Shown piece after piece: positions 1-64,000 of a DNA stretch of 64,000 nt (its first letter is position 1; the number at the start of each line of letters is the position of its first letter). The notes under the pieces were generated by a model. It did no database searches. It was not told where the DNA came from and saw only the letters and a list, made by a program, of their open reading frames with translations. Origin of the DNA: Streptomyces sp. DG1A-41 (GTDB taxonomy: Bacteria; Actinomycetota; Actinomycetes; Streptomycetales; Streptomycetaceae); NCBI RefSeq assembly GCF_037055355.1, contig NZ_CP146350.1, positions 3,371,001 to 3,435,000 on the forward strand, read 5' to 3'. The position numbers and the translations under genes are program-made.

Positions 1-1357
1 GTTGTGCGAGCTTGCGAAGACTGACACGCAGCTTCAGCACAGCTTCATCGAAGGCTTCCTCGTCCAGGCTCCTAGAGGTGCGAGCTTGGACGAGGTCCAT
101 CACGCACTGATCGATGCTCGCGCAGGCTTCCGCGAGCCGCGCCGGCGCAAGCTGCTTACGCTTGCGTAGGCGTGCACTACGGCCGGCAGCTTCGATCGCG
201 TCATCGAATGCCTTCCTAGCGTCGTCCCAAACAGCCTGGCTCTGTGCTTTGTCACTGTCGAGGAGATTCGAGCCCTCACTACGGATAGCAGCACTGGCAC
301 GCAGAATCTGGTCGTTCAGCGCTCGTGCCTGGGACACGGCAGAAGAGGCCGCTGGGACCGCGAGGTCGAGCCCAGGGATTGACACTGCCTCCTGACCAGC
401 CGAGCTGCTGCTTGCCTCGGTTAGCGTCGCCGGCAAGGTACGAGTGAGGTGGCCCTCCTTCAGGAAATCCTCGTCAATGTGGCGCACGTCAGTCTTCGAG
501 AATTCGAGGAGGATGGCGGCCAGTCGCCACTCCTTGAGAACCTCCGCCTGGTCCCGGTCGACAGACTCGAGCTTCACGTATAGGCGGTGAAGCTCCTTGA
601 GCCGTTCCTTGGCGCCTTCCCAGTCCACAAGCCGCAGCGCCACGCCTCCACCGCTCTTGCTGCGGTCGATGAGCTCCCGGATGGTGCTCAGGATCCAGCG
701 CTCCTGGTGGTACGTCTTCACCTGGATCCGGAATTCCTTGGCGATCTGTTCAGGGGTACGCCCGAGCGAGGCCTGCTCCTCCATCGCGAGAAGCCGGTTG
801 ATGTACGAGTAGTCGCGACGGTGGTCCTTACGCAGCTGGAGAGACAGCTCGACCGCGTTGATGTCCGCCCACGTGAACGACTCCGGCAGCACACCGACGC
901 GCATCGACTGCGCGCCGAGCTCATGCAGTGCAGCGGCCCGCGTGTTGCCGTTCACGAGCACGCCCTGATGAGTCACAAGGCCGGGATCGTTCTGGCCGAA
1001 CTGCTCCAAGCTCTCCTTGAGCTTGTCGAAGTCGGTGTCACGGATGTTCGGGTCGGCCGGCGAGGCCTTAAGCAGAAACCGCAGGTAGTCCTGGCTTTCT
1101 GCACACCATGGATCCTTCTCCAGCAGCTCATCACGGGCTGCGTCATGGCTGCGCTGGGCCCGGATCCGGTGCGTGCTGGGGTTGAAGTACAGCCCGCTGA
1201 GCGGCAGGTCGACGACCTCCACATGAGCCTGCTGCTCGTTCCAGTCGACCGTAACGGTCTCCCTTGTGCCGCCGGCCCTCTTGACCTCCTCCACCTTCTT
1301 CTTGATCAGCTCACTGAACTCGGCCGCGCGCGGCGGCGGCGGGAGCTCCCGCAGCAT
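1..1357 (-). CDS. ParB-like nuclease-domain protein, partial at left edge
   Basis: The gene reads out of the window, so its C-terminus is missing; 452 residues are open without a stop. Residues 132-148 read GVLVNGNTRAAALHELG, which fits the N-G-x-x-R motif of ParB/sulfiredoxin-type domains. A charged helical region follows. The ATG at 1357 is preceded by a modest GGGGAAG ribosome site and lies 18 bases after the stop of the HNH-like gene, so the two are co-transcribed with HNH first. ParB-like domains outside chromosome partitioning often sit in plasmid, phage or DNA-modification loci. No chromosomal parA or parS context is seen here. The function is unknown; a role with the HNH-like partner in mobile-DNA or defence biology is inference. 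Confidence 0.75.
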   Translation of the reverse strand, partial: MLRELPPPPRAAEFSELIKKKVEEVKRAGGTRETVTVDWNEQQAHVEVVDLPLSGLYFNPSTHRIRAQRSHDAARDELLEKDPWCAESQDYLRFLLKASPADPNIRDTDFDKLKESLEQFGQNDPGLVTHQGVLVNGNTRAAALHELGAQSMRVGVLPESFTWADINAVELSLQLRKDHRRDYSYINRLLAMEEQASLGRTPEQIAKEFRIQVKTYHQERWILSTIRELIDRSKSGGGVALRLVDWEGAKERLKELHRLYVKLESVDRDQAEVLKEWRLAAILLEFSKTDVRHIDEDFLKEGHLTRTLPATLTEASSSSAGQEAVSIPGLDLAVPAASSAVSQARALNDQILRASAAIRSEGSNLLDSDKAQSQAVWDDARKAFDDAIEAAGRSARLRKRKQLAPARLAEACASIDQCVMDLVQARTSRSLDEEAFDEAVLKLRVSLRKLAQ

Positions 1358-1375
1358 CGTTCTTCCCCGTCCTGT

Positions 1376-2074
1376 CTAGTTGTCCTGGTCGTCCATGTCG
1401 TGGAGCGCGTCGGCGACGGCCTTGCGGGACTCCTCGGGAAGAGTCCGGTAGATGCCCCACATCTTCTCCATGGGACTGAGCGACCTCTGGTCGGCTGCGA
1501 TCCACGCCAGGAAGATCTGCCGCTCCATGGGCGCGAGCGACTCGGCGAGATCCAGGATTACTCCAAGATCGACCTCGCGATCGGTGCTTCCAGCCCCACA
1601 ACGCTTGCACTCGGTGACGAACTGGTAGTCGTCTCCCCCGTCCGGCAGCACCACCTTCCTGCGGGCCACGTTCAGAACCGACAGCGTGATGCCGTCCTCA
1701 TACGCTTCGCCACCAGCGATTCCACAGGACCGGCAGAGGTGGTTGTCGGCCTGGAAGATCTTCAGGCGCTGTGCCGTCGTGAGGCTGTTCTTGTGCTTGG
1801 GCGCCTTCGACTTGCCCGGAATCCAGACATCGGCGCCCCTAGCGACGAAGCGCTGTTCCTGCTGCTTCAGAGACACGTCATCGCGGCTCGTGTCGATCCG
1901 CCACCCGTGATCCCTGAGATCTCGAGTCCGCCGGTCAATCTGAGCAACCTCAGGAAAGGCCGCGCGCAGCTGAGCCTTCGTGAAGACGTTTCCCTCCCCC
2001 ACCACATCCACCAGCCACAGGGCCGCACGCGCCATGCTTCCCAACTTCTCGTCCTGCCACGACGGCAGCGTCAT
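1376..2074 (-). CDS. Winged-helix / zinc-knuckle HNH-like protein (apparently degenerate)
   Basis: This is a 232-residue protein starting at the ATG at 2074, which has a strong GGAGG six bases upstream; the longer open frame upstream lacks a ribosome site. Residues ~10-70 look like a winged helix (VAQIDRRTRDLRDHGWRID). A CxxC pair (LCRSCG) and a second one (ECKRCG) bracket a shortened HNH region. It is the same length as the protein at 3727-4425 and clearly paralogous. Where that copy has V-H-I-I-D-P, this one has V-L-N-V-A, so the expected catalytic histidine is absent, as is the Asn before the second knuckle. It may therefore bind rather than cut DNA. It is first in an operon with the ParB-like gene and divergent from the regulator at 2351. 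Confidence 0.8.
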   Translation of the reverse strand: MTLPSWQDEKLGSMARAALWLVDVVGEGNVFTKAQLRAAFPEVAQIDRRTRDLRDHGWRIDTSRDDVSLKQQEQRFVARGADVWIPGKSKAPKHKNSLTTAQRLKIFQADNHLCRSCGIAGGEAYEDGITLSVLNVARRKVVLPDGGDDYQFVTECKRCGAGSTDREVDLGVILDLAESLAPMERQIFLAWIAADQRSLSPMEKMWGIYRTLPEESRKAVADALHDMDDQDN

Positions 2075-2274
2075 GCATCGCCTCCGGTCAAGTCGAATGA
2101 CATACCGCAATAAGCCGTGCATGACGGAAACACCGATACATACCCGGCTTACGCCCCCCGCTTGTCGGGCGGTTGCAGCATCAGTCTGGCACCACAACCC
2201 GAAAGGAAGTCCAGCAGTTGAACACTTGCTCCGGAAATAGCAAGAGGCAACTTCCCGCTCCTCAGGCACAATTG

Positions 2275-2316
2275 CGGAACCTAGACAGACCCTTGGGTCA
2301 ACGACCAGGGGTTCCG
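2275..2316. promoter_or_regulatory. Candidate operator, two inverted repeats between divergent genes
   Basis: CGGAACC (2275-2281) and GGTTCCG (2310-2316) form 7-base arms. They enclose a second palindrome, GACCC-TT-GGGTC (2288-2299). The site lies 35-75 bases before the regulator at 2351 and about 200 bases before the HNH start at 2074, so it may be autoregulatory. Binding is inference. Confidence 0.35.
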
Positions 2317-2350
2317 TAGGTCGACCGCCGCACAAGGAGGCAGAAAACGC

Positions 2351-3271
2351 ATGGCACGAGACGGGGGCGTCCCAGTCGAGCGCAGCTGGACAGACAAGAA
2401 GTTCCGCAGTGACGTTCCGCCAGGCCAGCGAGCCTTGGCCAAAGCTCTCCAGAATCTATGCCGCCACATCACCCCGGCACCATCGGGCAAATCACCGGAA
2501 ATGACCCCTACCCAGGCGGATGCAGCCCGGCACTTGCTTTGCAGCGAAAGCTCCCTGTCCAGATTCCTGAGCGGACAGTCGGTGCCACGGCTGCACTCCG
2601 TAGAACATCTCTACAAGACGGCCTGCGCCGACGCTGGCGGTGAGCACGCCCTCGGCATCGCCCTTGATGACCTGCGGAGGCTTCACAAAGCGGCTTCGGA
2701 TGAGCGATGCCAAAGCTGTGTTGATCTGCGGTCACAGCTGACGGCCGCGATATCGCAAGCGGGGGCAGCAGAAGCCGAGATCACCGCTCTACGACAGTCG
2801 GCTTCGGGCGACGCGGCAGAGCTGGAGTCCCTCCGACGACAGGTCAAGTCGCTCAAGGACGCTGTTTCCGAACTAAAGGCCACCCGGGCCGGCTTGCAAG
2901 CGCGGCTCACCGCCCATGCGGCGCTTGCTCCGCTGCCGGTCCCCCGCCGAAGGGGGGACCGGCAGCGGAGCAAGAACGACTTGTCGGCAGCACGGCAGGT
3001 GGCAAAGCGGGCGGCGGAGTTGCGGAGCGAGGGCCAGCAGGATGCCGCACTGACCCTGCTGCGTCACACCGCAGAAGTCCTCAGCCCCGTCGAGACCGCG
3101 ACGCTGTTCCGAGCACTCCGCCAGCAACAGCAGAACGAGCTCGTGGACAACTTGATCCACATCTACGGACGTGATCACCGAGATCAAGAGGTGATGCACG
3201 TAACGTGGGAACTCCATAAACAGGGCTCGCCGGATGACGCCGGCGCTTTGCTCCGGGCTGCGATCGAGTGA
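2351..3271 (+). CDS. HTH and coiled-coil regulator-like protein
   Basis: This is a 306-residue protein with an AAGGAGG ribosome site ten bases before its ATG. The first ~100 residues resemble a helix-turn-helix unit (SESSLSRFLSGQSVPRLHSV). Residues ~125-190 are a heptad-rich coiled coil with repeated ALRQ/SLRRQVKSLK patterns. A basic linker follows, then a helical, TPR-like tail (RAAELRSEGQQDAALTLL). Proteins of this layout are common in Streptomyces and usually annotated as DNA-binding or hypothetical. It is divergent from the HNH-ParB operon and could control it. The region around 2925-2965 holds a near-perfect inverted repeat inside the gene (CCGCTGCCGGTCCCC / GGGGACCGGCAGCGG). Confidence 0.7.
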   Translation: MARDGGVPVERSWTDKKFRSDVPPGQRALAKALQNLCRHITPAPSGKSPEMTPTQADAARHLLCSESSLSRFLSGQSVPRLHSVEHLYKTACADAGGEHALGIALDDLRRLHKAASDERCQSCVDLRSQLTAAISQAGAAEAEITALRQSASGDAAELESLRRQVKSLKDAVSELKATRAGLQARLTAHAALAPLPVPRRRGDRQRSKNDLSAARQVAKRAAELRSEGQQDAALTLLRHTAEVLSPVETATLFRALRQQQQNELVDNLIHIYGRDHRDQEVMHVTWELHKQGSPDDAGALLRAAIE

Positions 3272-3627
3272 GCATCGGCGCTACAGCGCGGAGACTTCCT
3301 TCTGCATCGGGACCCGGCCGAGGAGATCGCAGGCGCGCCCGGCGGGGCCCGTCACCCCTACGGGCGGGCGCCCTCAGAAAGTTGGCCGCGCCTGCCCGGA
3401 AGCGGGACGGTCACAGCTGCGCCCCCGCCAACGCGCCGACCATCGCTGCCCCGGCCGGCTGCCCGGCCGCGTCCGCAGACAACTTGCCTCCCCTCCCACC
3501 TCACTGACAGGCCGAAAACTCGACCCTGCTCAGGAACGACCCGTCGGCACGGCGGCTACGCCAGCGACCAGTCGGCTACTCGTCGCGTCGGCACCATTTC
3601 ACGTGTTGCCGGACGTCGCCGAACGTT
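3272..3627. other. Gene-free stretch
   Basis: This GC-rich sequence lies between the regulator and the second HNH gene. A 131-codon open frame here lacks a ribosome site and has no recognisable family or Streptomyces-like codon bias, so I treat it as non-coding. The promoter-proximal part carries direct repeats (separate entry). Confidence 0.5.
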
Positions 3628-3660
3628 GACGGCGGTACGACATCCTGGGACGGCGGTACG
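3628..3660. promoter_or_regulatory. Direct repeats upstream of HNH gene
   Basis: GACGGCGGTACG occurs twice (3628-3639 and 3649-3660), exactly 21 bases apart, i.e. two helical turns, starting about 100 bases before the GTG at 3727. This spacing fits a cooperative regulator site or a paired promoter element. No regulator is identified. Confidence 0.4.
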
Positions 3661-3726
3661 GTAGTTCGAGCCGTCCCCCTGAGAGTTGGGCCGACGGTAT
3701 CACTCCATGGACCAGAGGAGGATGGC

Positions 3727-4425
3727 GTGGCAGACGAGCGCCCTGTAAGGCGGTCATCAAAGGTGAAGGTCGCGGAATTTCTGGCGGCCAAGGGGGAAGG
3801 CAAGGTGTTCAAGAAGCTTGAGCTGTTCGAGGGCGTTCCCGGTGTGGCTCAGGTGGATCGCCGCATGCGTGACCTACGCGAGCTGGGCTGGCAGATCGAC
3901 AACTACAAGACCGACCCGCACCTCCAGCCCGACGAGTACCGGCTCACAGCGATCGGCACTCGTATCGACCTTGGTGAACAACCGGAGCGGCCTTCACGAC
4001 CGCGGATCTCAGCGACTCGCCGCCGTGAAGCCATTGAAGCGGTCGACTCCTTGTGTCAGATGTGCGGCACAAGGGCTGGCGAGGCTTTCTCAGATGGCGA
4101 GGATGAGAAAGCGGCCCTTGGTGTCCACATCATCGATCCGAGTCCGCCACCGAACACGGAACTGTCGAACCTGCGTGTGGAGTGCCAGCGTTGCAGCCGC
4201 GGAAGCGGGACGGGCAAGCCGCTGCCGACACGCGAAGAGATCTTGGAACAAGCCTCCAACCTCAGCAATCGTGCCGACAAGCGGCGTCTGTACCGGCTCA
4301 TGCAGTCAGGGCAACCCGAGCGTGACGAAGTTGAGCGGGTTTTCGTCCAGTGGCTGCGGTTGAAGCATGACGACCGAGTGGATGTCATGCTGAAACTCGC
4401 AGGAGCTCTGATCGAGGAGGACTGA
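3727..4425 (+). CDS. Winged-helix HNH-type nuclease-like protein
   Basis: This 232-residue protein starts at a GTG preceded by AGAGGAGG. The N-terminal ~75 residues form a winged helix (VAQVDRRMRDLRELGWQID). A zinc-knuckle HNH follows: LCQMCG, then GVHIIDP with the conserved His, SNLRVECQRC with the Asn, and a basic GSGTGK stretch. It equals the minus-strand protein at 1376-2074 in length and aligns along its whole length, but keeps the putative catalytic residues. It is probably a sequence-targeted endonuclease of a restriction-like or homing type. The intact/degenerate pair suggests duplication with divergence, or a heterodimer; both are inference. Confidence 0.8.
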   Translation: MADERPVRRSSKVKVAEFLAAKGEGKVFKKLELFEGVPGVAQVDRRMRDLRELGWQIDNYKTDPHLQPDEYRLTAIGTRIDLGEQPERPSRPRISATRRREAIEAVDSLCQMCGTRAGEAFSDGEDEKAALGVHIIDPSPPPNTELSNLRVECQRCSRGSGTGKPLPTREEILEQASNLSNRADKRRLYRLMQSGQPERDEVERVFVQWLRLKHDDRVDVMLKLAGALIEED

Positions 4426-4452
4426 CGACCCTCATTCCTCCAGGGGATGACC

Positions 4453-4472
4453 GGTGCGCCGAACAGCGCACC
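4453..4472 (+). terminator. Small hairpin after HNH gene
   Basis: GGTGCGC (4453-4459) pairs with GCGCACC (4466-4472) across a 6-base loop, 27 bases after the HNH stop. It would bury a GTG at 4454, which favours the later GTG at 4487 as the start of the next gene. There is no U-run, so terminator function is uncertain. Confidence 0.35.
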
Positions 4473-4486
4473 GATACCCTGCCCGT

Positions 4487-5036
4487 GTGATTCGGGCAGT
4501 GGTATTCGACGTCGGTGAGTGCTTGGTCGACGAGACCCGCGAGTACGGAAGCTGGGCCGACTGGTTTGGTGTGCCACGGCATACCTTCCATGCGATGTTC
4601 GGGGCTGTCATCGCGCAGGGGCGGGACTACAGGGAGACATTTCAGGAGTTCCGGCCCGGCTTCGATCTTTTCGAGGAGCGGGAGAAGCGCGCCGCTGCCG
4701 GGCAGCCGGAGAGCTTTGGGGAAGGGGACCTGCACGAGGACAGGCCAGGCGCTGGGGCGGCTCCGGGCGGACGGGCTGTGGCTCGCCATCGCCGGGAACC
4801 AGACCGTACGAGCCGGAGGCATTCTGCGGGAGTTGTTCTCCGACGACGTCGACCTGATCGGTACGTCCGACGACTGGGGCGCCAGCAAGCCCAACCCCGA
4901 GTTCTTCAAGCGGGTGGCCGACGCCGTGCCCTTCGAGGTCGACGAGATCCTGTATGTCGGTGACCGGTGCGACAACGACATCCGACCCGCCCGAGCAGCA
5001 GGGTTGCACACCGCGCTGGTGCATCGCGGGCCGTGA
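4487..5036 (+). pseudogene. HAD-family hydrolase, frameshifted
   Basis: The two halves of one HAD phosphatase lie in different frames. The first, from a GTG at 4487, has the nucleophile motif VVFDVGECLVDE and runs to EGDLHED. The second, from about 4740, gives QALGRLRADGLWLAIAGNQT and then the SKPNPEFF lysine and YVGDRCDNDIRPA acidic motifs, ending at 5036. One extra base near 4735-4742 explains the break. Removing it would restore a ~182-residue enzyme with all HAD motifs, so this may be a sequence error or a recent mutation. The substrate is unknown. Confidence 0.75.
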
Positions 5037-5199
5037 GCCGCCATTCAGTGGAACAGCAGCGAGGCCGTGGAACTGCCGACCTTCCGTATCGAAAGCCTCA
5101 CTGAACTACCCCAGTGCGTAAGGCAGTTCAACAACCCTCTGCGATAACCGTCGTCGTCAACTACCGAAACGGGTGGCGCCCGCGTTCCACGCGATCGCA

Positions 5200-5832
5200 T
5201 CAGGCAGCCTCCGACTCGGCCTCGTAGTGCATCTGAGCCCGGTCGAGAATGTCGTCCGGATCATGGCCGCAGGCGCTGCTCCAGTGGAGCAGATCAGCGA
5301 TCAGCTCGACCGCCGACTCGACAAGGCTCACCTCTCGGCCTCGCCGGTGCTGGCCTAGCCCGCGCGCGGCACCCTCGTAGTTTTCGAGCGCCTCCACAGC
5401 CCGCTCGATACGGCGGCAGTTACTCCCGCTGCTCAGGGGAATCTCGCACCAGACGGCCTTGCCTGCCGCGGTCAGAACGGTGCCCCAGTCCCCTGCCATC
5501 GCCGCAAGCAGATGCAGGCCACGGCCGTACTCATCACCGCATCCCGCCTCCCTGACGACGGGGATGACAGGGCTCTTGTCGTGGACTTCGAGGCGTAGGC
5601 ACTCCGCCTTCCTTTCAAGGATCAGGGTCGCCGACGCCCCTTCACCAACGTGCTTGACGACATTGGTGGCCAGCTCCGCGACAAGGAGTTCTGCTTCGTC
5701 AGCGGCGACCAGCATGCCCCACCGGCTGAGCTGCTGAAAGGCTGCTCTCCTCAGCAGGCGCACCTCCGCCGGCGCTGCTTCGAAGGGCAGTACGCAGCGC
5801 AGTCGCGACTCCGTGAACTCGCAGTCAGGCAT
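5200..5832 (-). CDS. RsbW-like ATPase (HATPase_c_2), anti-sigma type
   Basis: This 210-residue protein starts at the ATG at 5832, with GGAGG seven bases upstream. The first ~130 residues are a GHKL ATPase of the anti-sigma/SpoIIAB class: ELLVAELATNVVKH is the N-box with its Mg-binding Asn, and GRGLHLLAAMAGDWG is the G-box. The remaining ~75 residues are a helical acidic tail. It is divergent from an XRE/DUF5753 regulator and its DUF397 partner, the usual WhiJ-type grouping in Streptomyces, where such ATPases are thought to modulate developmental or antibiotic regulators. The true partner is not known. Confidence 0.85.
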   Translation of the reverse strand: MPDCEFTESRLRCVLPFEAAPAEVRLLRRAAFQQLSRWGMLVAADEAELLVAELATNVVKHVGEGASATLILERKAECLRLEVHDKSPVIPVVREAGCGDEYGRGLHLLAAMAGDWGTVLTAAGKAVWCEIPLSSGSNCRRIERAVEALENYEGAARGLGQHRRGREVSLVESAVELIADLLHWSSACGHDPDDILDRAQMHYEAESEAA

Positions 5833-5944
5833 GACCAGTCCTCCCTCCCTGGCCACGCAACACGCTTGATCACGCCGTATCCGTACGGCTGCGCTGCGTA
5901 GCGACCCGGAAAGAGCATGGCACAGAGAAATCTCACTGTGTAAC

Positions 5945-5956
5945 TTCTCATGAGAA
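5945..5956. promoter_or_regulatory. Palindrome in divergent promoter region
   Basis: TTCTCATGAGAA is a perfect 12-base palindrome midway between the ATPase gene and the XRE gene, with a partial neighbour GAGA-AA-TCTC about 20 bases to its left. It is a good candidate site for the XRE protein encoded at 6052. Binding is inference. Confidence 0.4.
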
Positions 5957-6051
5957 TCTATCGGGTGAACCTGGTGGTGAGCCCGCTTCACCGCTGCCTA
6001 GCCTGATGGGCGTCCTCCGGGCTGAGGCCCGGCACATGGCGAAGGAGCCTC

Positions 6052-6897
6052 ATGCCCGAACGGAGCACGACACGACGCCGCCAACTGGGCGCCACCATGC
6101 GCAAGTTGCGTTCCCGCACGGGATTGACGCTTGAGGAAGCCGGGCGCCTGGTCGGCGTATCGAAAGCGACCGTCAGCAGGTACGAGACCACTGCCGGACC
6201 GGTCAAGTGGATCGTCGTCGACGCGCTCTGCCGTGAGTACGGGGCAACTGACGCTGAGCGGCGAGCAGTTGTCAACCTCGCCAAGGACGCCAAGGAGCAG
6301 GGCTGGTGGAGCTCCTTCGCCGACTCGATCCCGGAGAGCATGAACCTGCTGCTCACCCTTGAGGACGAAGCGGTTCGTGAAAACCACTTCTGCTGTGTCT
6401 ACGTCCCTGGCCTCCTACAGACACGTGACTACAGCACAGCGCTCCAGAGGGCCAATGAAGTGCCTTTGGAGTCGGCAGAGATCGAGCGGCTCGTCGACAT
6501 CCGCATGAAGCGGCAGGAGATCCTGACCCGTCAGAAGCCGTTGCACCTGTGGGCGATCCTCGATGAATCGGTGGTCCGCCGCGTGGTCGGCTCGCCGGCG
6601 GTCATGAAGGATCAGCTCGACCGGCTCCTCGAAGCCAACGAGTCACCTCACATCACTCTCCAGGTGCTGCCGTTCTCCAAGGGAGCCCACGCCGCTGCCC
6701 TGGGCAGCTTCGTCATCATCGGCGGCCCTGAACCGGCCCTCGACGTCGTGTACGTCGACTTCCACACAGGCTCCCTCTTCTTGGAAAAGGAAGAGGAACT
6801 GGAGCGATACAGACTTGCGTTCGAGTACCTGCGCGCACAAGCGTTGGATATGGAGGCTTCCTCCGCCCTGATCCATCGCGCCCGCAAGGAGCTCTGA
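6052..6897 (+). CDS. XRE-family regulator with DUF5753
   Basis: This 281-residue regulator has a lambda-repressor-type HTH at residues ~10-65 (LTLEEAGRLVGVSKATVSRY). A DUF5753 domain follows from ~85 to the end, with the typical YVPGLLQTRDY and LQVLPF...HAA segments. This is the WhiJ-like layout that, in Streptomyces, works with a DUF397 small protein. Its stop is immediately followed by the ATG of the DUF397 gene, so the two are translationally coupled. It is divergent from the RsbW-like ATPase. It is probably a local transcription factor affecting development or specialised metabolism; the target is unknown. Confidence 0.9.
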   Translation: MPERSTTRRRQLGATMRKLRSRTGLTLEEAGRLVGVSKATVSRYETTAGPVKWIVVDALCREYGATDAERRAVVNLAKDAKEQGWWSSFADSIPESMNLLLTLEDEAVRENHFCCVYVPGLLQTRDYSTALQRANEVPLESAEIERLVDIRMKRQEILTRQKPLHLWAILDESVVRRVVGSPAVMKDQLDRLLEANESPHITLQVLPFSKGAHAAALGSFVIIGGPEPALDVVYVDFHTGSLFLEKEEELERYRLAFEYLRAQALDMEASSALIHRARKEL

Positions 6898-7128
6898 ATG
6901 CCCGCCAGCCCTCAGACCGCCTCTGAGCCGAGGTGGTTCAAGTCGTCGTACAGCGGCGGCAACACCACCGAGTGCCTGGAGTGCGCATACGTCGCTCACG
7001 GAGCGCTCATACGCGACTCCAAGTACCAACAACCGGGGCCGATCGTTTCCGTCGGTAGCGAGGCGTGGTGTCGCTTCATTGGTGCATTGAGCAGCGCCCA
7101 GGACCAGGCCGGTGCCGCGACGCTGTAG
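6898..7128 (+). CDS. DUF397 small protein
   Basis: This 76-residue protein has the DUF397 signature: RWFKSSYSGGNTTECLECAYV, then an IRDSKY strand and a final WCRFIGAL helix. Family members pair with XRE/DUF5753 proteins and may act as antitoxin-like or regulatory partners. The ATG directly abuts the TGA of the XRE gene. Confidence 0.9.
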   Translation: MPASPQTASEPRWFKSSYSGGNTTECLECAYVAHGALIRDSKYQQPGPIVSVGSEAWCRFIGALSSAQDQAGAATL

Positions 7129-7202
7129 AGAACTTGGCAATGGCCGCAGGTCAACTCTCGGTCCTCGCTGACGCCCCCGTCTCCACTGCTACGGTCGCGT
7201 CC

Positions 7203-8060
7203 ATGACGCTCTCGGTCTCCACGGGTCAGGCTGTGGACCTACGGGTACAGCCGGTTGACGAGGTTCTTGATCGCGTCGAGCAGTCTCTGCGAGTGCGCTT
7301 GCTCCTGGACACGGTGGTGCGTAAACGCCGATCCGTGGGGGCCAGAACAGACCGCGACACCTGGGTGCGGATCGAGCGGCGCTTGCTCGACAAGATCCCC
7401 GACCAGGGGTGGAACGGCACTGAAAGTGCCGCGCGTCTGGAAGGCATCGCCCAGCCTGAATGGCACGGATGTGTGGTCTGGCGGGACACTGACGAGCCGG
7501 TGATGTGGCGTGCCGATGAAACCGAGCTCCTGCCAGGGGCTCCCGTCGGAAGCGCCATCTTGAGTGAAGCCCCGGAGCTGCCGGACGATTGGTGGGAGGC
7601 GTTGAACGCCTCGTTGGACACCCTGGCGGCACAGGAGACTGGGCGGGTCGCCACACCCGACACCGTCACCATCACCCAGGCCCTCGTCACCGAGTCCATC
7701 CGTGGTGTCTTCTCCGGCGACTTCGATACGTCGGTGGAGCGGTGGGTGCCGGCCCACGCGGATCTGAACTGGGCAAACATGACCGCCCCGACATTCAGCA
7801 TCTTCGACTGGGAGGACTGGGGTAGCGCACCGCTTGGGCTGGATTCGTCATCCCTATGGGCGAGTTCCCTTGCTGTCCCGGCTCTGGCCGATCGCGTACG
7901 GCACGAGCGCCGGTCCGACTTCGAGAGCCGGGACGGCAAATTGATGACGTTGTTCGCCTGCTCGAAGATCCTCGGGCCGTACGCGCATCCGGAGGATCCT
8001 CGGCTGGAACCCGCCCGGCGCATGGCCGAGCAGACCATCAAGGAGCTTCAGGAGGGCTGA
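7203..8060 (+). CDS. APH-fold phosphotransferase
   Basis: This 285-residue protein is taken from the ATG at 7203; an upstream in-frame extension would overlap DUF397 and has no ribosome site. The C-terminal half carries the kinase signature of the aminoglycoside/choline phosphotransferase superfamily: HADLNWANM (catalytic Asp, HxDxxxxN) followed by FDWEDWG with the metal-binding Asp. The N-lobe is poorly conserved and shows no clear Gly-rich loop. The substrate is unknown, and resistance should not be assumed. Its last 13 bases overlap tail to tail with the aldo/keto reductase gene. Confidence 0.75.
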   Translation: MTLSVSTGQAVDLRVQPVDEVLDRVEQSLRVRLLLDTVVRKRRSVGARTDRDTWVRIERRLLDKIPDQGWNGTESAARLEGIAQPEWHGCVVWRDTDEPVMWRADETELLPGAPVGSAILSEAPELPDDWWEALNASLDTLAAQETGRVATPDTVTITQALVTESIRGVFSGDFDTSVERWVPAHADLNWANMTAPTFSIFDWEDWGSAPLGLDSSSLWASSLAVPALADRVRHERRSDFESRDGKLMTLFACSKILGPYAHPEDPRLEPARRMAEQTIKELQEG

Positions 8061-8905
8061 CCGCGCGAGCGGTCTCGAAGGAGACTCCGGTACTCCTGGA
8101 TGGTCCGCTCTTCGACCTCGCCCGCCAAGGCGCCGACGAGTTCGCCCAGATGGGCGGGGTCATCGGTGCCCACGGCAACGGAGCCGACCCGCGGGAGGTG
8201 ATAGGCGACTCTGAATGCCGCCTGTACACGGGAGAGTTGGCTGCTGTCACGGAGAAATACGCGGGGATCGATCCGGGCCCACACCGGGCCGCTGGTGCTG
8301 CCTACGAAAGGGCTCATCCCCCACACCTTGCCGCTGCCCAGACCCCACGCCTTGGTGAGGGCATCCGCGGCGTCCAGCGTTCTGGATCCCACAAGCAAAC
8401 CGGCGCGGACCATGAGGACCGCTGGCCTCGGTACGGTCATGTCGATCAGGCTCAGCAGCGGTGACGGGTCCCAGGACGCGACGCCCCAGGCTGCGCAGAG
8501 CCCCTTCGCCACGGCGGTGTCGAGGGCGGCGCACGCCTGGACAAACGCGTCCTGATGGTGAGGGGCGGCTTCGCGGAGCGAATGCTCCGCATTGTGCAGG
8601 AACACCAGGTCCGGCTCTCGCCCGAGGTCCTTGGCCGCCTGTTCCGCAGCAGCGTGCAGGCGTACGGGGTCCAGGGAGTGCTCCACCCCGTCCCGCCCCG
8701 GGAAATATCCGATCTTGGTGGAGACCGTGAACTTCGGCAACAGATCACCGGCTGTCCGTGCCAGGACCTGATGTGAGCGGAAGCCAAGGTAGTTGCTGCT
8801 GGTGTCAAGTGCGGCGACACCAAGCTCCAGCGCGCCGGTCAGGAGACGGCGTTCGTGACAAGACCGGTGTAACCCGAGGACAACTCGGGGGTCAGCACCG
8901 CGCAC
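8048..8905 (-). CDS. Aldo/keto reductase family protein
   Basis: This 285-residue protein starts at the GTG at 8905, preceded by AAGGAGG; no closer in-frame start exists. Residues 7-12 (RVVLGL) begin the barrel. The tetrad is visible as D34 and Y39 in LDTSSNYLGF, K64 in VSTKIGYF and H104 in LVFLHN. It resembles the shorter aldo/keto reductases found in actinobacterial peptide and sugar clusters and would reduce a carbonyl with NADPH. The start lies 67 bases inside the JmjC gene, so translation is probably coupled. It is last in the unit peptide - JmjC - reductase. Confidence 0.8.
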   Translation of the reverse strand: MRGADPRVVLGLHRSCHERRLLTGALELGVAALDTSSNYLGFRSHQVLARTAGDLLPKFTVSTKIGYFPGRDGVEHSLDPVRLHAAAEQAAKDLGREPDLVFLHNAEHSLREAAPHHQDAFVQACAALDTAVAKGLCAAWGVASWDPSPLLSLIDMTVPRPAVLMVRAGLLVGSRTLDAADALTKAWGLGSGKVWGMSPFVGSTSGPVWARIDPRVFLRDSSQLSRVQAAFRVAYHLPRVGSVAVGTDDPAHLGELVGALAGEVEERTIQEYRSLLRDRSRGQPS

Positions 8906-10035
8906 AGCTCCTCCTTCACCAGGATCTCGGCGACCTCCGGGACTTCGGCTCCGACGACGGTTGCGGCCCGCTCCAGCGGGACGGGCCTGCCGCTGAGCAG
9001 CAGGTGCAGTGCGGGCCCGGCCTTGGCAGCGAGGGTGAGCTTCTTCCCTGAGGCCACGACGTCGACGGTCTCCCCGCTTTCCTGGATACGAGGTGGGAAG
9101 TGAGTGGTGCACACCACGGCGTCGAGCGGCCCGAGTGTGTCGAGGAACGGCACGTGCCGAGGCAGCGTCGTCTCCTGCTCGTATGCGGCCAGGAAGTCGA
9201 CCGGGGAGCGTTCGCCGACCAGCTGGGCGGCGGCCGCAGTCAGGGCCTCGCCGCCGGTTCCGTGCCAGCGGTCGAGATCGTGGCGGAAGATCTCCCGCTC
9301 GCGACACCAGTCGGCCAGCCACACGAGCCAGCTCGCTCCCGTGCGCTTGGTGATGCCGAAGGTGACGTGAAGGCTCTTGCCGGAGCCGCTGCCGGTCCGT
9401 GTCGCCTGGTGCCAGTGGCCTCGGGGGATGTGCATGACGTCACCGGTCCGCATGACGCCGGACCAGATGATTTCGTCGCTCGGAGTGTCGTTGGGGTCGG
9501 AGTCCCTGTACATCGGGACCTTGCGGGAAGTCGCGCGCACCTCCCACTTTTTCTCCCCCGCGAGCTGGACGATCACCACATCGTGGTCGTCCCAGTGCAG
9601 GGGGAAGCCGGCGGCGTCGTTCGTCGTCAGGTACGCGTTGACCTGGACCCGTTCGCGAGACCACCACTGCAGGGCCCGGCACGCGACCTCCATCGTCGGA
9701 TCGAAGACGTTGGCCTGGTCCATGATCATTGTCGCGCCATCCCGCAAGAGCCTGCCCAGGCTGCGCATGTTGACCACGGGGATGCTCTGGCCCCTGGGGC
9801 TGACGCTGTCGGTGTAGTAGATGGCCGGATGAACCTCCTCGCCCTTCTGGAAGCACCTGAACTGAGGGCGGTTCAGGCTCCGGCGCATCGCGATGTCGAG
9901 CAGGCGGTTCGGAGTCATGATGCGGGAGACGAGTGCGGGGTCGTCCATGCTCCCGCGTACGAAGCCCTTGCCCAGTTCCCCGGCCCCGCTCCATCCGAGC
10001 GCTGTCTCGATGGCGCTGATCAACCGATGTTCCAT
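8839..10035 (-). CDS. JmjC/cupin-type Fe(II) oxygenase
   Basis: This 398-residue protein starts at the ATG at 10035, with GGAGG eight bases upstream; longer starts exist but lack one. A JmjC-like double-stranded beta-helix spans ~residues 85-230: H147 and D149 in PLHWDDHDVV are the first two iron ligands and H209 in HIPRGHWHQ the third. A helical C-terminal half with a winged-helix-like end follows, as in bacterial ribosomal oxygenases (YcfD type). These use 2-oxoglutarate and O2 to hydroxylate residues in a polypeptide. Being next to a 55-residue peptide gene suggests a peptide substrate; that is inference. Confidence 0.82.
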   Translation of the reverse strand: MEHRLISAIETALGWSGAGELGKGFVRGSMDDPALVSRIMTPNRLLDIAMRRSLNRPQFRCFQKGEEVHPAIYYTDSVSPRGQSIPVVNMRSLGRLLRDGATMIMDQANVFDPTMEVACRALQWWSRERVQVNAYLTTNDAAGFPLHWDDHDVVIVQLAGEKKWEVRATSRKVPMYRDSDPNDTPSDEIIWSGVMRTGDVMHIPRGHWHQATRTGSGSGKSLHVTFGITKRTGASWLVWLADWCREREIFRHDLDRWHGTGGEALTAAAAQLVGERSPVDFLAAYEQETTLPRHVPFLDTLGPLDAVVCTTHFPPRIQESGETVDVVASGKKLTLAAKAGPALHLLLSGRPVPLERAATVVGAEVPEVAEILVKEELCAVLTPELSSGYTGLVTNAVS

Positions 10036-10122
10036 AGCTGCGTCCTCCATGGGTTCGACCACGTGACTCGGACACGGTGGGGGCCGACACGGCCGACCGC
10101 GTCAGCCCCCACCGCTTGACGC

Positions 10123-10290
10123 CTACTCGCTGTCGTGCAGGTTGCCGTCGCCACCCGGCCACGGCGCGTCGCCGGAACTCCCGGCGTTGTCCGACCGGAG
10201 GCTGTCGTACCGGTCGTGGACGGCGGTCAGCTCTTGTACTGCCACCAGGAGGCCGCTCCGGGTCGGAGGCGGTGCCGTGTGCTCTGCCAC
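10123..10290 (-). CDS. Small peptide, possible precursor of a modified peptide
   Basis: This 55-residue peptide starts at a GTG at 10290, with GGAAGGAG six bases upstream. The N-terminal half is helical (LLVAVQELTAVHDRYDSLR). The C-terminal end is Gly/Asp-rich and flexible: NAGSSGDAPWPGGDGNLHDS. It is first in a minus-strand unit, 87 bases before the JmjC oxygenase and followed by the aldo/keto reductase. A leader-like helix, a short polar tail and tailoring enzymes in one transcript are typical of ribosomally made, modified peptides. No known class motif (lanthipeptide, lasso, thiopeptide) is recognised, so this remains a hypothesis. Confidence 0.6.
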   Translation of the reverse strand: MAEHTAPPPTRSGLLVAVQELTAVHDRYDSLRSDNAGSSGDAPWPGGDGNLHDSE

Positions 10291-10602
10291 CTCGTGCTCC
10301 TTCCTCTTCGGTTCTCCCGCCAGGGCTCCGGCAGGAGGTCGATGGCCGCCCCACGGCCGTGGGATAGGTGGGTTGCCGTGGAGCGGCGGCATTGGGGGGC
10401 GCGATGAGCCGCGGTCCTACACCGACGATCGGGCAGGTCCGCGATTCATCGACGGGACGCTGACGTCCTGGCGCATGTTGGTGTCCAGAACGCGCTGGTC
10501 CAGCTCGTACAGGCACGCGCGGGAGGTATAGAGGCCGCGTGCATTCCGCTCGATCGGACGGACCCGATCCACGTCACCTCGAACGCAACACGTGCCGTCC
10601 CA
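10291..10602. other. Intergenic region upstream of peptide unit
   Basis: These 312 bases lie between the peptide start and the end of the next ATPase gene. They must contain the minus-strand promoter of the peptide operon, but I see no consensus -35/-10 pair. An 89-codon extension of the peptide frame reaches into it without a ribosome site and is not used. Confidence 0.4.
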
Positions 10603-11094
10603 TCACACGACCGCCAGGGTGAGCGACTCGTGCTCGGCTACGACCTCGCGCTTCGGCCGTAGCGTGAATAATCTGCGCAGAACGGCGGCTCGGACAGCGG
10701 GCTCCGCCATGGGAAGCGCGATCTCCGCCCATACACGCTTCCCGCGGCCGGAAGGCTCCCAGGCACACCGCGACGCGAGAAGTCCGACCAGTGCCAGGCC
10801 GCGCCCGCTCTCGTCGTCGGCCTGGGCACAACTCCTGTGCGGAACCGAGGGGTTGTCATCGAGGACGTCGATCACCAGGCGACCGGGCCGGTGAAACAGC
10901 GCGACCGTGACGGGCCCTTCCCCATGGACCATGGCGTTGGTGATGAGTTCGGAGGCGACAAGACGGATGGCGTCAGCCGCCTCGTCGTCCAACGGCACGC
11001 CCCACGCGCGCACCTTGTCGACGACCTTGCGCCGGGCGAGGGGCACCTCCCTTTCCGCACCCGCGAGGACGAACCGATGGACGAGCGTGGGCAT
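10603..11094 (-). CDS. RsbW-like ATPase, anti-sigma type
   Basis: This 163-residue GHKL ATPase starts at the ATG at 11094, with GGAGG eight bases upstream. The N-box is AIRLVASELITNAMVHG; the G1 and G2 segments are VLDDNPSVP and GRGLALVGLLA, followed by the conserved WEPSGRGKRVWAEI strand. It is the second such ATPase in the window and again divergent from an HTH regulator (11346). It probably binds a sigma or anti-anti-sigma protein, or acts as a regulatory kinase in the adjacent signalling unit. Confidence 0.85.
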   Translation of the reverse strand: MPTLVHRFVLAGAEREVPLARRKVVDKVRAWGVPLDDEAADAIRLVASELITNAMVHGEGPVTVALFHRPGRLVIDVLDDNPSVPHRSCAQADDESGRGLALVGLLASRCAWEPSGRGKRVWAEIALPMAEPAVRAAVLRRLFTLRPKREVVAEHESLTLAVV

Positions 11095-11345
11095 GGCGGA
11101 CGCCTCCGAAGAGCTGGAGGGCGGCTCCGCCCCCGACAGAGAGACAGGGGCGAAGCCGCCGATCTGAGGAACCGTTCCAGGAGCGAACGCCGTGCGTGCT
11201 CCGTGAACGGCTGATACTCAGTCAACGACCCTGTCCAGCAAGGCGGAACGTTTCTAAGGGGTTCCTCATGAGGACGCCCTCGCCGTGCGCGGACACGCGA
11301 CGTAGTCTCCCCACTACGCCGTGAGGGGATGACGGGAGTGATGAC

Positions 11346-12689
11346 GTGCCTGGTGAGTCGTTGGCAGTTCATCCGCTGAGCTTCCTCCGCCAGACACGCG
11401 GATGGGGGAAGGCCGAGTTCGCCCGACTCATGCAGGCGCACGGGCGGTTGCTCGGAATCCCGCTAGCGACCAACCGGACGACCGTATGGAAGTGGGAGCA
11501 GGGGCAGGAGCCGGACGCGGACGCCCAGCGCGTACTCGCTGACCTGTTACGCGTCCCGTACGAGCAGGCCCGGAAGGAAGGATGGCCCCGGTGGCTTCCG
11601 GTCTGGGAGGTGACGGGGCTCACCGCCCCGTGGACCGAGGCCGGTACCGTTGAGGCGTTGTCCGAACTCGTGGGGAGTGGCCGCATGGATCGCCGGGGCT
11701 TTCTCACGATCACCGGGGCCGCCCTGACCGGCCTCGCGGCGAGCTGGGTGGACGCGCCCTCCGCCTTCGCCTCAGCCCTCAACGGGGATCAGGTCACGGA
11801 CACGATGGTCTCGACGATCGAAAAGCGCATCAGCACGCTCCGCACTCTCGACGATCAACTCGGAGGCGCCACGCTTCTGGAGCAGGCACGCGGCGATCTC
11901 GCCCTGGTGACCGGTCTCCTGAGCGCTGGCCGGTACACGGACACGGTGCGCGTCCGCCTCTACGGTCTGGCGGCCCGGGTATCGCACCTGACCGGGTGGA
12001 TGGCCTACGACGCAGGGCTGCGGTCTGCCGGCCAGCGTTACTACGTCGGGGCCCTACGCAGCGCCCGTACCGCTGGAGACGACGCATTCGGAGCCTTCAT
12101 CCTCGCGGAGATGGGCGTTCACGTCTCCGAAGCCGGACGAACCGCCGAGCGTGTCGACCTCATCTCCACCGCCATCGACAACGCACCTCGAACGCTGTCG
12201 CCGTACACCCAGTCCTTCCTCTACCTGCACAAGGCCGAGGCACTGTCGCGCGACGGCGACCACCAGAAAGCCGGAGCGGCGCTCAACCGTGCCTTGTCTC
12301 TCTGGGAGCGCCACACGGCGGAGGAGAATCCGGACTGGCTCGACTGGTTCGGTGAGGCCCAGTTGAAGTCGACCGAGGGCAAGGTTCTGCTGCGGTCCGG
12401 GGAGGTGGAGCGCGCGACGGGTTCCCTGGAGACCTCCGTGAAGAGCGCGGCTCCTCGGGACAAGGCCGTACGGTCCAGCCGCCTGGCTGAGGCCCGGCTC
12501 GCTGGTGGTGACCTGGAGGGGGCGCTGGACGCCGCGAACTACGGCGCCGAGCTCTTGGAGACCAGTGTCAGCTCCGTACGGGCTCTGGACCGCTTGAAGG
12601 AGTTCTCCGCGCGGCTCGAACCGCGCAAGTCCGTCCCCGCTGTCCGTGAGTTCCGTGAGCGCCTTCAGGCTCTGCCCGTCGCGGCTTAG
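11346..12689 (+). CDS. HTH regulator with TPR-like domain and internal MDRRGFL motif
   Basis: This 447-residue protein starts at a GTG at 11346 with GGGAG upstream. Residues ~8-85 form an XRE-type HTH (NRTTVWKWEQGQEPDADAQR). Residues ~113-140 carry MDRRGFLTITGAALTGLAAS, which has the look of a twin-arginine signal inside a cytoplasmic-looking regulator. The remainder is a helical TPR-like array (QRYYVGALRSARTAGDDAFG; LHKAEALSRDGDHQKAGAAL). This HTH + RRGFL + helical layout is a recurring Streptomyces family whose mechanism I do not know. It is divergent from the RsbW-like ATPase at 10603. Confidence 0.75.
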   Translation: MPGESLAVHPLSFLRQTRGWGKAEFARLMQAHGRLLGIPLATNRTTVWKWEQGQEPDADAQRVLADLLRVPYEQARKEGWPRWLPVWEVTGLTAPWTEAGTVEALSELVGSGRMDRRGFLTITGAALTGLAASWVDAPSAFASALNGDQVTDTMVSTIEKRISTLRTLDDQLGGATLLEQARGDLALVTGLLSAGRYTDTVRVRLYGLAARVSHLTGWMAYDAGLRSAGQRYYVGALRSARTAGDDAFGAFILAEMGVHVSEAGRTAERVDLISTAIDNAPRTLSPYTQSFLYLHKAEALSRDGDHQKAGAALNRALSLWERHTAEENPDWLDWFGEAQLKSTEGKVLLRSGEVERATGSLETSVKSAAPRDKAVRSSRLAEARLAGGDLEGALDAANYGAELLETSVSSVRALDRLKEFSARLEPRKSVPAVREFRERLQALPVAA

Positions 12690-12761
12690 CAGTCACTTTT
12701 CGGACTTCGAGGGCGAGCCCACCCCCTCGGAGTATGCGGTTCCAATGCCAGGATGGACGGC

Positions 12762-13934
12762 ATGACGACGATCGACGGTGAGGTCGCGGCTCGGTTCGAA
12801 CCGGTGCGTGAGGCGTTCGCGGCGAACTTCTCCCAGCACGGGGACATCGGCGCGGCGGTGTGCGTGTACCAGTACGGTCAACCGGTGGTTGACCTGTGGG
12901 GTGGCGTCGCCGATCCCAAAGCCGGTTGTCCGTGGACGCGGGACACGCTGCAACTCGTCTACTCGGCTACCAAGGGGGCGACCGCGACCGCAGCGCACAT
13001 GCTGGCCGAGCATGGTGCGCTGGACTTGGACGCGCCGGTGGCGAAGTACTGGCCGGAGTTCGCCGCGAACGGCAAGGCAGACATCCCGGTGCGCTGGTTG
13101 CTGTCCCACCAGGCTGGTTTGATCACGCTGGACCACCCGGTCCCACTGAACGAGGCGTTGGCCTGGCATCCAATGGCGGCCGCACTGGCCGCTCAGCGTC
13201 CCCAGTGGACTCCTGGCACGGCGCACGGATACCACGGTCGGACCTGGGGCTGGCTCGTCGGCGAGGTGATCCGCCGGGTGTCCGGCCAGACGCCGGGCCG
13301 TTTCTTCGCCGACGAGATCGCCGCCCCCCTCGAGCTGGACTTCTTCATCGGATTGCCGACGCGTGAGCGTGACCGGGTGAGCCGCATGGTGCACAAGCAG
13401 CCAGAGGTCGACCTCACCTCCGCTCCCCCAGAGTCGATCCCAGATGAACTCCGCGACCTGGTTGCCGCCTGGCGCGATCCGAATTCGTTCAGCAACAGGG
13501 CGTTCGCCGTCACAGATCCGGCTGAGATCGACTTCAACTCGCCCGAGGTGCAGGCCGCAGAGCTCCCGGCCTCCAACGGGATCGGCACCGCGCGCGGGCT
13601 GGCACGTATGTACGCCGCGCTGATCGGTGATGTGGATGGCGTGCGTCTGTTCAGTCCTGGGACCCTTGCGCTGGCGACTGCGGAGCAGGTCAGCGGGGTC
13701 GATCAGGTGATGTTGACGCCGAGCCGGTTCTGTTCGGGCTACATGTTGCCCACCGAGAACAACGCCATGGCCGGTCCGAAGTCGTTCGGTCACACCGGTC
13801 GAGGTGGCTCCCTCGGCTTCGCCGACCCGGTGCACGGCATCGCCTTCGGCTACGTGATGAACCACATCATCGGAGGGCCAGACGATGTTCGGGCGGCGTC
13901 GCTGGTTGAGGCAGTGCGCAAGTCCCTGGCGTAG
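12762..13934 (+). CDS. Serine hydrolase of the beta-lactamase / EstB family
   Basis: This 390-residue protein is taken from the ATG at 12762 (AGGA eight bases upstream); an ATG nine bases earlier is possible. The class C/EstB motifs are seen: SATK at about residue 70 supplies Ser and Lys, YHGRTWGWL is the Y-x-x position, and FGHTGRGGSLGFADP is the third motif. There is no signal peptide, so it is cytoplasmic. These enzymes are usually esterases or transesterases rather than antibiotic-resistance beta-lactamases. The substrate is unknown. Confidence 0.85.
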   Translation: MTTIDGEVAARFEPVREAFAANFSQHGDIGAAVCVYQYGQPVVDLWGGVADPKAGCPWTRDTLQLVYSATKGATATAAHMLAEHGALDLDAPVAKYWPEFAANGKADIPVRWLLSHQAGLITLDHPVPLNEALAWHPMAAALAAQRPQWTPGTAHGYHGRTWGWLVGEVIRRVSGQTPGRFFADEIAAPLELDFFIGLPTRERDRVSRMVHKQPEVDLTSAPPESIPDELRDLVAAWRDPNSFSNRAFAVTDPAEIDFNSPEVQAAELPASNGIGTARGLARMYAALIGDVDGVRLFSPGTLALATAEQVSGVDQVMLTPSRFCSGYMLPTENNAMAGPKSFGHTGRGGSLGFADPVHGIAFGYVMNHIIGGPDDVRAASLVEAVRKSLA

Positions 13935-14306
13935 CAGACCAGGTCCGTAATCATCACGTTGGCTGTGACGTACTCACGGCCGCCCGGTTCTTCCGAGGTT
14001 GGCGGTTCCGGGGCGAGCGGCCCAGGGGTGGGGCGGCGGGGCCGGTTGGGGCGGGGTGCGGGGCCGTCGCCGGGGAGCTGGCGGGTGGTGGTGGCCGTTG
14101 GGGTACGGAGGCACCTCGGCGTAGTTCGTCCAGCGTGAGTCAGTCAGTACTCCAGCCTCCACTCTTGCCGGGCCGCGGCCCGACCCACCAGGTATCGCTC
14201 TTCATCCCGATCGTGGTGGGCACTCTGACGGTCATCCCCGGCCGCGCCACGCTCTGGCGGGGCTGCCTCCATCTGGTGCTGGTTGCGGTGTACTTGGTGC
14301 TGGCGG
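13935..14306. other. Gene-free stretch
   Basis: This G-rich low-complexity sequence (runs such as GGGGTGGGGCGGCGGGGCC near 14028-14048) lies between convergent genes. I see no convincing reading frame, RNA gene or clear hairpin terminator in it. Confidence 0.4.
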
Positions 14307-14717
14307 TCACCCCCTGGCGGCACCGGCTCCCGCGCCGGGGGACCTGCCGCCCAGCCCCGGGATCAGCACCGCCGCCACCGCCAGGTGCATCAGCGCGAGG
14401 GAGGCCCGGGTGCCACCGTCCATGCCGTCGCCGATGAACGGCAGGAAGGACACGGCCAGTACAGCGCCGGCCACTCCCGTCCAGATGGCGCGGGCGCGCC
14501 GTGCCCCGAACCGCTCCAGGGCGGCCAGCAGTCCCCAGCCGGAGAGCGACGCGAGCAGTGCGACGACCGCCACAGGTACGGCGCCGATGTCGAGCGTCTG
14601 CTCGCCGTCGGCGATCCGCAGGCGGTGCCCCAGCAGTGGGTCCGCGACCAGCCACACCAGGACGGGGGCCGGGACGGCCAGGGCCGTAACCGCCAGGCGC
14701 TTTCGCCCTGTGCTCAT
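14307..14717 (-). CDS. DUF6069-like membrane protein
   Basis: This 136-residue protein has about four predicted membrane segments: LAVTALAVPAPVLVWLVA, VPVAVVALLASLSGWGLLAA, a segment near residue 85 and LALMHLAVAAVLIPGL. It resembles the DUF6069 family that often sits next to TetR repressors in actinobacteria. Its ATG overlaps the TGA of the TetR gene (ATGA at 14714-14717), so it is translationally coupled and probably controlled by that repressor. The function is unknown. Confidence 0.75.
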   Translation of the reverse strand: MSTGRKRLAVTALAVPAPVLVWLVADPLLGHRLRIADGEQTLDIGAVPVAVVALLASLSGWGLLAALERFGARRARAIWTGVAGAVLAVSFLPFIGDGMDGGTRASLALMHLAVAAVLIPGLGGRSPGAGAGAARG

Positions 14718-15325
14718 TTGGCGTCCCCCGAGAGCGCCCCGTTCAGGAAGACCTCCACCAGCTCCTGCGGGGTCAGGTCGGGCTCGTCCTCCGTACGCGG
14801 CTGGGTGAAGAGCAGCCCGAAGAAGAGGGCCGCGATCTGCTCCGGCGGCCGGCGCAGGGCGGCCTTGTCGGGCTCCAGCAACTCCGCGAGGGCCGCGCGG
14901 ATACGAGTCGTCGACTCGTTGCGGCCCGCGCCGCGCACCGTGCCGGGATGCTTGCCGCCGCGATGCCCCAGCGAGCCGGCGATCGCGCCCATCCTGGACA
15001 TGTGCGCCTGTAGCGCCTCGGCCGCCTCCGCGAGCCGGTCGGGCAGCGGCTGGGACAGGTCGATCGCGTCGAGCTCGCGGACCGCGTGCTCGGGGGAGAG
15101 CGCCTCGGACATGCAGGCCTGTAGCAGCTCGTCCTTGTCGGCGAAGACCCGGAAGATCGTGCCCTCGCCGATGCCCGCGGCGCGGGCGATCTTCGCGGTC
15201 GTCACCGCGGCGCCGTACTCGGCGATCAACGGGATCGCGGTCTGGATGATCATTTCGCGGCGCTGCTCCGGCGACATGGCGGGGGCGCGGCGGCGGGTGG
15301 TCTGGTTTTCCTCAGCTGCTGTCAT
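14714..15325 (-). CDS. TetR-family repressor
   Basis: This 203-residue regulator has a TetR HTH at residues ~20-65 (VTTAKIARAAGIGEGTIFRVFADKDEL, quoted here by key parts: TTAKIARAAG and GTIFRVF). The ligand domain behind it is all-helical. It is first in a two-gene unit with the membrane protein at 14307. Two palindromes of the GAGTGAG/CTCACTC type begin 13 bases upstream of its start, the usual arrangement for autorepression. The ligand is unknown. Confidence 0.92.
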   Translation of the reverse strand: MTAAEENQTTRRRAPAMSPEQRREMIIQTAIPLIAEYGAAVTTAKIARAAGIGEGTIFRVFADKDELLQACMSEALSPEHAVRELDAIDLSQPLPDRLAEAAEALQAHMSRMGAIAGSLGHRGGKHPGTVRGAGRNESTTRIRAALAELLEPDKAALRRPPEQIAALFFGLLFTQPRTEDEPDLTPQELVEVFLNGALSGDAK

Positions 15326-15337
15326 GACCGCGAGAGT

Positions 15338-15379
15338 ACGGAGTGAGTCCTCACTCCGTCAATGAGTGAGGACTCACTC
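15338..15379. promoter_or_regulatory. Tandem palindromic TetR operators
   Basis: The first site (15338-15359) has arms ACGGAGTGAG and CTCACTCCGT around a TC centre. The second (15364-15379) has arms GAGTGAG and CTCACTC around GA. They are adjacent and immediately upstream of the TetR start at 15325, so autoregulation is very likely. Confidence 0.75.
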
Positions 15380-15489
15380 CGCTCACTTTTCCCGCACGAC
15401 CACCGGGCTCGGATGCGCTCACCCGGGTGGTTCGGTGCCCGCCGCGGCCGTCAGGCCGGGTTTCGCGGGAGCGGAGCCGTTTCCGTCGC

Positions 15490-15623
15490 CGCAGGTGGTG
15501 GTGGCCTGCCAGGCCGTGCTGGAGGAGGAACGTCGCCGCGGGTTCCCCGGCGGGGTGGTGGTCTCTGTGGGCGAGGTGCGTGCCGTCGGGGGTGGTGAGG
15601 GTCGCGGACCTCGTGCGGGTCAA
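15490..15623 (-). pseudogene. Truncated alpha/beta hydrolase, N-terminal fragment
   Basis: From a TTG at 15623 with a GGAG site, the frame begins like an alpha/beta hydrolase: TLTTPDGTHLAHRDHHPAG, then FLLQHGLAGH, the strand before the oxyanion loop. After ~43 residues it turns into an Arg-rich nonsense sequence. The rest of the enzyme is missing, apparently deleted up to the TetR operator region. Confidence 0.45.
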
Positions 15624-15722
15624 GTGGCGGCTCCTGTCGGTGGCTTGGCCGTCTGTCCGACGACGACCGGCCCGACGGCCACCGTCGGCCTCGGCGGTGG
15701 CCGTCGTACGCGGGTCAGGAGC

Positions 15723-16220
15723 CTACGACGCCGGGCTCAGGTCCGCTCGGCCGAAGAGGAGGGCGTAGCCGGCGGGGAGCTGGGCCAGGATGCGGGTCAC
15801 CAGGTCATCGCCGACCAGGGACGGCAGCACGCTCAGGACCGAGCTGACGTCCCAGCGGGCCGTGGCGGGGGTCGCTCCCTCGATACGGGCCGCGACGGAG
15901 TCGACGAACTCCGCGGCGGTCAGCCGGCGCGTGGCCGGGATCTGGGAGGCGACCACCCGGGCGGCCTCTTCGGGCAGGGCACGGGCGAGGTCGACCCGTT
16001 CGTCGCCGATCACATGACCGCCGAGGGCGGACAGGACGATACGGGTGACACGCTCCGCCTCCGACCTGGTGGGGTACTGGCCCGATTCCCGCACCGCTCC
16101 GATCAGTCGGGTCCAGGCGTTGTCGTCACCTCGGGTGTCGTGGTTGTGCGGCGCGGCGGGGATCAGGGCCTCCGAGGCCGTGAGAGTAGTCGTCACACTG
16201 GGCACCGTCGTCACGCTCAT
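15723..16220 (-). CDS. DUF2267 protein
   Basis: This 165-residue protein has a DUF2267 domain over ~residues 30-160: TRIVLSALGGHVIGDERVDLARALPEE is typical (key part VLSALGGHVIGDERVDLARA). Family members are small helical proteins of unknown function, frequent beside Hsp20 and other stress genes in Streptomyces. The hsp20-like gene lies just upstream on the same strand, 149 bases away, which fits stress co-regulation. Confidence 0.8.
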   Translation of the reverse strand: MSVTTVPSVTTTLTASEALIPAAPHNHDTRGDDNAWTRLIGAVRESGQYPTRSEAERVTRIVLSALGGHVIGDERVDLARALPEEAARVVASQIPATRRLTAAEFVDSVAARIEGATPATARWDVSSVLSVLPSLVGDDLVTRILAQLPAGYALLFGRADLSPAS

Positions 16221-16369
16221 GTGTGGGTCTTCCTCCGGATCCGGTCCTGCGTCACGCCGCCGGGCTCGGACTCCGGCGGCGGGGGTGAGGGTTGGGGGCG
16301 GGCTGCCCCGCGGGTGGGACGTCCTCGGGACAGCCCTCGTGGGTGCGTGGGTACGGGAGGGCCGTGCCG

Positions 16370-16795
16370 TCAGCCGCTGAGCTGCTTGGGCTTGTCGCCG
16401 CCCGTGATCTGGATGCGGCGCGGCTTGGCCTGCTCGGCCACCGGGATGCGCAGGGTCAGGACGCCGGCCTCGTACGAGGCGTCGATGCGCTCCGTGTCCA
16501 GCGTGTCGCCGAGGAAGAGCTGGCGGGTGAAGCTGCCGGTGGGACGCTCGGCGACGAGGAGCTCCGCGTCCTCGGGGGCGGGGGACCTGCGCTCTGCTCG
16601 GACGTTCAGGACGTTGCGTTCGACGTCCAGCTCGATCGACTCGGGGTCGATGCCGGGGAGGTCGAAGTGGACGAGGAACTCGTCCCCGGAGCGGTAGGCA
16701 TCCATCGCCATCGCCGACGGGCGGGTGGCGGGGCCGAGGACCTGCTGGGTGAGCCGGTCGAGTTCACGGAAGGGGTCCGTGCGCATGAGCATCAC
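16370..16795 (-). CDS. Hsp20 small heat-shock protein
   Basis: This 141-residue protein has an alpha-crystallin domain at ~residues 30-125: [20 protein letters not shown], the VRAERR strand, and the C-terminal [16 protein letters not shown] with its G-V-L-T-L motif. The flexible end RRIQITG carries the I-x-I anchor used in oligomer assembly. It acts as an ATP-independent holdase. A near-consensus promoter lies 58 bases upstream. An ATG one codon later (16792) is also possible. Confidence 0.93.
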
Positions 16796-16852
16796 TGGTC
16801 ACTCCTCTCTTCAGGCTTTGCCTGTGCGATGCCCTTACGTTCTGCGTCTTCT

Positions 16853-16881
16853 TATATAACTCGGAGGAGGAAACTTGACAA
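16853..16881 (-). promoter_or_regulatory. Promoter of hsp20-like gene
   Basis: On the minus strand, TTGTCA (16876-16881) is followed by exactly 17 bases and TATATA (16853-16858), an unusually good housekeeping promoter for this genome. The -35 is embedded in CTTG-T-CAAG, a small palindrome that could be a repressor half-site. No classical HspR or RheA box is seen. Confidence 0.65.
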
Positions 16882-16987
16882 GCCTCGACTCACATCGGAG
16901 AGGTGATCTTGTGGTGCCCCGGCGCAGGCGCCCGTCACCTGGGGCGTTAGCCTCAAGACCGCACGAGCGAGGGCACAGGAGGCAGGA

Positions 16988-17290
16988 ATGGCGAAGGTTC
17001 CCAGTGCGGTGATCGCCGCGAGCGGGCTCGTGGGCGGGTACGGCGTGGCCCGCTGGACCAGGCAGCGGCCGCTCGGCGGGGCCGTGCTCGCCGTCGCCGG
17101 GGCCGCGGCCGCGCGGCAGTGGCGGCAGCAGGCCGGCGGGGTGGCCGCGGGGGCGTTGTCGGCCGCGTATGTCGCCGCCTTCGCCGGGTCGCATCCGCTG
17201 GCCAAGAAGGTGGGGGCCTGGCCTGCCGTGTTCGGGGTGGCGGGGGCCGTGGCGGTGGCGTCCTGGGTGGTCGCCGACCGGCGCGGTTGA
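16988..17290 (+). CDS. Small Gly/Ala-rich membrane protein
   Basis: This 100-residue protein starts at an ATG with AGGAGG upstream. It is nearly all Ala, Gly and Val, with about three weak membrane segments (AVIAASGLVGGYGVA, AVLAVAGAAAA and WPAVFGVAGAVAVASWVVA). It is conserved in Streptomyces as a hypothetical protein. Its function is unknown. Confidence 0.7.
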   Translation: MAKVPSAVIAASGLVGGYGVARWTRQRPLGGAVLAVAGAAAARQWRQQAGGVAAGALSAAYVAAFAGSHPLAKKVGAWPAVFGVAGAVAVASWVVADRRG

Positions 17291-17307
17291 GCCGAGCGCA
17301 CAGCGAA

Positions 17308-17340
17308 GAACCCCGGCCCTGAAACCCAGGGCCGGGGTTC
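17308..17340. terminator. Bidirectional terminator
   Basis: A perfect 14-base stem, GAACCCCGGCCCTG (17308-17321) with CAGGGCCGGGGTTC (17327-17340), has a 5-base loop. It ends the membrane protein gene on the plus strand and, with TTCTTCG on the other side, the tRNA gene on the minus strand. Confidence 0.85.
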
Positions 17341-17345
17341 TCGTC

Positions 17346-17418
17346 TGGAGCGCCGGGCAGGCCTTGCACCTGCATTTCCCCGCAGGAAGCGGGGCGTCTT
17401 TCCTTGGACCACCAACGC
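17346..17418 (-). tRNA. tRNA-Gly(TCC), atypical
   Basis: A full cloverleaf of 73 bases with an encoded CCA is present. Acceptor GCGTTGG pairs with CCGGCGC (two G-T pairs), followed by discriminator T, typical of bacterial Gly. T8, A14 and G18-G19 are present. The D stem is GTC/GAC and the anticodon stem CCCCG/CGGGG. The loop CTTCCTG has T33 and anticodon TCC, but T at position 37. The T arm GCAGG/CCTGC has loop TGCAAGG, with G where the universal T55 belongs. This deviation recalls the staphylococcal tRNA-Gly species used for cell-wall synthesis. A terminator follows directly. Confidence 0.8.
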
Positions 17419-17459
17419 ATCGTCCGTCTACCGGAGTTCCTGCGACCGGACGCAGATCA

Positions 17460-17465
17460 ACTATA
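17460..17465 (-). promoter_or_regulatory. Candidate -10 box for tRNA-Gly
   Basis: TATAGT on the minus strand lies 42 bases before the tRNA 5' end in an otherwise GC-rich stretch. No good -35 is found at 17 bases, so this is only a partial promoter match. Confidence 0.4.
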
Positions 17466-17553
17466 GCGCAGTTTTCGTTATCGCCTCCGCCGTCCGGCCG
17501 TCTCCTCACCGTCCCCCGCAGGAACGCGACTTACGACGTTGAGGTGCGACAAC

Positions 17554-19032
17554 GTGACACGACACATCAGCCGCCGGAGCATGGTGCAGGCCGCGGGCGC
17601 GGCAGCCGGAGCCGCCGGCATCGGCGTCGGTACGACCGCGCTCGCGATTCCGGCCTCCGCCGCCGGCTCCGCTTTCGCCCACCCGGGGCTGCTGCACACC
17701 CGTACCGACCTGGACCGTATGGCGGCCAAGGTGAAGGCGGGCGCCAGACCCTATACGGCCGGGTTCGCCAAGCTCACCGCCAACCGGCACGCGCAGAGCG
17801 GCTGGCGGGCCAATCCGCAGGCCACGGTGTACCGGGGGGCGGGTTCGCCCCAGAACTACGCGGTCCTCTACAACGACATCCACGCCGCCTACCAGAACGC
17901 CCTGCGGTACCACGTCAGCGGCGAGACCGCGCACGCCGACACCGCGGTGGCGATCCTCAACGCCTGGTCGGGGAAGCTGACGTCGATCCAGGGCTCCGCC
18001 GACCGGTTCCTGGCCGCCGGGCTGTACGGCTACCAGTTCGCCAACGCCGCCGAACTCGTACGCGATCACGGTGACTTCGAGCTCGGGCGGGCGCAGGAGC
18101 TGATGCGCAACGTCTTCCATCCGCTCAGCGACGGTTTCCTGAGCGATCACAACAACGCCGTCGTCACCAACTACTGGCCCAACTGGGACCTGACGGCCAT
18201 CGCCTGTGTGCTCGCCACCGGCATCTTCTGCGACGACCGTGCCGTGGTCGACCGGGCCGTCGAGTACTTCAAGCACGGGGACGGCATGGGGTCCGTCAAG
18301 CACGCTATTCCCGTCGTGCACGAGGACGGGCTCGCCGAGTGGGTCGAGGCCGGGCGGGACCAAGGGCATGCGCTGCTCGGGGTCGGGCTGATGGGCACGG
18401 TGTGCGAGATGGCGTGGAACCAGGGGATCGATCTGTACGGCTACGACGACAGCCGGTTCCTCAAGGGGGCGCAGTACGTGGCGAAGTGGAGCCTGGGCGG
18501 GGACGTGCCGTATACGGCCAACACGCGGAGGAAGGGGGCCATCGGGGGGTGGTCGGGGAGTGAGACCGCGACCGGGGCCGCGGGTGTGGATCCGGCCATG
18601 ACTCGGCCCATCTGGGCGATGATCGCCAACCATTACACCAAGCGGCGGGGGTTGTCGGCGTCGTATGTGACGCGTGCTGCGGCCAAGGCTGCGCCGGAGG
18701 GCGGGGGTGGGGATTATGGGCCCAACAGTGGGGGTTACGACCAGCTTGGGTTCGGGACTCTGGCCTTTACTCGGGATCGGGAGCGGGTGGAGGGGGCGGT
18801 TGGCGGGGCGCCGAGTGCGGGTTCGTCTGGAGCGGCCTCTGGTGGGGGTGCGCGGCCGCAGGGGGCCGTGAGCGCCTCGGGCTCGCCTGCTGCGGGGCGT
18901 GACCTGGCTGCTACCGGGGCCGAGGATGTGGTCGGCTGGGTTGCCGCGGCGGGGGTTTCCGCTGTCGCGGGTGGGTTGCTGTTGCTGCGGCGGCGGGGAA
19001 GGGTGCGGGTGCGGCGGGGTGGGGCCGAGTAG
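17554..19032 (+). CDS. Tat-exported alginate-lyase-like protein with LAATG sortase anchor
   Basis: This 492-residue protein is taken from the GTG at 17554. The N-terminus is a Tat signal (SRRSMVQAAG, then a hydrophobic Ala/Gly stretch to PASA). Residues ~45-400 form a helical toroid like polysaccharide lyases of the alginate/heparinase type, with conserved HNNAVVTNYWPNWDL and the active-site-like Asn and His residues. The C-terminus has a Ser/Gly/Ala linker, then DLAATGAED, a hydrophobic segment (VAAAGVSAVAGGLLLL) and an Arg-rich tail: a class E sortase signal. It is therefore probably displayed on the cell wall as a polysaccharide-degrading enzyme. Substrate unknown. Confidence 0.82.
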   Translation: MTRHISRRSMVQAAGAAAGAAGIGVGTTALAIPASAAGSAFAHPGLLHTRTDLDRMAAKVKAGARPYTAGFAKLTANRHAQSGWRANPQATVYRGAGSPQNYAVLYNDIHAAYQNALRYHVSGETAHADTAVAILNAWSGKLTSIQGSADRFLAAGLYGYQFANAAELVRDHGDFELGRAQELMRNVFHPLSDGFLSDHNNAVVTNYWPNWDLTAIACVLATGIFCDDRAVVDRAVEYFKHGDGMGSVKHAIPVVHEDGLAEWVEAGRDQGHALLGVGLMGTVCEMAWNQGIDLYGYDDSRFLKGAQYVAKWSLGGDVPYTANTRRKGAIGGWSGSETATGAAGVDPAMTRPIWAMIANHYTKRRGLSASYVTRAAAKAAPEGGGGDYGPNSGGYDQLGFGTLAFTRDRERVEGAVGGAPSAGSSGAASGGGARPQGAVSASGSPAAGRDLAATGAEDVVGWVAAAGVSAVAGGLLLLRRRGRVRVRRGGAE

Positions 19033-19136
19033 CGTCCGGCACGTTGCGCAGGGCCTCGGCCTTCGGCACGTTGCGAGGGCGCTGGGCGTGTGGCCCGGGC
19101 ACGGGTCGGGTCGCTCGCCGGCGCCGGCGGGGTGCC

Positions 19137-19181
19137 GCTGCGCCCACCCGTGCCGCCCCAAGCGGCACGGGTGGGCGCAGC
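19137..19181. repeat. Long hairpin repeat, family also at 23.8 kb
   Basis: A perfect 19-base inverted repeat (19137-19155 with 19163-19181) has loop CCCCAAG. The core CCACCCGTGCCG / CGGCACGGGTGG recurs at 23804-23815 and 23910-23922. It lies between convergent genes and could terminate both, but the recurrence marks it as an intergenic repeat family. Confidence 0.7.
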
Positions 19182-19212
19182 TGCGTCGGCTACGGCCGCC
19201 CGCAGCCAGGTG

Positions 19213-20748
19213 CTACGTCGTCGCCGTCCTCGACCCCGTCGAGCCGGAGGCGTAGGCGCCGTCTCCCTTGTCTTGAGCCGTCGGGCCCGTCTGGTCCGTC
19301 GCTGCCGTGAGCGGCCTGGCGATGTCCTCCAGGGAGCGGCGTTCCGCGCGTACCGCGAGGAGCGCTGCTGCCAGGCCGGCCAGGCACATCAGGGTCGCGC
19401 CGATCTGGAAGGCGAGGACCGTGTCGGCGACCTTGCCCGTGCCGGTGAGGTCGGCGAAGAGGAGCGGGCCGCTGATGCCGCCGGCTGCGGTGCCGATGGC
19501 GTAGAAGAAGGCGATGGACATGGCGCGGGTCTCCATCGGGAAGACCTCGGACACCGTCAGGTAGGCGCTGGACGCGCCCGCCGAGGCGAAGAACAGCACC
19601 GCGCACCAGCAGGCCGTCAGCGTGCTCGCGCTGAGGGAGCCCTGGTCGAAGAGCCAGGCCGTGCCGAAGAGGAGCAGGCCGGACAGCAGGTAGGTACCGG
19701 AGATCATCACGCGGCGGCCCACCGTGTCGAAGAGCTTGCCCAGCAGCAGCGGGCCGAAGAAGTTACCGAGGGCGATGACCGCGAAGTAGTAGCCGGTGTT
19801 GCCGCTCGGGACGTCGAAGAACGTCGTCAGGATCGCGCCGAAGCCGAAGGTGATGGCGTTGTAGAGGAAGGCCTGGCCGATGAAGAGGGAGAAGCCGAGG
19901 ACCGCGCGGCGGCGGTAGTCGGAGAAGACCGTGCGGCCGATCTCGAGGAAGGAGACGCCGCGGCGCTGGTGGATGGTGATCTCGCCCTCCGCGCGCGGCA
20001 GCGGCTCGCCCTGCTCCTGCTCGATCTTCCGCTCGATCGAGGAGACGATGCGTTCCGCTTCGTCGTCACGGCCGTGGATCAGGAGCCAGCGGGGGCTCTC
20101 CGGGACGTGCCGGCGGACCAGGAGGATCACCAGGGCCAGGACCGCGCCGAGCGCGAAGGTGAGGCGCCAGCCGACGTTCGCCGCGAAGATGTCGGTGTCC
20201 AGCGCGACGATCGAGAGGAGGGAGCCGCCGACCGCGCCCAGCCAGAAGCTGCCGTTGATCATCAGGTCGACGCGGCCCCGGTACTCCTTGGGGATCAGCT
20301 CGTCGATCGCGGAGTTGATGGCCGCGTACTCGCCGCCGATGCCGAAGCCGGTGAGGAAGCGGAAGAGGAAGAACCACCAGGTGTCGAAGGCGATCGCGGT
20401 CAGGGCGGTGGCGCCGAGGTAGACCGCGAGCGTGATCATGAAGAGTTTTCTACGGCCCCACTTGTCGGTCAGCCGGCCCCAGAAGAGCGCGCCGGAGCAG
20501 GCTCCCGCCACGTACAGGGCGGCCGCGAGGCCGGTGACCTCGCCGGAGGTGATGGGCAGGCCGCTGCCGGGCTCCGACAGGCGGCTGGCGATGTTGCCCA
20601 CGACGGTGACTTCGAGACCGTCGAGGATCCACACGGTGCCGAGTCCGATGACGATCGTCCAGTGCCAGCGTGACCACGGGAGGCGGTCGAGGCGGGCGGG
20701 GATGTCGGTGGTCACGGTGCGGCCGGTCCCGGCCTGTGCGGTGGTCAT
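19213..20748 (-). CDS. MFS transporter, sugar-porter type
   Basis: This 511-residue protein starts at the ATG at 20748 with GGAGG upstream. Twelve membrane segments are predicted. Sugar-porter motifs are visible: GRLTDKWGRRKLF after helix 2, GFGIGGEYAAINSAIDELIP in helices 4-5, and VPESPRWLLIHGR before the central loop. The pattern fits metabolite:H+ symporters for aromatic acids or sugars. The C-terminal tail is Thr/Gly-rich. No operon partner reveals the substrate. Confidence 0.85.
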   Translation of the reverse strand: MTTAQAGTGRTVTTDIPARLDRLPWSRWHWTIVIGLGTVWILDGLEVTVVGNIASRLSEPGSGLPITSGEVTGLAAALYVAGACSGALFWGRLTDKWGRRKLFMITLAVYLGATALTAIAFDTWWFFLFRFLTGFGIGGEYAAINSAIDELIPKEYRGRVDLMINGSFWLGAVGGSLLSIVALDTDIFAANVGWRLTFALGAVLALVILLVRRHVPESPRWLLIHGRDDEAERIVSSIERKIEQEQGEPLPRAEGEITIHQRRGVSFLEIGRTVFSDYRRRAVLGFSLFIGQAFLYNAITFGFGAILTTFFDVPSGNTGYYFAVIALGNFFGPLLLGKLFDTVGRRVMISGTYLLSGLLLFGTAWLFDQGSLSASTLTACWCAVLFFASAGASSAYLTVSEVFPMETRAMSIAFFYAIGTAAGGISGPLLFADLTGTGKVADTVLAFQIGATLMCLAGLAAALLAVRAERRSLEDIARPLTAATDQTGPTAQDKGDGAYASGSTGSRTATT

Positions 20749-20847
20749 GGGCTCCCTCCTCATCGAGAAGAACCCGGTTCGAGTGCCCTGAGCGGTTTCG
20801 CTTACGCCCTGCCACCTGACGCCACCGGCGCGTCACCGTCCCGCCGC

Positions 20848-22188
20848 TCACGCCCCCAGCGCGTGCGACACCGTGTAGATCAGCAGGCCGGCGAGTGAGC
20901 CGACCACCGTGCCGTTGATCCGGATGAACTGGAGGTCGCGGCCGATGTTCGCCTCGATCTTCCTCGTGGTGTGCTCGGCGTCCCAGCTCGCCACCGTGTC
21001 CGTGATCAGGGAGGTGATCTCCTTGCGGTAAGTGGTGACGACGTAGACGGCCGCGTCCTCCACCCACTTGTCGACCTTGTCCTGGACCTTGCGCTCGGCC
21101 GCCATCCGGGAGCCCAGCGACAGCAGGGAGGCCCGGACGCGCAGCCGCAGCTCGCTGCGCTCGTCCTCCGCCGCCGCGACGATCATGGACCGTACGGCCG
21201 TCCAGGCGCTGGCGATGAGGTCCTGGACCTCGCCGCGGCCCAGCACCTCGCCCTTGAGCCGCTCGACGCGGGCGCGGGTGTCGGTGTCGGACTGGAGGTC
21301 GGAGGCGAAGTCGGTGAGGAAGCGGTCGAGGGCGCCACGCGCGGGGTGGGCGGGCATGTCGCGCATCTCGGTGGCGAAGCGCAGCAGCTCCTTGTAGACG
21401 CGCTCGCCCACCTTCCGGTCGACGAACCTCGGCGTCCAGCCGGGCGCGCCGCCCTCCACGGCGTCCATCACCTCGTCGCGGTGCAGCACCAGCCAGTCGT
21501 GCGCGCGGGTGACGACCAGGTCGACGACCCGCTTGTGGCCGCCGTCGGCGACGACCTTCTCCAGCATCTTGCCGATGCCGGGTCCGATCTCCTGGGCGTT
21601 GGCGCGGCGCGTGATCGCCTCGCCGACCACGGCCTGGACGTCGGAGTCGCGCAGGACGGTCAGGGCGCCGCGCAGGGCGGTGGACAGCTCCGCCGTGACC
21701 CGGTCGGCGTGCTCGGGGACGGCGAGCCAGGCGCCGAGGCGGCTGCCGATGCCGACGGCGCGCAGCCGTTGCCGTACGACGTCCTCGGAGAGGAAGTTCT
21801 CCCCGACGAACTCGCCCAGGGAGACGCCGAGCTGGTCCTTCTTGGTGGGGATGATCGCGGTGTGCGGGATGGGGATGCCCAGGGGGTGGCGGAAGAGGGC
21901 GGTGACGGCGAACCAGTCGGCGAGCGCGCCGACCATGCCCGCCTCGGCGGCCGCGGCGACATAGGCCGCCCAGGGCCCCGCGCCGGAGTTCTGGGCCCAC
22001 TTGGCGAGGATGTAGACCACGGCCACGAACAGCAGGAGCCCGGTGGCGGTGAGTTTCATGCGGCGTACGCCGCGCTGCTTCTCCTCGTCCGCCGGGCTGA
22101 AGCTCGTCATCGCACGGTTCGTGACGGCGCCCGGGCGGGCATGCTGCCCCCGGACACCACCCTTTTCTTCCACTTTCGCCTGTTCCAT
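20848..22188 (-). CDS. DUF445 membrane protein
   Basis: This 446-residue protein starts most likely at the ATG at 22188. One N-terminal membrane segment (LTATGLLLFVAVVYILAKWA) is followed by the DUF445 core (GMVGALADWFAVTALFRHPL and IPHTAIIPTKKDQLGVSLG). A long helical domain and a last hydrophobic helix (VVGSLAGLLIYTVSHAL) come after it. The family is widespread but uncharacterised, with suggested roles at the envelope. It is divergent from the GDSL lipase gene. Confidence 0.85.
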   Translation of the reverse strand: MEQAKVEEKGGVRGQHARPGAVTNRAMTSFSPADEEKQRGVRRMKLTATGLLLFVAVVYILAKWAQNSGAGPWAAYVAAAAEAGMVGALADWFAVTALFRHPLGIPIPHTAIIPTKKDQLGVSLGEFVGENFLSEDVVRQRLRAVGIGSRLGAWLAVPEHADRVTAELSTALRGALTVLRDSDVQAVVGEAITRRANAQEIGPGIGKMLEKVVADGGHKRVVDLVVTRAHDWLVLHRDEVMDAVEGGAPGWTPRFVDRKVGERVYKELLRFATEMRDMPAHPARGALDRFLTDFASDLQSDTDTRARVERLKGEVLGRGEVQDLIASAWTAVRSMIVAAAEDERSELRLRVRASLLSLGSRMAAERKVQDKVDKWVEDAAVYVVTTYRKEITSLITDTVASWDAEHTTRKIEANIGRDLQFIRINGTVVGSLAGLLIYTVSHALGA

Positions 22189-22385
22189 CCGCTCCACCCG
22201 CTTGGTGATCCCACACACATTGTCCCTTCCTGACCGACTCCTGGAACGGAACAGGAGTTCCCGGCGTCTGTCGGGAGGGGGCAATGCCACGGGGGGGTCC
22301 TGTGAGCTTCCCCCTGCCCATGCCGCATCATGGGCACATCAGATCGGAGCCTGGGGCTCCCATCGCCCGAGGAGAACTACACAGC

Positions 22386-23720
22386 ATGACCCGGGGTCGT
22401 GGTTACGCCCTTCTGGCCGGGCTGGTCGCAGCCATCGTGGCCCTTTCCACTGCCATATACGTCGGAGTGGCGTCCGACGACGGCACGCACAGCCGGAACG
22501 CCGTCACGGACAGCCGCCTTCCGAACAACTCCGCCGCACCCGCCTCCACCGGCACCTGGGTCGGCACCTGGTCCACCTCCCCGGCCGCGGCCGAGCCCGG
22601 CACGGAGACGACCGGCATGGCGAACCGTTCGGTGCGCAACGTCGTCCACACCAGCGTCGGCGGTACGAGTGCCCGCGTGACGCTGTCCAATCTCTACGGC
22701 CAGTCGCCGCTGAGCATCACACAGGCCTCCATCGCCGTCGCCGCCGGCAGCGGTACGCCCGCGGCGCTCCCGGACACGATGCGGCAGCTGACCTTCAACG
22801 GCGGGCCGACGGTCGTCATCCCGCCCGGCCGGCAGGTGATGAGCGACGCCGTGCGCATCGCCGTCCCGCACGACGCGGACGTCCTGATCACCACGTACAC
22901 GCCGACCAGCTCCGGCCCGGTGACGTACCACCCGCACGCCCGGCAGATCTCCTACGTCGCCCAGGGCGACCACGCGGCGGACGCGACGGGCGCGCCGTAC
23001 ACCGAGCAGAGCATGTACTGGCGTTACCTGACCGCGCTGGACGTGCTGAGCAACGAGTCCGACGGGACGGTCGTCGTCCTCGGCGACTCGCTCACCGACG
23101 GGATCACCTCCACGGCGGGCGCCAACAACCGGTGGACCGATGTGCTGAACGACCGGCTACGCGCGGAGATCGCCGCCGGGCGGGATCTGCCCCGCTACAG
23201 CGTCGTCAACCAGGGCATCAGCGGGAACCGGGTCCTCACGGACGGGCTGGGCCGGCCGGCGGACAACCCCAGCGGGCTGAACCGCTTCGCGCGGGACGTG
23301 CTGGAGCGGACGAACGCCAAGGTCGTCGTCATCGACCTCGGGGTCAACGACATCCTGCGCAATCCTGGGCTCGCGGATCCGAACGCGATTCTCGGCGGGT
23401 TGCGCACGATGGTCGGGCAGGCGCATGCGCGGGGGCTGAAGGTCGTGGGGGCGACGCTGATGCCGTTCGGCGGGCACCGGGGGTACTCGGACGCGCGGGA
23501 GGCGGTGCGGCAGCGGATCAACGCGGAGATTCGTGCGGGGCGGGTCTTCGACGCGGTGGTCGACTTCGACAAGGCCCTGCGTGATCCTTATGACCCGCGC
23601 CGGCTGCGGGCCGACTACGACTCGGGGGATCATCTGCATCCCAGTGACAAGGGGTATGCGCGGATGGCGGAGGCGTTCGACCTGGAGAGCCTGAAGGGGT
23701 CGGCACCGGCGGAGCTGTAG
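22386..23720 (+). CDS. Secreted GDSL/SGNH lipase-esterase
   Basis: This 444-residue protein starts at the ATG at 22386 with GAGGAG upstream. The N-terminus is a signal peptide or anchor (YALLAGLVAAIVALSTAIYV). A beta-rich domain covers ~45-215. The SGNH hydrolase follows: S235 in VVLGDSLTDG (block I), QGISGNRVL (block II Gly), DLGVNDI (block III Asn) and D415-H418 in GDHLHPSDKGYA (block V). Such two-domain Streptomyces enzymes are secreted esterases or carbohydrate deacylases. It is divergent from DUF445. Confidence 0.9.
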   Translation: MTRGRGYALLAGLVAAIVALSTAIYVGVASDDGTHSRNAVTDSRLPNNSAAPASTGTWVGTWSTSPAAAEPGTETTGMANRSVRNVVHTSVGGTSARVTLSNLYGQSPLSITQASIAVAAGSGTPAALPDTMRQLTFNGGPTVVIPPGRQVMSDAVRIAVPHDADVLITTYTPTSSGPVTYHPHARQISYVAQGDHAADATGAPYTEQSMYWRYLTALDVLSNESDGTVVVLGDSLTDGITSTAGANNRWTDVLNDRLRAEIAAGRDLPRYSVVNQGISGNRVLTDGLGRPADNPSGLNRFARDVLERTNAKVVVIDLGVNDILRNPGLADPNAILGGLRTMVGQAHARGLKVVGATLMPFGGHRGYSDAREAVRQRINAEIRAGRVFDAVVDFDKALRDPYDPRRLRADYDSGDHLHPSDKGYARMAEAFDLESLKGSAPAEL

Positions 23721-23780
23721 GGGCTGCCGGCTGTTGCGTACCCGGCGCCGGTGCTGAGGCGCGGGGGGGGTGCGCAACCC

Positions 23781-23946
23781 GGCGCTGCGGGGTGCCGTCT
23801 GCGGCCACCCGTGCCGCCCCGAGCGGCACGACTGCCCGCAGACGGCGGGTAGTCGGCGCCGCTCAGCCGTGTGCTGATCCCGCTGAGCCGCGGGCAGTCG
23901 TGCCGCTGGGGCGGCACGGGTGGGCGCGGCGGCACCCCGCAGCGCC
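23781..23946. repeat. Large imperfect inverted repeat
   Basis: The left arm (23781-23839) and right arm (23890-23946) are near reverse complements over about 57 bases, ending in GGCGCTGCGGGGTGCCG and CGGCACCCCGCAGCGCC. A ~50-base centre itself folds (CGCTCAGC...GCTGAGCG). The arms contain the CCACCCGTGCCG core found at 19.15 kb. It lies between convergent genes. Confidence 0.75.
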
Positions 23947-24001
23947 GGGCTGCGGGGTGCCCCGGCTCCAACCTGAACGCCGAGTGCTCAGCGGTCGGCG
24001 T

Positions 24002-24733
24002 TCAGTGATCCCAGTGTGAGTCCCGGCGGGAGCCGTCGAGCTGGCGGCGGCCCGCCCTGCGGTCCAGTCGCTGCTGGCGGCGTTCCTCGCGGAGCCGCTG
24101 TTTCTCCGCTCGGGTCAGCTTTCGCTGGACTCCGACGCCGCCCCAGAAGGCGAAGCCGGTGATGATGACGCGCGGCGCGCCCAGGTCGCCGGGGACGCCC
24201 TCCTCCTGGTGGTCGAAGCCGCCCATGATGCCGATGCCGCGGACGACGACCTCGACGCCGGGCGGGACGATGACGTCCACCCCGCCCATGATCGCGATCA
24301 CGTTGATCTCGACCTCGCGGTCCGTGAAGTTCGCCTGGCGCAGGTCGATCTCCCCGCCTCCGCAGAGGGCGAGGCAGGTGAACCGCCGGGGCACCGTCCA
24401 GTGCCCCTTGCGCTGGAAGCCGGCCATCACGGCGGCGGCCCACGTCGAGGTTCCCTCACCGCCGACGATCCGCCCGGACCAGTCCGCGCCGTCCGGGCCG
24501 GCGGCGGGCTCCTTGGTCAGTGACACGGAGGGCGCCGTGACACCCGCGGCCGGCAGGTCCCGGGTGATCGGCGCCAGTTCCCCGTACGTCCGCGCCTGGT
24601 ACGTCGCGTCCAGCCGCTCCTCGAACTCCGCCATGTCGAGACGGCCCTCCGCGAGGGCGTCCCGCAGGATCTCGGCGACCCGTTCACGGTCGGCGTCGGA
24701 GGCGCGGAGGTCCGGGACTGCGTCGTCGGTCAT
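24002..24733 (-). CDS. DUF1707 / LiaF-like protein
   Basis: This 243-residue protein starts with a DUF1707 domain (LRASDADRERVAEILRDAL, then EERLDATYQARTYGEL), a ~55-residue module common in actinobacteria. Residues ~95-215 form a beta-rich LiaF-type domain (GGGEIDLRQANFTDREVEIN; AIMGGVDVIVPPGVEV). The end is Arg-rich. LiaF-like domains are linked to envelope-stress signalling, but no two-component genes lie nearby. No membrane segment is evident, so it is cytoplasmic. Confidence 0.85.
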   Translation of the reverse strand: MTDDAVPDLRASDADRERVAEILRDALAEGRLDMAEFEERLDATYQARTYGELAPITRDLPAAGVTAPSVSLTKEPAAGPDGADWSGRIVGGEGTSTWAAAVMAGFQRKGHWTVPRRFTCLALCGGGEIDLRQANFTDREVEINVIAIMGGVDVIVPPGVEVVVRGIGIMGGFDHQEEGVPGDLGAPRVIITGFAFWGGVGVQRKLTRAEKQRLREERRQQRLDRRAGRRQLDGSRRDSHWDH

Positions 24734-24766
24734 ATACAGCAGCGTACGAGTTACATGTCCCGGACA

Positions 24767-25810
24767 CTATGCGGTCGCACGCTCCGCGTACATCTTGGCG
24801 ATCACCGCCTCGATGTCCGGCTCACGCACCGACAGGTCCACCAGCGGGTACTGCGCCGCGATCCGCGCGACCAGTGGCGCCGCCGACTCCGCCGCCGGGA
24901 ACGCCAGCCACTGCCGCGGACCGTCCACCCGGACGACCCGGGCGGGTGCCGGGGCGTCGATCGGCGGCAGTTCCCGCTCCAGGTCCACCACCAGCGTCCG
25001 CTCGCTCTCCCCCGCCTCGTGCAGCCCGGCGAGCGGGCCGTCGTACATCAGGCGCCCGTGGTCGATGACCATCACCCGCTTGCACAACTGCTCGATGTCC
25101 TGGAGGTCGTGCGTGGTCAGCAGCACCGTCGTGCCTCGCTCGGCGTTCAACTCCCGCAGGAACTCCCGCACCTTGGACTTGGAGACGACGTCGAGGCCGA
25201 TGGTCGGTTCGTCGAGGTACAGCACCTCCGGGTCGTGCAGCAGCGCCGCCGCGATGTCGCCGCGCATCCGCTGCCCGAGAGAGAGCTGCCGTACCGGCAC
25301 GTCCAGCAGGTCGCCCAGGTCGAGGAGTTCGACCAGACGGTCGAGGTTCTCGCGGTAACGGGCGTCCGGGATCCGGTACATGCGGTGCATCAGCCGGTAG
25401 GAGTCGACCAGCGGGAGGTCCCACCACAGCGTCGTACGCTGCCCGAACACCACGCCGATGCGGTGCGCGAGCCGCGTGCGTTCACGGGAGGGGTCGATGC
25501 CGGCGACGCGGAGCCGGCCGGCGCTCGGTGTGAGGATGCCGGTCAGCATCTTGATCGTGGTCGACTTGCCGGCGCCGTTCGGGCCGATGTAGCCGACCAT
25601 CTCGCCGCGTTCCACGCGGAAGGAGATCGAGTCGACGGCCCGCACCTGCCGCCGCTCCCGTTTCATGAAGCCGGTCTTCTTGCGTACGTCGAAGACCTTC
25701 TCGACGCCGTCGAGTTCGATGAACCCGCCGCCGTCCGCCCCGCCCGAACCGTCGCCCGCCCCGGTCGACCCGCCGTCCACTCCGGTCAGCCCGCTGTCCA
25801 CCCCGGTCAC
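24767..25810 (-). CDS. ABC-2 transporter ATPase
   Basis: This 347-residue protein starts at the GTG at 25810 with GGGAG upstream, one base after the stop of the permease before it. A Gly/Thr-rich 35-residue N-terminal extension precedes the ATPase. Walker A is GPNGAGKST, the Q-loop follows in VVFGQRTTLWW, the signature is QLSLGQRMRGD and Walker B is VLYLDEPTIGLD. The switch His is in TTHDLQD. The subfamily (with TTLWWDLP) is that of ABC-2 exporters with two unequal permeases. The substrate is unknown. Confidence 0.93.
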   Translation of the reverse strand: MTGVDSGLTGVDGGSTGAGDGSGGADGGGFIELDGVEKVFDVRKKTGFMKRERRQVRAVDSISFRVERGEMVGYIGPNGAGKSTTIKMLTGILTPSAGRLRVAGIDPSRERTRLAHRIGVVFGQRTTLWWDLPLVDSYRLMHRMYRIPDARYRENLDRLVELLDLGDLLDVPVRQLSLGQRMRGDIAAALLHDPEVLYLDEPTIGLDVVSKSKVREFLRELNAERGTTVLLTTHDLQDIEQLCKRVMVIDHGRLMYDGPLAGLHEAGESERTLVVDLERELPPIDAPAPARVVRVDGPRQWLAFPAAESAAPLVARIAAQYPLVDLSVREPDIEAVIAKMYAERATA

Positions 25811-25811
25811 C

Positions 25812-26633
25812 TCAACTCCCTGTACTCCGGTAGGAACGAAGCCCCACCCGCCACGCCACCCCCGCCAGCGCACAGCAGGCCACTGCCACCAGCGGTGACG
25901 CGAAGGCCGTCCACGGGGGCAGCTCGATCGGGTACGGCCTGCCCAGCACGTAGGCGGCGGGGACCCAGTTGACGAAGGCGAGCGGCAGCATGAAGGTCAC
26001 GCCGCGCACCAGGTCCTTCCCGAACACGGTCGGCGGATACTGAAGCAGCGTGGTCCCGCCGTACGTGAACGCGTTCTGCACCTCGGCGGCGTCCTGGGCG
26101 AAGATCTGGAAGGCCGCGCCCGCCACGAACACCGCCGAGAAGATCGCCGCTCCGCTGACCACCATCACCGGCACCAGCAGCGCCTTCGGCGCACTCCAGT
26201 CGACGTCGACCGAGGCCAGCGCCCAGGCCAGTACCACCGCACCCTGGGTGATCCGGCCCAGTCGGCGCAGCGCGAAGCGGTCGGCCCCGACCTGGGCGAG
26301 CACCGGCGCGGGACGCACGAGCAGGATGTCGAACGAGCCGTCGCGCATCCGGGCGCCCAGGACGTCCATCGAGCCGAGCACCAGGTCGGCGATCCCGAAC
26401 GCCGTCACCGACAGCCCGTACAGGAAGGCGATCTCGGGCAGTGTCCAGCCGCCCAGCGAGTCGACCTGCGAGAACATCAGCAGGATCCCCACGAAGTCCA
26501 GGCCGGTCACCATCAGGTTGCCGAACACCGTGACGACGAAGGAGGTGCGGTAGGTCATGCTGGACCGCACCCACATCCCGGCGATCAGCCGGTAGGCCCG
26601 CAGCCCCTCCAGCAGGACGCTCCGCTCACCCAC
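25812..26633 (-). CDS. ABC-2 permease, second subunit
   Basis: This 273-residue membrane protein has about six membrane segments and the DUF990-like ABC-2 pattern (GSMDVLGARMRDGSFDILLV; QDAAEVQNAFTYGG). Its GTG start overlaps the end of the first permease by 8 bases and its stop is one base before the ATPase start, so the three genes form a tight operon. It forms the transmembrane pore with the other permease. Confidence 0.88.
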   Translation of the reverse strand: MGERSVLLEGLRAYRLIAGMWVRSSMTYRTSFVVTVFGNLMVTGLDFVGILLMFSQVDSLGGWTLPEIAFLYGLSVTAFGIADLVLGSMDVLGARMRDGSFDILLVRPAPVLAQVGADRFALRRLGRITQGAVVLAWALASVDVDWSAPKALLVPVMVVSGAAIFSAVFVAGAAFQIFAQDAAEVQNAFTYGGTTLLQYPPTVFGKDLVRGVTFMLPLAFVNWVPAAYVLGRPYPIELPPWTAFASPLVAVACCALAGVAWRVGLRSYRSTGS

Positions 26634-27432
26634 CCTGCACCACCACCCGCCGCGTCGCGGCCGACTGCAACAGCCGACCCGCCGCCAGCAGCGCCACCGC
26701 CCACGCCGCCTGGAAGACGAACGCCCGGAGCGGGTCGGTCTCCCCCATCAGCACATCCGCCGGCATCTGGATCTGCGCCGCCCACGGCAGCACCCGCACG
26801 ATGTCGCCGAACACGCCCGGGAAGGCGTTCAGCGGCAGCACCATGCCCGAGAAGAAGACTCCCGTGATCATCAGCACCTGGTTGACGCCCATGCCGTCCA
26901 TGAGCCAGAACACGCTCAGGGCCGCCAGGTAGCGGATCGCGAAGCTGACGACCGTCGCCAGCAGGAGCGTGACCACGAAGGCCGCCCACGGGGTGACCGA
27001 CGTCGGCAGCGCCATGGGGAAGAAGACCGCGCCGAACGCGAACGGGACGACGCCCCGCCCCAGCATCTGGAACAGCGCCCGCCCCACGTCGCCCGCCAGC
27101 CACCACAGCTGGAGATCGGCCGGCCGGTACAGGTCGACGGCGATCTCACCCGTGCGGATGCGCTCCATCAGGTCCTTCTCGGCTCCGCCGCCCTGGATGG
27201 CCAGCGTCGCGTAGAGGCACTGCCCCAGCCACACGTACGTCACGGCCTGCGCCTGGTCGTACCCTCCCAGGTGCGGCCTCTCCTCCCACAGCGCCAGGTA
27301 CGTGTAGACGAGGATGAGACCGAAGACGGTGTTGGTGAACACCCCGGCCACGGTGGCCGCCTTGTACGTCGCGTACCGCCTGAAGCCCCCCGCCGCGACG
27401 GCCGCGTACAACCGTCCCGAGCCCACATCCAC
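26626..27432 (-). CDS. ABC-2 permease, first subunit
   Basis: This 268-residue protein has six membrane segments and the ABC-2 hallmark cytoplasmic stretch MERIRTGEIAVDLYRPADLQ. It is first in the operon permease - permease - ATPase. No dedicated regulator is adjacent. The export substrate cannot be told from sequence. Confidence 0.88.
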   Translation of the reverse strand: MDVGSGRLYAAVAAGGFRRYATYKAATVAGVFTNTVFGLILVYTYLALWEERPHLGGYDQAQAVTYVWLGQCLYATLAIQGGGAEKDLMERIRTGEIAVDLYRPADLQLWWLAGDVGRALFQMLGRGVVPFAFGAVFFPMALPTSVTPWAAFVVTLLLATVVSFAIRYLAALSVFWLMDGMGVNQVLMITGVFFSGMVLPLNAFPGVFGDIVRVLPWAAQIQMPADVLMGETDPLRAFVFQAAWAVALLAAGRLLQSAATRRVVVQGG

Positions 27433-27886
27433 AGCCCTCCTCGCCGCCCGGCACCGAAGCGCAGGAGCCTAGTGGGCCGACGATCAGCCGTGCCACGGAT
27501 TTTTCGGCAGGGGTGGGGAGCGCCGCAGGGCGAGTGGGGGCCGGCCCAGACGGTACGATCCGTTCCGTCCGCGTGGGCCGAGGCGCCCGTGGCCAGGGCG
27601 AGCAGTGCGGCGGCGGTGCCGGCCAGGGCGGAGCGTGCGAGCAGTCGCAGCGTCGGTCGTGTCCCCACCTCGGCGAATCTCGCGCAGGCAAGATCGCTAT
27701 TCGAACAGGCTTGCAGGGTGACACCGTTCACCCTGCGCCCGCCCCGCGCGGGGCCGGCCTCGCCACACGGCTCACGACACGGCCCTCGATCAGGGAACTG
27801 ATCGCCGGACGGGACAGTCTTCATCACAGGGGCGCAAGAGCGAGCAGAGACGTACGGGAACGACGTACGACGCGAAACAGGAGTCC
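27433..27886. other. Intergenic region with orphan signal-peptide-like frame
   Basis: These 454 bases separate the divergent ABC operon and penicillin-binding protein gene. On the minus strand a GTG at 27668 begins a clear Sec signal peptide (LARSALAGTAAALLALATGA, then SAHADG), but the frame continues as an unlikely Arg/Pro-rich sequence into the permease gene. It may be the relic of a secreted-protein gene. No strong promoter is evident. Confidence 0.35.
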
Positions 27887-30286
27887 GTGCACGACATGAG
27901 TGACGAGCCTCAGCCGCAGCAGCCGACACCGGGCTGGGCACCGAGAGAGCCGCAGGCGGACGGCGATCCGAACACGCCTCAGGCCCGGCCGGCCGGGAAA
28001 CCGAAGCGGACCGGCTGGCGCCGGATCATCCCGACCTGGCGCATGACGCTCGGCGCCTTCATCATCGTCGCCCTGCTGCTGGTCGGCGGCTTCTTCCTCG
28101 GCTACTCGCTGGTCAAGATCCCGCCGGCCAACGCGCTCGCCACCAAGCAGGCCAACGTCTACCTCTACGCGGACGGTTCGGTGATCGCCCGCGACGGCGA
28201 GATCAACCGGGAGAACGTCTCGCTCCCGCAGATCTCCAAGGACGCCCAGCACGCGATCCTGGCCGCGGAGGACCGCGACTTCTACACCGAGTCCGCCGTC
28301 GACCCCAAGGCCATGGTCCGGGCGGCCTGGAACACGGCCCTCGGCAAGGGCAAGCAGTCCGGCTCCACGATCACGCAGCAGTACGTGAAGAACTACTACC
28401 TGCGCCAGGACCAGACCATCACGCGCAAGGCCAAGGAGTTCTTCATCGCGATCAAGCTGGACCGCGAGGTGAGCAAGGACCACATCCTCGAGGGCTACCT
28501 CAACACCAGCTACTTCGGCCGCAACGCCTACGGCATCCAGGCCGCCGCCCAGGCCTACTACGGCATGGACGCCACGGACCTCGACCCGGCCCGCGCCGCC
28601 TACCTCGCCGCGCTCGTCAACGCCCCCAGCCAGTACGACGTCGTCGCCCACCCCGAGAACCGCAAGGCCGCCGAGTCCCGCTGGAACTACGTCCTGGACG
28701 GCATGGTCAAGAAGGGCTGGCTCAGCGAGTCGAAGCGGGCCGGCATGAAGTTCCCGATGCCGAAGGAGTCCACCCTCTCCACCGGCATGTCCGGCCAGCG
28801 CGGCTACATCGTCCGGACCGTCAAGGACTACCTCACCCAGAACAAGATCATCGACGAGAGCCGGCTCGACGCCGGCGGCTACCGCATCACCACGACGCTC
28901 CAGAAGCCCAGGCAGGACGCCTTCGTGAAGGCCGTCAACGACAAGCTCATGGACAAGCTGGACACGAAGAACAACAAGGTCGACACCTACGTCCGCGCGG
29001 GCGGCGCCGCCGTCGACCCCAAGACCGGCAAGGTCGTGGCGATGTACAACGGCATCGACTACGTCAAGCAGTACACCCCGAACGCCACCCGCAGGGACTT
29101 CCAGGTCGGCTCCACCTTCAAGCCGTTCGTGTTCACCTCGGCCGTCGAGAACGACTCGCAGACCCAGGACGGCCGCCCGATCACCCCGAACACGATCTAC
29201 GACGGCACCAACAAGCGCCCCGTCCAGGGCTGGGCCGGCGACCCGTACGCCCCGGAGAACGAGGACCAGGTCTCCTACGGCGACATCACCGTCACCGAGG
29301 CCACCGACAAGTCCGTGAACTCGGTATACGCCCAGATGGCGGCCGACGTCGGTCCGCAGAAGGTCAAGCAGACCGCGATCGACCTCGGCGTCCCCGAGAC
29401 CACCCCCGACCTCGCCGACGGCCCCGCCATCGCGCTCGGCACGGCCACCGCCAGCGTCCTCGACATGGCGGAGGCGTACGCCACGCTCGCCAACCACGGC
29501 CGGCACGGCACGTACACGATGGTCGAGAAGGTCACCAAGGAGGGCTCGCCGATCGCGCTGCCCGAGCGGCGCACCCGGCAGGCCGTGAGCCGCGAGGCCG
29601 CCGACACCACCACCTCGGTCCTGCGGAGCGTCGTCCAGAACGGCACGGCCTCCGCCGCGCAGGCCGCGGGCCGCCCCGCCGCGGGCAAGACCGGCACCGC
29701 CGAGGAGGACACGGCGGCCTGGTTCGCGGGCTACACCCCCGACCTCGCCACGGTCGTCTCCGTCATGGGCCAGGACCCGGTCACCGCCGCCCACAAGTCG
29801 CTGTACGGCGCGATGGGCCTCCCGCGCATCAACGGCGGCGGGGCGCCCGCCGAGATCTGGGCCCAGTTCACCCGGGACGCCCTGAAGGGCAAGCCGGTCA
29901 CCGACTTCGACCTCAGGCTCCAGCCGGGCGCCGACGTCCCGCAGGCCCCGGGCACCGAGTCCCCGGCCGACCCGACCACGGGCGGCACGACCGACGGCGG
30001 CGGCACGTCCACCGGCGGCCAGGACAGCGGCACCGAGACGCCCGGCCAGTCCCCGAGCGCGCCCGAGGGGCAGACTCAGGGCCAGACCGACGGCGGCACC
30101 ACCGACGGCGGCACGGGCGGCGAATCCCCGAGCGGCGGTACCGCGGACGGCGGCACGGGAGACGGCGGCACCGCCACCGACGGCGCTACGACGGAAGGCG
30201 GCGGCGACACGACAGACGGCGGCTCGACGGGCCGCCCGACGGGCCCCGGCTGGGGCGTGGTCCCGCAGATGGCGCGCCGCGAATGA
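27887..30286 (+). CDS. Class A penicillin-binding protein
   Basis: This 799-residue bifunctional peptidoglycan synthase is taken from the GTG at 27887 (an ATG nine bases later is possible; AGGAG lies upstream). One membrane anchor spans ~residues 53-75. The GT51 glycosyltransferase has catalytic E128 in AAEDRDFY and the GSTITQQYVKNYYL motif. The transpeptidase has S409 in STFKPF (SxxK), SVN at ~476 and KTG at 601. The last ~110 residues are a disordered Thr/Gly/Asp tail with TDGG repeats, typical of actinobacterial PBPs. It builds and cross-links the wall outside the membrane. Confidence 0.95.
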   Translation: MHDMSDEPQPQQPTPGWAPREPQADGDPNTPQARPAGKPKRTGWRRIIPTWRMTLGAFIIVALLLVGGFFLGYSLVKIPPANALATKQANVYLYADGSVIARDGEINRENVSLPQISKDAQHAILAAEDRDFYTESAVDPKAMVRAAWNTALGKGKQSGSTITQQYVKNYYLRQDQTITRKAKEFFIAIKLDREVSKDHILEGYLNTSYFGRNAYGIQAAAQAYYGMDATDLDPARAAYLAALVNAPSQYDVVAHPENRKAAESRWNYVLDGMVKKGWLSESKRAGMKFPMPKESTLSTGMSGQRGYIVRTVKDYLTQNKIIDESRLDAGGYRITTTLQKPRQDAFVKAVNDKLMDKLDTKNNKVDTYVRAGGAAVDPKTGKVVAMYNGIDYVKQYTPNATRRDFQVGSTFKPFVFTSAVENDSQTQDGRPITPNTIYDGTNKRPVQGWAGDPYAPENEDQVSYGDITVTEATDKSVNSVYAQMAADVGPQKVKQTAIDLGVPETTPDLADGPAIALGTATASVLDMAEAYATLANHGRHGTYTMVEKVTKEGSPIALPERRTRQAVSREAADTTTSVLRSVVQNGTASAAQAAGRPAAGKTGTAEEDTAAWFAGYTPDLATVVSVMGQDPVTAAHKSLYGAMGLPRINGGGAPAEIWAQFTRDALKGKPVTDFDLRLQPGADVPQAPGTESPADPTTGGTTDGGGTSTGGQDSGTETPGQSPSAPEGQTQGQTDGGTTDGGTGGESPSGGTADGGTGDGGTATDGATTEGGGDTTDGGSTGRPTGPGWGVVPQMARRE

Positions 30287-30319
30287 GCCGCCCGCTGCCG
30301 CTTACTCAGTGACCCGCGA

Positions 30320-30351
30320 AAGGGGCCGGTGACGATCGTCACCGGCCCCTT
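30320..30351. terminator. Bidirectional terminator, perfect palindrome
   Basis: A 32-base perfect palindrome (half AAGGGGCCGGTGACGA) lies between the convergent PBP and GroES-like genes. It ends in CCCCTTCT, giving a short U-bearing tail for the plus strand. Confidence 0.85.
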
Positions 30352-30375
30352 CTGCTACTGCTACTGCTACTGGAG

Positions 30376-30732
30376 CTACAGATAGAGGCCCGTCGAGTCC
30401 TCCGAGCCCTCGAACCGGTCCGCGGCCACGGCGTGCAGATCACGCTCGCGCATGAGCACGTACGCGATACCGCGCACCTCGACCTCGGCACGGTCCTCCG
30501 GGTCGAACAGAACCCGGTCGCCCGGCTCCACGGTCCGTACGTTCTGCCCCACCGCGACGACCTCGGCCCAGGCCAGCCGCCGGCCGACCGCCGCCGTGGC
30601 GGGGATCAGGATGCCGCCGCCGGAACGCCGCTCGCCCTCGCTGGTGTCCTGCCGCACGAGTACGCGGTCGTGCAGCATCCGGATGGGCAGCTTGTCGGGA
30701 TGGGTGCTGTGCTCGTTTCTGTTGGCGCTCAC
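30376..30732 (-). CDS. GroES-like (Cpn10) protein
   Basis: This 118-residue protein is taken from the GTG at 30732. Residues ~15-100 match the Cpn10 fold: IRMLHDRVLVRQD, the mobile-loop region GERRSGGGILIP, VVAVGQ and VEPGDRVLFDPEDRAEVEV. It is not next to groEL, and the main groES-groEL1 operon must lie elsewhere. It is a stand-alone paralogue conserved in Streptomyces, so chaperonin partnership is unproven. Six-base repeats (CTGCTA) lie just beyond its stop. Confidence 0.85.
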   Translation of the reverse strand: MSANRNEHSTHPDKLPIRMLHDRVLVRQDTSEGERRSGGGILIPATAAVGRRLAWAEVVAVGQNVRTVEPGDRVLFDPEDRAEVEVRGIAYVLMRERDLHAVAADRFEGSEDSTGLYL

Positions 30733-30776
30733 GCCCTGAAACCTACCTGTCTTCCCCGAGAACGTACGCGATCGGG

Positions 30777-31106
30777 TCAGCCCTTGCGCCGCCGCGTGCT
30801 GAAGGCGAGCAGACCGACCACTCCGACGACGACGAGGGCCACGGGCACGACCCGCTCCAGCCGCGGGGCGCCGTCCTCGTCCACGAACCGCGCCCTGACA
30901 TCGGTGACGGCCCGGTTGACCTCCACGTAGGCCCGCCCGAGGGTGTGGTCGATGTTGGACGCGACCTTGGCCTTGGCGTCCCCGACGATGGTCTTCGGGT
31001 GAACCCGCACCCCGATCTCGTCGAGGGTCTCGGCCAGGGTCTCGCGGCGGCGCCTGATGTCCGCCTCGATCTGCGCCGGGGTCCTGGTGTCCGCCGTGTC
31101 CGCCAC
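30777..31106 (-). CDS. DUF3618 membrane protein
   Basis: This 109-residue protein starts at the GTG at 31106 with GGAGG upstream. It has the DUF3618 core: RTPAQIEADIRRRRETLAET, then LDEIGVRVHPKTIVGDAKAK. One C-terminal membrane helix follows (VVPVALVVVGVVGLLAF) with a basic end (STRRRKG). Family members lie near stress and membrane-protein genes in actinobacteria; the function is unknown. Confidence 0.85.
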   Translation of the reverse strand: MADTADTRTPAQIEADIRRRRETLAETLDEIGVRVHPKTIVGDAKAKVASNIDHTLGRAYVEVNRAVTDVRARFVDEDGAPRLERVVPVALVVVGVVGLLAFSTRRRKG

Positions 31107-31358
31107 CGTGTCGCCTCCGAAGTCGGTATGAAGCCTGTGCCGCACAGTCTGTCAGCTCCACGGCTCATCGCACTGTCAGGCCCCCCGGTTACCGGAGCCT
31201 TGCAGAGGGCGCGGCGTTCACGCCGGACGACCTCCGCGGGCGTATCCGGCGGGCGGAGACCTCGAAGTCCTCGAACACAGTTGCCCACATCGTGTGCGGT
31301 TCCGGTTGAATGTGATCTTTCGCCGTGAGTGGCCACAAAGCGTCGTACGGTGATCGGT

Positions 31359-31653
31359 ATGCAGCTCCGCTACGACTACCGGGCCTGCCCGTACGCCTCT
31401 CAGCGACACGCGCCGGCGGTGCGTTCGGGTGCGCCCGCGTGGTGCGGAACGACTGCCTGCGCGACAGAAAGTCGAAGGACGCCGTATCGTCGCCGCCGGA
31501 CGGGCGGAGACGCAAAACGCCTGTGGAGCGCCGGTAAGACGGGCACACGTGCCCGCACAGGCCGGTGAAGCAGGAAGCCCTCGGAAGGGTCAGACGATCC
31601 AGACCGGGATTTCTGGACTTCAGGCCAGGGAGCACGTCAAGCTGGTGCGATGA
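31359..31653 (+). pseudogene. TnpB (IS200/IS605 OrfB) remnant, internally deleted
   Basis: Pieces of a TnpB lie in three frames. MQLRYDYRACPYASQR at 31359 is the start. GGAFGCARVVRNDCLRDRK, in another frame, is the conserved FGCARxVxND helix. In the third frame AAGRAETQNACGAPVRRA and GISGLQAREHVKLVR match the usual C-terminal tail. The central RuvC domain is absent. The remnant's TGA at 31651-31653 overlaps the ATG of bcp. The element is dead and no TnpA or end hairpins are recognised. Confidence 0.7.
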
Positions 31654-32117
31654 GCGAGCGACTCCAGCCGGGGGACGTGGCCCCCGCCTTCACCCTGTCC
31701 GACGCCGACGGCACCGAGGTGTCCCTGTCGGACCACAAGGGCCGCAAGGTCATCGTGTACTTCTACCCGGCCGCCCTCACCCCCGGCTGCACCAAGCAGG
31801 CCTGCGACTTCACGGACAACCTGGAGCTGCTGGCCGGCGCGGGCTACGAGGTGATCGGCATCTCCCCCGACAAGCCCGAGAAGCTGGCCAGGTTCCGCGA
31901 CAAGGAGTCGCTGAAGGTCACCCTCCTCGCCGACCCCGACAAGCAGGTCCTGGAGTCCTACGGCGCCTACGGCGAGAAGAAGCTGTACGGCAAGACGGTC
32001 GTCGGCGTCATCCGCTCCACGGTGATCGTGGACGAGGAGGGCAAGGTCGAACGCGCCCTGTACAACGTCAAGGCGACGGGCCACGTGGCCAAGATCATCA
32101 AGGATCTGGGGGTCTGA
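31650..32117 (+). CDS. bcp: Thiol peroxidase of the BCP/PrxQ type
   Basis: This 155-residue peroxiredoxin reduces peroxides using thioredoxin-derived electrons. The peroxidatic Cys is in LTPGCTKQACDF, with the second, resolving Cys five residues on, as in PrxQ. The thioredoxin fold ends in the FRDKESLKVTLLADPD and GVIRSTVIVDEEG strands. The ATG at 31650 lies at the very end of a TnpB remnant and has no clear ribosome site. Its natural leader may have been replaced; a leaderless or insertion-derived promoter would be needed. Confidence 0.95.
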   Translation: MSERLQPGDVAPAFTLSDADGTEVSLSDHKGRKVIVYFYPAALTPGCTKQACDFTDNLELLAGAGYEVIGISPDKPEKLARFRDKESLKVTLLADPDKQVLESYGAYGEKKLYGKTVVGVIRSTVIVDEEGKVERALYNVKATGHVAKIIKDLGV

Positions 32118-32136
32118 GGCCCGCCGCTTGGCTTCT

Positions 32137-32176
32137 GGAACGGCTCGTACCGGCGTGGTCCGGTACGAGCCGTTCC
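32137..32176 (+). terminator. Terminator after bcp
   Basis: A perfect 17-base stem (GGAACGGCTCGTACCGG at 32137-32153 with its complement at 32160-32176) has a 6-base loop, 19 bases after the bcp stop. Confidence 0.8.
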
Positions 32177-32258
32177 GCATTTCGGGCGTGACTGTCCAAT
32201 AAACGGTTCGTTACTCCGTGCGAGATCACGAACGGGTGGTCGGGGGACGGAGGGATCG

Positions 32259-32912
32259 ATGGGGGCAAGTGCGTACACCAGGGAGCGGCTGGAGGAGGCG
32301 GCCCGGGGGGCACGGACGTTGTCGGAGGCGTTGGTGCGGTTGGGCGTGGATCCGAAGAGTTCGACGCGGCGGTATGTGCACGAGCGGATGAAGAAGCTCG
32401 GGGTGGACGTGTCGCACTTCGAACGGGAGGGGGTGAAGTGGACGCGAGACGTCCTTGAGCGGGCGGTCGCGGCGTCGACGAACATGGGCGAGGTGCTGCG
32501 GCACCTCGGCCTTGAGGTGGTAGGCGGACACCACACGCACATCAGCCGCCGGATCAAGGCGTACGGCATCGACACGTCGCACTTCCAGGTGCCGACGAGG
32601 CGTGGGAAGCCCTGGCGTCCGCGAACCCCGGAGGCCTTCCTCGTCGAGCAACCAGCAGATCGCGCCCGGCGTGTTCCGAGTGACCGCCTCAAGTGGGCCA
32701 TGACGATTTCCGGAGTAGCGGAGCGGTGCGCCCTCTGCGGCATAGAGGCGGTCTGGCGGGGCCACCCACTCCCCTTGGAGGTCGATCACATCAACGGCCG
32801 CTGGAGCGACAACCGGATCGAGAACCTTCGGTTCCTGTGCCCCAACTGCCATTCGACGACGGACAATTACCGAGGGCGTGGCAAACGACGCGCGCGGGGG
32901 CATGCCTCATGA
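32259..32912 (+). CDS. HNH endonuclease with duplicated HTH-like repeats
   Basis: This 217-residue protein has two tandem ~50-residue helical repeats in its N-terminal half (LSEALVRLGVDPKSSTRRYV...LGVDVSHF and MGEVLRHLGLEVVGGHHTHI...YGIDTSHF). They look like DNA-binding modules. The C-terminal HNH domain has CALCG, LEVDHINGRWSDNRIENL and FLCPNCHSTT, with His, Asn and both zinc knuckles intact. It resembles phage-type and homing HNH nucleases. It overlaps the next HNH gene by four bases (ATGA). Confidence 0.88.
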   Translation: MGASAYTRERLEEAARGARTLSEALVRLGVDPKSSTRRYVHERMKKLGVDVSHFEREGVKWTRDVLERAVAASTNMGEVLRHLGLEVVGGHHTHISRRIKAYGIDTSHFQVPTRRGKPWRPRTPEAFLVEQPADRARRVPSDRLKWAMTISGVAERCALCGIEAVWRGHPLPLEVDHINGRWSDNRIENLRFLCPNCHSTTDNYRGRGKRRARGHAS

Positions 32913-33403
32913 GCAGCCACAGGGCGCGGCCCACCCCCGAAGAACTGCGTGTCGCGGTCGCCGAGTCCATCTCCCTCGCAGAGGTGCTTCGCCGCCTGGG
33001 ACGCCCGGGCAGTGGCACGCAGCGCGCGTATCTGCGCCAGTGGATCGCCGAGGACCAACTGGCCACCGAGCACTTTCTGGGACAGGCTCACCAGCGAGGA
33101 AAGCGCGGCCCGTCCCTGGGCAGACGTCCTGAGGAGATCCTGGTCAAGCACGACGGCGAGCGTCGGACCCGCACGGTTGTGTTGCGCCGGGCGCTCCACG
33201 AGATGGGCGTGCCTGAAGAGTGCGCGGACTGCGGGGTCGGCCCCGAGTGGCTCGGCAAGCCCATGACGCAGGAGGTCGACCACGTCAACGGTGACTGGAG
33301 CGACGACCGACTGGAGAACCTGCGGTTGCTGTGCCCCAACTGCCACGCTGTCACGAATACCTGGTGTCGAGGCGGGCAGCGACGACATAATCTCGCCCAG
33401 TAA
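32909..33403 (+). CDS. Second HNH endonuclease, coupled
   Basis: This 164-residue protein has an N-terminal repeat like those of its neighbour (ISLAEVLRRLGRPGSGTQRA). Its HNH domain has CADCG, QEVDHVNGDWSDDRLENLRL and LCPNCHAVTN, all key residues present. The ATG overlaps the TGA of the first HNH gene. Sixteen bases beyond its stop lies the tRNA-like gene with anticodon TAG. The pair may be a phage relic or a functional two-subunit nuclease. Confidence 0.85.
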   Translation: MSSHRARPTPEELRVAVAESISLAEVLRRLGRPGSGTQRAYLRQWIAEDQLATEHFLGQAHQRGKRGPSLGRRPEEILVKHDGERRTRTVVLRRALHEMGVPEECADCGVGPEWLGKPMTQEVDHVNGDWSDDRLENLRLLCPNCHAVTNTWCRGGQRRHNLAQ

Positions 33404-33419
33404 AGTAGAAACCTGTTGG

Positions 33420-33492
33420 GCGCCCGTACGCCAACGGCTGAGCGGCGATCTTTAGGTGGTCGTGTCTGTCGGTTCGAATCCGACCGGGCGTA
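33420..33492 (+). tRNA. tRNA with anticodon TAG (Leu by code), short variable arm
   Basis: The 73-base cloverleaf has acceptor GCGCCCG with CGGGCGT and discriminator A, but no encoded CCA (CTC follows). The D stem is CGC/GCG with A14 and GG. The anticodon stem is CGATC/GGTCG with loop TTTAGGT, giving anticodon TAG for Leu CUA. The T arm GTCGG-TTCGAAT-CCGAC is canonical. The variable loop is only five bases (TGTCT), whereas tRNA-Leu normally has a long variable arm. It may be a diverged or non-standard tRNA. A strong terminator follows. Confidence 0.7.
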
Positions 33493-33499
33493 CTCAGAG

Positions 33500-33540
33500 G
33501 ATCAGCCCCGCGCCTTCGAGTCGAAGGCGCGGGGCTGATC
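33500..33540. terminator. Terminator between tRNA and rdgB
   Basis: A perfect 20-base inverted repeat with one central base (outer part GATCAGCCCCGCGCC) lies eight bases beyond the tRNA and two bases before the rdgB stop. It can serve both strands. Confidence 0.9.
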
Positions 33541-33542
33541 AC

Positions 33543-34145
33543 TCAGCCAAGCAGTTCCCGCACCACCGGCACCAACGCCCGAAACGCCTTCCCCCGATGG
33601 CTGATCGCGTTCTTCTCCTGCGGAGTCAGCTCCGCGCAGGTCCGGGCCTGACCCTCCGGCTGGAGGATCGGGTCGTAGCCGAAGCCGCCCGAACCCACCG
33701 GCTCGTGGCGCAGTACGCCCCGTAGCCGGCCCTCGACCACCCGCTCCGTGCCGTCCGGCAGGGCCAGCGCCGCCGCGCAGGCGAAGTGGGCGCCGCGGTG
33801 TTCGTCGGCGATGTCCGAGAGCTGGGCGAGGAGCAGGTCGAGGTTGGCCTTGTCGTCGCCGTGGCGGCCGGACCAGCGGGCGGAGAAGATGCCGGGGGCG
33901 CCGTTCAGGACGTCGACACAGAGGCCGGAGTCGTCGGCGACGGCCGGGAGGCCCGTCGCCTGGGCGAGGGCGTGGGCCTTCAGCAGCGCGTTCTCCGCGA
34001 AGGTGACGCCCGTTTCCTTGACGTCGGGGATGTCCGGGTAGGCGTCGGCGCCGACGAGTTCGTGCGGCAGCCCGGCTTCGGCGAGGATCGCCCGGAGCTC
34101 GGTGATCTTTCCGGCGTTGCGGGTGGCGAGGATCAAGCGGGTCAT
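33543..34145 (-). CDS. rdgB: Non-canonical purine NTP pyrophosphatase RdgB/HAM1
   Basis: This 200-residue enzyme starts at the ATG at 34145. It hydrolyses ITP, dITP and XTP to keep them out of nucleic acids. HAM1 motifs are visible: LATRNAGKITELRAIL, FAENALLKA, ADDSGLCVDVLNGAPGIFSA and GFGYDPIL, and the SHRGKA end motif. Its position beside rph is conserved in actinobacteria. Confidence 0.97.
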   Translation of the reverse strand: MTRLILATRNAGKITELRAILAEAGLPHELVGADAYPDIPDVKETGVTFAENALLKAHALAQATGLPAVADDSGLCVDVLNGAPGIFSARWSGRHGDDKANLDLLLAQLSDIADEHRGAHFACAAALALPDGTERVVEGRLRGVLRHEPVGSGGFGYDPILQPEGQARTCAELTPQEKNAISHRGKAFRALVPVVRELLG

Positions 34146-34267
34146 GGCCCCAGTATTGCCGGGGAGCGCCCCGCAAGGGGCGCGGGGAACTGCGCGATCA
34201 GCCCCGACGAACCCGCACGCTGCCACCACCGCTACCCGGCAGACGAGAAGCCCAGCCCAGCGCGGCG

Positions 34268-34666
34268 TTACGGCGTGCAGACCTTGGTCAGTTCGCCGGC
34301 CGCGTCCGTGACCGGGCTGATGTCGGGCGTCTCGTCGCCGTTCTTGATCGCCGTACGGACGTTGCCGACGGCCTGGTTGAGGTCGTCGACTGCCTTGTTG
34401 ACGTCGGCGTTGTCGGTCTTGTCGCCGATCTTGTCCAGGTTCTTGTCGATGGAGTCGAGGGACTCGTCGAGCTGCGTCGGGTCGTTGGCCGCGTTGTCGA
34501 CGGCCTGCTGGAGTTCCGTGACGCTGTCGGCGATGGCGTCGGCGGTCTGGACGCAGTCCAGCGCCTTGTCGACGGCGGCGCAGCCGGTGGTGAGTCCGGC
34601 GGTCAGCGCGACGGCCGCCAGGGTGGCGGCGACGGCGGCGGTGCGGCGTCGGCGGCTCGCGGCCAT
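34268..34666 (-). CDS. Secreted lipoprotein, helical
   Basis: This 132-residue protein has an Arg-rich lipoprotein signal with the lipobox LTTGC at residues ~24-28. The mature part is a helical, Asp/Asn-rich segment (LDSIDKNLDKIGDKTDNADV). It ends in a Cys (KVCTP) which may pair with C38. It would be anchored outside the membrane. It is conserved between rdgB and rph in Streptomyces; the function is unknown. Confidence 0.8.
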   Translation of the reverse strand: MAASRRRRTAAVAATLAAVALTAGLTTGCAAVDKALDCVQTADAIADSVTELQQAVDNAANDPTQLDESLDSIDKNLDKIGDKTDNADVNKAVDDLNQAVGNVRTAIKNGDETPDISPVTDAAGELTKVCTP

Positions 34667-34808
34667 GGAACGGTCCCTCTCGTTCGGTCGGGCCGGGCGG
34701 CCCTATGGCTGGCCGGACGCACAGGGATGAGCCGTGCGCCCGTACTCCTTGAGACGCGAGCGTGCTCGGCGCGGTTGCCCGTGCCGAGCACCTGTCTTGG
34801 CGCGCCCT

Positions 34809-35546
34809 TTACTTTTCGAGGACGGCATCAAGCGCGGTGCGCTGGTGGGCGGCGAGTTCCGTGCAGCCGGCGACGGCGAGGTCGAGGAGGGCGTCGAGTT
34901 CCTCGCGGGCGAAGGGCTCGGCCTCGGCGGTGCCCTGGACCTCGACGAAGCGGCCGTCGCCGGTGCAGACGACGTTCATGTCGGTTTCGGCCTTGACGTC
35001 TTCCTCGTAGCAGAGGTCGAGGAGGGGGACGCCGCCGACGATGCCGACGGAGACGGCGCTGACGGTGCCGGTGAGGGGCTGGCGGCCGGCCCTGATGAGC
35101 TTCTTGCGCTGGGCCCAGGCGACGGCGTCCGCCAGCGCCACGTAGGCGCCGGTGATGGCCGCCGTGCGCGTGCCGCCGTCGGCCTGGAGGACGTCGCAGT
35201 CGAGGACGATGGTGTTCTCGCCGAGTGCCTTGTAGTCGATGACGGCGCGGAGCGAACGGCCGATGAGGCGGCTGATCTCGTGGGTGCGGCCGCCGATACG
35301 GCCCTTGACTGACTCGCGGTCGCCGCGGGTGTTGGTGGAGCGGGGCAGCATGGAGTACTCGGCGGTGACCCAGCCTTCTCCGCTGCCCTTGCGCCAGCGC
35401 GGGACGCCTTCGGTGACGGAGGCGGTGCAGAAGACCTTGGTGTCGCCGAAGGAGACGAGGACGGAGCCTTCGGCGTGCTTGCTCCAGCCGCGTTCGATGG
35501 TGATCGGGCGGAGTTGCTGGGGGGTGCGGCCGTCGATTCGAGACAT
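34809..35546 (-). CDS. rph: Ribonuclease PH
   Basis: This 245-residue phosphorolytic 3'-5' exoribonuclease trims tRNA 3' ends. Typical segments are [72 protein letters not shown] and [17 protein letters not shown]. Length and motifs are complete. The start at 35546 avoids a 20-residue upstream extension that lacks a ribosome site. Confidence 0.97.
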
Positions 35547-35658
35547 GCCAGTGAGCCTATCCGTACATGCGGAAGGGCCCCTCCCGCGGTGGGAAGGGGC
35601 CCTCACAGCGGATCTCGGGGGTCTGTCAGGGGGTGAAGCCCGGGACGGTCCCCGTGCT

Positions 35659-35892
35659 TCACATCATGTCTTCGATCTCCGCGGCGATGGGGTCGGCGTC
35701 GGTGCCGATGACGACCTGGATCGCGCTGCCCATCTTGACGACGCCGTGGGCGCCGGCGGCCTTCAGGGCGGTCTCGTCGACCTTGGCGGGGTCCACGACC
35801 TCGGTCCGCAGGCGGGTGATGCAGCCTTCGACCTCTTCGATGTTGTCGATGCCGCCGAGCCCGGCAACGATCTTCTCAGCCTTGGTGGCCAT
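35659..35892 (-). CDS. nagF: PTS EIIB component for N-acetylglucosamine
   Basis: This 77-residue stand-alone EIIB domain carries the phosphorylated Cys in [15 protein letters not shown], then [13 protein letters not shown] and [14 protein letters not shown]. It passes phosphate to sugar transported by separate EIIC proteins. In Streptomyces this split EIIB (NagF) works with NagE2. It is divergent from the nagE1 remnant and nagE2. A DasR box lies in the divergent region. Confidence 0.92.
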
Positions 35893-36014
35893 GTTCGTTC
35901 TCCCTGATCCGAACCGCTTTGTCGCAGTAACCCATAGGTGGTTCAACTCTGCGAGCGGTCATGTCGTGCGTGCCGAAGGATGGCCTCACACCAGTGTGCG
36001 ACCGCCCGTTCGAC

Positions 36015-36026
36015 TGGTCTACACCA
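36015..36026. promoter_or_regulatory. dre site (DasR box) between nagF and nagE1
   Basis: TGGTCTACACCA, flanked by C and C, fits the DasR-responsive element consensus of GlcNAc genes. It lies 123 bases before nagF and 30 bases before the GTG of the nagE1 remnant. DasR releases it on binding glucosamine-6-phosphate (established in Streptomyces). Confidence 0.85.
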
Positions 36027-36055
36027 CGATCCCGCCTTTCGACAAAGGGTCCGGA

Positions 36056-37151
36056 GTGAGTGCCGACAGCGCCGCCGGCGCCGAGGCCGCCGTACGTCCT
36101 GGGCTGCCGCTGCTGTTCTGTGTGGGCGTTGCGATCGGGACGGCGCGGAATCGGACGGTTCGACGGCGCCGGCGGCGGCGGTGGCGGGATTCCTCGTCTG
36201 CTTCACGGTGCTGCGGCAGTTCCCGGAGGACTGTCCCGAGGGGTCCGTGACGGTGCCGAACGTCGGGTGTCAGGTGACCGGCGGGTGCCGGATGGCGACC
36301 GCGTACGTTCCACAAACCCGGGGGGCGGGATCGTGACGGGGCTGCTGGCCGAGTTCTTCTGGGCCCGCTTCCACCGCACGCGGCTGGTGGACTGGCCGGG
36401 GTTCTCCAACGGCCGGCGGCCGGTGCCGATCATCATGGCGTTCGTGGCGATCGTGTTCGCGGCGCCGTGTCTGTGGGTGTGGCCGCCGATCGGTGAGGCG
36501 CTGGAGAGCTTCAGCAACTGGATGAGCGGTCCGGGCGCGTGGCGCGGGCGTCTTCGGGGTGGCGAACCGGGCGCTGCTGGTGATCGGGCTGCACCAGTTC
36601 CTGAACGTGCCCTCCAGTCCGGCTCGTACACCAAGCCGGACGGCACGGTGGTGCACGGCGTCATCACCGTGTTCCTGGCCGGGGATCCGGACGCCGGGCA
36701 GTTCACCACGGGCTTCTTCCCGATCAGGATGTTCGCGCTGCCGGCCGCGGCGCCGGCGATCACGCACTCTTCGAGGCCGAACCGGCGCAAGGAGGTCGGC
36801 GGTCTGATGCTGTCGGTGGCGCCGACGTCGTTCGGCACGGGCATCACCGAGCCGATCGCGTCCTCGTGCCTGTTCATCGCGCCCGTGCTGTGCGCGGTGC
36901 ACGCGCTGCTGACGGGGGTGTGGACGGCGGTGACGTGGGCGCTGGGCGTGAAGGACGGGTTCAGCTTCTCGGCGGGGCTGATCGGCTACGTCATCGACCG
37001 GAACCTGGCGAAGACCATGGCTGATCATTCCGATCGGTCTGGGCTTCGCGCTCCCCATTACGTGATCTTCCGGTTCGCGATCACGAAGTTCGGCCTGAAG
37101 ATTCCGGGGCGCGAGCCCGAGGAGGAAGTCGAGGACAGCGCCAAGGCATGA
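36056..37151 (+). pseudogene. nagE1: PTS EIIC for GlcNAc, decayed paralogue
   Basis: This is a broken sister of nagE2. From a GTG at 36056, ~16 residues lead straight to LPLLFCVGVAIG, skipping the ~60 residues of the first membrane helices. Homology then moves between frames: VAGFLVCFTVLRQF, then GLLAEFFWARFHRTRLVDWP, then VANRALLVIGLHQFLNVP, then GDPDAGQFTTGFFPIRMFAL to FAITKFGLKIPGREPEEE. At least four frame changes and a deletion are needed, more than sequence error would give. It cannot make a working EIIC. Confidence 0.85.
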
Positions 37152-37207
37152 TCGTCGGGGCGGGCGGAATTGGCGGGTTCCACTCGTTCGGCCTACCGTG
37201 CTACAAC

Positions 37208-37219
37208 TGGTCTACACCA
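37208..37219. promoter_or_regulatory. dre site (DasR box) upstream of nagE2
   Basis: TGGTCTACACCA within AACTGGTCTACACCACT, 107 bases before the nagE2 start. It is identical in core to the box at 36015. Confidence 0.88.
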
Positions 37220-37325
37220 CTCACCGGTGGAGGTCGCGCGGTGTTGACCGCGTTCCCCTTTTGAGACGCCGCCGTCCCCCGTCGAACTCTTCCCTGGGCG
37301 GCGCCGTGCCCCATGGAGGAAGTTC

Positions 37326-38588
<1,263 letters not shown>

Positions 38589-38602
38589 CCCGCACACGCT
38601 GA

Positions 38603-38633
38603 AGGCCCCGGAACCGCTTCGGTTCCGGGGCCT
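38603..38633. terminator. Terminator after nagE2
   Basis: AGGCCCCGGAACCG (38603-38616) and CGGTTCCGGGGCCT (38620-38633) form a 14-base stem with a CTT loop, 14 bases after the nagE2 stop and facing the convergent metallo-hydrolase gene. Confidence 0.9.
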
Positions 38634-38657
38634 CGTCGTGCTCGGCTTGCCCGACTC

Positions 38658-39410
38658 TCAGACCTCGTACGTCTGCCGCGGCGCCGCGAGGTCCACGGGA
38701 CCGTCGTAGACCGCGCGGGCGTCGGCCAGGTTGACCTGAGGGTCCGTCCACGGCGGGATGTGCGTGAGGACCAGACGCCGGGCACCTGCCCGGGCGGCCG
38801 TCTCGCCCGCCTCGCGGCCGTTGAGGTGCAGGTCGGGGATGTTCTCCTTGCCGTGCGTGAACGCCGCCTCGCACAGGAACAGGTCGGCGTCCCGGGCGAG
38901 TTCGTCCAGGGCTGGGCTCACACCGGTGTCGCCGGAGTACGTCAGGACCTTGCCGTCGTGTTCGACGCGGATGCCGTACGCCTCCACGGGGTGGGCCACC
39001 CGCTCGGTGTGCACCGTGAACGGGCCGATCTCGAAGGTGGACGGCTTGACCGTGTGGAAGTCGAAGACCTCGCTCATGGAGGAGGCGGAGGGGGTGTCCG
39101 CGTAGGCGGTGGTCAGCCGGTGTTCCGTGCCTTCCGGTCCGAAGACGGGGAGCGGATCGCAGCGGCCGCCGTCGTGGCGGTAGTAGCGCGCGACGAAGTA
39201 CGCGCACATGTCGATGCAGTGGTCGGCGTGCAGGTGGCTGAGGAAGATCGCGTCGAGGTCGTAGAGACCGCAGTGGCGCTGCAACTCGCCCAGGGCACCG
39301 TTGCCCATGTCGAGAAGCAGCCGGAAGCCGTCGGCCTCGACGAGGTAGCTCGAGCAGGCCGATTCCGCGGACGGGAACGACCCCGAGCAGCCGACGACGG
39401 TGAGCTTCAT
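38658..39410 (-). CDS. Metallo-beta-lactamase-fold hydrolase (RNase Z-like)
   Basis: This 250-residue protein starts at the ATG at 39410. MBL metal motifs are seen: FLSHLHADHCID (HxHxDH), later TYSGDTG (Asp) and LTHIPPW (final His). The opening MKLTVVGCSGSFPSAESACS is that of the RNase Z/phosphodiesterase-like branch. It lacks the longer RNase Z exosite, so it may act on small cyclic phosphates or RNA. Substrate unknown. It lies convergent to nagE2. Confidence 0.88.
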   Translation of the reverse strand: MKLTVVGCSGSFPSAESACSSYLVEADGFRLLLDMGNGALGELQRHCGLYDLDAIFLSHLHADHCIDMCAYFVARYYRHDGGRCDPLPVFGPEGTEHRLTTAYADTPSASSMSEVFDFHTVKPSTFEIGPFTVHTERVAHPVEAYGIRVEHDGKVLTYSGDTGVSPALDELARDADLFLCEAAFTHGKENIPDLHLNGREAGETAARAGARRLVLTHIPPWTDPQVNLADARAVYDGPVDLAAPRQTYEV

Positions 39411-39622
39411 GAAGCAGAAACCTCCGCTGGCGGGAATGACTGAGAGGGGCGTCGGGGGTCGTGCGGTGCGACGAGCGTAAGGCGCAAAACCTCCGGTCGC
39501 TCCTCCGCCAAGGGCTGTTGTGGGCGAACTCACCTGTGGTGTCACCGGTTCGGCTGGCAGGGCCGACTGTGATCCTGGCGAGGAAGGGCGCGTGGGAGGG
39601 ACGGCGCCGGTAACGTCTCAGT

Positions 39623-40065
39623 ATGGACACGTCCTGGTGGCTGGCGCTCGCCGCGGTGGTACTGCTCGCGCTCGTCGCCACGCTCGTCGACGGCTGGGGG
39701 CGGCGGTCGTCGGCGCGGCGGGGCCGGACGGCGGCTGAGGCCGCCACGGTGGCGGGGCTGCCGCAGCCGGCGGAGATCTGGTGGGCGGACGTTCCCTACG
39801 AGGACGAGGCCCGCACGAAGGACCGGCCCTGCCTGGTGCTGGCGGTGCGCGGGGAACGGGCGACCGTCGCGAAGATCACCACCCGCTTCCGGCACGAGCG
39901 GACCGGCGTGATCCCCCTTCCCCGGGCGCGGTCGGCGACACCCAGGGCCGCGCGAGCTTCCTGGAGACGGACGACCTGCGGGAGGTCCCGGTGTGGGGCT
40001 TCCGCCGACGGGTCGGCGTGGTGGACCCGGCACTGTGGGACCAGGTGCGATACCTGGCCGGCTGA
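39623..40065 (+). pseudogene. Membrane-anchored PemK/MazF-like protein, frameshifted
   Basis: An N-terminal membrane helix (WWLALAAVVLLALVATLVDG) precedes a PemK/MazF-like core: EIWWADVPYEDEARTKDRPC, then TRFRHERTGVIPLP. The match then jumps to another frame: GAVGDTQGRASFLETDDLRE, then VWGFRRRVGVVDPALWDQVR, ending at 40065. One missing base in the C-rich run near 39917-39926 explains it. If that base were restored, the ~147-residue protein would be complete, so a sequence error is possible. No antitoxin gene is adjacent. Confidence 0.75.
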
Positions 40066-40428
40066 GAGCCGCGCCTCAGAGCCGGAGGATCATGGCGCGA
40101 CGTCGGGAACATGCCGCCGGGCCGGCGCGACGGCCGGACACGACGGCCGCCCCGGCGCGCCGCAGCCCGGGCGGTGCTCCGGCCGTCGGCCGCCCGCCGT
40201 TCGCCGCGGCCGTGGGAGCAGCAGGTGCGACAGCAACGCGGCAGTGGTGACAGTGGCAGCGGGTGCGACACCAGCACGGCAGCGGTGCGCGGCCCGCACC
40301 CGGCGGGCCCACCCGGCCGCCGAGATGCGGCCCCGGAACCGGGCCGGGGATCAGGTCGCCTGGGTCCGGGGCGGGGCCGGGCTTCGCCGGGGCTGCGGGG
40401 CTGCAATGTGAAGGGGCCGGAAACGTAG
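40066..40428. other. Gene-free stretch
   Basis: This very GC-rich sequence between the PemK-like gene and the cysM terminator has only compositionally biased open frames (Arg/Pro/Ala). I recognise nothing in it. Confidence 0.45.
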
Positions 40429-40456
40429 AAGGGCCGGAGTCCTCACTCCAGCCCTT
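40429..40456 (-). terminator. Terminator after cysM
   Basis: AAGGGC-GGAGT pairs with ACTCC-GCCCTT around a CCTC loop with a single mismatch, 22 bases beyond the cysM stop on the minus strand; TTCTACG follows. Confidence 0.7.
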
Positions 40457-40477
40457 CCTGGGTGATCTGCCGTCGGG

Positions 40478-41434
<957 letters not shown>

Positions 41435-41713
41435 TCAGACCATGCCGCCGGCCACGGCCGGCAGGATCGTGACGTTGTCGCCGTCCGTCAGCTTGGTGTT
41501 GATGCCGTCGAGGAAGCGCACGTCCTCGTCGTTCAGGTAGACGTTGACGAAGCGGCGCAGCTGGTCGCCGTCGACGATGCGCGCCTGGATGCCGGCGTGC
41601 CGCGTCTCGAGGTCGGCGAACAGCTCGGCGAGGGTGTCACCGCTGCCCTCCACCGCCTTCTGACCGTCGGTGTACTGGCGGAGGATGGTCGGGATGCGGA
41701 CCTCGATGGCCAT
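41435..41713 (-). CDS. cysO: Sulfur-carrier protein CysO
   Basis: This 92-residue ubiquitin-like carrier (MoaD/ThiS family) has VNVYLNDEDVRFLDG and DGDNVTILPAVAGG motifs. The diglycine is not terminal: Met-Val follows it (G89-G90-M91-V92). A protease must therefore expose the GG before thiocarboxylation, and the JAMM protease gene at 42042 in the same group is the natural candidate. In mycobacteria CysO ends at GG (established), so the two extra residues are a real difference. Confidence 0.95.
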   Translation of the reverse strand: MAIEVRIPTILRQYTDGQKAVEGSGDTLAELFADLETRHAGIQARIVDGDQLRRFVNVYLNDEDVRFLDGINTKLTDGDNVTILPAVAGGMV

Positions 41714-41827
41714 GGCTCAGGGCTCCTGTCGGGAGTAGTCAGTCGGGCGCGCGGCAGCGCAAGAACAGCGGGGTGGTGCGTGTGTGCAGCGCCGCGGCTC
41801 ACGGCCGTACGGCGGCAGGGGTCGGCG

Positions 41828-41923
41828 TCAACAGATGGCGCTGGCGAGCCTGCACAGGTCGACGTGCAGCCGCGCAACGAGCAGCATGCCCGGCGTCTTG
41901 TCGCTCACGTCGTGGAAAACCAT
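41828..41923 (-). CDS. Leader peptide ending in Cys, upstream of cysO-cysM
   Basis: This 31-residue open frame (ATG at 41923, TGA at 41828) ends RLHVDLCRLASAIC. It matches a class of putative actinobacterial leader peptides in sulfur genes, with conserved LHVDLCR and a terminal Cys codon. It lies 114 bases before cysO in the untranslated leader. Cys-dependent stalling at the last codons could expose or hide the cysO start, an attenuation-like control (inference). A ribosome site before its ATG is weak. Confidence 0.75.
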   Translation of the reverse strand: MVFHDVSDKTPGMLLVARLHVDLCRLASAIC

Positions 41924-42041
41924 GCGCTCATCGTATCGATTCCCGGTCCGGGTTCTGGAATGTGATCCCACATCGCGGACGATTTCCGGCCGGAGAGTGA
42001 GACTGCCCTGTTCAGCACCGTTCGGACCGGTCCAGACCCGC

Positions 42042-42464
42042 TCAGTACGCCTCGACGATCCGGACCTCCTCCTCCGTGACCTCGCCCTCCACGATCCGGA
42101 AGGAGCGGAACTGGAACTCGCCGGCCCCGTCGGTGTCGGCCGTGGAGACGAGGACGTAGTGCGCGCCGGGCTCGTTCGCGTACGAGATGTCGGTGCGGGA
42201 GGGGTAGGCCTCGGTCGCCGTGTGGGAGTGGTAGATCACCACCGGCTCCTCGTCACGGTCGTCCATCTCGCGGTAGAGCTTGAGCAGGTCGCCGGAGTCG
42301 AACTCGTAGAACGTGGGCGACATGGCCGCGTTGAGCATCGGGATGAAGCGCTCGGGGCGGTCCGAGCCCGCCGGACCCGCCACGACGCCGCACGCCTCGT
42401 CGGGGTGGTCCTTGCGCGCGTGGGCGACGATCTGGTCGACGAGGGCCTGGGTGATGGTCAGCAT
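42042..42464 (-). CDS. mec: Mec+-type JAMM metalloprotease
   Basis: This 140-residue zinc protease has the complete JAMM motif: E23 in DEACGVV, H79 and H81 in YHSHTATEAYPSRTD with S89 and D92. In mycobacteria Mec removes cysteine from the CysO-Cys adduct (established). Here it may also trim the CysO tail. It is first in the mec - leader - cysO - cysM series. Confidence 0.93.
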   Translation of the reverse strand: MLTITQALVDQIVAHARKDHPDEACGVVAGPAGSDRPERFIPMLNAAMSPTFYEFDSGDLLKLYREMDDRDEEPVVIYHSHTATEAYPSRTDISYANEPGAHYVLVSTADTDGAGEFQFRSFRIVEGEVTEEEVRIVEAY

Positions 42465-42484
42465 GCTCGTCAGGATAAGCAGAA

Positions 42485-42521
42485 GGGCCGTTCCGTACCG
42501 ATGGCTGGTACGGAACGGCCC
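42485..42521. terminator. Hairpin upstream of mec / after permease region
   Basis: A perfect 15-base stem (GGGCCGTTCCGTACC at 42485-42499 with 42507-42521) has a 7-base loop. It lies between the mec start and the permease stop on the same strand, so it ends the permease transcript. A CCCCCCCCC run follows at 42551-42559. Confidence 0.8.
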
Positions 42522-42620
42522 ACATGCCGGACGCCCTGAGCGGCAGCCGCGGGGGGGGGTGCCACGAGTACTCCCTGCGGCTGGACGTCCTGGCTGGTTC
42601 GTCAGCCGGCCTTCTCGAAC

Positions 42621-44045
42621 TCAGCCGACCTTCTCGAACTCCGGGTCGCGGCGCTCGGCGATCTGCGGGTTGCGGCTCTTGAGGACCGCCCAGCCGATGG
42701 CCAGGGCGACGGCCCAGGCGGCCGCGACGTAGAGGCAGATCCGCGCGTCCTTGTCGTACGCGATCATGCAGGTCACGCCGACGAGGAAGAGGAGCGCGAC
42801 CCAGCTGAACAGCGCCCCGCCGGGGGCGGGGAAGGACGAGGCGCGCAGCCGGCCCGCGTCGACCGCGGCGCGGTAGCGGATGTGGCTGACGAGGATCATC
42901 ATCCAGGTCCAGATGCCGGCCGCGGTGGCGACGGAGGTGACGTAGAGGAACGCCTTCTCCGGGACCACGTAGTTCAGGACGACGCCGATGCCCATGAGCG
43001 CAACGGAGACCGTGATGCCGACGGCGGGGGTCTTGCGGGCGTTGAGCTTGCCGAACGCCTGCGGCGCCTCGCTGTTGGCGGCCAGGTCGCGCAGCATCCG
43101 GCCGGTGGAGTACATGCCCGAGTTGCAGGACGACAGGGCCGCGGTGAGCACCACGAAGTTGACGATGCCCGCGGCGAGCGGGATGCCGATCTCGCCGAAG
43201 GCGTGGACGAACGGGCTCTCGCCGGCGGAGAACTCGGTCCACTTGACGACGGAGAGGATCACCAGCAGCGCGCCGACGTAGAAGACGATGATGCGCCAGG
43301 GCAGGGTGTTGATGGCCTTGGGCAGGGTCTTCTCGGGGTTCTCGGACTCGCCCGCGGTGACGCCGACGAGCTCGACGGCGAGGTAGGCGAACATGACGCC
43401 CTGGAGCGTCATCAGGCTGGAGCCGATGCCGTTCGGGAAGAAGCCGTCGTGCGACCAGAGGTTGGAGACGGTGGCGGTGTCACCGGCGTCGGAGAAGCCG
43501 AGGGTGAGCACGCCGAGGCCGATGACGATCATGCCGATGATGGCCGTGACCTTGATCATCGAGAACCAGAACTCGACCTCGCCGAAGATCTTGACGGAGA
43601 TCAGGTTGACGCCGAAGAGCACCACCAGGAAGACCAGGGCACTGACCCACTGCGGGATCTCGGGGAACCAGAAGTGGATGTAGATCGCGGCGGCCGTGAG
43701 CTCGGCCATGCCGGTGACCACCCACATGAGCCAGTACGTCCAGCCCGTGACGAACCCGAAGAACGGGCCGAGGAACTCGCGGGCGTACTCGGCGAAGGAG
43801 CCGGAGACGGGCCGGTAGAGGAGCAGCTCGCCCAGCGCCCGCATGATGAAGAAGATCACGACGCCCGCCAGGGCGTACATGAGGATGATGCTGGGCCCCG
43901 CCTTGGCGATGTTCGCTCCGGCACCCATGAACAGACCGACGCCGATGGCGCCGCCGATCGCGATCATCTGGACCTGGCGACTGCCCAGTCCGCGCTCGTA
44001 CCCCTCCTCGGGGACGTTTTCCGTGTCGACCTGCGCAGAGGTCAT
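42621..44045 (-). CDS. Amino acid permease, APC superfamily
   Basis: This 474-residue transporter starts most likely at the ATG at 44045; an ATG 21 bases upstream is possible. It has twelve membrane segments and AAT-family motifs: GLGSRQVQMIAIGGAIGVGL in helix 1 and PVSGSFAEYAREFLGPFFGF in helices 3-4. EVEFWFSMIKVTAIIGMIV and GVTAGESENPEKTLPKAINT are further matches. It imports an amino acid, probably a neutral or basic one. The cytoplasmic tail is charged. Separate from the cysteine operon by a terminator. Confidence 0.92.
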   Translation of the reverse strand: MTSAQVDTENVPEEGYERGLGSRQVQMIAIGGAIGVGLFMGAGANIAKAGPSIILMYALAGVVIFFIMRALGELLLYRPVSGSFAEYAREFLGPFFGFVTGWTYWLMWVVTGMAELTAAAIYIHFWFPEIPQWVSALVFLVVLFGVNLISVKIFGEVEFWFSMIKVTAIIGMIVIGLGVLTLGFSDAGDTATVSNLWSHDGFFPNGIGSSLMTLQGVMFAYLAVELVGVTAGESENPEKTLPKAINTLPWRIIVFYVGALLVILSVVKWTEFSAGESPFVHAFGEIGIPLAAGIVNFVVLTAALSSCNSGMYSTGRMLRDLAANSEAPQAFGKLNARKTPAVGITVSVALMGIGVVLNYVVPEKAFLYVTSVATAAGIWTWMMILVSHIRYRAAVDAGRLRASSFPAPGGALFSWVALLFLVGVTCMIAYDKDARICLYVAAAWAVALAIGWAVLKSRNPQIAERRDPEFEKVG

Positions 44046-44386
44046 CTGTGGTGCGCCTTTCTCCATGCCGACCCGGACCTTCGTCGGCCTCGGATCGGGT
44101 CTCGATCCCCCCGGATTGCTGGAGCGGTGCCTGGCCGGCGGTTGCCGGCTCGGTGGCGCACCCGGCCGGACATTCGGGTGGTGCCGGCCGGGCGATCGTG
44201 AAGATTTATCACGGCGGCAGCACTGATCACACGGGCGTCTTGTGACACACCACACAGGGAAAACCGGACAAAGCGCAGCCGAAGTCGGCATAGGAGGCGG
44301 GTACGGTGACGCGATCGTTATCCGGATTTGAGCGTCCGCTGAGCGAACACCGATCGGTCACCCGGCGGTCACAGAACCTGCACGGG
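44046..44386. other. Intergenic region
   Basis: These 341 bases lie between the permease start and the end of the DUF2017 gene, all on the minus strand. It must hold the permease promoter; the A/T-rich patch around 44195-44215 is the likely place. I see no gene. Confidence 0.4.
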
Positions 44387-44995
44387 TCAGGGCATAAGCG
44401 TGCCGACCAGCGTCTCCTGGAGTCCGCCCAGCCACAGATAGGCCATCACCATCGGCTTGCGCGGGTCCTCGTCCGGGAGACGGTAGAGGAGGTCGGTGTC
44501 CTCCTCGTCGGTGATCTCCAGCCGCGAGCCGATCGCGAGCCGCAGGTCGTTCAGCGCGCCCAGCCACCGCTGGGACTCCTCCACCGACAGCTTCAGCACC
44601 GCGCCGCCCTCGCCGGCCGAGGCCGAGGAGAGCGCGTCCAGGGAGCGGATCACAGCGAGGGCGTTGTCCCGCTTGCCGGCCCGCAGGTCGTTCTCGGTGT
44701 AGCGACGGAACTCGGCGGAGTACGCCCGCTGTTCCTCGGCGTCCCGGGGCGAGGCGGGCTGCTCGGGGTCGCTGTAGGCGTCCGGGAAGAGCCGCTTGAG
44801 CACCGGGTCGGCGGGCGGCTCGCTCGGGCCCTGAGAGAACAGCTCGGCGAGCGGGTCGTCGGGGGCCTCCCCGGCGGGGCCGGGGCCGATGAGCTCCAGG
44901 AGCTGGACGGCCAGCGACCGGATGATGGAGATCTCGACTTCGTCGAGGGCGACGGCCGCGCCGCCGCCGGGAAGCGGTTCGAAGGTTCCGGGCAT
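44387..44995 (-). CDS. DUF2017 protein
   Basis: This 202-residue soluble helical protein starts at the ATG at 44995. DUF2017 segments are FEPLPGGGAAVALDEVEISI and YRLPDEDPRKPMVMAYLWLG. It lies 32 bases behind clpS on the same strand, a near-constant arrangement in actinobacteria, which suggests a link to ClpS-ClpAP proteolysis. The function is unknown. Confidence 0.9.
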   Translation of the reverse strand: MPGTFEPLPGGGAAVALDEVEISIIRSLAVQLLELIGPGPAGEAPDDPLAELFSQGPSEPPADPVLKRLFPDAYSDPEQPASPRDAEEQRAYSAEFRRYTENDLRAGKRDNALAVIRSLDALSSASAGEGGAVLKLSVEESQRWLGALNDLRLAIGSRLEITDEEDTDLLYRLPDEDPRKPMVMAYLWLGGLQETLVGTLMP

Positions 44996-45027
44996 GAACG
45001 CCTTTTCGCTGCTGGGCGGGCTGCTGG

Positions 45028-45345
45028 CTACTTGCGGTCCTGCTGGAGGGTGGCCCACAGGCCGTAGCCGTGCATGGCCTGCACGTCGCGTTCCATCTCC
45101 TCGCGGCTGCCGCTGGAGACGACCGCCCGGCCCTTGTGGTGGACGTCGAGCATGAGCTTGGTGGCCTTGTCCTTGGAATAGCCGAAGTACGCCTGGAAGA
45201 CGTACGTCACATAGCTCATGAGGTTGACCGGGTCGTTGTGGACGATGGTGACCCAGGGGAGGTCGGGCTCAGGTACGGCGAAGACCTCCTCCGCCGACTC
45301 GGTCCGTTCGATCTCCAGGGGCGCGGGTGACGTCACACTGCCCAT
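45028..45345 (-). CDS. clpS: ClpS adaptor protein
   Basis: This 105-residue N-degron adaptor delivers proteins with destabilising N-termini to Clp protease. The substrate pocket motif is [17 protein letters not shown] (His-Asn-Asp), then [20 protein letters not shown] and the final helix [20 protein letters not shown]. The start at 45345 gives the usual length. It is divergent from pncB. Confidence 0.96.
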
Positions 45346-45442
45346 GCTGCCACCCGAGGGGGGTAGTCGCACAAACGGGCCTGGAAGCCGGGGGCCTTGA
45401 TGAAAATCGTCAAACTGACGAAATGGGGGTACGATCCCGCTC

Positions 45443-46789
45443 ATGAACACAGCGGACCTTGGGCTGCCGGTGGATGTTCCCTCGACGGCGCTCTTCACGG
45501 ACCAGTACGAGCTGACGATGCTGCGCGCCGCCCTTGAGGCGGGCACGGCCGAGCGGCGGAGCGTGTTCGAGGTCTTCACCCGGCGCCTGCCGAACGGGCG
45601 CCGCTACGGCGTCGTGGCGGGCACCGGCCGGGTGCTGGACGCGGTGGAGAACTTCCGCTTCGACGCGGGCGTCCTCGCCTTCCTGCGCGAGCGCGAGATC
45701 GTCGGCGAGGAGACCCTCGAGTGGCTCGCCGGCTACCGCTTCAGCGGGGACATCTGGGGCTACCCCGAGGGCGAGGTGTACTTCCCGGGCTCGCCGATCA
45801 TGCGGGTCGAGGGCACCTTCGCCGAGTGTGTGCTGCTGGAGACCGTGATCCTTTCGATCCTCAACCACGACTCGGCGATCGCCGCGGCCGCCTCGCGCAT
45901 GTCGTCGGCCGCCGGGGACCGGCCGCTGATCGAGATGGGCGCCCGGCGCACGCACGAGCTGGCGGCGGTGGCGGCGTCCCGGGCCGCGTACGTGGGCGGC
46001 TTCGCCACCACCTCGGACCTGGCCGCCGGTTTCCGCTACGGCATCCCCACCGTCGGCACCTCCGCCCACGCCTTCACCCTGCTGCACGACAGCGAGCGGG
46101 ACGCCTTCCAGGCCCAGGTGAACACGCTGGGGCGGGGCACGACGCTGCTGGTGGACACGTACGACGTCGCCGAGGCGGTCCGTACGGCCGTGGAGGTAGC
46201 CGGAACCGGGCTCGGGGCCGTGCGGATCGACTCCGGCGATCTGCTGCTGGTGGCGCACCGGGTGCGGCAGCAGCTGGACGAGCTGGGCGCGACCGGTACG
46301 AAGATCATCGTGACCTCGGACCTGGACGAGTACGCGATCGCCTCGCTGGCGGCGGCGCCGGTGGACGCGTACGGCGTCGGTACGCAGCTGGTGACCGGAT
46401 CCGGCCACCCGACGTCCTCGATGGTCTACAAGCTGGTCGCACGGGCCGAGTCCACCGACCCGAACGCGCCGCTGGTGCCGGTGGCGAAGAAGTCGAGCGG
46501 GGGCAAGACGTCCGTGGGCGGGCGCAAGTGGGCCGCGCGGCGGCTGGACTCCTACGGGGTCGCCGAGGCCGAGGTGATCGGCACCGGGCCGGTGCCGGCG
46601 GAGCTCGCGGACCGGCAGCTGCTGGTGCATCTGGTCAAGGGCGGCGAGGTCGTCGCCCGTGAGCCGCTGGACGCGGCGCGGGACCGGCACGCGGCGGCGC
46701 GCGCGGGGCTCCCGATGTCGGCCACGCAGCTCTCGCGCGGGGAGCCGGTCCTTCCGACGGAGTACGCGCACGAGGCCACGGGTAGCTAA
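45443..46789 (+). CDS. pncB: Nicotinate phosphoribosyltransferase
   Basis: This 448-residue enzyme converts nicotinate and PRPP to nicotinate mononucleotide in NAD salvage. Characteristic segments are [20 protein letters not shown], then [40 protein letters not shown] and [12 protein letters not shown] (the His phosphorylated during catalysis). Length is typical. It is followed by pncA on the same strand. Confidence 0.96.
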
Positions 46790-46904
46790 TTGCGGTGTGC
46801 CGCGATGCGCCGACCCGTGCCCCCTCCCGTCTCCTCCTCCATGTCAATAGGCTCGGAAGTGCACCGGCCGGGCTTGCCGACCTCATAGCCGAAGGACACC
46901 GCCC

Positions 46905-47495
46905 ATGCGCCGCGCCTTGATCGTCGTAGACGTGCAGAACGACTTCTGCGAGGGGGGCAGCCTCGCGGTGGCCGGGGGTGCCGATGTGGCCGCCGCCGTC
47001 ACCGAGCTGATCGGGCAGGCGGCCGGGTCCGGCTACCAGCACGTGGTGGCCACCCGCGACCACCACATCGCCCCCGGCGGCCACTTCTCCGCCAACCCCG
47101 ACTACGTCCGCTCCTGGCCCGCGCACTGCGTCGCCGGCACGGAGGGCGTCGGCTTCCACCCGAACTTCGCCCCCGCCGTCGCGTCCGGCTCCGTCGACGC
47201 CGTCTTCGACAAGGGGGCGTACGCGGCGGCGTACAGCGGCTTCGAGGGCACGGACGAGAACGGCACGAAACTGGCCGACTGGCTCCGCTCCCGCGAGGTC
47301 ACCGAGGTCGACGTGGTCGGCATCGCCACGGACCACTGCGTACGCGCCACGGCCCTGGACGCCGCGAAGGAGGGCTTCCGCACCCACGTCCTCCTCGACC
47401 TCACGGCCGGCGTGGCCCAGGAGACCACCGAGCGGGCCCTGGAGGAGCTGCGGGAAGCGGGCGTGGAGCTCTCGGGCAAGCCGGTCGTCCAGTGA
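46905..47495 (+). CDS. pncA: Nicotinamidase
   Basis: This 196-residue amidase turns nicotinamide into nicotinate, feeding PncB. The triad D9 (VVDVQNDF), K103 (FDKGAY) and C145 (TDHCVRAT) is complete; metal ligands D52, H54 and H60 lie in RDHHIAPGGHF. The cis-peptide segment is VVGIATDHC. It lies 115 bases after pncB and probably shares its promoter or a nearby one. Confidence 0.96.
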   Translation: MRRALIVVDVQNDFCEGGSLAVAGGADVAAAVTELIGQAAGSGYQHVVATRDHHIAPGGHFSANPDYVRSWPAHCVAGTEGVGFHPNFAPAVASGSVDAVFDKGAYAAAYSGFEGTDENGTKLADWLRSREVTEVDVVGIATDHCVRATALDAAKEGFRTHVLLDLTAGVAQETTERALEELREAGVELSGKPVVQ

Positions 47496-47513
47496 CCCGG
47501 TAGGCCCTGGGGG

Positions 47514-47858
47514 TCAGGTCTGGGCCGTCGGGCGTCGCAGGAGGGCTCTGATCGGGCGCCACAGCTCCAGGACGAGGTCCGGGCCGCCCACGACACCGTT
47601 GTCGGGGGCCGTGCGCCATATCAGGCCGTCGGGGTGGTGCAGGACCGCCGTGATCTCGTCCGGGGACGGCGGCGCGGCGTTGCCGCGCAGGTAGACCGAG
47701 CGCAGGCCGAGGTTGCGGAGCCTGGTCAGGGCTCGGGCGCGGTTCGCGGAATGGACGAGGACGCGGACGGCGCCGGGGCCGTCGGCGGCGGGGCTGGGCA
47801 GGTTCAGTGCCACCACCACCGTGCCGTTCGGCAGCTTGCAGAAACCTCCTGCGGCCAT
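47514..47858 (-). CDS. Conserved hypothetical protein
   Basis: This 114-residue soluble protein begins MAAGGFCKLPNGTVVVALNL and has RALTRLRNLGLRSVYLRGNA and WRTAPDNGVVGGPDLVLELW. It is conserved near pncA in Streptomyces. No catalytic motif is recognised and no function is claimed. Confidence 0.7.
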   Translation of the reverse strand: MAAGGFCKLPNGTVVVALNLPSPAADGPGAVRVLVHSANRARALTRLRNLGLRSVYLRGNAAPPSPDEITAVLHHPDGLIWRTAPDNGVVGGPDLVLELWRPIRALLRRPTAQT

Positions 47859-47931
47859 GTGGTCATACCCCCGTGTCGGTCGCTGTGTCGGTCGGTGTCA
47901 ATAAGAGAACCACAGGACGCACCTAAACACG

Positions 47932-47967
47932 GATCGGCGGTGACCCGCCAGGGGGTCACCGCCGATC
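47932..47967. terminator. Terminator after M6 protease gene
   Basis: A perfect 15-base stem (GATCGGCGGTGACCC with GGGTCACCGCCGATC) has a 6-base loop, 26 bases beyond the protease stop. Confidence 0.9.
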
Positions 47968-47992
47968 ATGCTTTGACCTGCGAAAACGCGAT

Positions 47993-50341
47993 TTACTTCG
48001 CCGCGGGGCCTACTTCGAGCTCGATCGTCGAGCCGTCCTTCGCCTCCTTGATGATCTTGATCTTGGTGTTGGTGTCAGTGATCTTGACGCCGCCGGTCTT
48101 GTTCGTCTCGTCGTAGTAGGTGTTCGCGCGGTCGTTGAAGACCGACACCCCCTTCGACGACGGGATGCGCGTCGCGACGTCCGCGTTGTGCAGCGTGATG
48201 CCGTCCGTGCGGTACCGGCTGAACGGCGAGTCGTAGGCCTGGATGCGGTTGCGCATCAGCGTGCCGTCGGTCCACTTCATCGCCGTCGGGTGCGAGTCGA
48301 CCGGCAGCAGCAGGCCCGTGCCCGGGTGGACGCTGGTGTTGTTGTCCTGCTGGGAGGTGTCCCACTTCCAGATCAACAGACCGTTCTGGTACGGGTAGTG
48401 CTCCACCCAGTCCGGACGGGTCTTGGAGAAGCCGAAGTTGTACGGGCCGACCTTGAGGGTCTTGTCGTACGACACGTACTGGCGGTTCTCCGCGATGTAG
48501 TACTGCGCGTAGTCCTTGGTGAAGGACGCGCCCATGCGAGAGAAGCCCTTCGCCGTCCAGGCCGCGTCCGCGGACTCGGCGTCGTCGGAGAAGACGGTGG
48601 CGCCGTCGGCGGTCACGGCGATCCGGTCGGCCGTGAAGCCCTTCATCGCCAGGCCGCCGTCGGTCTGGTAGCGGAAGCGCAGGTCGATCTTCTTGCCCGC
48701 GTAGGCGTCCAGCGGGAACGCCAGCTTCTCGTAGGAGTCCGCCGTGCCGGTCAGGGCCTTGTCGCTGCCGTCCCGCGGGATCGGCTTGCCGTCCACGGTG
48801 CCGTCCAGGGCGGTCCAGTTGGCGCCGCCGTCGGTCGACACCTCGGTGTAGAGGTAGTCGTAGTTGGCCTCGATCTCGTACCAGCCGTCGAGGGTCAGCG
48901 ACGCCGACGTCTTCCCGGTCAGGTCGACGGAGCGGGTCAGCGTGTTCTTCAGGTTGTCGCCGCTGCCGCTCCACCACTGGGTGGAGCCCTGGGCCGGGGT
49001 GACGAGTTCCGTGGTGACGGCCTTCTTGGGCAGCTCGACCACGAGGGCCTGCTTGTGCTTGGTGTTGTACTCGGCGAGACCCAGCTTGTGCCACGAGTTC
49101 GTCGCGGCCTTCGCGGTGTCGTACTTGAGCCAGCCCAGCTGGAGTTTGTCCCAGGCGGTCATGTCGCCGGGCAGGTCACCGATCTCGTTCTTGCCCGTGC
49201 CGAGCCAGGAGCCGGAGGACATCAGGGTCCAGAAGCCGGTGGAGTTCTCGCCGCCGCCGGTGGTGTCGTAGTGGTCCGGCAGGCCGAGGTCGTGGCCGTA
49301 CTCGTGGGCGTAGACGCCGAGTCCGCCGTTCTCCGGCTGCACGGTGTAGTCGCCGACCCAGATGCCGGTGTCGCCGATCTTGGCGCCGCCGAGCTTGTTG
49401 TTCTCGGGGCCGGTGGCACCGGCGTCGGTGCCGAAGGCGTACCAGCGGTGCGCCCATATCGCGTCCTCGCCCTGGGCGCCGCCGCCCGCGGACTCGTCCT
49501 CGCCGGCGTGCACGACCTGGAAGTGGTCGATGTAGCCGTCGGCCTCGTTGAAGTCGCCGTCGCCGTCGAAGTCGTAGCGGTCCCACTGGTCGTACTGCCG
49601 GACAGCCGCCTTGATCTCGGCGTCGGTCTTCCCAGCTGCCTTCTGCTGGGCGACCCACGCGTTCAGGCCGTCGCTGACGACGTTCCACACGCTCGGGCAG
49701 TTCTTGTCACCGCAGGCGTTGTTCCCGTAACGGGCCTCGTTGTAGGGGACCTTGACCCAGTCGGAGACCTCGCCCTCGACCGAGTAACGGCCGGAGGACT
49801 GCTTCTCGTAGTACTTCTTCACCGACTCGGTGTTCTTGCCGGTGCCGAAGTAGAGGTCCTGGAAGTACTCCCGGTCGTAGTCCGCCCGCCAGGCCGTGGA
49901 GTTGTCCTTCGTGCGGTCCGGCTTGGCTATCTGGTTGTGCAGCGGGCCGGGCGTGCCGCCGAACTCGCTGATCTTGTCGCCGAACTCGACCAGGATCGTG
50001 AAGATCTTGTCGGTCTTCTCGCGGCCGAGCTCGACGTACTTGCTGTCGCCCTTCTTGCTCTTGAGCTGGACGACCTTGGAGCCGTCACGGTTCTTGACCG
50101 TGGTCTTGCCGGATATGACCTGCTTCAGGGCTTCTTCGCGCTGGGCCTCCTGGGTCTTGCTCAGCGGGCCATCGAGGTCGTGCTCGCCGTCGTGGCGATC
50201 CGCCGGGTCGTGCCGGTCCACGGTGGCGGACCGGGGAGCGGAGGTGTCGTCGGCCACCGCGTAGGCAGAGGCGGTGGCCGTGGCCGCCGCGAGCGCCACA
50301 CCGATGGCGGCCGCTCTGAACGTCCAGGGTCTACTGGTCAC
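47993..50341 (-). CDS. Secreted M6 family metalloprotease (immune inhibitor A type)
   Basis: This 782-residue exoprotease has a Sec signal peptide (AAIGVALAAATATASAYAVA) and a propeptide to ~residue 110. The catalytic M6 domain has zinc motif HEYGHDLGLPDHYDTTGGGE and TLMSSGSWLG as the Met-turn. A beta-sandwich domain (LTLDGWYEIEANYDYLYTEV; DAYAGKKIDLRFRYQ) and a C-terminal module follow. Such proteases are exported and made active by loss of the propeptide. Paired inverted repeats lie upstream of its start. Confidence 0.95.
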   Translation of the reverse strand: MTSRPWTFRAAAIGVALAAATATASAYAVADDTSAPRSATVDRHDPADRHDGEHDLDGPLSKTQEAQREEALKQVISGKTTVKNRDGSKVVQLKSKKGDSKYVELGREKTDKIFTILVEFGDKISEFGGTPGPLHNQIAKPDRTKDNSTAWRADYDREYFQDLYFGTGKNTESVKKYYEKQSSGRYSVEGEVSDWVKVPYNEARYGNNACGDKNCPSVWNVVSDGLNAWVAQQKAAGKTDAEIKAAVRQYDQWDRYDFDGDGDFNEADGYIDHFQVVHAGEDESAGGGAQGEDAIWAHRWYAFGTDAGATGPENNKLGGAKIGDTGIWVGDYTVQPENGGLGVYAHEYGHDLGLPDHYDTTGGGENSTGFWTLMSSGSWLGTGKNEIGDLPGDMTAWDKLQLGWLKYDTAKAATNSWHKLGLAEYNTKHKQALVVELPKKAVTTELVTPAQGSTQWWSGSGDNLKNTLTRSVDLTGKTSASLTLDGWYEIEANYDYLYTEVSTDGGANWTALDGTVDGKPIPRDGSDKALTGTADSYEKLAFPLDAYAGKKIDLRFRYQTDGGLAMKGFTADRIAVTADGATVFSDDAESADAAWTAKGFSRMGASFTKDYAQYYIAENRQYVSYDKTLKVGPYNFGFSKTRPDWVEHYPYQNGLLIWKWDTSQQDNNTSVHPGTGLLLPVDSHPTAMKWTDGTLMRNRIQAYDSPFSRYRTDGITLHNADVATRIPSSKGVSVFNDRANTYYDETNKTGGVKITDTNTKIKIIKEAKDGSTIELEVGPAAK

Positions 50342-50420
50342 TTGAGTTCCTCCCCGCGTTCGGGCGCGCGGAGGAAGGGGTCTGTGGTTCAGGAGTCCGC
50401 GCGCGCGTGATCAACGCGTG

Positions 50421-50487
50421 TAGTCAAGTGACGACATTTGACTAGAGGTTGAGAAGAAAAGACAGACCTTGACTTGGACAGGTCAAG
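50421..50487. promoter_or_regulatory. Paired inverted repeats upstream of M6 protease
   Basis: TAGTCAA (50421-50427) and TTGACTA (50438-50444) face each other across 10 bases. CTTGAC (50468-50473) and GTCAAG (50482-50487) do so across 8. Both share the TTGAC/GTCAA half-site. They lie 80-146 bases before the protease start, in a patch of unusually low GC, and could be a regulator's operator. The rest of the 50342-50795 gap shows no gene. Confidence 0.45.
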
Positions 50488-50795
50488 TGCACTATGCGGA
50501 GTCGGTGTTCGTTTTACGGACAACGAAGCCGGCGCCCGGCAGGCGATGTCCGCCCTCCTGAAGGAACGTGCCGGCGCCCGGCAGGCACGTGCCACCGTCC
50601 AGTGGGCGCGTACATATGTCCACTACGTGGACGCCATGACTCCGTGCGCCCCCTGTGCTCCGGCCCTGTTGATTAGGTCACGCTTACCGTTCGTTCCACT
50701 CGGGCACGCTGCCGATGAGAAAGTCGCTTGGCGGCACGCCCGGAAGCCGGCGGAATGCCAGGCCGACACCCCCGTGGACCCCCACTTTCGAGGAC

Positions 50796-51077
50796 ATGAT
50801 GGCCATGCCCCGTCCGACTGCCGCACAGCTCGCCTACGGTTCCTGCACCGTGATCTTCTCGACCCTCGCCATGCTGCTGCTGTCACAGACGAGTTCGGCC
50901 GTGGGTATCGCGATCACCGCCGTCGCGGCGCTCGCCCTCGGGCTGCTGGTCGCCATGACGGTGCCGCTGCCCGGGAAGCGCCCGGCCGCGGTGGAACAGC
51001 CCGCGCCCGAGGAACCCGTACGGGCCTCGGTGCCCGGGCCGGCCCCGGAACCGGTGCGCGAGCGGGCGGTCTACTGA
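50796..51077 (+). CDS. Small two-helix membrane protein
   Basis: This 93-residue protein is taken from the ATG at 50796; ATGs at 50799 and 50805 are also possible. It has two membrane segments (YGSCTVIFSTLAMLLL and VGIAITAVAALALGLLVAM) and a Pro/Glu-rich C-terminal tail (QPAPEEPVRASVPGPAPEPV). It resembles small SpdB-like and hypothetical membrane proteins of Streptomyces. Function unknown. Confidence 0.65.
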   Translation: MMAMPRPTAAQLAYGSCTVIFSTLAMLLLSQTSSAVGIAITAVAALALGLLVAMTVPLPGKRPAAVEQPAPEEPVRASVPGPAPEPVRERAVY

Positions 51078-51180
51078 CCGCCGGCTGATCGTTCCTTACC
51101 GCCGGCTGATTCTTGCCTCCGGCGGCCACTTCCTTGCCTCCGACCGCTCCTTCCTTGCCTCCGGTTGATCCATCTGTGCC
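51071..51180. repeat. Short decayed tandem repeats
   Basis: The motifs ACCGCCGGCTGAT and TTCCTTGCCTCCG recur two to three times within 110 bases, on and just beyond the end of the small membrane protein gene. They look like replication-slippage repeats. Confidence 0.55.
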
Positions 51181-51891
51181 TCAATCGGTGCTGACCACGA
51201 CCGTTTTGGCCGCCTTGTCGTGCAGGCCCTGCTTGTAGGGCCGGTCGAAGAAGCTCCAGCCGCCCGAGATCGCGGTCCAGACGCAGGCGCAGCAGAAGGC
51301 GAACGGGAGCCACAGCACCGCCGCGCGCATCAGTGCGTTCTGCCCGGAGGGCGTGGCGCCGTTGTCGAGGTTGGCCACCCGCATGTGCAGCAGCTTCTTG
51401 CCGAGGGTCTGGCCGGTCCGCGCGGTCAGAATGGTGTCGTAGGCGATGTAGAGGACGGCGGCGACGGCCGACTGCCAGAGGGACTTGCCGACCTCGACGC
51501 GGTCGCTGTCCACGTCGTACTCGTTGACGCCGAAGCCCCAGGTGAGCAGCCAGACGACGACACCCACCAGGATCATGTCGATGATGCGGGCGAGCGTGCG
51601 TTTGCCGCTGTCGGCGAGCGGGGGCATGCCGGCGAGGGGGTCGGTGGGGTAGGAGCCGCCGCCGTAGGGACCGCCGCCGGGAGGACCGCCTCCGTAGGGG
51701 CCGCCACTGGGAGGACCGTCGTAGGGGCCGCCGCTCGGACCGCCGCCTTGGCCGCCGCCCGGGTATGGCGGGGGCTGGTGGTCGTAGGGCGAGCCCGTGC
51801 CCTCGCCGGGCTGCTCGCCCGGGGGCCGCTTCCTGAACGGATCGTCTTCCGGGGGCTGCTGACCGGAGCCGGGGGGCGGTTCACTGCTCAT
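51181..51891 (-). CDS. RDD family membrane protein
   Basis: This 236-residue protein has a ~95-residue disordered N-terminus of Pro/Gly/Tyr repeats (GGPYGGGPPGGGPYGGGSYP). The RDD domain follows, with LARIIDMILVGVVVWLLTWG (the Arg/Asp of RDD), AYDTILTARTGQTLGKKLLH and a last segment ending DRPYKQGLHDKAAKTVVV. RDD proteins are poorly understood; some are linked to ion exchange. A second RDD gene lies upstream on the same strand. Confidence 0.88.
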   Translation of the reverse strand: MSSEPPPGSGQQPPEDDPFRKRPPGEQPGEGTGSPYDHQPPPYPGGGQGGGPSGGPYDGPPSGGPYGGGPPGGGPYGGGSYPTDPLAGMPPLADSGKRTLARIIDMILVGVVVWLLTWGFGVNEYDVDSDRVEVGKSLWQSAVAAVLYIAYDTILTARTGQTLGKKLLHMRVANLDNGATPSGQNALMRAAVLWLPFAFCCACVWTAISGGWSFFDRPYKQGLHDKAAKTVVVSTD

Positions 51892-52009
51892 GGCCCGAGT
51901 CGACCGCGAACCCCCCGGCTCCGCATCCGGCGGGCGGCCGTACGAGGTACGGATCCACCTGGTGCCGCAGCGGTACGCCGCCGTCCCGTTCCGGACGTAC
52001 GGGGGCCGC

Positions 52010-53833
52010 TCAGCCCGCTACGAACGTGTGCGCGGCCTTGTCGTGCCAGCACTGGCGCCACGGCTTGTCGAAGAGGCACCAGGCGATGCCGACGATCCCG
52101 ATGACGAGGAGTCCGGGCACGCTGTAGACCAGCCAGCGGCGCAGGGCCGCGCCGAACTCCGGGGCGTCGTGACCCTCGATGTCCCGCACTTCGAGACCCA
52201 TCAGCTTCTTGCCGAGGGTGCGGCCCCACTTGGCGGTGGGCAGCACCTCGGAGACGACGCCGACGAGCAGCAGGACGGCCAGGACGATGCCGAGGTACGC
52301 CGAGGTGGTGCCGTCGAGCAGCCAGACCGTGACGGTCTCGCCGGAGAGCTTGGCCTCCTCGATCTTCTCGTTGACATGGTCGACCGCCTTGATGCCGAGC
52401 GGTACGGCGGCCCCGGCGGTGATGCCGGCGAGGACGAGGGTGTCCAGCAGCCGGGCGGCCAGCCGCTTGCCGAGTCCCGCGGGGCGGGCCGACGCCTGGC
52501 GCCGGGCGGCCGCCTGGAACACGTCCTCGGTCGGCGGCTTCCAGGGCGCGACGGGCTGCTCGTCACCGCCGCCCGCTCCGGCGAGCCGGTGCACCTGCTG
52601 CGCCCAGGAGGGCTGACCGCCGCCGGGGCCGGGGCTGAGGGGGGTGGCGGAGGCGGCGGGGCCGGACTGGGGCCCGCCCTGCGGGGGGACGGCGGGCGCC
52701 GACTGGGGGCCGGACAGCGCCGTCGGGGCGGCTGCGGAGGCCTGGGCGCCCGGGTCGGCCTGTGCGGCGGCGGCCCGGGCGGCGGCGGCCTTCCCCGCAC
52801 CGAAGCCGGGGCGGTTCGAGGCGTCGGCGGAGGCGGCCGCGCCGCCCGGCGCGCCGAAGGCGGGTCCCGCCGGGCTGCCGACCGGGCCGGCCTGAGCTCC
52901 GAAGCCGGAAGCCGCCGAGCCCGCCGGGTTGGCCGGACCGAATCCCGAGGCACCGGAGCCGCCGCCGGAGCCCGCCGCCGCGCCCTGCGCGCCGAAACCA
53001 GACCCTGCCGAGTTGCCCCCGGATCCGCCCGGCCCGGCCTGGGCACCGAGCCCGGACGACGCCGGGCCAGTGCCCGAACCACCCGAGCCTGCCGGTCCCG
53101 CCGAGCCCGCAGAACCGAACCCCGGAGTTCCTGAGTTGGCGCCGGAGCCCCCGGCCGGCTTCGAACCGCCTCCGGACGCCGCCGTGCCCGGACGCGGCGA
53201 CACCGCGCGGAACGTCATCGTGCCCTCGTCGGGGGCATCGGCAAAGGCCCCTTCCCCGGCCTTCCCCGTCGGGCGGCGGAAGACGAACGTGCTGCCGGCG
53301 GCCGCGGCGTTCGCCTCCTCTTCGGCGGGAGACGGGGGCTCCCCCTGCCGGGCGGAGTCGCCTGCCGGCTGCCGGTCGGCCTGCGGCACCCTCGGGTCGG
53401 CGCCCTGCTGAGCCGCTCCCTGCCGGGCTGCTCCCTGCGCGCCCTGCGGTGCGCCCCACGAGACACGGCGGTCCTGGTCGCCGCCGAAGCCCGACTGACG
53501 GGAGCGGTCGGCGCCCCAGGCGGTGGCGGGCTCGGGACGGCTGCCGTGCTGGGCGTCGGCAGGGGACGGCTCGTCGGCCGGATCCTCGTCGAAGAAGTGC
53601 GGTCCGGTCTCCTCGACCGAAGCCGTGCCGGAGCCCGAGCCCGAGCCGGAGCCGGAGCCCGAGCCGGCACCGGGCGGCGGCGCGAGCGTCTCCCCGTCCT
53701 TGGGCGCGGGACGGCTGGTGCCCGGTACCCAGGAGGCACCGTTCCAGTACCGGACATATCCAGGAATGGACGGGTCCGGGTAATAACCTTCGCGGGGCCT
53801 GTCGTCACCGGGGGCCGGGGTTGGGGCGCTCAT
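52010..53833 (-). CDS. DUF2510-RDD membrane protein with long disordered linker
   Basis: This 607-residue protein starts at the ATG at 53833. It opens with DUF2510 (GYYPDPSIPGYVRYWNGASW). About 370 residues of Ala/Gly/Pro/Ser low complexity follow, including a (GS)n run and repeated GFGAQ units. The C-terminal RDD domain has RLAARLLDTLVLAGITAG, KWGRTLGKKLMGLEVRD and CLFDKPWRQCWHDKAAHTFV. It is tandem with the RDD gene at 51181. The linker could span the wall or hold partners. Confidence 0.88.
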   Translation of the reverse strand: MSAPTPAPGDDRPREGYYPDPSIPGYVRYWNGASWVPGTSRPAPKDGETLAPPPGAGSGSGSGSGSGSGTASVEETGPHFFDEDPADEPSPADAQHGSRPEPATAWGADRSRQSGFGGDQDRRVSWGAPQGAQGAARQGAAQQGADPRVPQADRQPAGDSARQGEPPSPAEEEANAAAAGSTFVFRRPTGKAGEGAFADAPDEGTMTFRAVSPRPGTAASGGGSKPAGGSGANSGTPGFGSAGSAGPAGSGGSGTGPASSGLGAQAGPGGSGGNSAGSGFGAQGAAAGSGGGSGASGFGPANPAGSAASGFGAQAGPVGSPAGPAFGAPGGAAASADASNRPGFGAGKAAAARAAAAQADPGAQASAAAPTALSGPQSAPAVPPQGGPQSGPAASATPLSPGPGGGQPSWAQQVHRLAGAGGGDEQPVAPWKPPTEDVFQAAARRQASARPAGLGKRLAARLLDTLVLAGITAGAAVPLGIKAVDHVNEKIEEAKLSGETVTVWLLDGTTSAYLGIVLAVLLLVGVVSEVLPTAKWGRTLGKKLMGLEVRDIEGHDAPEFGAALRRWLVYSVPGLLVIGIVGIAWCLFDKPWRQCWHDKAAHTFVAG

Positions 53834-54077
53834 CTCCGTCGTCCCGTATCTGCTCGAGGGCCAAATGGGGGCCTCCACATCTATCAGACGCGCGCAACCC
53901 CCACCGCCGCTCCCACCGGACCCGCCCCTTTCGAGCACCGATGTGCTACGGATCGCGCGGCCCGACGCCTCCCCCTGCGAAAAAACTTCCGGCGACGCGC
54001 GTAATGCCGCCGCCCCCGCGCGCTCTCTCCTGCCGACCGGCCCTCGTGGGCAGCCGTACGGAGAAGGGAACACCGCC

Positions 54078-54488
54078 ATGCGCATCGTGGTGGAACGCGA
54101 ACTGGAGCTGAAACTCGTCCTGTCGCCGGAGCGCCGGATCCCGGTGCCGACCCGGCTCGGTTATGACACCGACGATCCGTACGCCGTGCACGTCACCTTC
54201 CACATCGACTCCGCGCACCCCGTGCACTGGACGTTCGCCCGGGACCTGCTGGTGGAGGGCGTGTTCCGGCCGTGCGGGCGGGGGGACGTGCGGGTGTGGC
54301 CGACGAAGGCCGAGGGACGCAGCGTCGTGCTGGTGGCGCTGACTTCACCCGACGGGGACGCCCTGCTGGAGGTCCCCGCGGCGCAGGTGTCGGCCTGGCT
54401 GGAGCGCACGCTGCGGGTGGTCCCGCCGGGGACGGAGGGTGAGCAGCTCGGTCTCGACGACGAGCTGGCCCAGTTGCTCGCCCAGTGA
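54078..54488 (+). CDS. ssgG: SsgA-like protein, probably SsgG
   Basis: This 136-residue protein belongs to the SALP family, restricted to morphologically complex actinobacteria and controlling septum site choice and wall remodelling in sporulation. Family segments are RIPVPTRLGYDTDDPYAVHV, TFHIDSAHPVHWTFARDLLV and GRGDVRVWP. SALPs cannot be told apart by short motifs; the name SsgG rests on its position near hppD, which I recall from S. coelicolor. It is divergent from the RDD gene. Confidence 0.85.
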   Translation: MRIVVERELELKLVLSPERRIPVPTRLGYDTDDPYAVHVTFHIDSAHPVHWTFARDLLVEGVFRPCGRGDVRVWPTKAEGRSVVLVALTSPDGDALLEVPAAQVSAWLERTLRVVPPGTEGEQLGLDDELAQLLAQ

Positions 54489-54501
54489 GGACGCGCGACC
54501 T

Positions 54502-55902
54502 TCAGAACAGCTTGCCCGGGTTCAGGATGCCCAGCGGGTCGAAGGCCTGCTTGACGGCCCGCTGCATCTCCATCCCCACGGGGCCGATCTCGCGCGCCAG
54601 CCACTCCTTCTTCAGCACGCCGACGCCGTGCTCGCCGGTGATGGTGCCGCCGAGTTCCAGGCCGAGGGCCATGATTTCGTCGAAGGACTCGCGGGCGCGC
54701 CGGGACTCGTCCGGATCCGCAGCGTCGAAGCACACCGTCGGGTGGGTGTTGCCGTCCCCCGCATGGGCGACGACCCCGATGGTGAGCTGGTACTTCTCGG
54801 CGATCCGGTCGACCCCTTCGAGCAGCTCGGCGAGCCGGGAGCGGGGCACGCACACGTCGTCGATCATCGTCACGCCCTTGACGGCCTCCAGCGCGGTGAG
54901 CGACAACCGCCGCGCCTGGAGGAGCAGTTCGGACTCGGCCGCGTCGTCGGCCGGTACGACCTGGGTGGCGCCGGCGGCCTCGCACAGCGCGCCGACGGCG
55001 GCGAGGTCGGCGGCCGGGGCGGTGGTGTCGAAGGCGGCGAGCAGCAGGGACTCGGTGCTCTCCGGGAGGCCCATCTGCGCCAGGTCGTTGACGGCCTTGA
55101 CCGTCGTACGGTCCATGAGTTCGAGGAGTGACGGGACGTGGCCGCCCTCCATGATGCGGCACACCGCGTCACAGGCGGCGGCCCCGGAGGCGAACTCGGC
55201 GGCCAGTACGAGCTGCTCGGGCGGCTTGGGGCGCAGGCCGAGCACGGCCCGTACGACAATGCCGAGCGAGCCCTCGGAGCCGACGAAGAGACGGGTCAGG
55301 TCGTACCCGGCGACGCCCTTGGCGGTGCGGCGGCCGGTGGACATGAGCCGCCCGTCGGCCAGCACGACGTCCAGCCCGAGGACGTACTCGGCGGTGACCC
55401 CGTACTTCACGCAGCACAGGCCGCCCGAGGCCGTGCCGATGTTGCCGCCGATGGTGCACATCTCCCAGCTGGAGGGGTCCGGCGGGTAGTACAGGCCGTG
55501 TTCGCCGACGGCCCGGGAGAGGGCGGCGTTGATGACGCCGGGCTCGACGACGGCGATGCGGTCGACCGGGTTGATCTCCAGGATCCGGTCCATCTTGGTC
55601 AGGGAGAGCACGATGCAGCCGTCGGAGGCGTTCGCGGCGCCGGACAGTCCGGTGCGGGCGCCCTGCGGGACGACCGGGACACGCAGGGCGGTGGCGGTGC
55701 GCATCACGTGCTGGACCTGCTCGGCCGTGCGGGGCAGGACGACCACGGCCGGGGTGCCGGCCGGGCAGAAGCTCGCCATGTCGTTGGCGTAGGAGGCCGT
55801 GACGTCGGGGTCGGTGAGGACCGCCTCGGCGGGCAGGCCGCTGAGCAGGAGGTCGATCAGGTTGCCGGTCGTTTCGTCGCTGGGCGCTTCGATACGGCTC
55901 AT
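54502..55902 (-). CDS. FAD-linked oxidase, glycolate/lactate dehydrogenase type
   Basis: This 466-residue flavoprotein starts at the ATG at 55902. The FAD-binding PCMH domain has VVPQGARTGLSGAANA and IGGNIGTASGGLCCVKYGVT; the C-terminal FAD-oxidase domain ends GVVAHAGDGNTHPTVCFD, GGTITGEHGVGVLKKEWL and FDPLGILNPGKLF. It oxidises a 2-hydroxy acid; the substrate (glycolate, D-lactate or another) is open. It lies convergent to ssgG with 13 bases between. Confidence 0.93.
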   Translation of the reverse strand: MSRIEAPSDETTGNLIDLLLSGLPAEAVLTDPDVTASYANDMASFCPAGTPAVVVLPRTAEQVQHVMRTATALRVPVVPQGARTGLSGAANASDGCIVLSLTKMDRILEINPVDRIAVVEPGVINAALSRAVGEHGLYYPPDPSSWEMCTIGGNIGTASGGLCCVKYGVTAEYVLGLDVVLADGRLMSTGRRTAKGVAGYDLTRLFVGSEGSLGIVVRAVLGLRPKPPEQLVLAAEFASGAAACDAVCRIMEGGHVPSLLELMDRTTVKAVNDLAQMGLPESTESLLLAAFDTTAPAADLAAVGALCEAAGATQVVPADDAAESELLLQARRLSLTALEAVKGVTMIDDVCVPRSRLAELLEGVDRIAEKYQLTIGVVAHAGDGNTHPTVCFDAADPDESRRARESFDEIMALGLELGGTITGEHGVGVLKKEWLAREIGPVGMEMQRAVKQAFDPLGILNPGKLF

Positions 55903-55991
55903 GATCACAGGTTCGCACCCGGGGCCATCGGTGTGAACCCCGTCGGCGGCACCCTTCACCTGCCCGGGTGTGGTCGTCGTACTGACGCACA

Positions 55992-57431
55992 GTGAGCGCC
56001 ATGGAGAACCAGCAGGAGGGTCCGCGGCGGCAGCAGAGCAGCCCGAGGGGCCGCTCGCGCACCCGGCGGATGGTGCTCGCCTGCGTCGCGGCGTGTGCCG
56101 TGCTCGGCGGGGTCCTGGTGCTGCTGCCGTGGGAACGCCCCGCCGAGCCCGCTCCGCCGTCGCCGGGGGCGCTGGCCATGGCGGCGGTCACCTCCGGGGT
56201 ACCGGTCGCGCTGCCCGACCTGGCGGAGCTGATCGACGAGCGGGAGAAGCGGCTGCGGACGCATCCGCGGGACGCGCGGTCCTGGGCGGTGCTCGGGGCG
56301 GCCTACGTGGAGCAGGGGCGGCGGCTGGCGGACCCGGCGTACTACCCGCGTGCCGAGAAGGCGTTGCGTACGTCGCTGAAGGTGCGGCCGCGGCGGAACA
56401 CGCGGGCCCTGGCCGGAATGGCGGCGCTGGCCAACGCACGCCGGGACTTCCCCGCCGCGCGCCGCTGGGGCGAGGCGGCGCTGAAGCTGGAGCCCCGGCG
56501 GTGGACGACGTATCCGCTGCTCATCGACGCCTACACCGGGCTCGGTGAGCACGCGGCGGCCAAGCGGACGCTGGACCGGCTGACGCAGCTGCGCTCCGGT
56601 CCCGCCGTGCTGGCGCGGGCCGCGGCCGTCTACCGGGACCGGGGCTGGCGGGAGGACGCGGCGGCCTCGCTGGCGGACGCGGCGGCGGGCGCGCGGGCGC
56701 CGGCCGAGCGGGCGGTCTATCTGGAGCGGGCCGGTCAGCTGGCCTGGGAACGCGGGGACCTCCAGGAGGCGCTGCGGCACTTCCAGGAGGCGGTGCGCCT
56801 CGACCCGGACCAGCGGGCGGCCCAGGTCGGGCAGGGCAGAGCGCTGGCGGCCCTGGGCCGGACGACGGAGGCGCTGAACGCGTACCGGGTGGCTCTCACC
56901 AAGCAGCCCTGCCCCCGGTACGCCCTGGAGCTGGGCGAGTTGTACGAGTCGCTGGGGATGCCGGAGGCGGCTCGGGTGCAGTACGACCTGCTGCGCGAGC
57001 GGGTCCGGGGCGCCGCCGCGGGCGGGGCCGACGATGAGCTGGTGCTGGGCCAGTACGAGGCGGACCACGGCGATCCGCGGGAAGCGGTACGGCGGCTGCG
57101 GGCGCAGTGGCGCCGCCAGCCCGGGACCGAGGTCGCCGACGCGCTGGGCTGGGCGCTGCACCGGTCCGGCGAGTCGGAGAGGGCGCTGCGCTTCGCGGTG
57201 CGGGCGACGGAGGACCAGCACGGGGGCGGGGTGCGCAGTGCGGCGTACGCGTATCACCGCGGCATGATCGAGCGGGAACTGGAGCGCTACGGGGCCGCGC
57301 GACGGCACCTCGCGGAGGCGCTGCGGATCAACCCGCACTTCTCGCCCCTGCATGTGCCTGCGGCGCGGGCGGCGTTGGATGCGCTGGGGGAGCCGCCGGA
57401 CGAGGGGGTGCCGGAGATGGGCGGGGAGTGA
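55992..57431 (+). CDS. Membrane-anchored TPR protein
   Basis: This 479-residue protein starts at a GTG at 55992 (ATG at 56001 possible). One N-terminal membrane helix (VLACVAACAVLGGVLVLLPW) is followed by about nine TPR-like repeats, e.g. ALRHFQEAVRLDPDQRAAQV and RRHLAEALRINPHFSPLHVP. It would be a scaffold outside the membrane. It is conserved next to hppD in Streptomyces. Partners are unknown. Confidence 0.88.
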   Translation: MSAMENQQEGPRRQQSSPRGRSRTRRMVLACVAACAVLGGVLVLLPWERPAEPAPPSPGALAMAAVTSGVPVALPDLAELIDEREKRLRTHPRDARSWAVLGAAYVEQGRRLADPAYYPRAEKALRTSLKVRPRRNTRALAGMAALANARRDFPAARRWGEAALKLEPRRWTTYPLLIDAYTGLGEHAAAKRTLDRLTQLRSGPAVLARAAAVYRDRGWREDAAASLADAAAGARAPAERAVYLERAGQLAWERGDLQEALRHFQEAVRLDPDQRAAQVGQGRALAALGRTTEALNAYRVALTKQPCPRYALELGELYESLGMPEAARVQYDLLRERVRGAAAGGADDELVLGQYEADHGDPREAVRRLRAQWRRQPGTEVADALGWALHRSGESERALRFAVRATEDQHGGGVRSAAYAYHRGMIERELERYGAARRHLAEALRINPHFSPLHVPAARAALDALGEPPDEGVPEMGGE

Positions 57432-57481
57432 GGCGGGCGGGTGCCCCGTGACACCCGCACGAGCTCACAGGGGCGATCGGA

Positions 57482-58690
<1,209 letters not shown>

Positions 58691-58750
58691 TCAGCGATAC
58701 GGCCGTATCAAGGGCATCTCTGTACAGGATGACCATGCCGGGAGGCTGCT

Positions 58751-59221
58751 GTGGCGATCGATCATCTGGACGGCCGGATCATTCTGCTGCTCGCCCGGGA
58801 GCCGCGGATCGGGGTGCTGGAGATGTCCCGGCGGCTGGGCGTGGCCCGGGGCACCGTGCAGGCGCGGCTCGACCGGCTTCAGTCGAACGGAGTCATCCGC
58901 GGATTCGGTCCGGAGGTGGATCCGGCGGCGCTCGGCTATCCGGTCACCGCCTTCGCCACGCTCCAGATCCGGCAGGGGCAAGGCGCCGACGTTCGGGCCC
59001 ACTTGGCGACCGTGCCCGAGGTGCTGGAGCTGCACACCACCACCGGCAGCGGGGACATGCTGTGCCGGCTGGTGGCCCGCTCGAACGCCGATCTCCAGCG
59101 TGTGATCGACCGGGTCGTCGGTTTTGATGGCATCGTCCGGGCCTCCACGGCGATCGTCATGGAGAACCCCGTTCCGCTGCGGATCATCCCGCTGGTGGAG
59201 CAGGCCGCGGAGGAGACCTGA
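58751..59221 (+). CDS. Lrp/AsnC-family regulator
   Basis: This 156-residue regulator has an N-terminal HTH (EMSRRLGVARGTVQARLDRL) and a RAM ligand domain (VTAFATLQIRQG; TGSGDMLCRLVARS). The GTG start follows GGGAGG. It is divergent from hppD, separated by 123 bases, and is likely to sense an aromatic amino acid or its product. The intergenic region has A/T-rich patches (TAGTTTGTGTTTTCAC) suited to Lrp binding. Confidence 0.93.
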   Translation: MAIDHLDGRIILLLAREPRIGVLEMSRRLGVARGTVQARLDRLQSNGVIRGFGPEVDPAALGYPVTAFATLQIRQGQGADVRAHLATVPEVLELHTTTGSGDMLCRLVARSNADLQRVIDRVVGFDGIVRASTAIVMENPVPLRIIPLVEQAAEET

Positions 59222-59240
59222 AGTCATGGGGTGAGCGCGT

Positions 59241-59888
59241 GTGAACTTCTGGGAGTATCTGGCCAACCGGCACCAGCAGCTGCTCACGGACACCTACCAG
59301 CACGCGAGCGCCGTCTTCCAGTGCATGGTCGTCGCGACCGTGCTCGGGGTCCTGATCGGCGTCGCCACCTACCGCAGCGAGTGGGCCGGGAACCTCGCGA
59401 CCACGGCCACCGCCACCGTTCTGACCGTGCCGGCGCTCGCCCTGATCGGCCTGCTCATCCCGGTCGTGGGGCTGGGCGTGGCGCCGACGGTGATCGCGCT
59501 GACGCTGTACGGGCTGCTGCCGGTGGTGCGCAACGCGATCGTCGGGCTGCGCGGGGTCGACCCGTCGCTGGTGGACGCGGCCACGGGCATCGGGATGTCC
59601 CGGCCGGCCCGGCTGCTGCGGATCGAGCTGCCGCTGGCCTGGCCGCCGATCCTGACCGGGATCCGGGTCGCGACCCAGATGCTGATGGGCATCGCGGCCA
59701 TCGCGGCGTACGCCTCAGGACCCGGCCTCGGCAACATCATCTTCCGCGGCCTCGCCTCGCTGGGCAGCGCCAACGCGCTCAACCAGGTCCTCGCGGGCAC
59801 GCTCGGCATCATCGTCCTGGCGCTGCTGTTCGACGCCGCGTACGTCCTGATCGGGCGGCTGACCATTCCCAGGGGGATCCGTGCCTGA
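59241..59888 (+). CDS. ABC permease, betaine/choline/carnitine type
   Basis: This 215-residue permease starts at a GTG at 59241, with five to six membrane segments. It has the EAA-like loop LVDAATGIGMSRPARLLRIE typical of OpuCB/OpuBB permeases. It is first in a four-gene unit (permease - ATPase - permease - binding protein). The product forms half of the membrane channel for osmoprotectant import. Confidence 0.92.
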   Translation: MNFWEYLANRHQQLLTDTYQHASAVFQCMVVATVLGVLIGVATYRSEWAGNLATTATATVLTVPALALIGLLIPVVGLGVAPTVIALTLYGLLPVVRNAIVGLRGVDPSLVDAATGIGMSRPARLLRIELPLAWPPILTGIRVATQMLMGIAAIAAYASGPGLGNIIFRGLASLGSANALNQVLAGTLGIIVLALLFDAAYVLIGRLTIPRGIRA

Positions 59889-61140
59889 GAGCGGCGAGCA
59901 CGGGGCCTCCATCGAGCTGCAGAACCTGACCAAGCGGTACCCCGGCGGTGCGCAGCCGGCCGTGGACGACGTGAGCATGGAGATCAAGGCGGGCGAGGTC
60001 GTCGTCCTCGTCGGCCCCTCGGGCTGCGGCAAGTCGACCACGCTCAAGATGATCAACAGGTTGATCGAGCCGACCGGCGGCCGTATCCGGATGGGCGGCG
60101 AGGACGTCACCGACATCGACCCGGTCAAGCTGCGCCGCAAGGTCGGCTACGCGATCCAGTCCGCCGGGCTCTTCCCGCACATGACGGTCGCGCAGAACAT
60201 CGCGCTCGTACCGAGGATGATCGGCTGGCCGAAGGCCCGGATCAGGGCGCGGACCGAGGAACTGCTCGACCTCGTCGGCCTCGACCCCGGCGAGTTCCAC
60301 GGCCGCTACCCGCGCCAGCTCTCCGGCGGCCAGCAGCAGCGCGTGGGCGTGGCGCGGGCCCTCGCCGCCGATCCCCCGGTGTTGCTGATGGACGAGCCGT
60401 TCGGGGCGGTGGACCCGATCACCCGCGACCATCTCCAGGACGAGCTGATCCGGCTCCAGCACGAGCTGCACAAGACGATCGTCTTCGTCACGCACGACTT
60501 CGACGAGGCGATCAAGATCGGCGACCGGATCGCCGTCCTGCGCGAACGGTCCCACATCGCGCAGTTCGACACCCCGGAGGCCATCCTCACCAACCCGGCG
60601 GACGACTTCGTGTCCGGGTTCGTCGGCGCCGGGGCGGCGCTGAAGCGGCTGAACCTGACACGCGTACGGGACGTGGAGATCACCGACTATCCGACGGTGA
60701 CGATCGACGACCCCTTGCAGCAGATCTTCAACCGGCTGCGAAACGGCGGCACCAGCGAGGTCCTGCTGCTCGACCGGCGCGGCCGCCCCTACAAGTGGCT
60801 CAGGCGAGGCGACCTGATGCGGGCCCGGGGCTCCCTGGCCCGGGCCGGGACGCCGGTGCACGACACGGTCACCCGGGACGCGACCCTGCGGGACGCGCTG
60901 GAGGCGGTGCTCACCGACAAGGCCGGGCGGGTGGCGGTGACCGGGCGGCGCGGCGAGTACACGGGCGTCGTCGACATGGAGACGCTGTTGAACTCCGTGC
61001 ACGAGATGCTGGAGGCCGACCGGCTCGACGCGCTGGAGCACCAGCACGAGCTGGAGAACCTGCGGGCGTCCCAGACGCACGCGGAGCAGGAGGGCGGCGG
61101 GGACGTCACGCGCGTGGGCGGCTTCGGAGGGACGCGGTGA
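59881..61140 (+). CDS. ABC ATPase with CBS domains, betaine type
   Basis: This 419-residue ATPase starts at a GTG overlapping the permease gene by 8 bases. Walker A is [13 protein letters not shown], signature [15 protein letters not shown], Walker [17 protein letters not shown]. The C-terminal ~140 residues form CBS domains ([32 protein letters not shown]), which in OpuA-type systems sense ionic strength. The last ~30 residues are a charged tail. Confidence 0.95.
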
Positions 61141-61270
61141 CCGCTCCGGGGCCGGTGCGCGCCACCCCCGGCAGGCGGCCGGAGAAGAAGCCGGGGCACC
61201 CCGGACCTCACCCGGCCCCCCGCCCCGGCGCGTCGGCTGGCAGAAGCTGACCGTCCTGCCCGCCGCCCTG

Positions 61271-61957
61271 GTGGCCGTACTGCTCGCCACCTGGCTCTGG
61301 TTCCAGCGGGCAGACCTGGACGCGCTGTCCCGGAACGCCCTCTCGGGCGGCCAGGTCTCGAAAGCCCTGTGGCAGCACATCCAACTGACCGCGATCTCCA
61401 CGTTCTTCGTGCTGATCATCGCCATCCCCCTGGGGATCCTGCTGACCCGCGGGGCCTTCAGCAGGGCCACCCCGGCGGCGATGGCGTTCGCCAACACGGG
61501 CCAGGCGACCCCCGCGATCGGCCTGCTGGCGCTGCTCGTCATCTGGCTGGGCATCGGCCGCAGGGCCGCCCTGATCGGCATCATCGTCTACGCCGTCCTG
61601 CCCGTGCTGTCGAACACGATCACCGGCCTGAAGGCGAACGACCCGACGTTGCTGGAGGCGGCGCGGGGCATCGGCATGTCGCCGATGGGGGTCCTGACCC
61701 GGGTGGAGCTCCCCCTGGCGGTCCCGCTGATCCTGGCGGGTGTCCGCACGGCCCTCGTGCTGAACGTCGGCACGGCGACCCTGGCGGTCTTCGGCGGGGG
61801 CGGCGGACTGGGCGTGCTGATCACGACCGGGATCACCAACCAGCGGATGCCGGTGCTGGTCCTGGGCTCGGTCCTCACGGTGGCCCTGGCCCTGCTGGTG
61901 GACTGGCTGGCCTCGCTGGCGGAAGTTCTCCTGCGGCCGCGGGGGCTCCGGCCATGA
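61271..61957 (+). CDS. ABC permease, second; N-terminus probably frameshifted
   Basis: This permease of 228 residues or more has the EAA loop LLEAARGIGMSPMGVLTRVE. The frame has no start before the GTG at 61271, which would cut the first helix (WQKLTVLPAALVAVLLATWLW in frame upstream). A GTG at 61137 overlapping the ATPase stop reads [12 protein letters not shown] in another frame, as a natural start would. One missing base in the C-run near 61210-61228 joins the two. So the true gene probably begins at 61137. Confidence 0.85.
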   Translation: MAVLLATWLWFQRADLDALSRNALSGGQVSKALWQHIQLTAISTFFVLIIAIPLGILLTRGAFSRATPAAMAFANTGQATPAIGLLALLVIWLGIGRRAALIGIIVYAVLPVLSNTITGLKANDPTLLEAARGIGMSPMGVLTRVELPLAVPLILAGVRTALVLNVGTATLAVFGGGGGLGVLITTGITNQRMPVLVLGSVLTVALALLVDWLASLAEVLLRPRGLRP

Positions 61958-62913
61958 GACGGCGGATGGGCCTGGTGGCGGCGGGGCTGCTGGTCGCGGG
62001 GTGCGGCCTGACCAGCGGCTCCCCCATGGCGGACGACGTGCGGCCCGGGTCGGTCGGGCGGGGCGAGCCGCTCAAGGGCGCGAGCCTGACGGTGACGTCG
62101 AAGTCGTTCACCGAGGGGCTGATCCTCGGAGCGATCATGGGCATCGCCCTGGAGGCGGCCGGGGCGCAGGTGCTCGACCGCACGGGCATCCAGGGTTCCC
62201 TCGGCAGCCGCGAGGCCGTCCGGAAGGGCGACGCAGACGCCGGGTACGAGTACACGGGCACGGCCTGGATCACGTACCTGGGGCACAGCGAGCCGATCAC
62301 CGATCCGCGCGAGCAGTGGGAGGCGGTGCGGAAGGCCGACGCGGCGAACGGGCTGACCTGGTTGCGGCCGTCGTCCCTGAACAACACGTACGCGCTGGCG
62401 ATGAACCAGGCGAACGCGAAGAAGTACGGCACGAAGACCCTGTCGGACGTGGCGGAGCTGGCGAAGTCCGACCCGGGGGCGGTGAAACTGTGCGTGGAGG
62501 TCGAGTTCGCCAACCGGGCGGACGGGTTGCCGGGCATGCAGCGGACGTACGGGATGAAGCTGCCGGCGCGGAACGTCACGCAGATGGACACCGGGATCAT
62601 CTACACCCAGACGTCGAAAGGGAGTTGCCCGTACGGGGAGGTGTTCACCACCGACGGGCGCATCAAGTCCATGAACCTGGCGGTGATGGCGGACGACAGG
62701 AAGTTCTTCCCCCACTACAACGCCGCGCCGATGATCAACGCGAAGACCCTGAAGCGGTGGCCGGCGATCGCGGACGTCCTGGACCCGGTGACGGCGAAGC
62801 TGAACAACACGGTGGCGCGGACGCTGAACGCGAAGGTGGATGTGGAGGGGGAGGATCCGCATCAGGTGGCGCTGGAGTGGATGGTGGAGGAGGGGCTTGT
62901 CAGGGAGGAATGA
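61954..62913 (+). CDS. Substrate-binding lipoprotein, betaine/choline type
   Basis: This 319-residue lipoprotein has lipobox LLVAGC at residues ~12-17. The OpuAC-type binding domain starts SLTVTSKSFTEGLILGAIMG and includes GYEYTGTAWITYLGH and SSLNNTYALAMNQANA. The ATG overlaps the permease stop (ATGA). It captures the osmolyte outside the membrane for the transporter. Aromatic cage residues cannot be assigned with certainty. Confidence 0.93.
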   Translation: MRRRMGLVAAGLLVAGCGLTSGSPMADDVRPGSVGRGEPLKGASLTVTSKSFTEGLILGAIMGIALEAAGAQVLDRTGIQGSLGSREAVRKGDADAGYEYTGTAWITYLGHSEPITDPREQWEAVRKADAANGLTWLRPSSLNNTYALAMNQANAKKYGTKTLSDVAELAKSDPGAVKLCVEVEFANRADGLPGMQRTYGMKLPARNVTQMDTGIIYTQTSKGSCPYGEVFTTDGRIKSMNLAVMADDRKFFPHYNAAPMINAKTLKRWPAIADVLDPVTAKLNNTVARTLNAKVDVEGEDPHQVALEWMVEEGLVREE

Positions 62914-62940
62914 CAGGGAGGGGGTGACTTACAAAGAAGC

Positions 62941-62964
62941 CGTTGCAAAGGACTCTTTGCAACG
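62941..62964. promoter_or_regulatory. Operator of ArsR-type regulator
   Basis: CGTTGCAAAG (62941-62950) and CTTTGCAACG (62955-62964) form a perfect 10-base inverted repeat with spacer GACT. The site ends 14 bases before the regulator ATG at 62979. A further TTTGCA follows at 62970-62975. Autoregulation is likely. Confidence 0.8.
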
Positions 62965-62978
62965 CTACCTTTGCATGC

Positions 62979-63563
62979 ATGCCCGAACCCGAGGACCGGC
63001 CCACCCATCTGCTCGACGCCCGCTCCCTGCGCGGCCTCGCCCATCCCCTGCGGATGCGGCTGCTGACGGCACTACGCCGGGGCGGACCCGCCACGGCATC
63101 CCAACTCGCTGAGAAACTGGGCGAGTCGAGCGGAGCGACCAGCTACCACCTGCGGCAGCTCGCGGAGCACGGCTTCGTCGAAGACGCCCACGAGCACGGC
63201 AAGGGCCGGGAACGGTGGTGGCGGGCGATCCACGGTGGCGTGCAGTTCGACGAGTCCCTGCTGCGGCACGCCGACCCGACGGTGCGCGGGGCGGCCTCCG
63301 CGTTCCTGCACGAGGTCGCGACCACACACGCCCAGGAACTCTCGGCGTTCCTCGGGACCACCCACGAGTGGTCCGAGGAGTGGTACCGCGCCTCGGACGC
63401 CAGCGACTTCACCCTGCGCCTGCCGCCCGCGCTCGCCCTGGAGCTCGTGCAGAAGATGCACGACCTCGTGGAGCACTACCGCACCCAGGTTTCCGCCGAA
63501 GCCGCCCCGGACGCCGAGCAGGTGCGCGTCCACACGCACGTCTTCCCCGTCCGCACGAACTGA
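62979..63563 (+). CDS. ArsR-like HTH regulator
   Basis: This 194-residue regulator is taken from the ATG at 62979, just after the inverted repeat. The winged-helix domain (residues ~15-90) reads RGLAHPLRMRLLTALRRGGP and SSGATSYHLRQLAEHGFVED. The helical C-terminal part (~95-190) likely dimerises or binds ligand. No metal-binding Cys is seen. It is followed by a 62-residue protein, 13 bases on, which may be co-regulated. Confidence 0.9.
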   Translation: MPEPEDRPTHLLDARSLRGLAHPLRMRLLTALRRGGPATASQLAEKLGESSGATSYHLRQLAEHGFVEDAHEHGKGRERWWRAIHGGVQFDESLLRHADPTVRGAASAFLHEVATTHAQELSAFLGTTHEWSEEWYRASDASDFTLRLPPALALELVQKMHDLVEHYRTQVSAEAAPDAEQVRVHTHVFPVRTN

Positions 63564-63576
63564 AAGGCCCTGCCCG

Positions 63577-63765
63577 ATGCAGCCCGACATCCATCTCGTC
63601 CTGCACCACGCCCGCAGCGCCGAACTTCGCGTTCTGGCCGACGAACACCGCCGGGCCGCCGCACTCACCCCGCACCGACGCGAGCTGCGCACCCGGCTCG
63701 GCTGGACACTCGTCGAACTCGGTCTCCGCCTGGCCACGACGCCCGGGCCGGCCGCCGCCCACTAA
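63577..63765 (+). CDS. Small helical protein behind the regulator
   Basis: This 62-residue protein starts at an ATG at 63577 with GAAAGG upstream. It reads MQPDIHLVLHHARSAELRVL and continues Arg/Leu-rich (LRTRLGWTLVELGLRLATT). It lies 13 bases after the ArsR-like gene, and such short helical proteins often follow these regulators in Streptomyces. Its last four bases overlap the stop of the convergent protease gene. Confidence 0.7.
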   Translation: MQPDIHLVLHHARSAELRVLADEHRRAAALTPHRRELRTRLGWTLVELGLRLATTPGPAAAH

Positions 63766-64000
63766 CAGCTGGGCACGGACCCCTTCCCCGTCTCCAGGGC
63801 CCCCAGTGAACTCACCGTGCTCTTCAGCGTGGTCACCGGAATCAGCCGCAGGCCCTTCGGCAGCTCGGCCCGCGCGTCCGCGCACTCCGCCTTGGGGACG
63901 AGGAACACGGTCGCGCCGTCGCGCTTGGCGGCCTGGGTCTTGAGGGCGACGCCGCCCACCGCCCCGACCTTGCCGTCGGCGGCGATCGTGCCGGTGCCGG
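63762..64000 (-). CDS. PDZ/Lon-type (YlbL-like) protease, C-terminal part, partial
   Basis: Only the last ~78 residues are in the window; the gene runs off the right edge. GTGTIAADGKVGAVGGVALK contains the Lon-protease Gly-Gly-x-x-x-Lys stretch with the catalytic Lys, followed by AAKRDGATVFLVPKAECADA. The upstream PDZ and Ser are outside. Such proteins are membrane-anchored, periplasm-facing serine proteases in actinobacteria. The end (GSVPSC) has a terminal Cys. Confidence 0.8.
   Translation of the reverse strand, partial: GTGTIAADGKVGAVGGVALKTQAAKRDGATVFLVPKAECADARAELPKGLRLIPVTTLKSTVSSLGALETGKGSVPSC

Follow-up and report, generated by a model that had tools for sequence, protein, structure and literature searches.

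A non-canonical tRNA-Gly gene

The window analysed here is a stretch of 64,000 nucleotides from Streptomyces sp. DG1A-41, covering positions 3371001–3435000 of a single 8.99 Mb contig. On its minus strand lies a gene for a non-canonical tRNA-Gly(TCC) of 73 nt including CCA (17346–17418), called by ARAGORN as tRNA-Gly(tcc) and characterized through its fold, a covariance model and pair counts; we refer to it here as type 1. Preceding the tRNA are a promoter-like module (17455–17470) and a leader (17419–17454), and directly 3′ of it is a terminator-like hairpin (about 17304–17343), all on the same strand. The neighbouring genes in the window are ordinary, encoding a 100-residue protein without a Pfam match, an alginate-lyase-like secreted protein, an HSP20 and an MFS transporter.

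Read from sequence and fold, the acceptor stem has 7 bp, the D stem 3 bp, the anticodon stem 5 bp with an additional C32–G38 pair, and the T stem 5 bp. An earlier interpretation made without database searches (the sequence-only reading) had every stem of the cloverleaf forming; ARAGORN, the fold and the pair counts agree on the presence of the acceptor, D, anticodon and T arms, but the D stem is limited to three pairs, a fourth would be C–A, and the D loop is short. Two single-base peculiarities named in the same reading, G at 55 in the T-loop (TGCAAGG) and T at 37, are confirmed, and the gene further carries U73 and an encoded CCA. G at 55 is also a feature of the T-loop in staphylococcal non-proteinogenic tRNA-Gly. 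Taken singly, the sequence is weak evidence for a tRNA, because the Rfam model RF00005 omits it (at E ≤ 0.001, 80 other tRNAs are listed in the same genome) and its fold energy alone is unremarkable (z of −1.84); it is comparison between copies that settles the gene as real.

Conservation of the type 1 unit

A pattern search yielded 199 matches, leaving 192 contexts once identical ones were removed (73 from genomes found by BLAST, at least 116 from a genome scan and 3 from plasmids), which fall into 117 groups without shared neighbours. Because the D arm, T loop and most T-stem positions were set by the pattern, part of the conservation seen in them reflects how the contexts were chosen; the 3′ end, the anticodon arm and the flanks were left free. 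Averaged over pairs of the 117 groups, ungapped identity reaches 0.90 in the tRNA once the anticodon arm is excluded, a region that the pattern partly covers. In the flanks it falls to 0.36 over 50 nt downstream and to 0.40 over 50 nt upstream, where the leader is partly conserved between contexts, and to 0.30 in the background stretch from −140 to −90.

Covariation is modest. In alignment A1, with 33 distinct rows, 98.2% of cells pair; the number of cells changed on both sides (10) and the covariation score lie above those of all 500 shuffles, whereas the number of pairs changed on both sides is 2, a value reached by 154 of the 500. Pair 29:37 is GC in 21 rows and AU in 7; in the remaining 5, those with the shorter loops, the alignment leaves it unpaired.

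The bacterial glycine identity set described in PMC9976931 comprises U73, G1–C72, C2–G71, G3–C70, C35 and C36. C70, G71 and C72, together with U73 and the CC of the anticodon loop, are present in all 192 type 1 contexts, and G1, C2 and G3 are invariant over the 33 distinct rows. The encoded CCA singled out by the sequence-only reading, although present in the window copy, is not a conserved feature: it is found in 79 of the 192 contexts and so must usually be added.

The anticodon arm is more variable. All seven-base loops (176 of 192 contexts) have the form C-UUCCN-G, in which C32 and G38 are able to pair, and this main form keeps U33 and the anticodon UCC; base 37 is T in 151 of them, C in 24 and G in 1, giving a pyrimidine in 175. 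The 16 shorter loops comprise ten of six bases (CUCCAA or AUCCAA), from which pyrimidine 37 is absent, and six of four bases on a six-pair stem (AACC, AGCC or AUCC). In the T arm, A51–U63 is present in 33 of 33 rows, and pair 49–65 is G–C in 32 and G–U in 1, never A–U. By hand alignment G18–G19 are apparently kept in the D loop, whose shortness makes the numbering a reading. A canonical tRNA-Gly(TCC) was looked for in the same genome and exists (G000:C1:3058340-3058410), so type 1 is not its sole tRNA-Gly(TCC); where the canonical gene has G49–U65, G51–C63 and T55 (T-loop TTCGATT), type 1 has G49–C65, A51–U63 and G55. Comparison across contexts supports a tRNA that keeps its glycine determinants while its decoding features drift.

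Outside the tRNA, the promoter-like module in the window reads TGCGC-TATAGT-TGATC, its hexamer (17460–17465) lying 47 nt before the tRNA. The best TANNNT hexamer is 46–48 nt 5′ of the tRNA in 89 of the 117 unrelated contexts and exactly 47 in 60, and it is flanked in the majority of contexts by TG upstream (T in 95 and G in 85 of 116) and by GATC downstream; although chance alone would often put some TANNNT hexamer within the searched range, it would account for neither the clustering nor the TG and GATC flanks. No −35 element is shared among the 117 contexts, and a consensus scan finds no sigma-70 pair at 17455–17470. The leader folds no better than shuffled sequences (z of 0.06). The hairpin has a folding energy of −35.3 kcal/mol (z of −7.1); a stem with nine or more pairs follows the tRNA in 114 of the 117 contexts, compared with 15 when 117 random stretches are taken. 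The sequence-only reading had a terminator here; the hairpin itself is confirmed, but the consensus scan does not list it as a terminator, a long T run being absent.

With its core conserved, its flanks diverged and the hexamer spacing and hairpin kept, type 1 is a self-contained, free-standing unit that occurs at many unrelated places, and it is almost certainly a functional RNA gene.

Distribution and genomic context

BLAST matched type 1 in 62 of 121 genomes of the genus. A covariance model built from 34 sequences places it in 93 of 179 genus genomes and does not find it in the other 86, where the absences are upper limits, as the Infernal scans for this and the second tRNA type described below used stricter filters that may lose weak matches. 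The raw count at E ≤ 0.01 was 102 of 179; nine weak matches to other tRNAs or a chance stretch were dropped (G019, G025, G048, G090, G098, G112, G113, G135 and G167). In a sample of the order whose genomes overlap the genus set, 114 of 197 matched the model, or 107 after removal of seven weak ones of the kind dropped from the genus set (G195, G202, G206, G218, G325, G334 and G336). In a sample of the class, 15 of 23 genus genomes are positive; the 3 of 213 class genomes outside the genus that matched, at 49–53 bits only, proved to hold other tRNAs. Among the 80 type 1 loci listed with names, 79 are from Streptomyces and one is from Actinacidiphila (L189).

Up to six copies are found per genome, some near chromosome ends: G091, with six, has copies 37 and 49 kb from both ends. 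Larger genomes more often carry the gene (p = 5e-8). A 401-bp query matches 70 plasmid records, and among the 20 matches listed the match covers the tRNA; an exact-pattern scan of viral_contigs for phage carriage gave no stretch. On one contig (G233:C14, loci L432 and L433) several copies lie within tens of kilobases, all of them equipped with a separate promoter-like module and hairpin. Some copies are decaying, with 3′ fragments at L160 and L163 and a broken T stem at L429.

Also in the window, on the plus strand (33420–33493), is another odd tRNA of sporadic occurrence, a class-I ‘tRNA-Leu(tag)’ of 74 nt with a canonical T-loop and 44 Rfam bits; matches of nearly full length to it are present in 13 of 61 genomes of the genus. 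Leucine tRNAs normally carry a long variable arm. Elsewhere in the genome, a 76-nt tRNA-Leu(caa) called by ARAGORN (G000:C1:2151970-2152044, L141) is likewise below the usual length of leucine tRNAs.

A second non-canonical tRNA-Gly(TCC)

Reached through weak matches of the type 1 model is another non-canonical tRNA-Gly(TCC), here called type 2 (G000:C1:4302713-4302787, plus strand; L392:1501-1575), which precedes a tRNA-Gly(GCC) gene and scores 53.5 bits with Rfam, and for which ARAGORN makes no call in this genome. Its T arm (GCAG-T-G-TGCAATT-C-CTGT) has a bulged T in the stem, G55 and A51–U63. Five of 21 pairs are changed on both sides in ten sequences, a number reached in none of 500 shuffles. 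The type 2 model matches all 179 genus genomes at E ≤ 1e-12, 178 of them clearly; the weakest match, in G157 (4.3e-13), is about as strong as the cross-hits to canonical tRNAs and is not counted as clear. In the class sample it scores 97 bits or more in all 23 genus genomes, and none of the 213 genomes outside the genus exceeds 75 bits.

Among the six tRNA-Gly sequences compared from the DG1A-41 genome, type 2 is the nearest to type 1, with which it shares G55, A51–U63 and the UCC anticodon. It differs in being a core gene, in its normal seven-base anticodon loop, in the bulged T, in the A that replaces G18, and in its usual neighbour, a tRNA-Gly(GCC) being found nearby at 14 of 15 loci.

Further tRNA-Gly genes with unusual D or T arms occur at L334:1501-1574 (G325, tcc), L335:1501-1575 (G025, ccc) and L428:301-375 (G133, tcc), the anticodons being those given by ARAGORN. 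Another family of the class is represented by tRNA-Gly(tcc) genes with the T-loop TTCGCGA, which has C at 58 (L425:301-376 in G390 and L426:301-376 in G356).

Search for a partner gene

No linked partner gene emerges from clustering of the open reading frames around 64 loci and 192 contexts. A Pfam scan of 148 of the 202 neighbour proteins reveals no dominant family among the commonest 25 of 129, and tblastn with nine Fem proteins places a Fem gene within 8 kb of type 1 in one of the 192 contexts.

FemAB enzymes are encoded in all 179 genus genomes. Genomes with and without type 1 have similar numbers of them (3.4 and 3.1; p = 0.13), counted as matches, of which one gene may yield two, and FemAB number is unsupported as a correlate. 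Nor is Lant_dehydr_C supported: it is found in 56 of 93 genomes with type 1 and 64 of 86 without (p = 0.056).

Proposed role of type 1

The sequence-only reading proposed that type 1 serves a non-ribosomal route, the glycine bridge of the cell wall. The non-ribosomal part is well supported by comparison, with its pattern of kept glycine determinants and drifting decoding features, and type 1 most likely carries glycine for such a use; a dedicated cell-wall role is not supported for a gene that escaped detection in 86 of the 179 genomes, all of which encode FemAB enzymes. The donor for an obligatory glycine bridge should be universal, as type 2 is and type 1 is not, which suggests that type 2 is the stronger candidate for the core cell-wall role, with type 1 an accessory relative.

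From sequence comparison we infer how type 1 would be transcribed, charged, kept from EF-Tu and consumed. With the bacterial glycine determinants in place, type 1 would be charged by glycyl-tRNA synthetase, and glycylation is very likely. U73 would then guard the ester from D-aminoacyl-tRNA deacylase. Exclusion from translation is likely as well: the changed T arm (G49–C65, A51–U63 and G55) would keep the tRNA off EF-Tu and the ribosome, as would an anticodon loop stiffened by C32–G38 and pyrimidine 37. Charged type 1 would then supply a transferase of the Fem type, with its double GNAT fold. Altogether, we consider it probable that type 1 accepts glycine, has been withdrawn from protein synthesis and feeds such an enzyme. 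The single most likely consumer would be the enzyme of the cell-wall glycine bridge, for which type 1 would be an extra supply beyond core type 2, although that a cell-wall FemX is the main consumer is possible rather than expected. A two-tier supply of non-translational glycyl-tRNA, in which core type 2 would serve the cell-wall bridge while type 1 would be an accessory, mobile tRNA, dispersed in several copies and spread horizontally, is nearly an even call; the anticodon arm of type 1 may drift under such an arrangement because only charging and delivery would be selected. Against the reading as a non-ribosomal glycine donor for a Fem-type enzyme stand the lack of a linked gene, the similar FemAB numbers, the genomes without type 1 and the decaying copies, as well as the apparent retention of G18–G19 and the absence of A49–U65, in which type 1 is unlike the staphylococcal tRNAs.

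The main alternative consumers would be accessory enzymes that depend on Gly-tRNA, such as DhpK, Orf11 and the peptide aminoacyl-tRNA ligases, in place of the cell wall. Enzymes using Gly-tRNA are known in Streptomyces, the Fem-like DhpK and Orf11 being examples given in PMC12945691, and type 1 resembles accessory genes in its sporadic, multi-copy and plasmid-borne occurrence, its positions near chromosome ends and its preference for larger genomes. No biosynthetic family is prominent among the 25 commonest neighbour families, however, and Lant_dehydr_C, a family that takes in peptide ligases, tends if anything to be less frequent where type 1 occurs and is absent from the DG1A-41 genome; DhpK-like families are inseparable from FemAB in the FemAB count. 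We regard this assignment as unlikely, but as the foremost of the alternatives.

A regulatory or decoy RNA of tRNA-like form that donates no glycine is rather improbable. Such RNAs have a precedent in tRNA-Other of Bacillus cereus (PMC3399842), and both the drift of the anticodon arm and the failure of standard models to detect type 1 would suit one; retention of the glycine determinants, U73 and CC included, in all 192 contexts argues for a glycine acceptor instead. An ordinary, if odd, translational tRNA-Gly reading GGA and GGG is harder still to sustain: U33 and UCC in the seven-base loop of the main form would allow it, but 16 of 192 loops are shorter, C32–G38 closes the rest, 175 of 176 have a pyrimidine at 37, and the genome has its canonical tRNA-Gly(TCC). 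That type 1 is a functionless pseudogene or the remnant of a mobile element, as its few degraded copies might suggest, is contradicted by the conserved core between diverged flanks and by the kept hairpin and promoter spacing, and the 25 commonest neighbour families include neither integrase nor transposase; this reading is practically untenable.

The ribosome has competitors for Gly-tRNA in Fem-type enzymes and in several antibiotic pathways, and two candidate non-ribosomal glycyl-tRNAs, one core and one accessory, in a single tractable genus make the question of their use directly testable. Standard annotation can miss both, type 2 by ARAGORN in the DG1A-41 genome and type 1 by RF00005.

Comparison with known systems

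The open-licence literature searched contains no report of a type 1 or type 2 tRNA. Among tRNA-like RNAs outside translation, tRNA-Other of Bacillus cereus is described as affecting the cell wall and antibiotic resistance (PMC3399842). Type 1 is similar to it as a tolerated, accessory tRNA-like gene that would act outside translation, but tRNA-Other is reported there to have a Trp anticodon and to be poorly charged with lysine, whereas type 1 has the full set of glycine determinants.

Closer to type 1 are the tRNA-Gly species of staphylococci that serve the FemXAB enzymes. According to PMC4052509, G49–U65 and G51–C63 are strong EF-Tu pairs that are replaced in the staphylococcal cell-wall tRNAs by A49–U65 and A51–U63, and GG at 18–19 becomes UU or CU in non-proteinogenic tRNA-Gly of this type. 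A pyrimidine at 37 is noted in staphylococcal cell-wall tRNA-Gly in PMC2630981, and U73 is described in PMC6097841 as protecting non-proteinogenic Gly-tRNA against deacylase. Among the features described in these sources, type 1 shares U73, A51–U63 and the pyrimidine at 37. It is unlike the staphylococcal tRNAs in having G49–C65 in place of A49–U65, in seemingly keeping G18–G19, in the C32–G38 pair that closes its anticodon loop, and in being dispersed, multi-copy and missing from about half of the genomes. With three staphylococcal features shared and two missing, we classify type 1 as working like the staphylococcal group rather than as one of its members.
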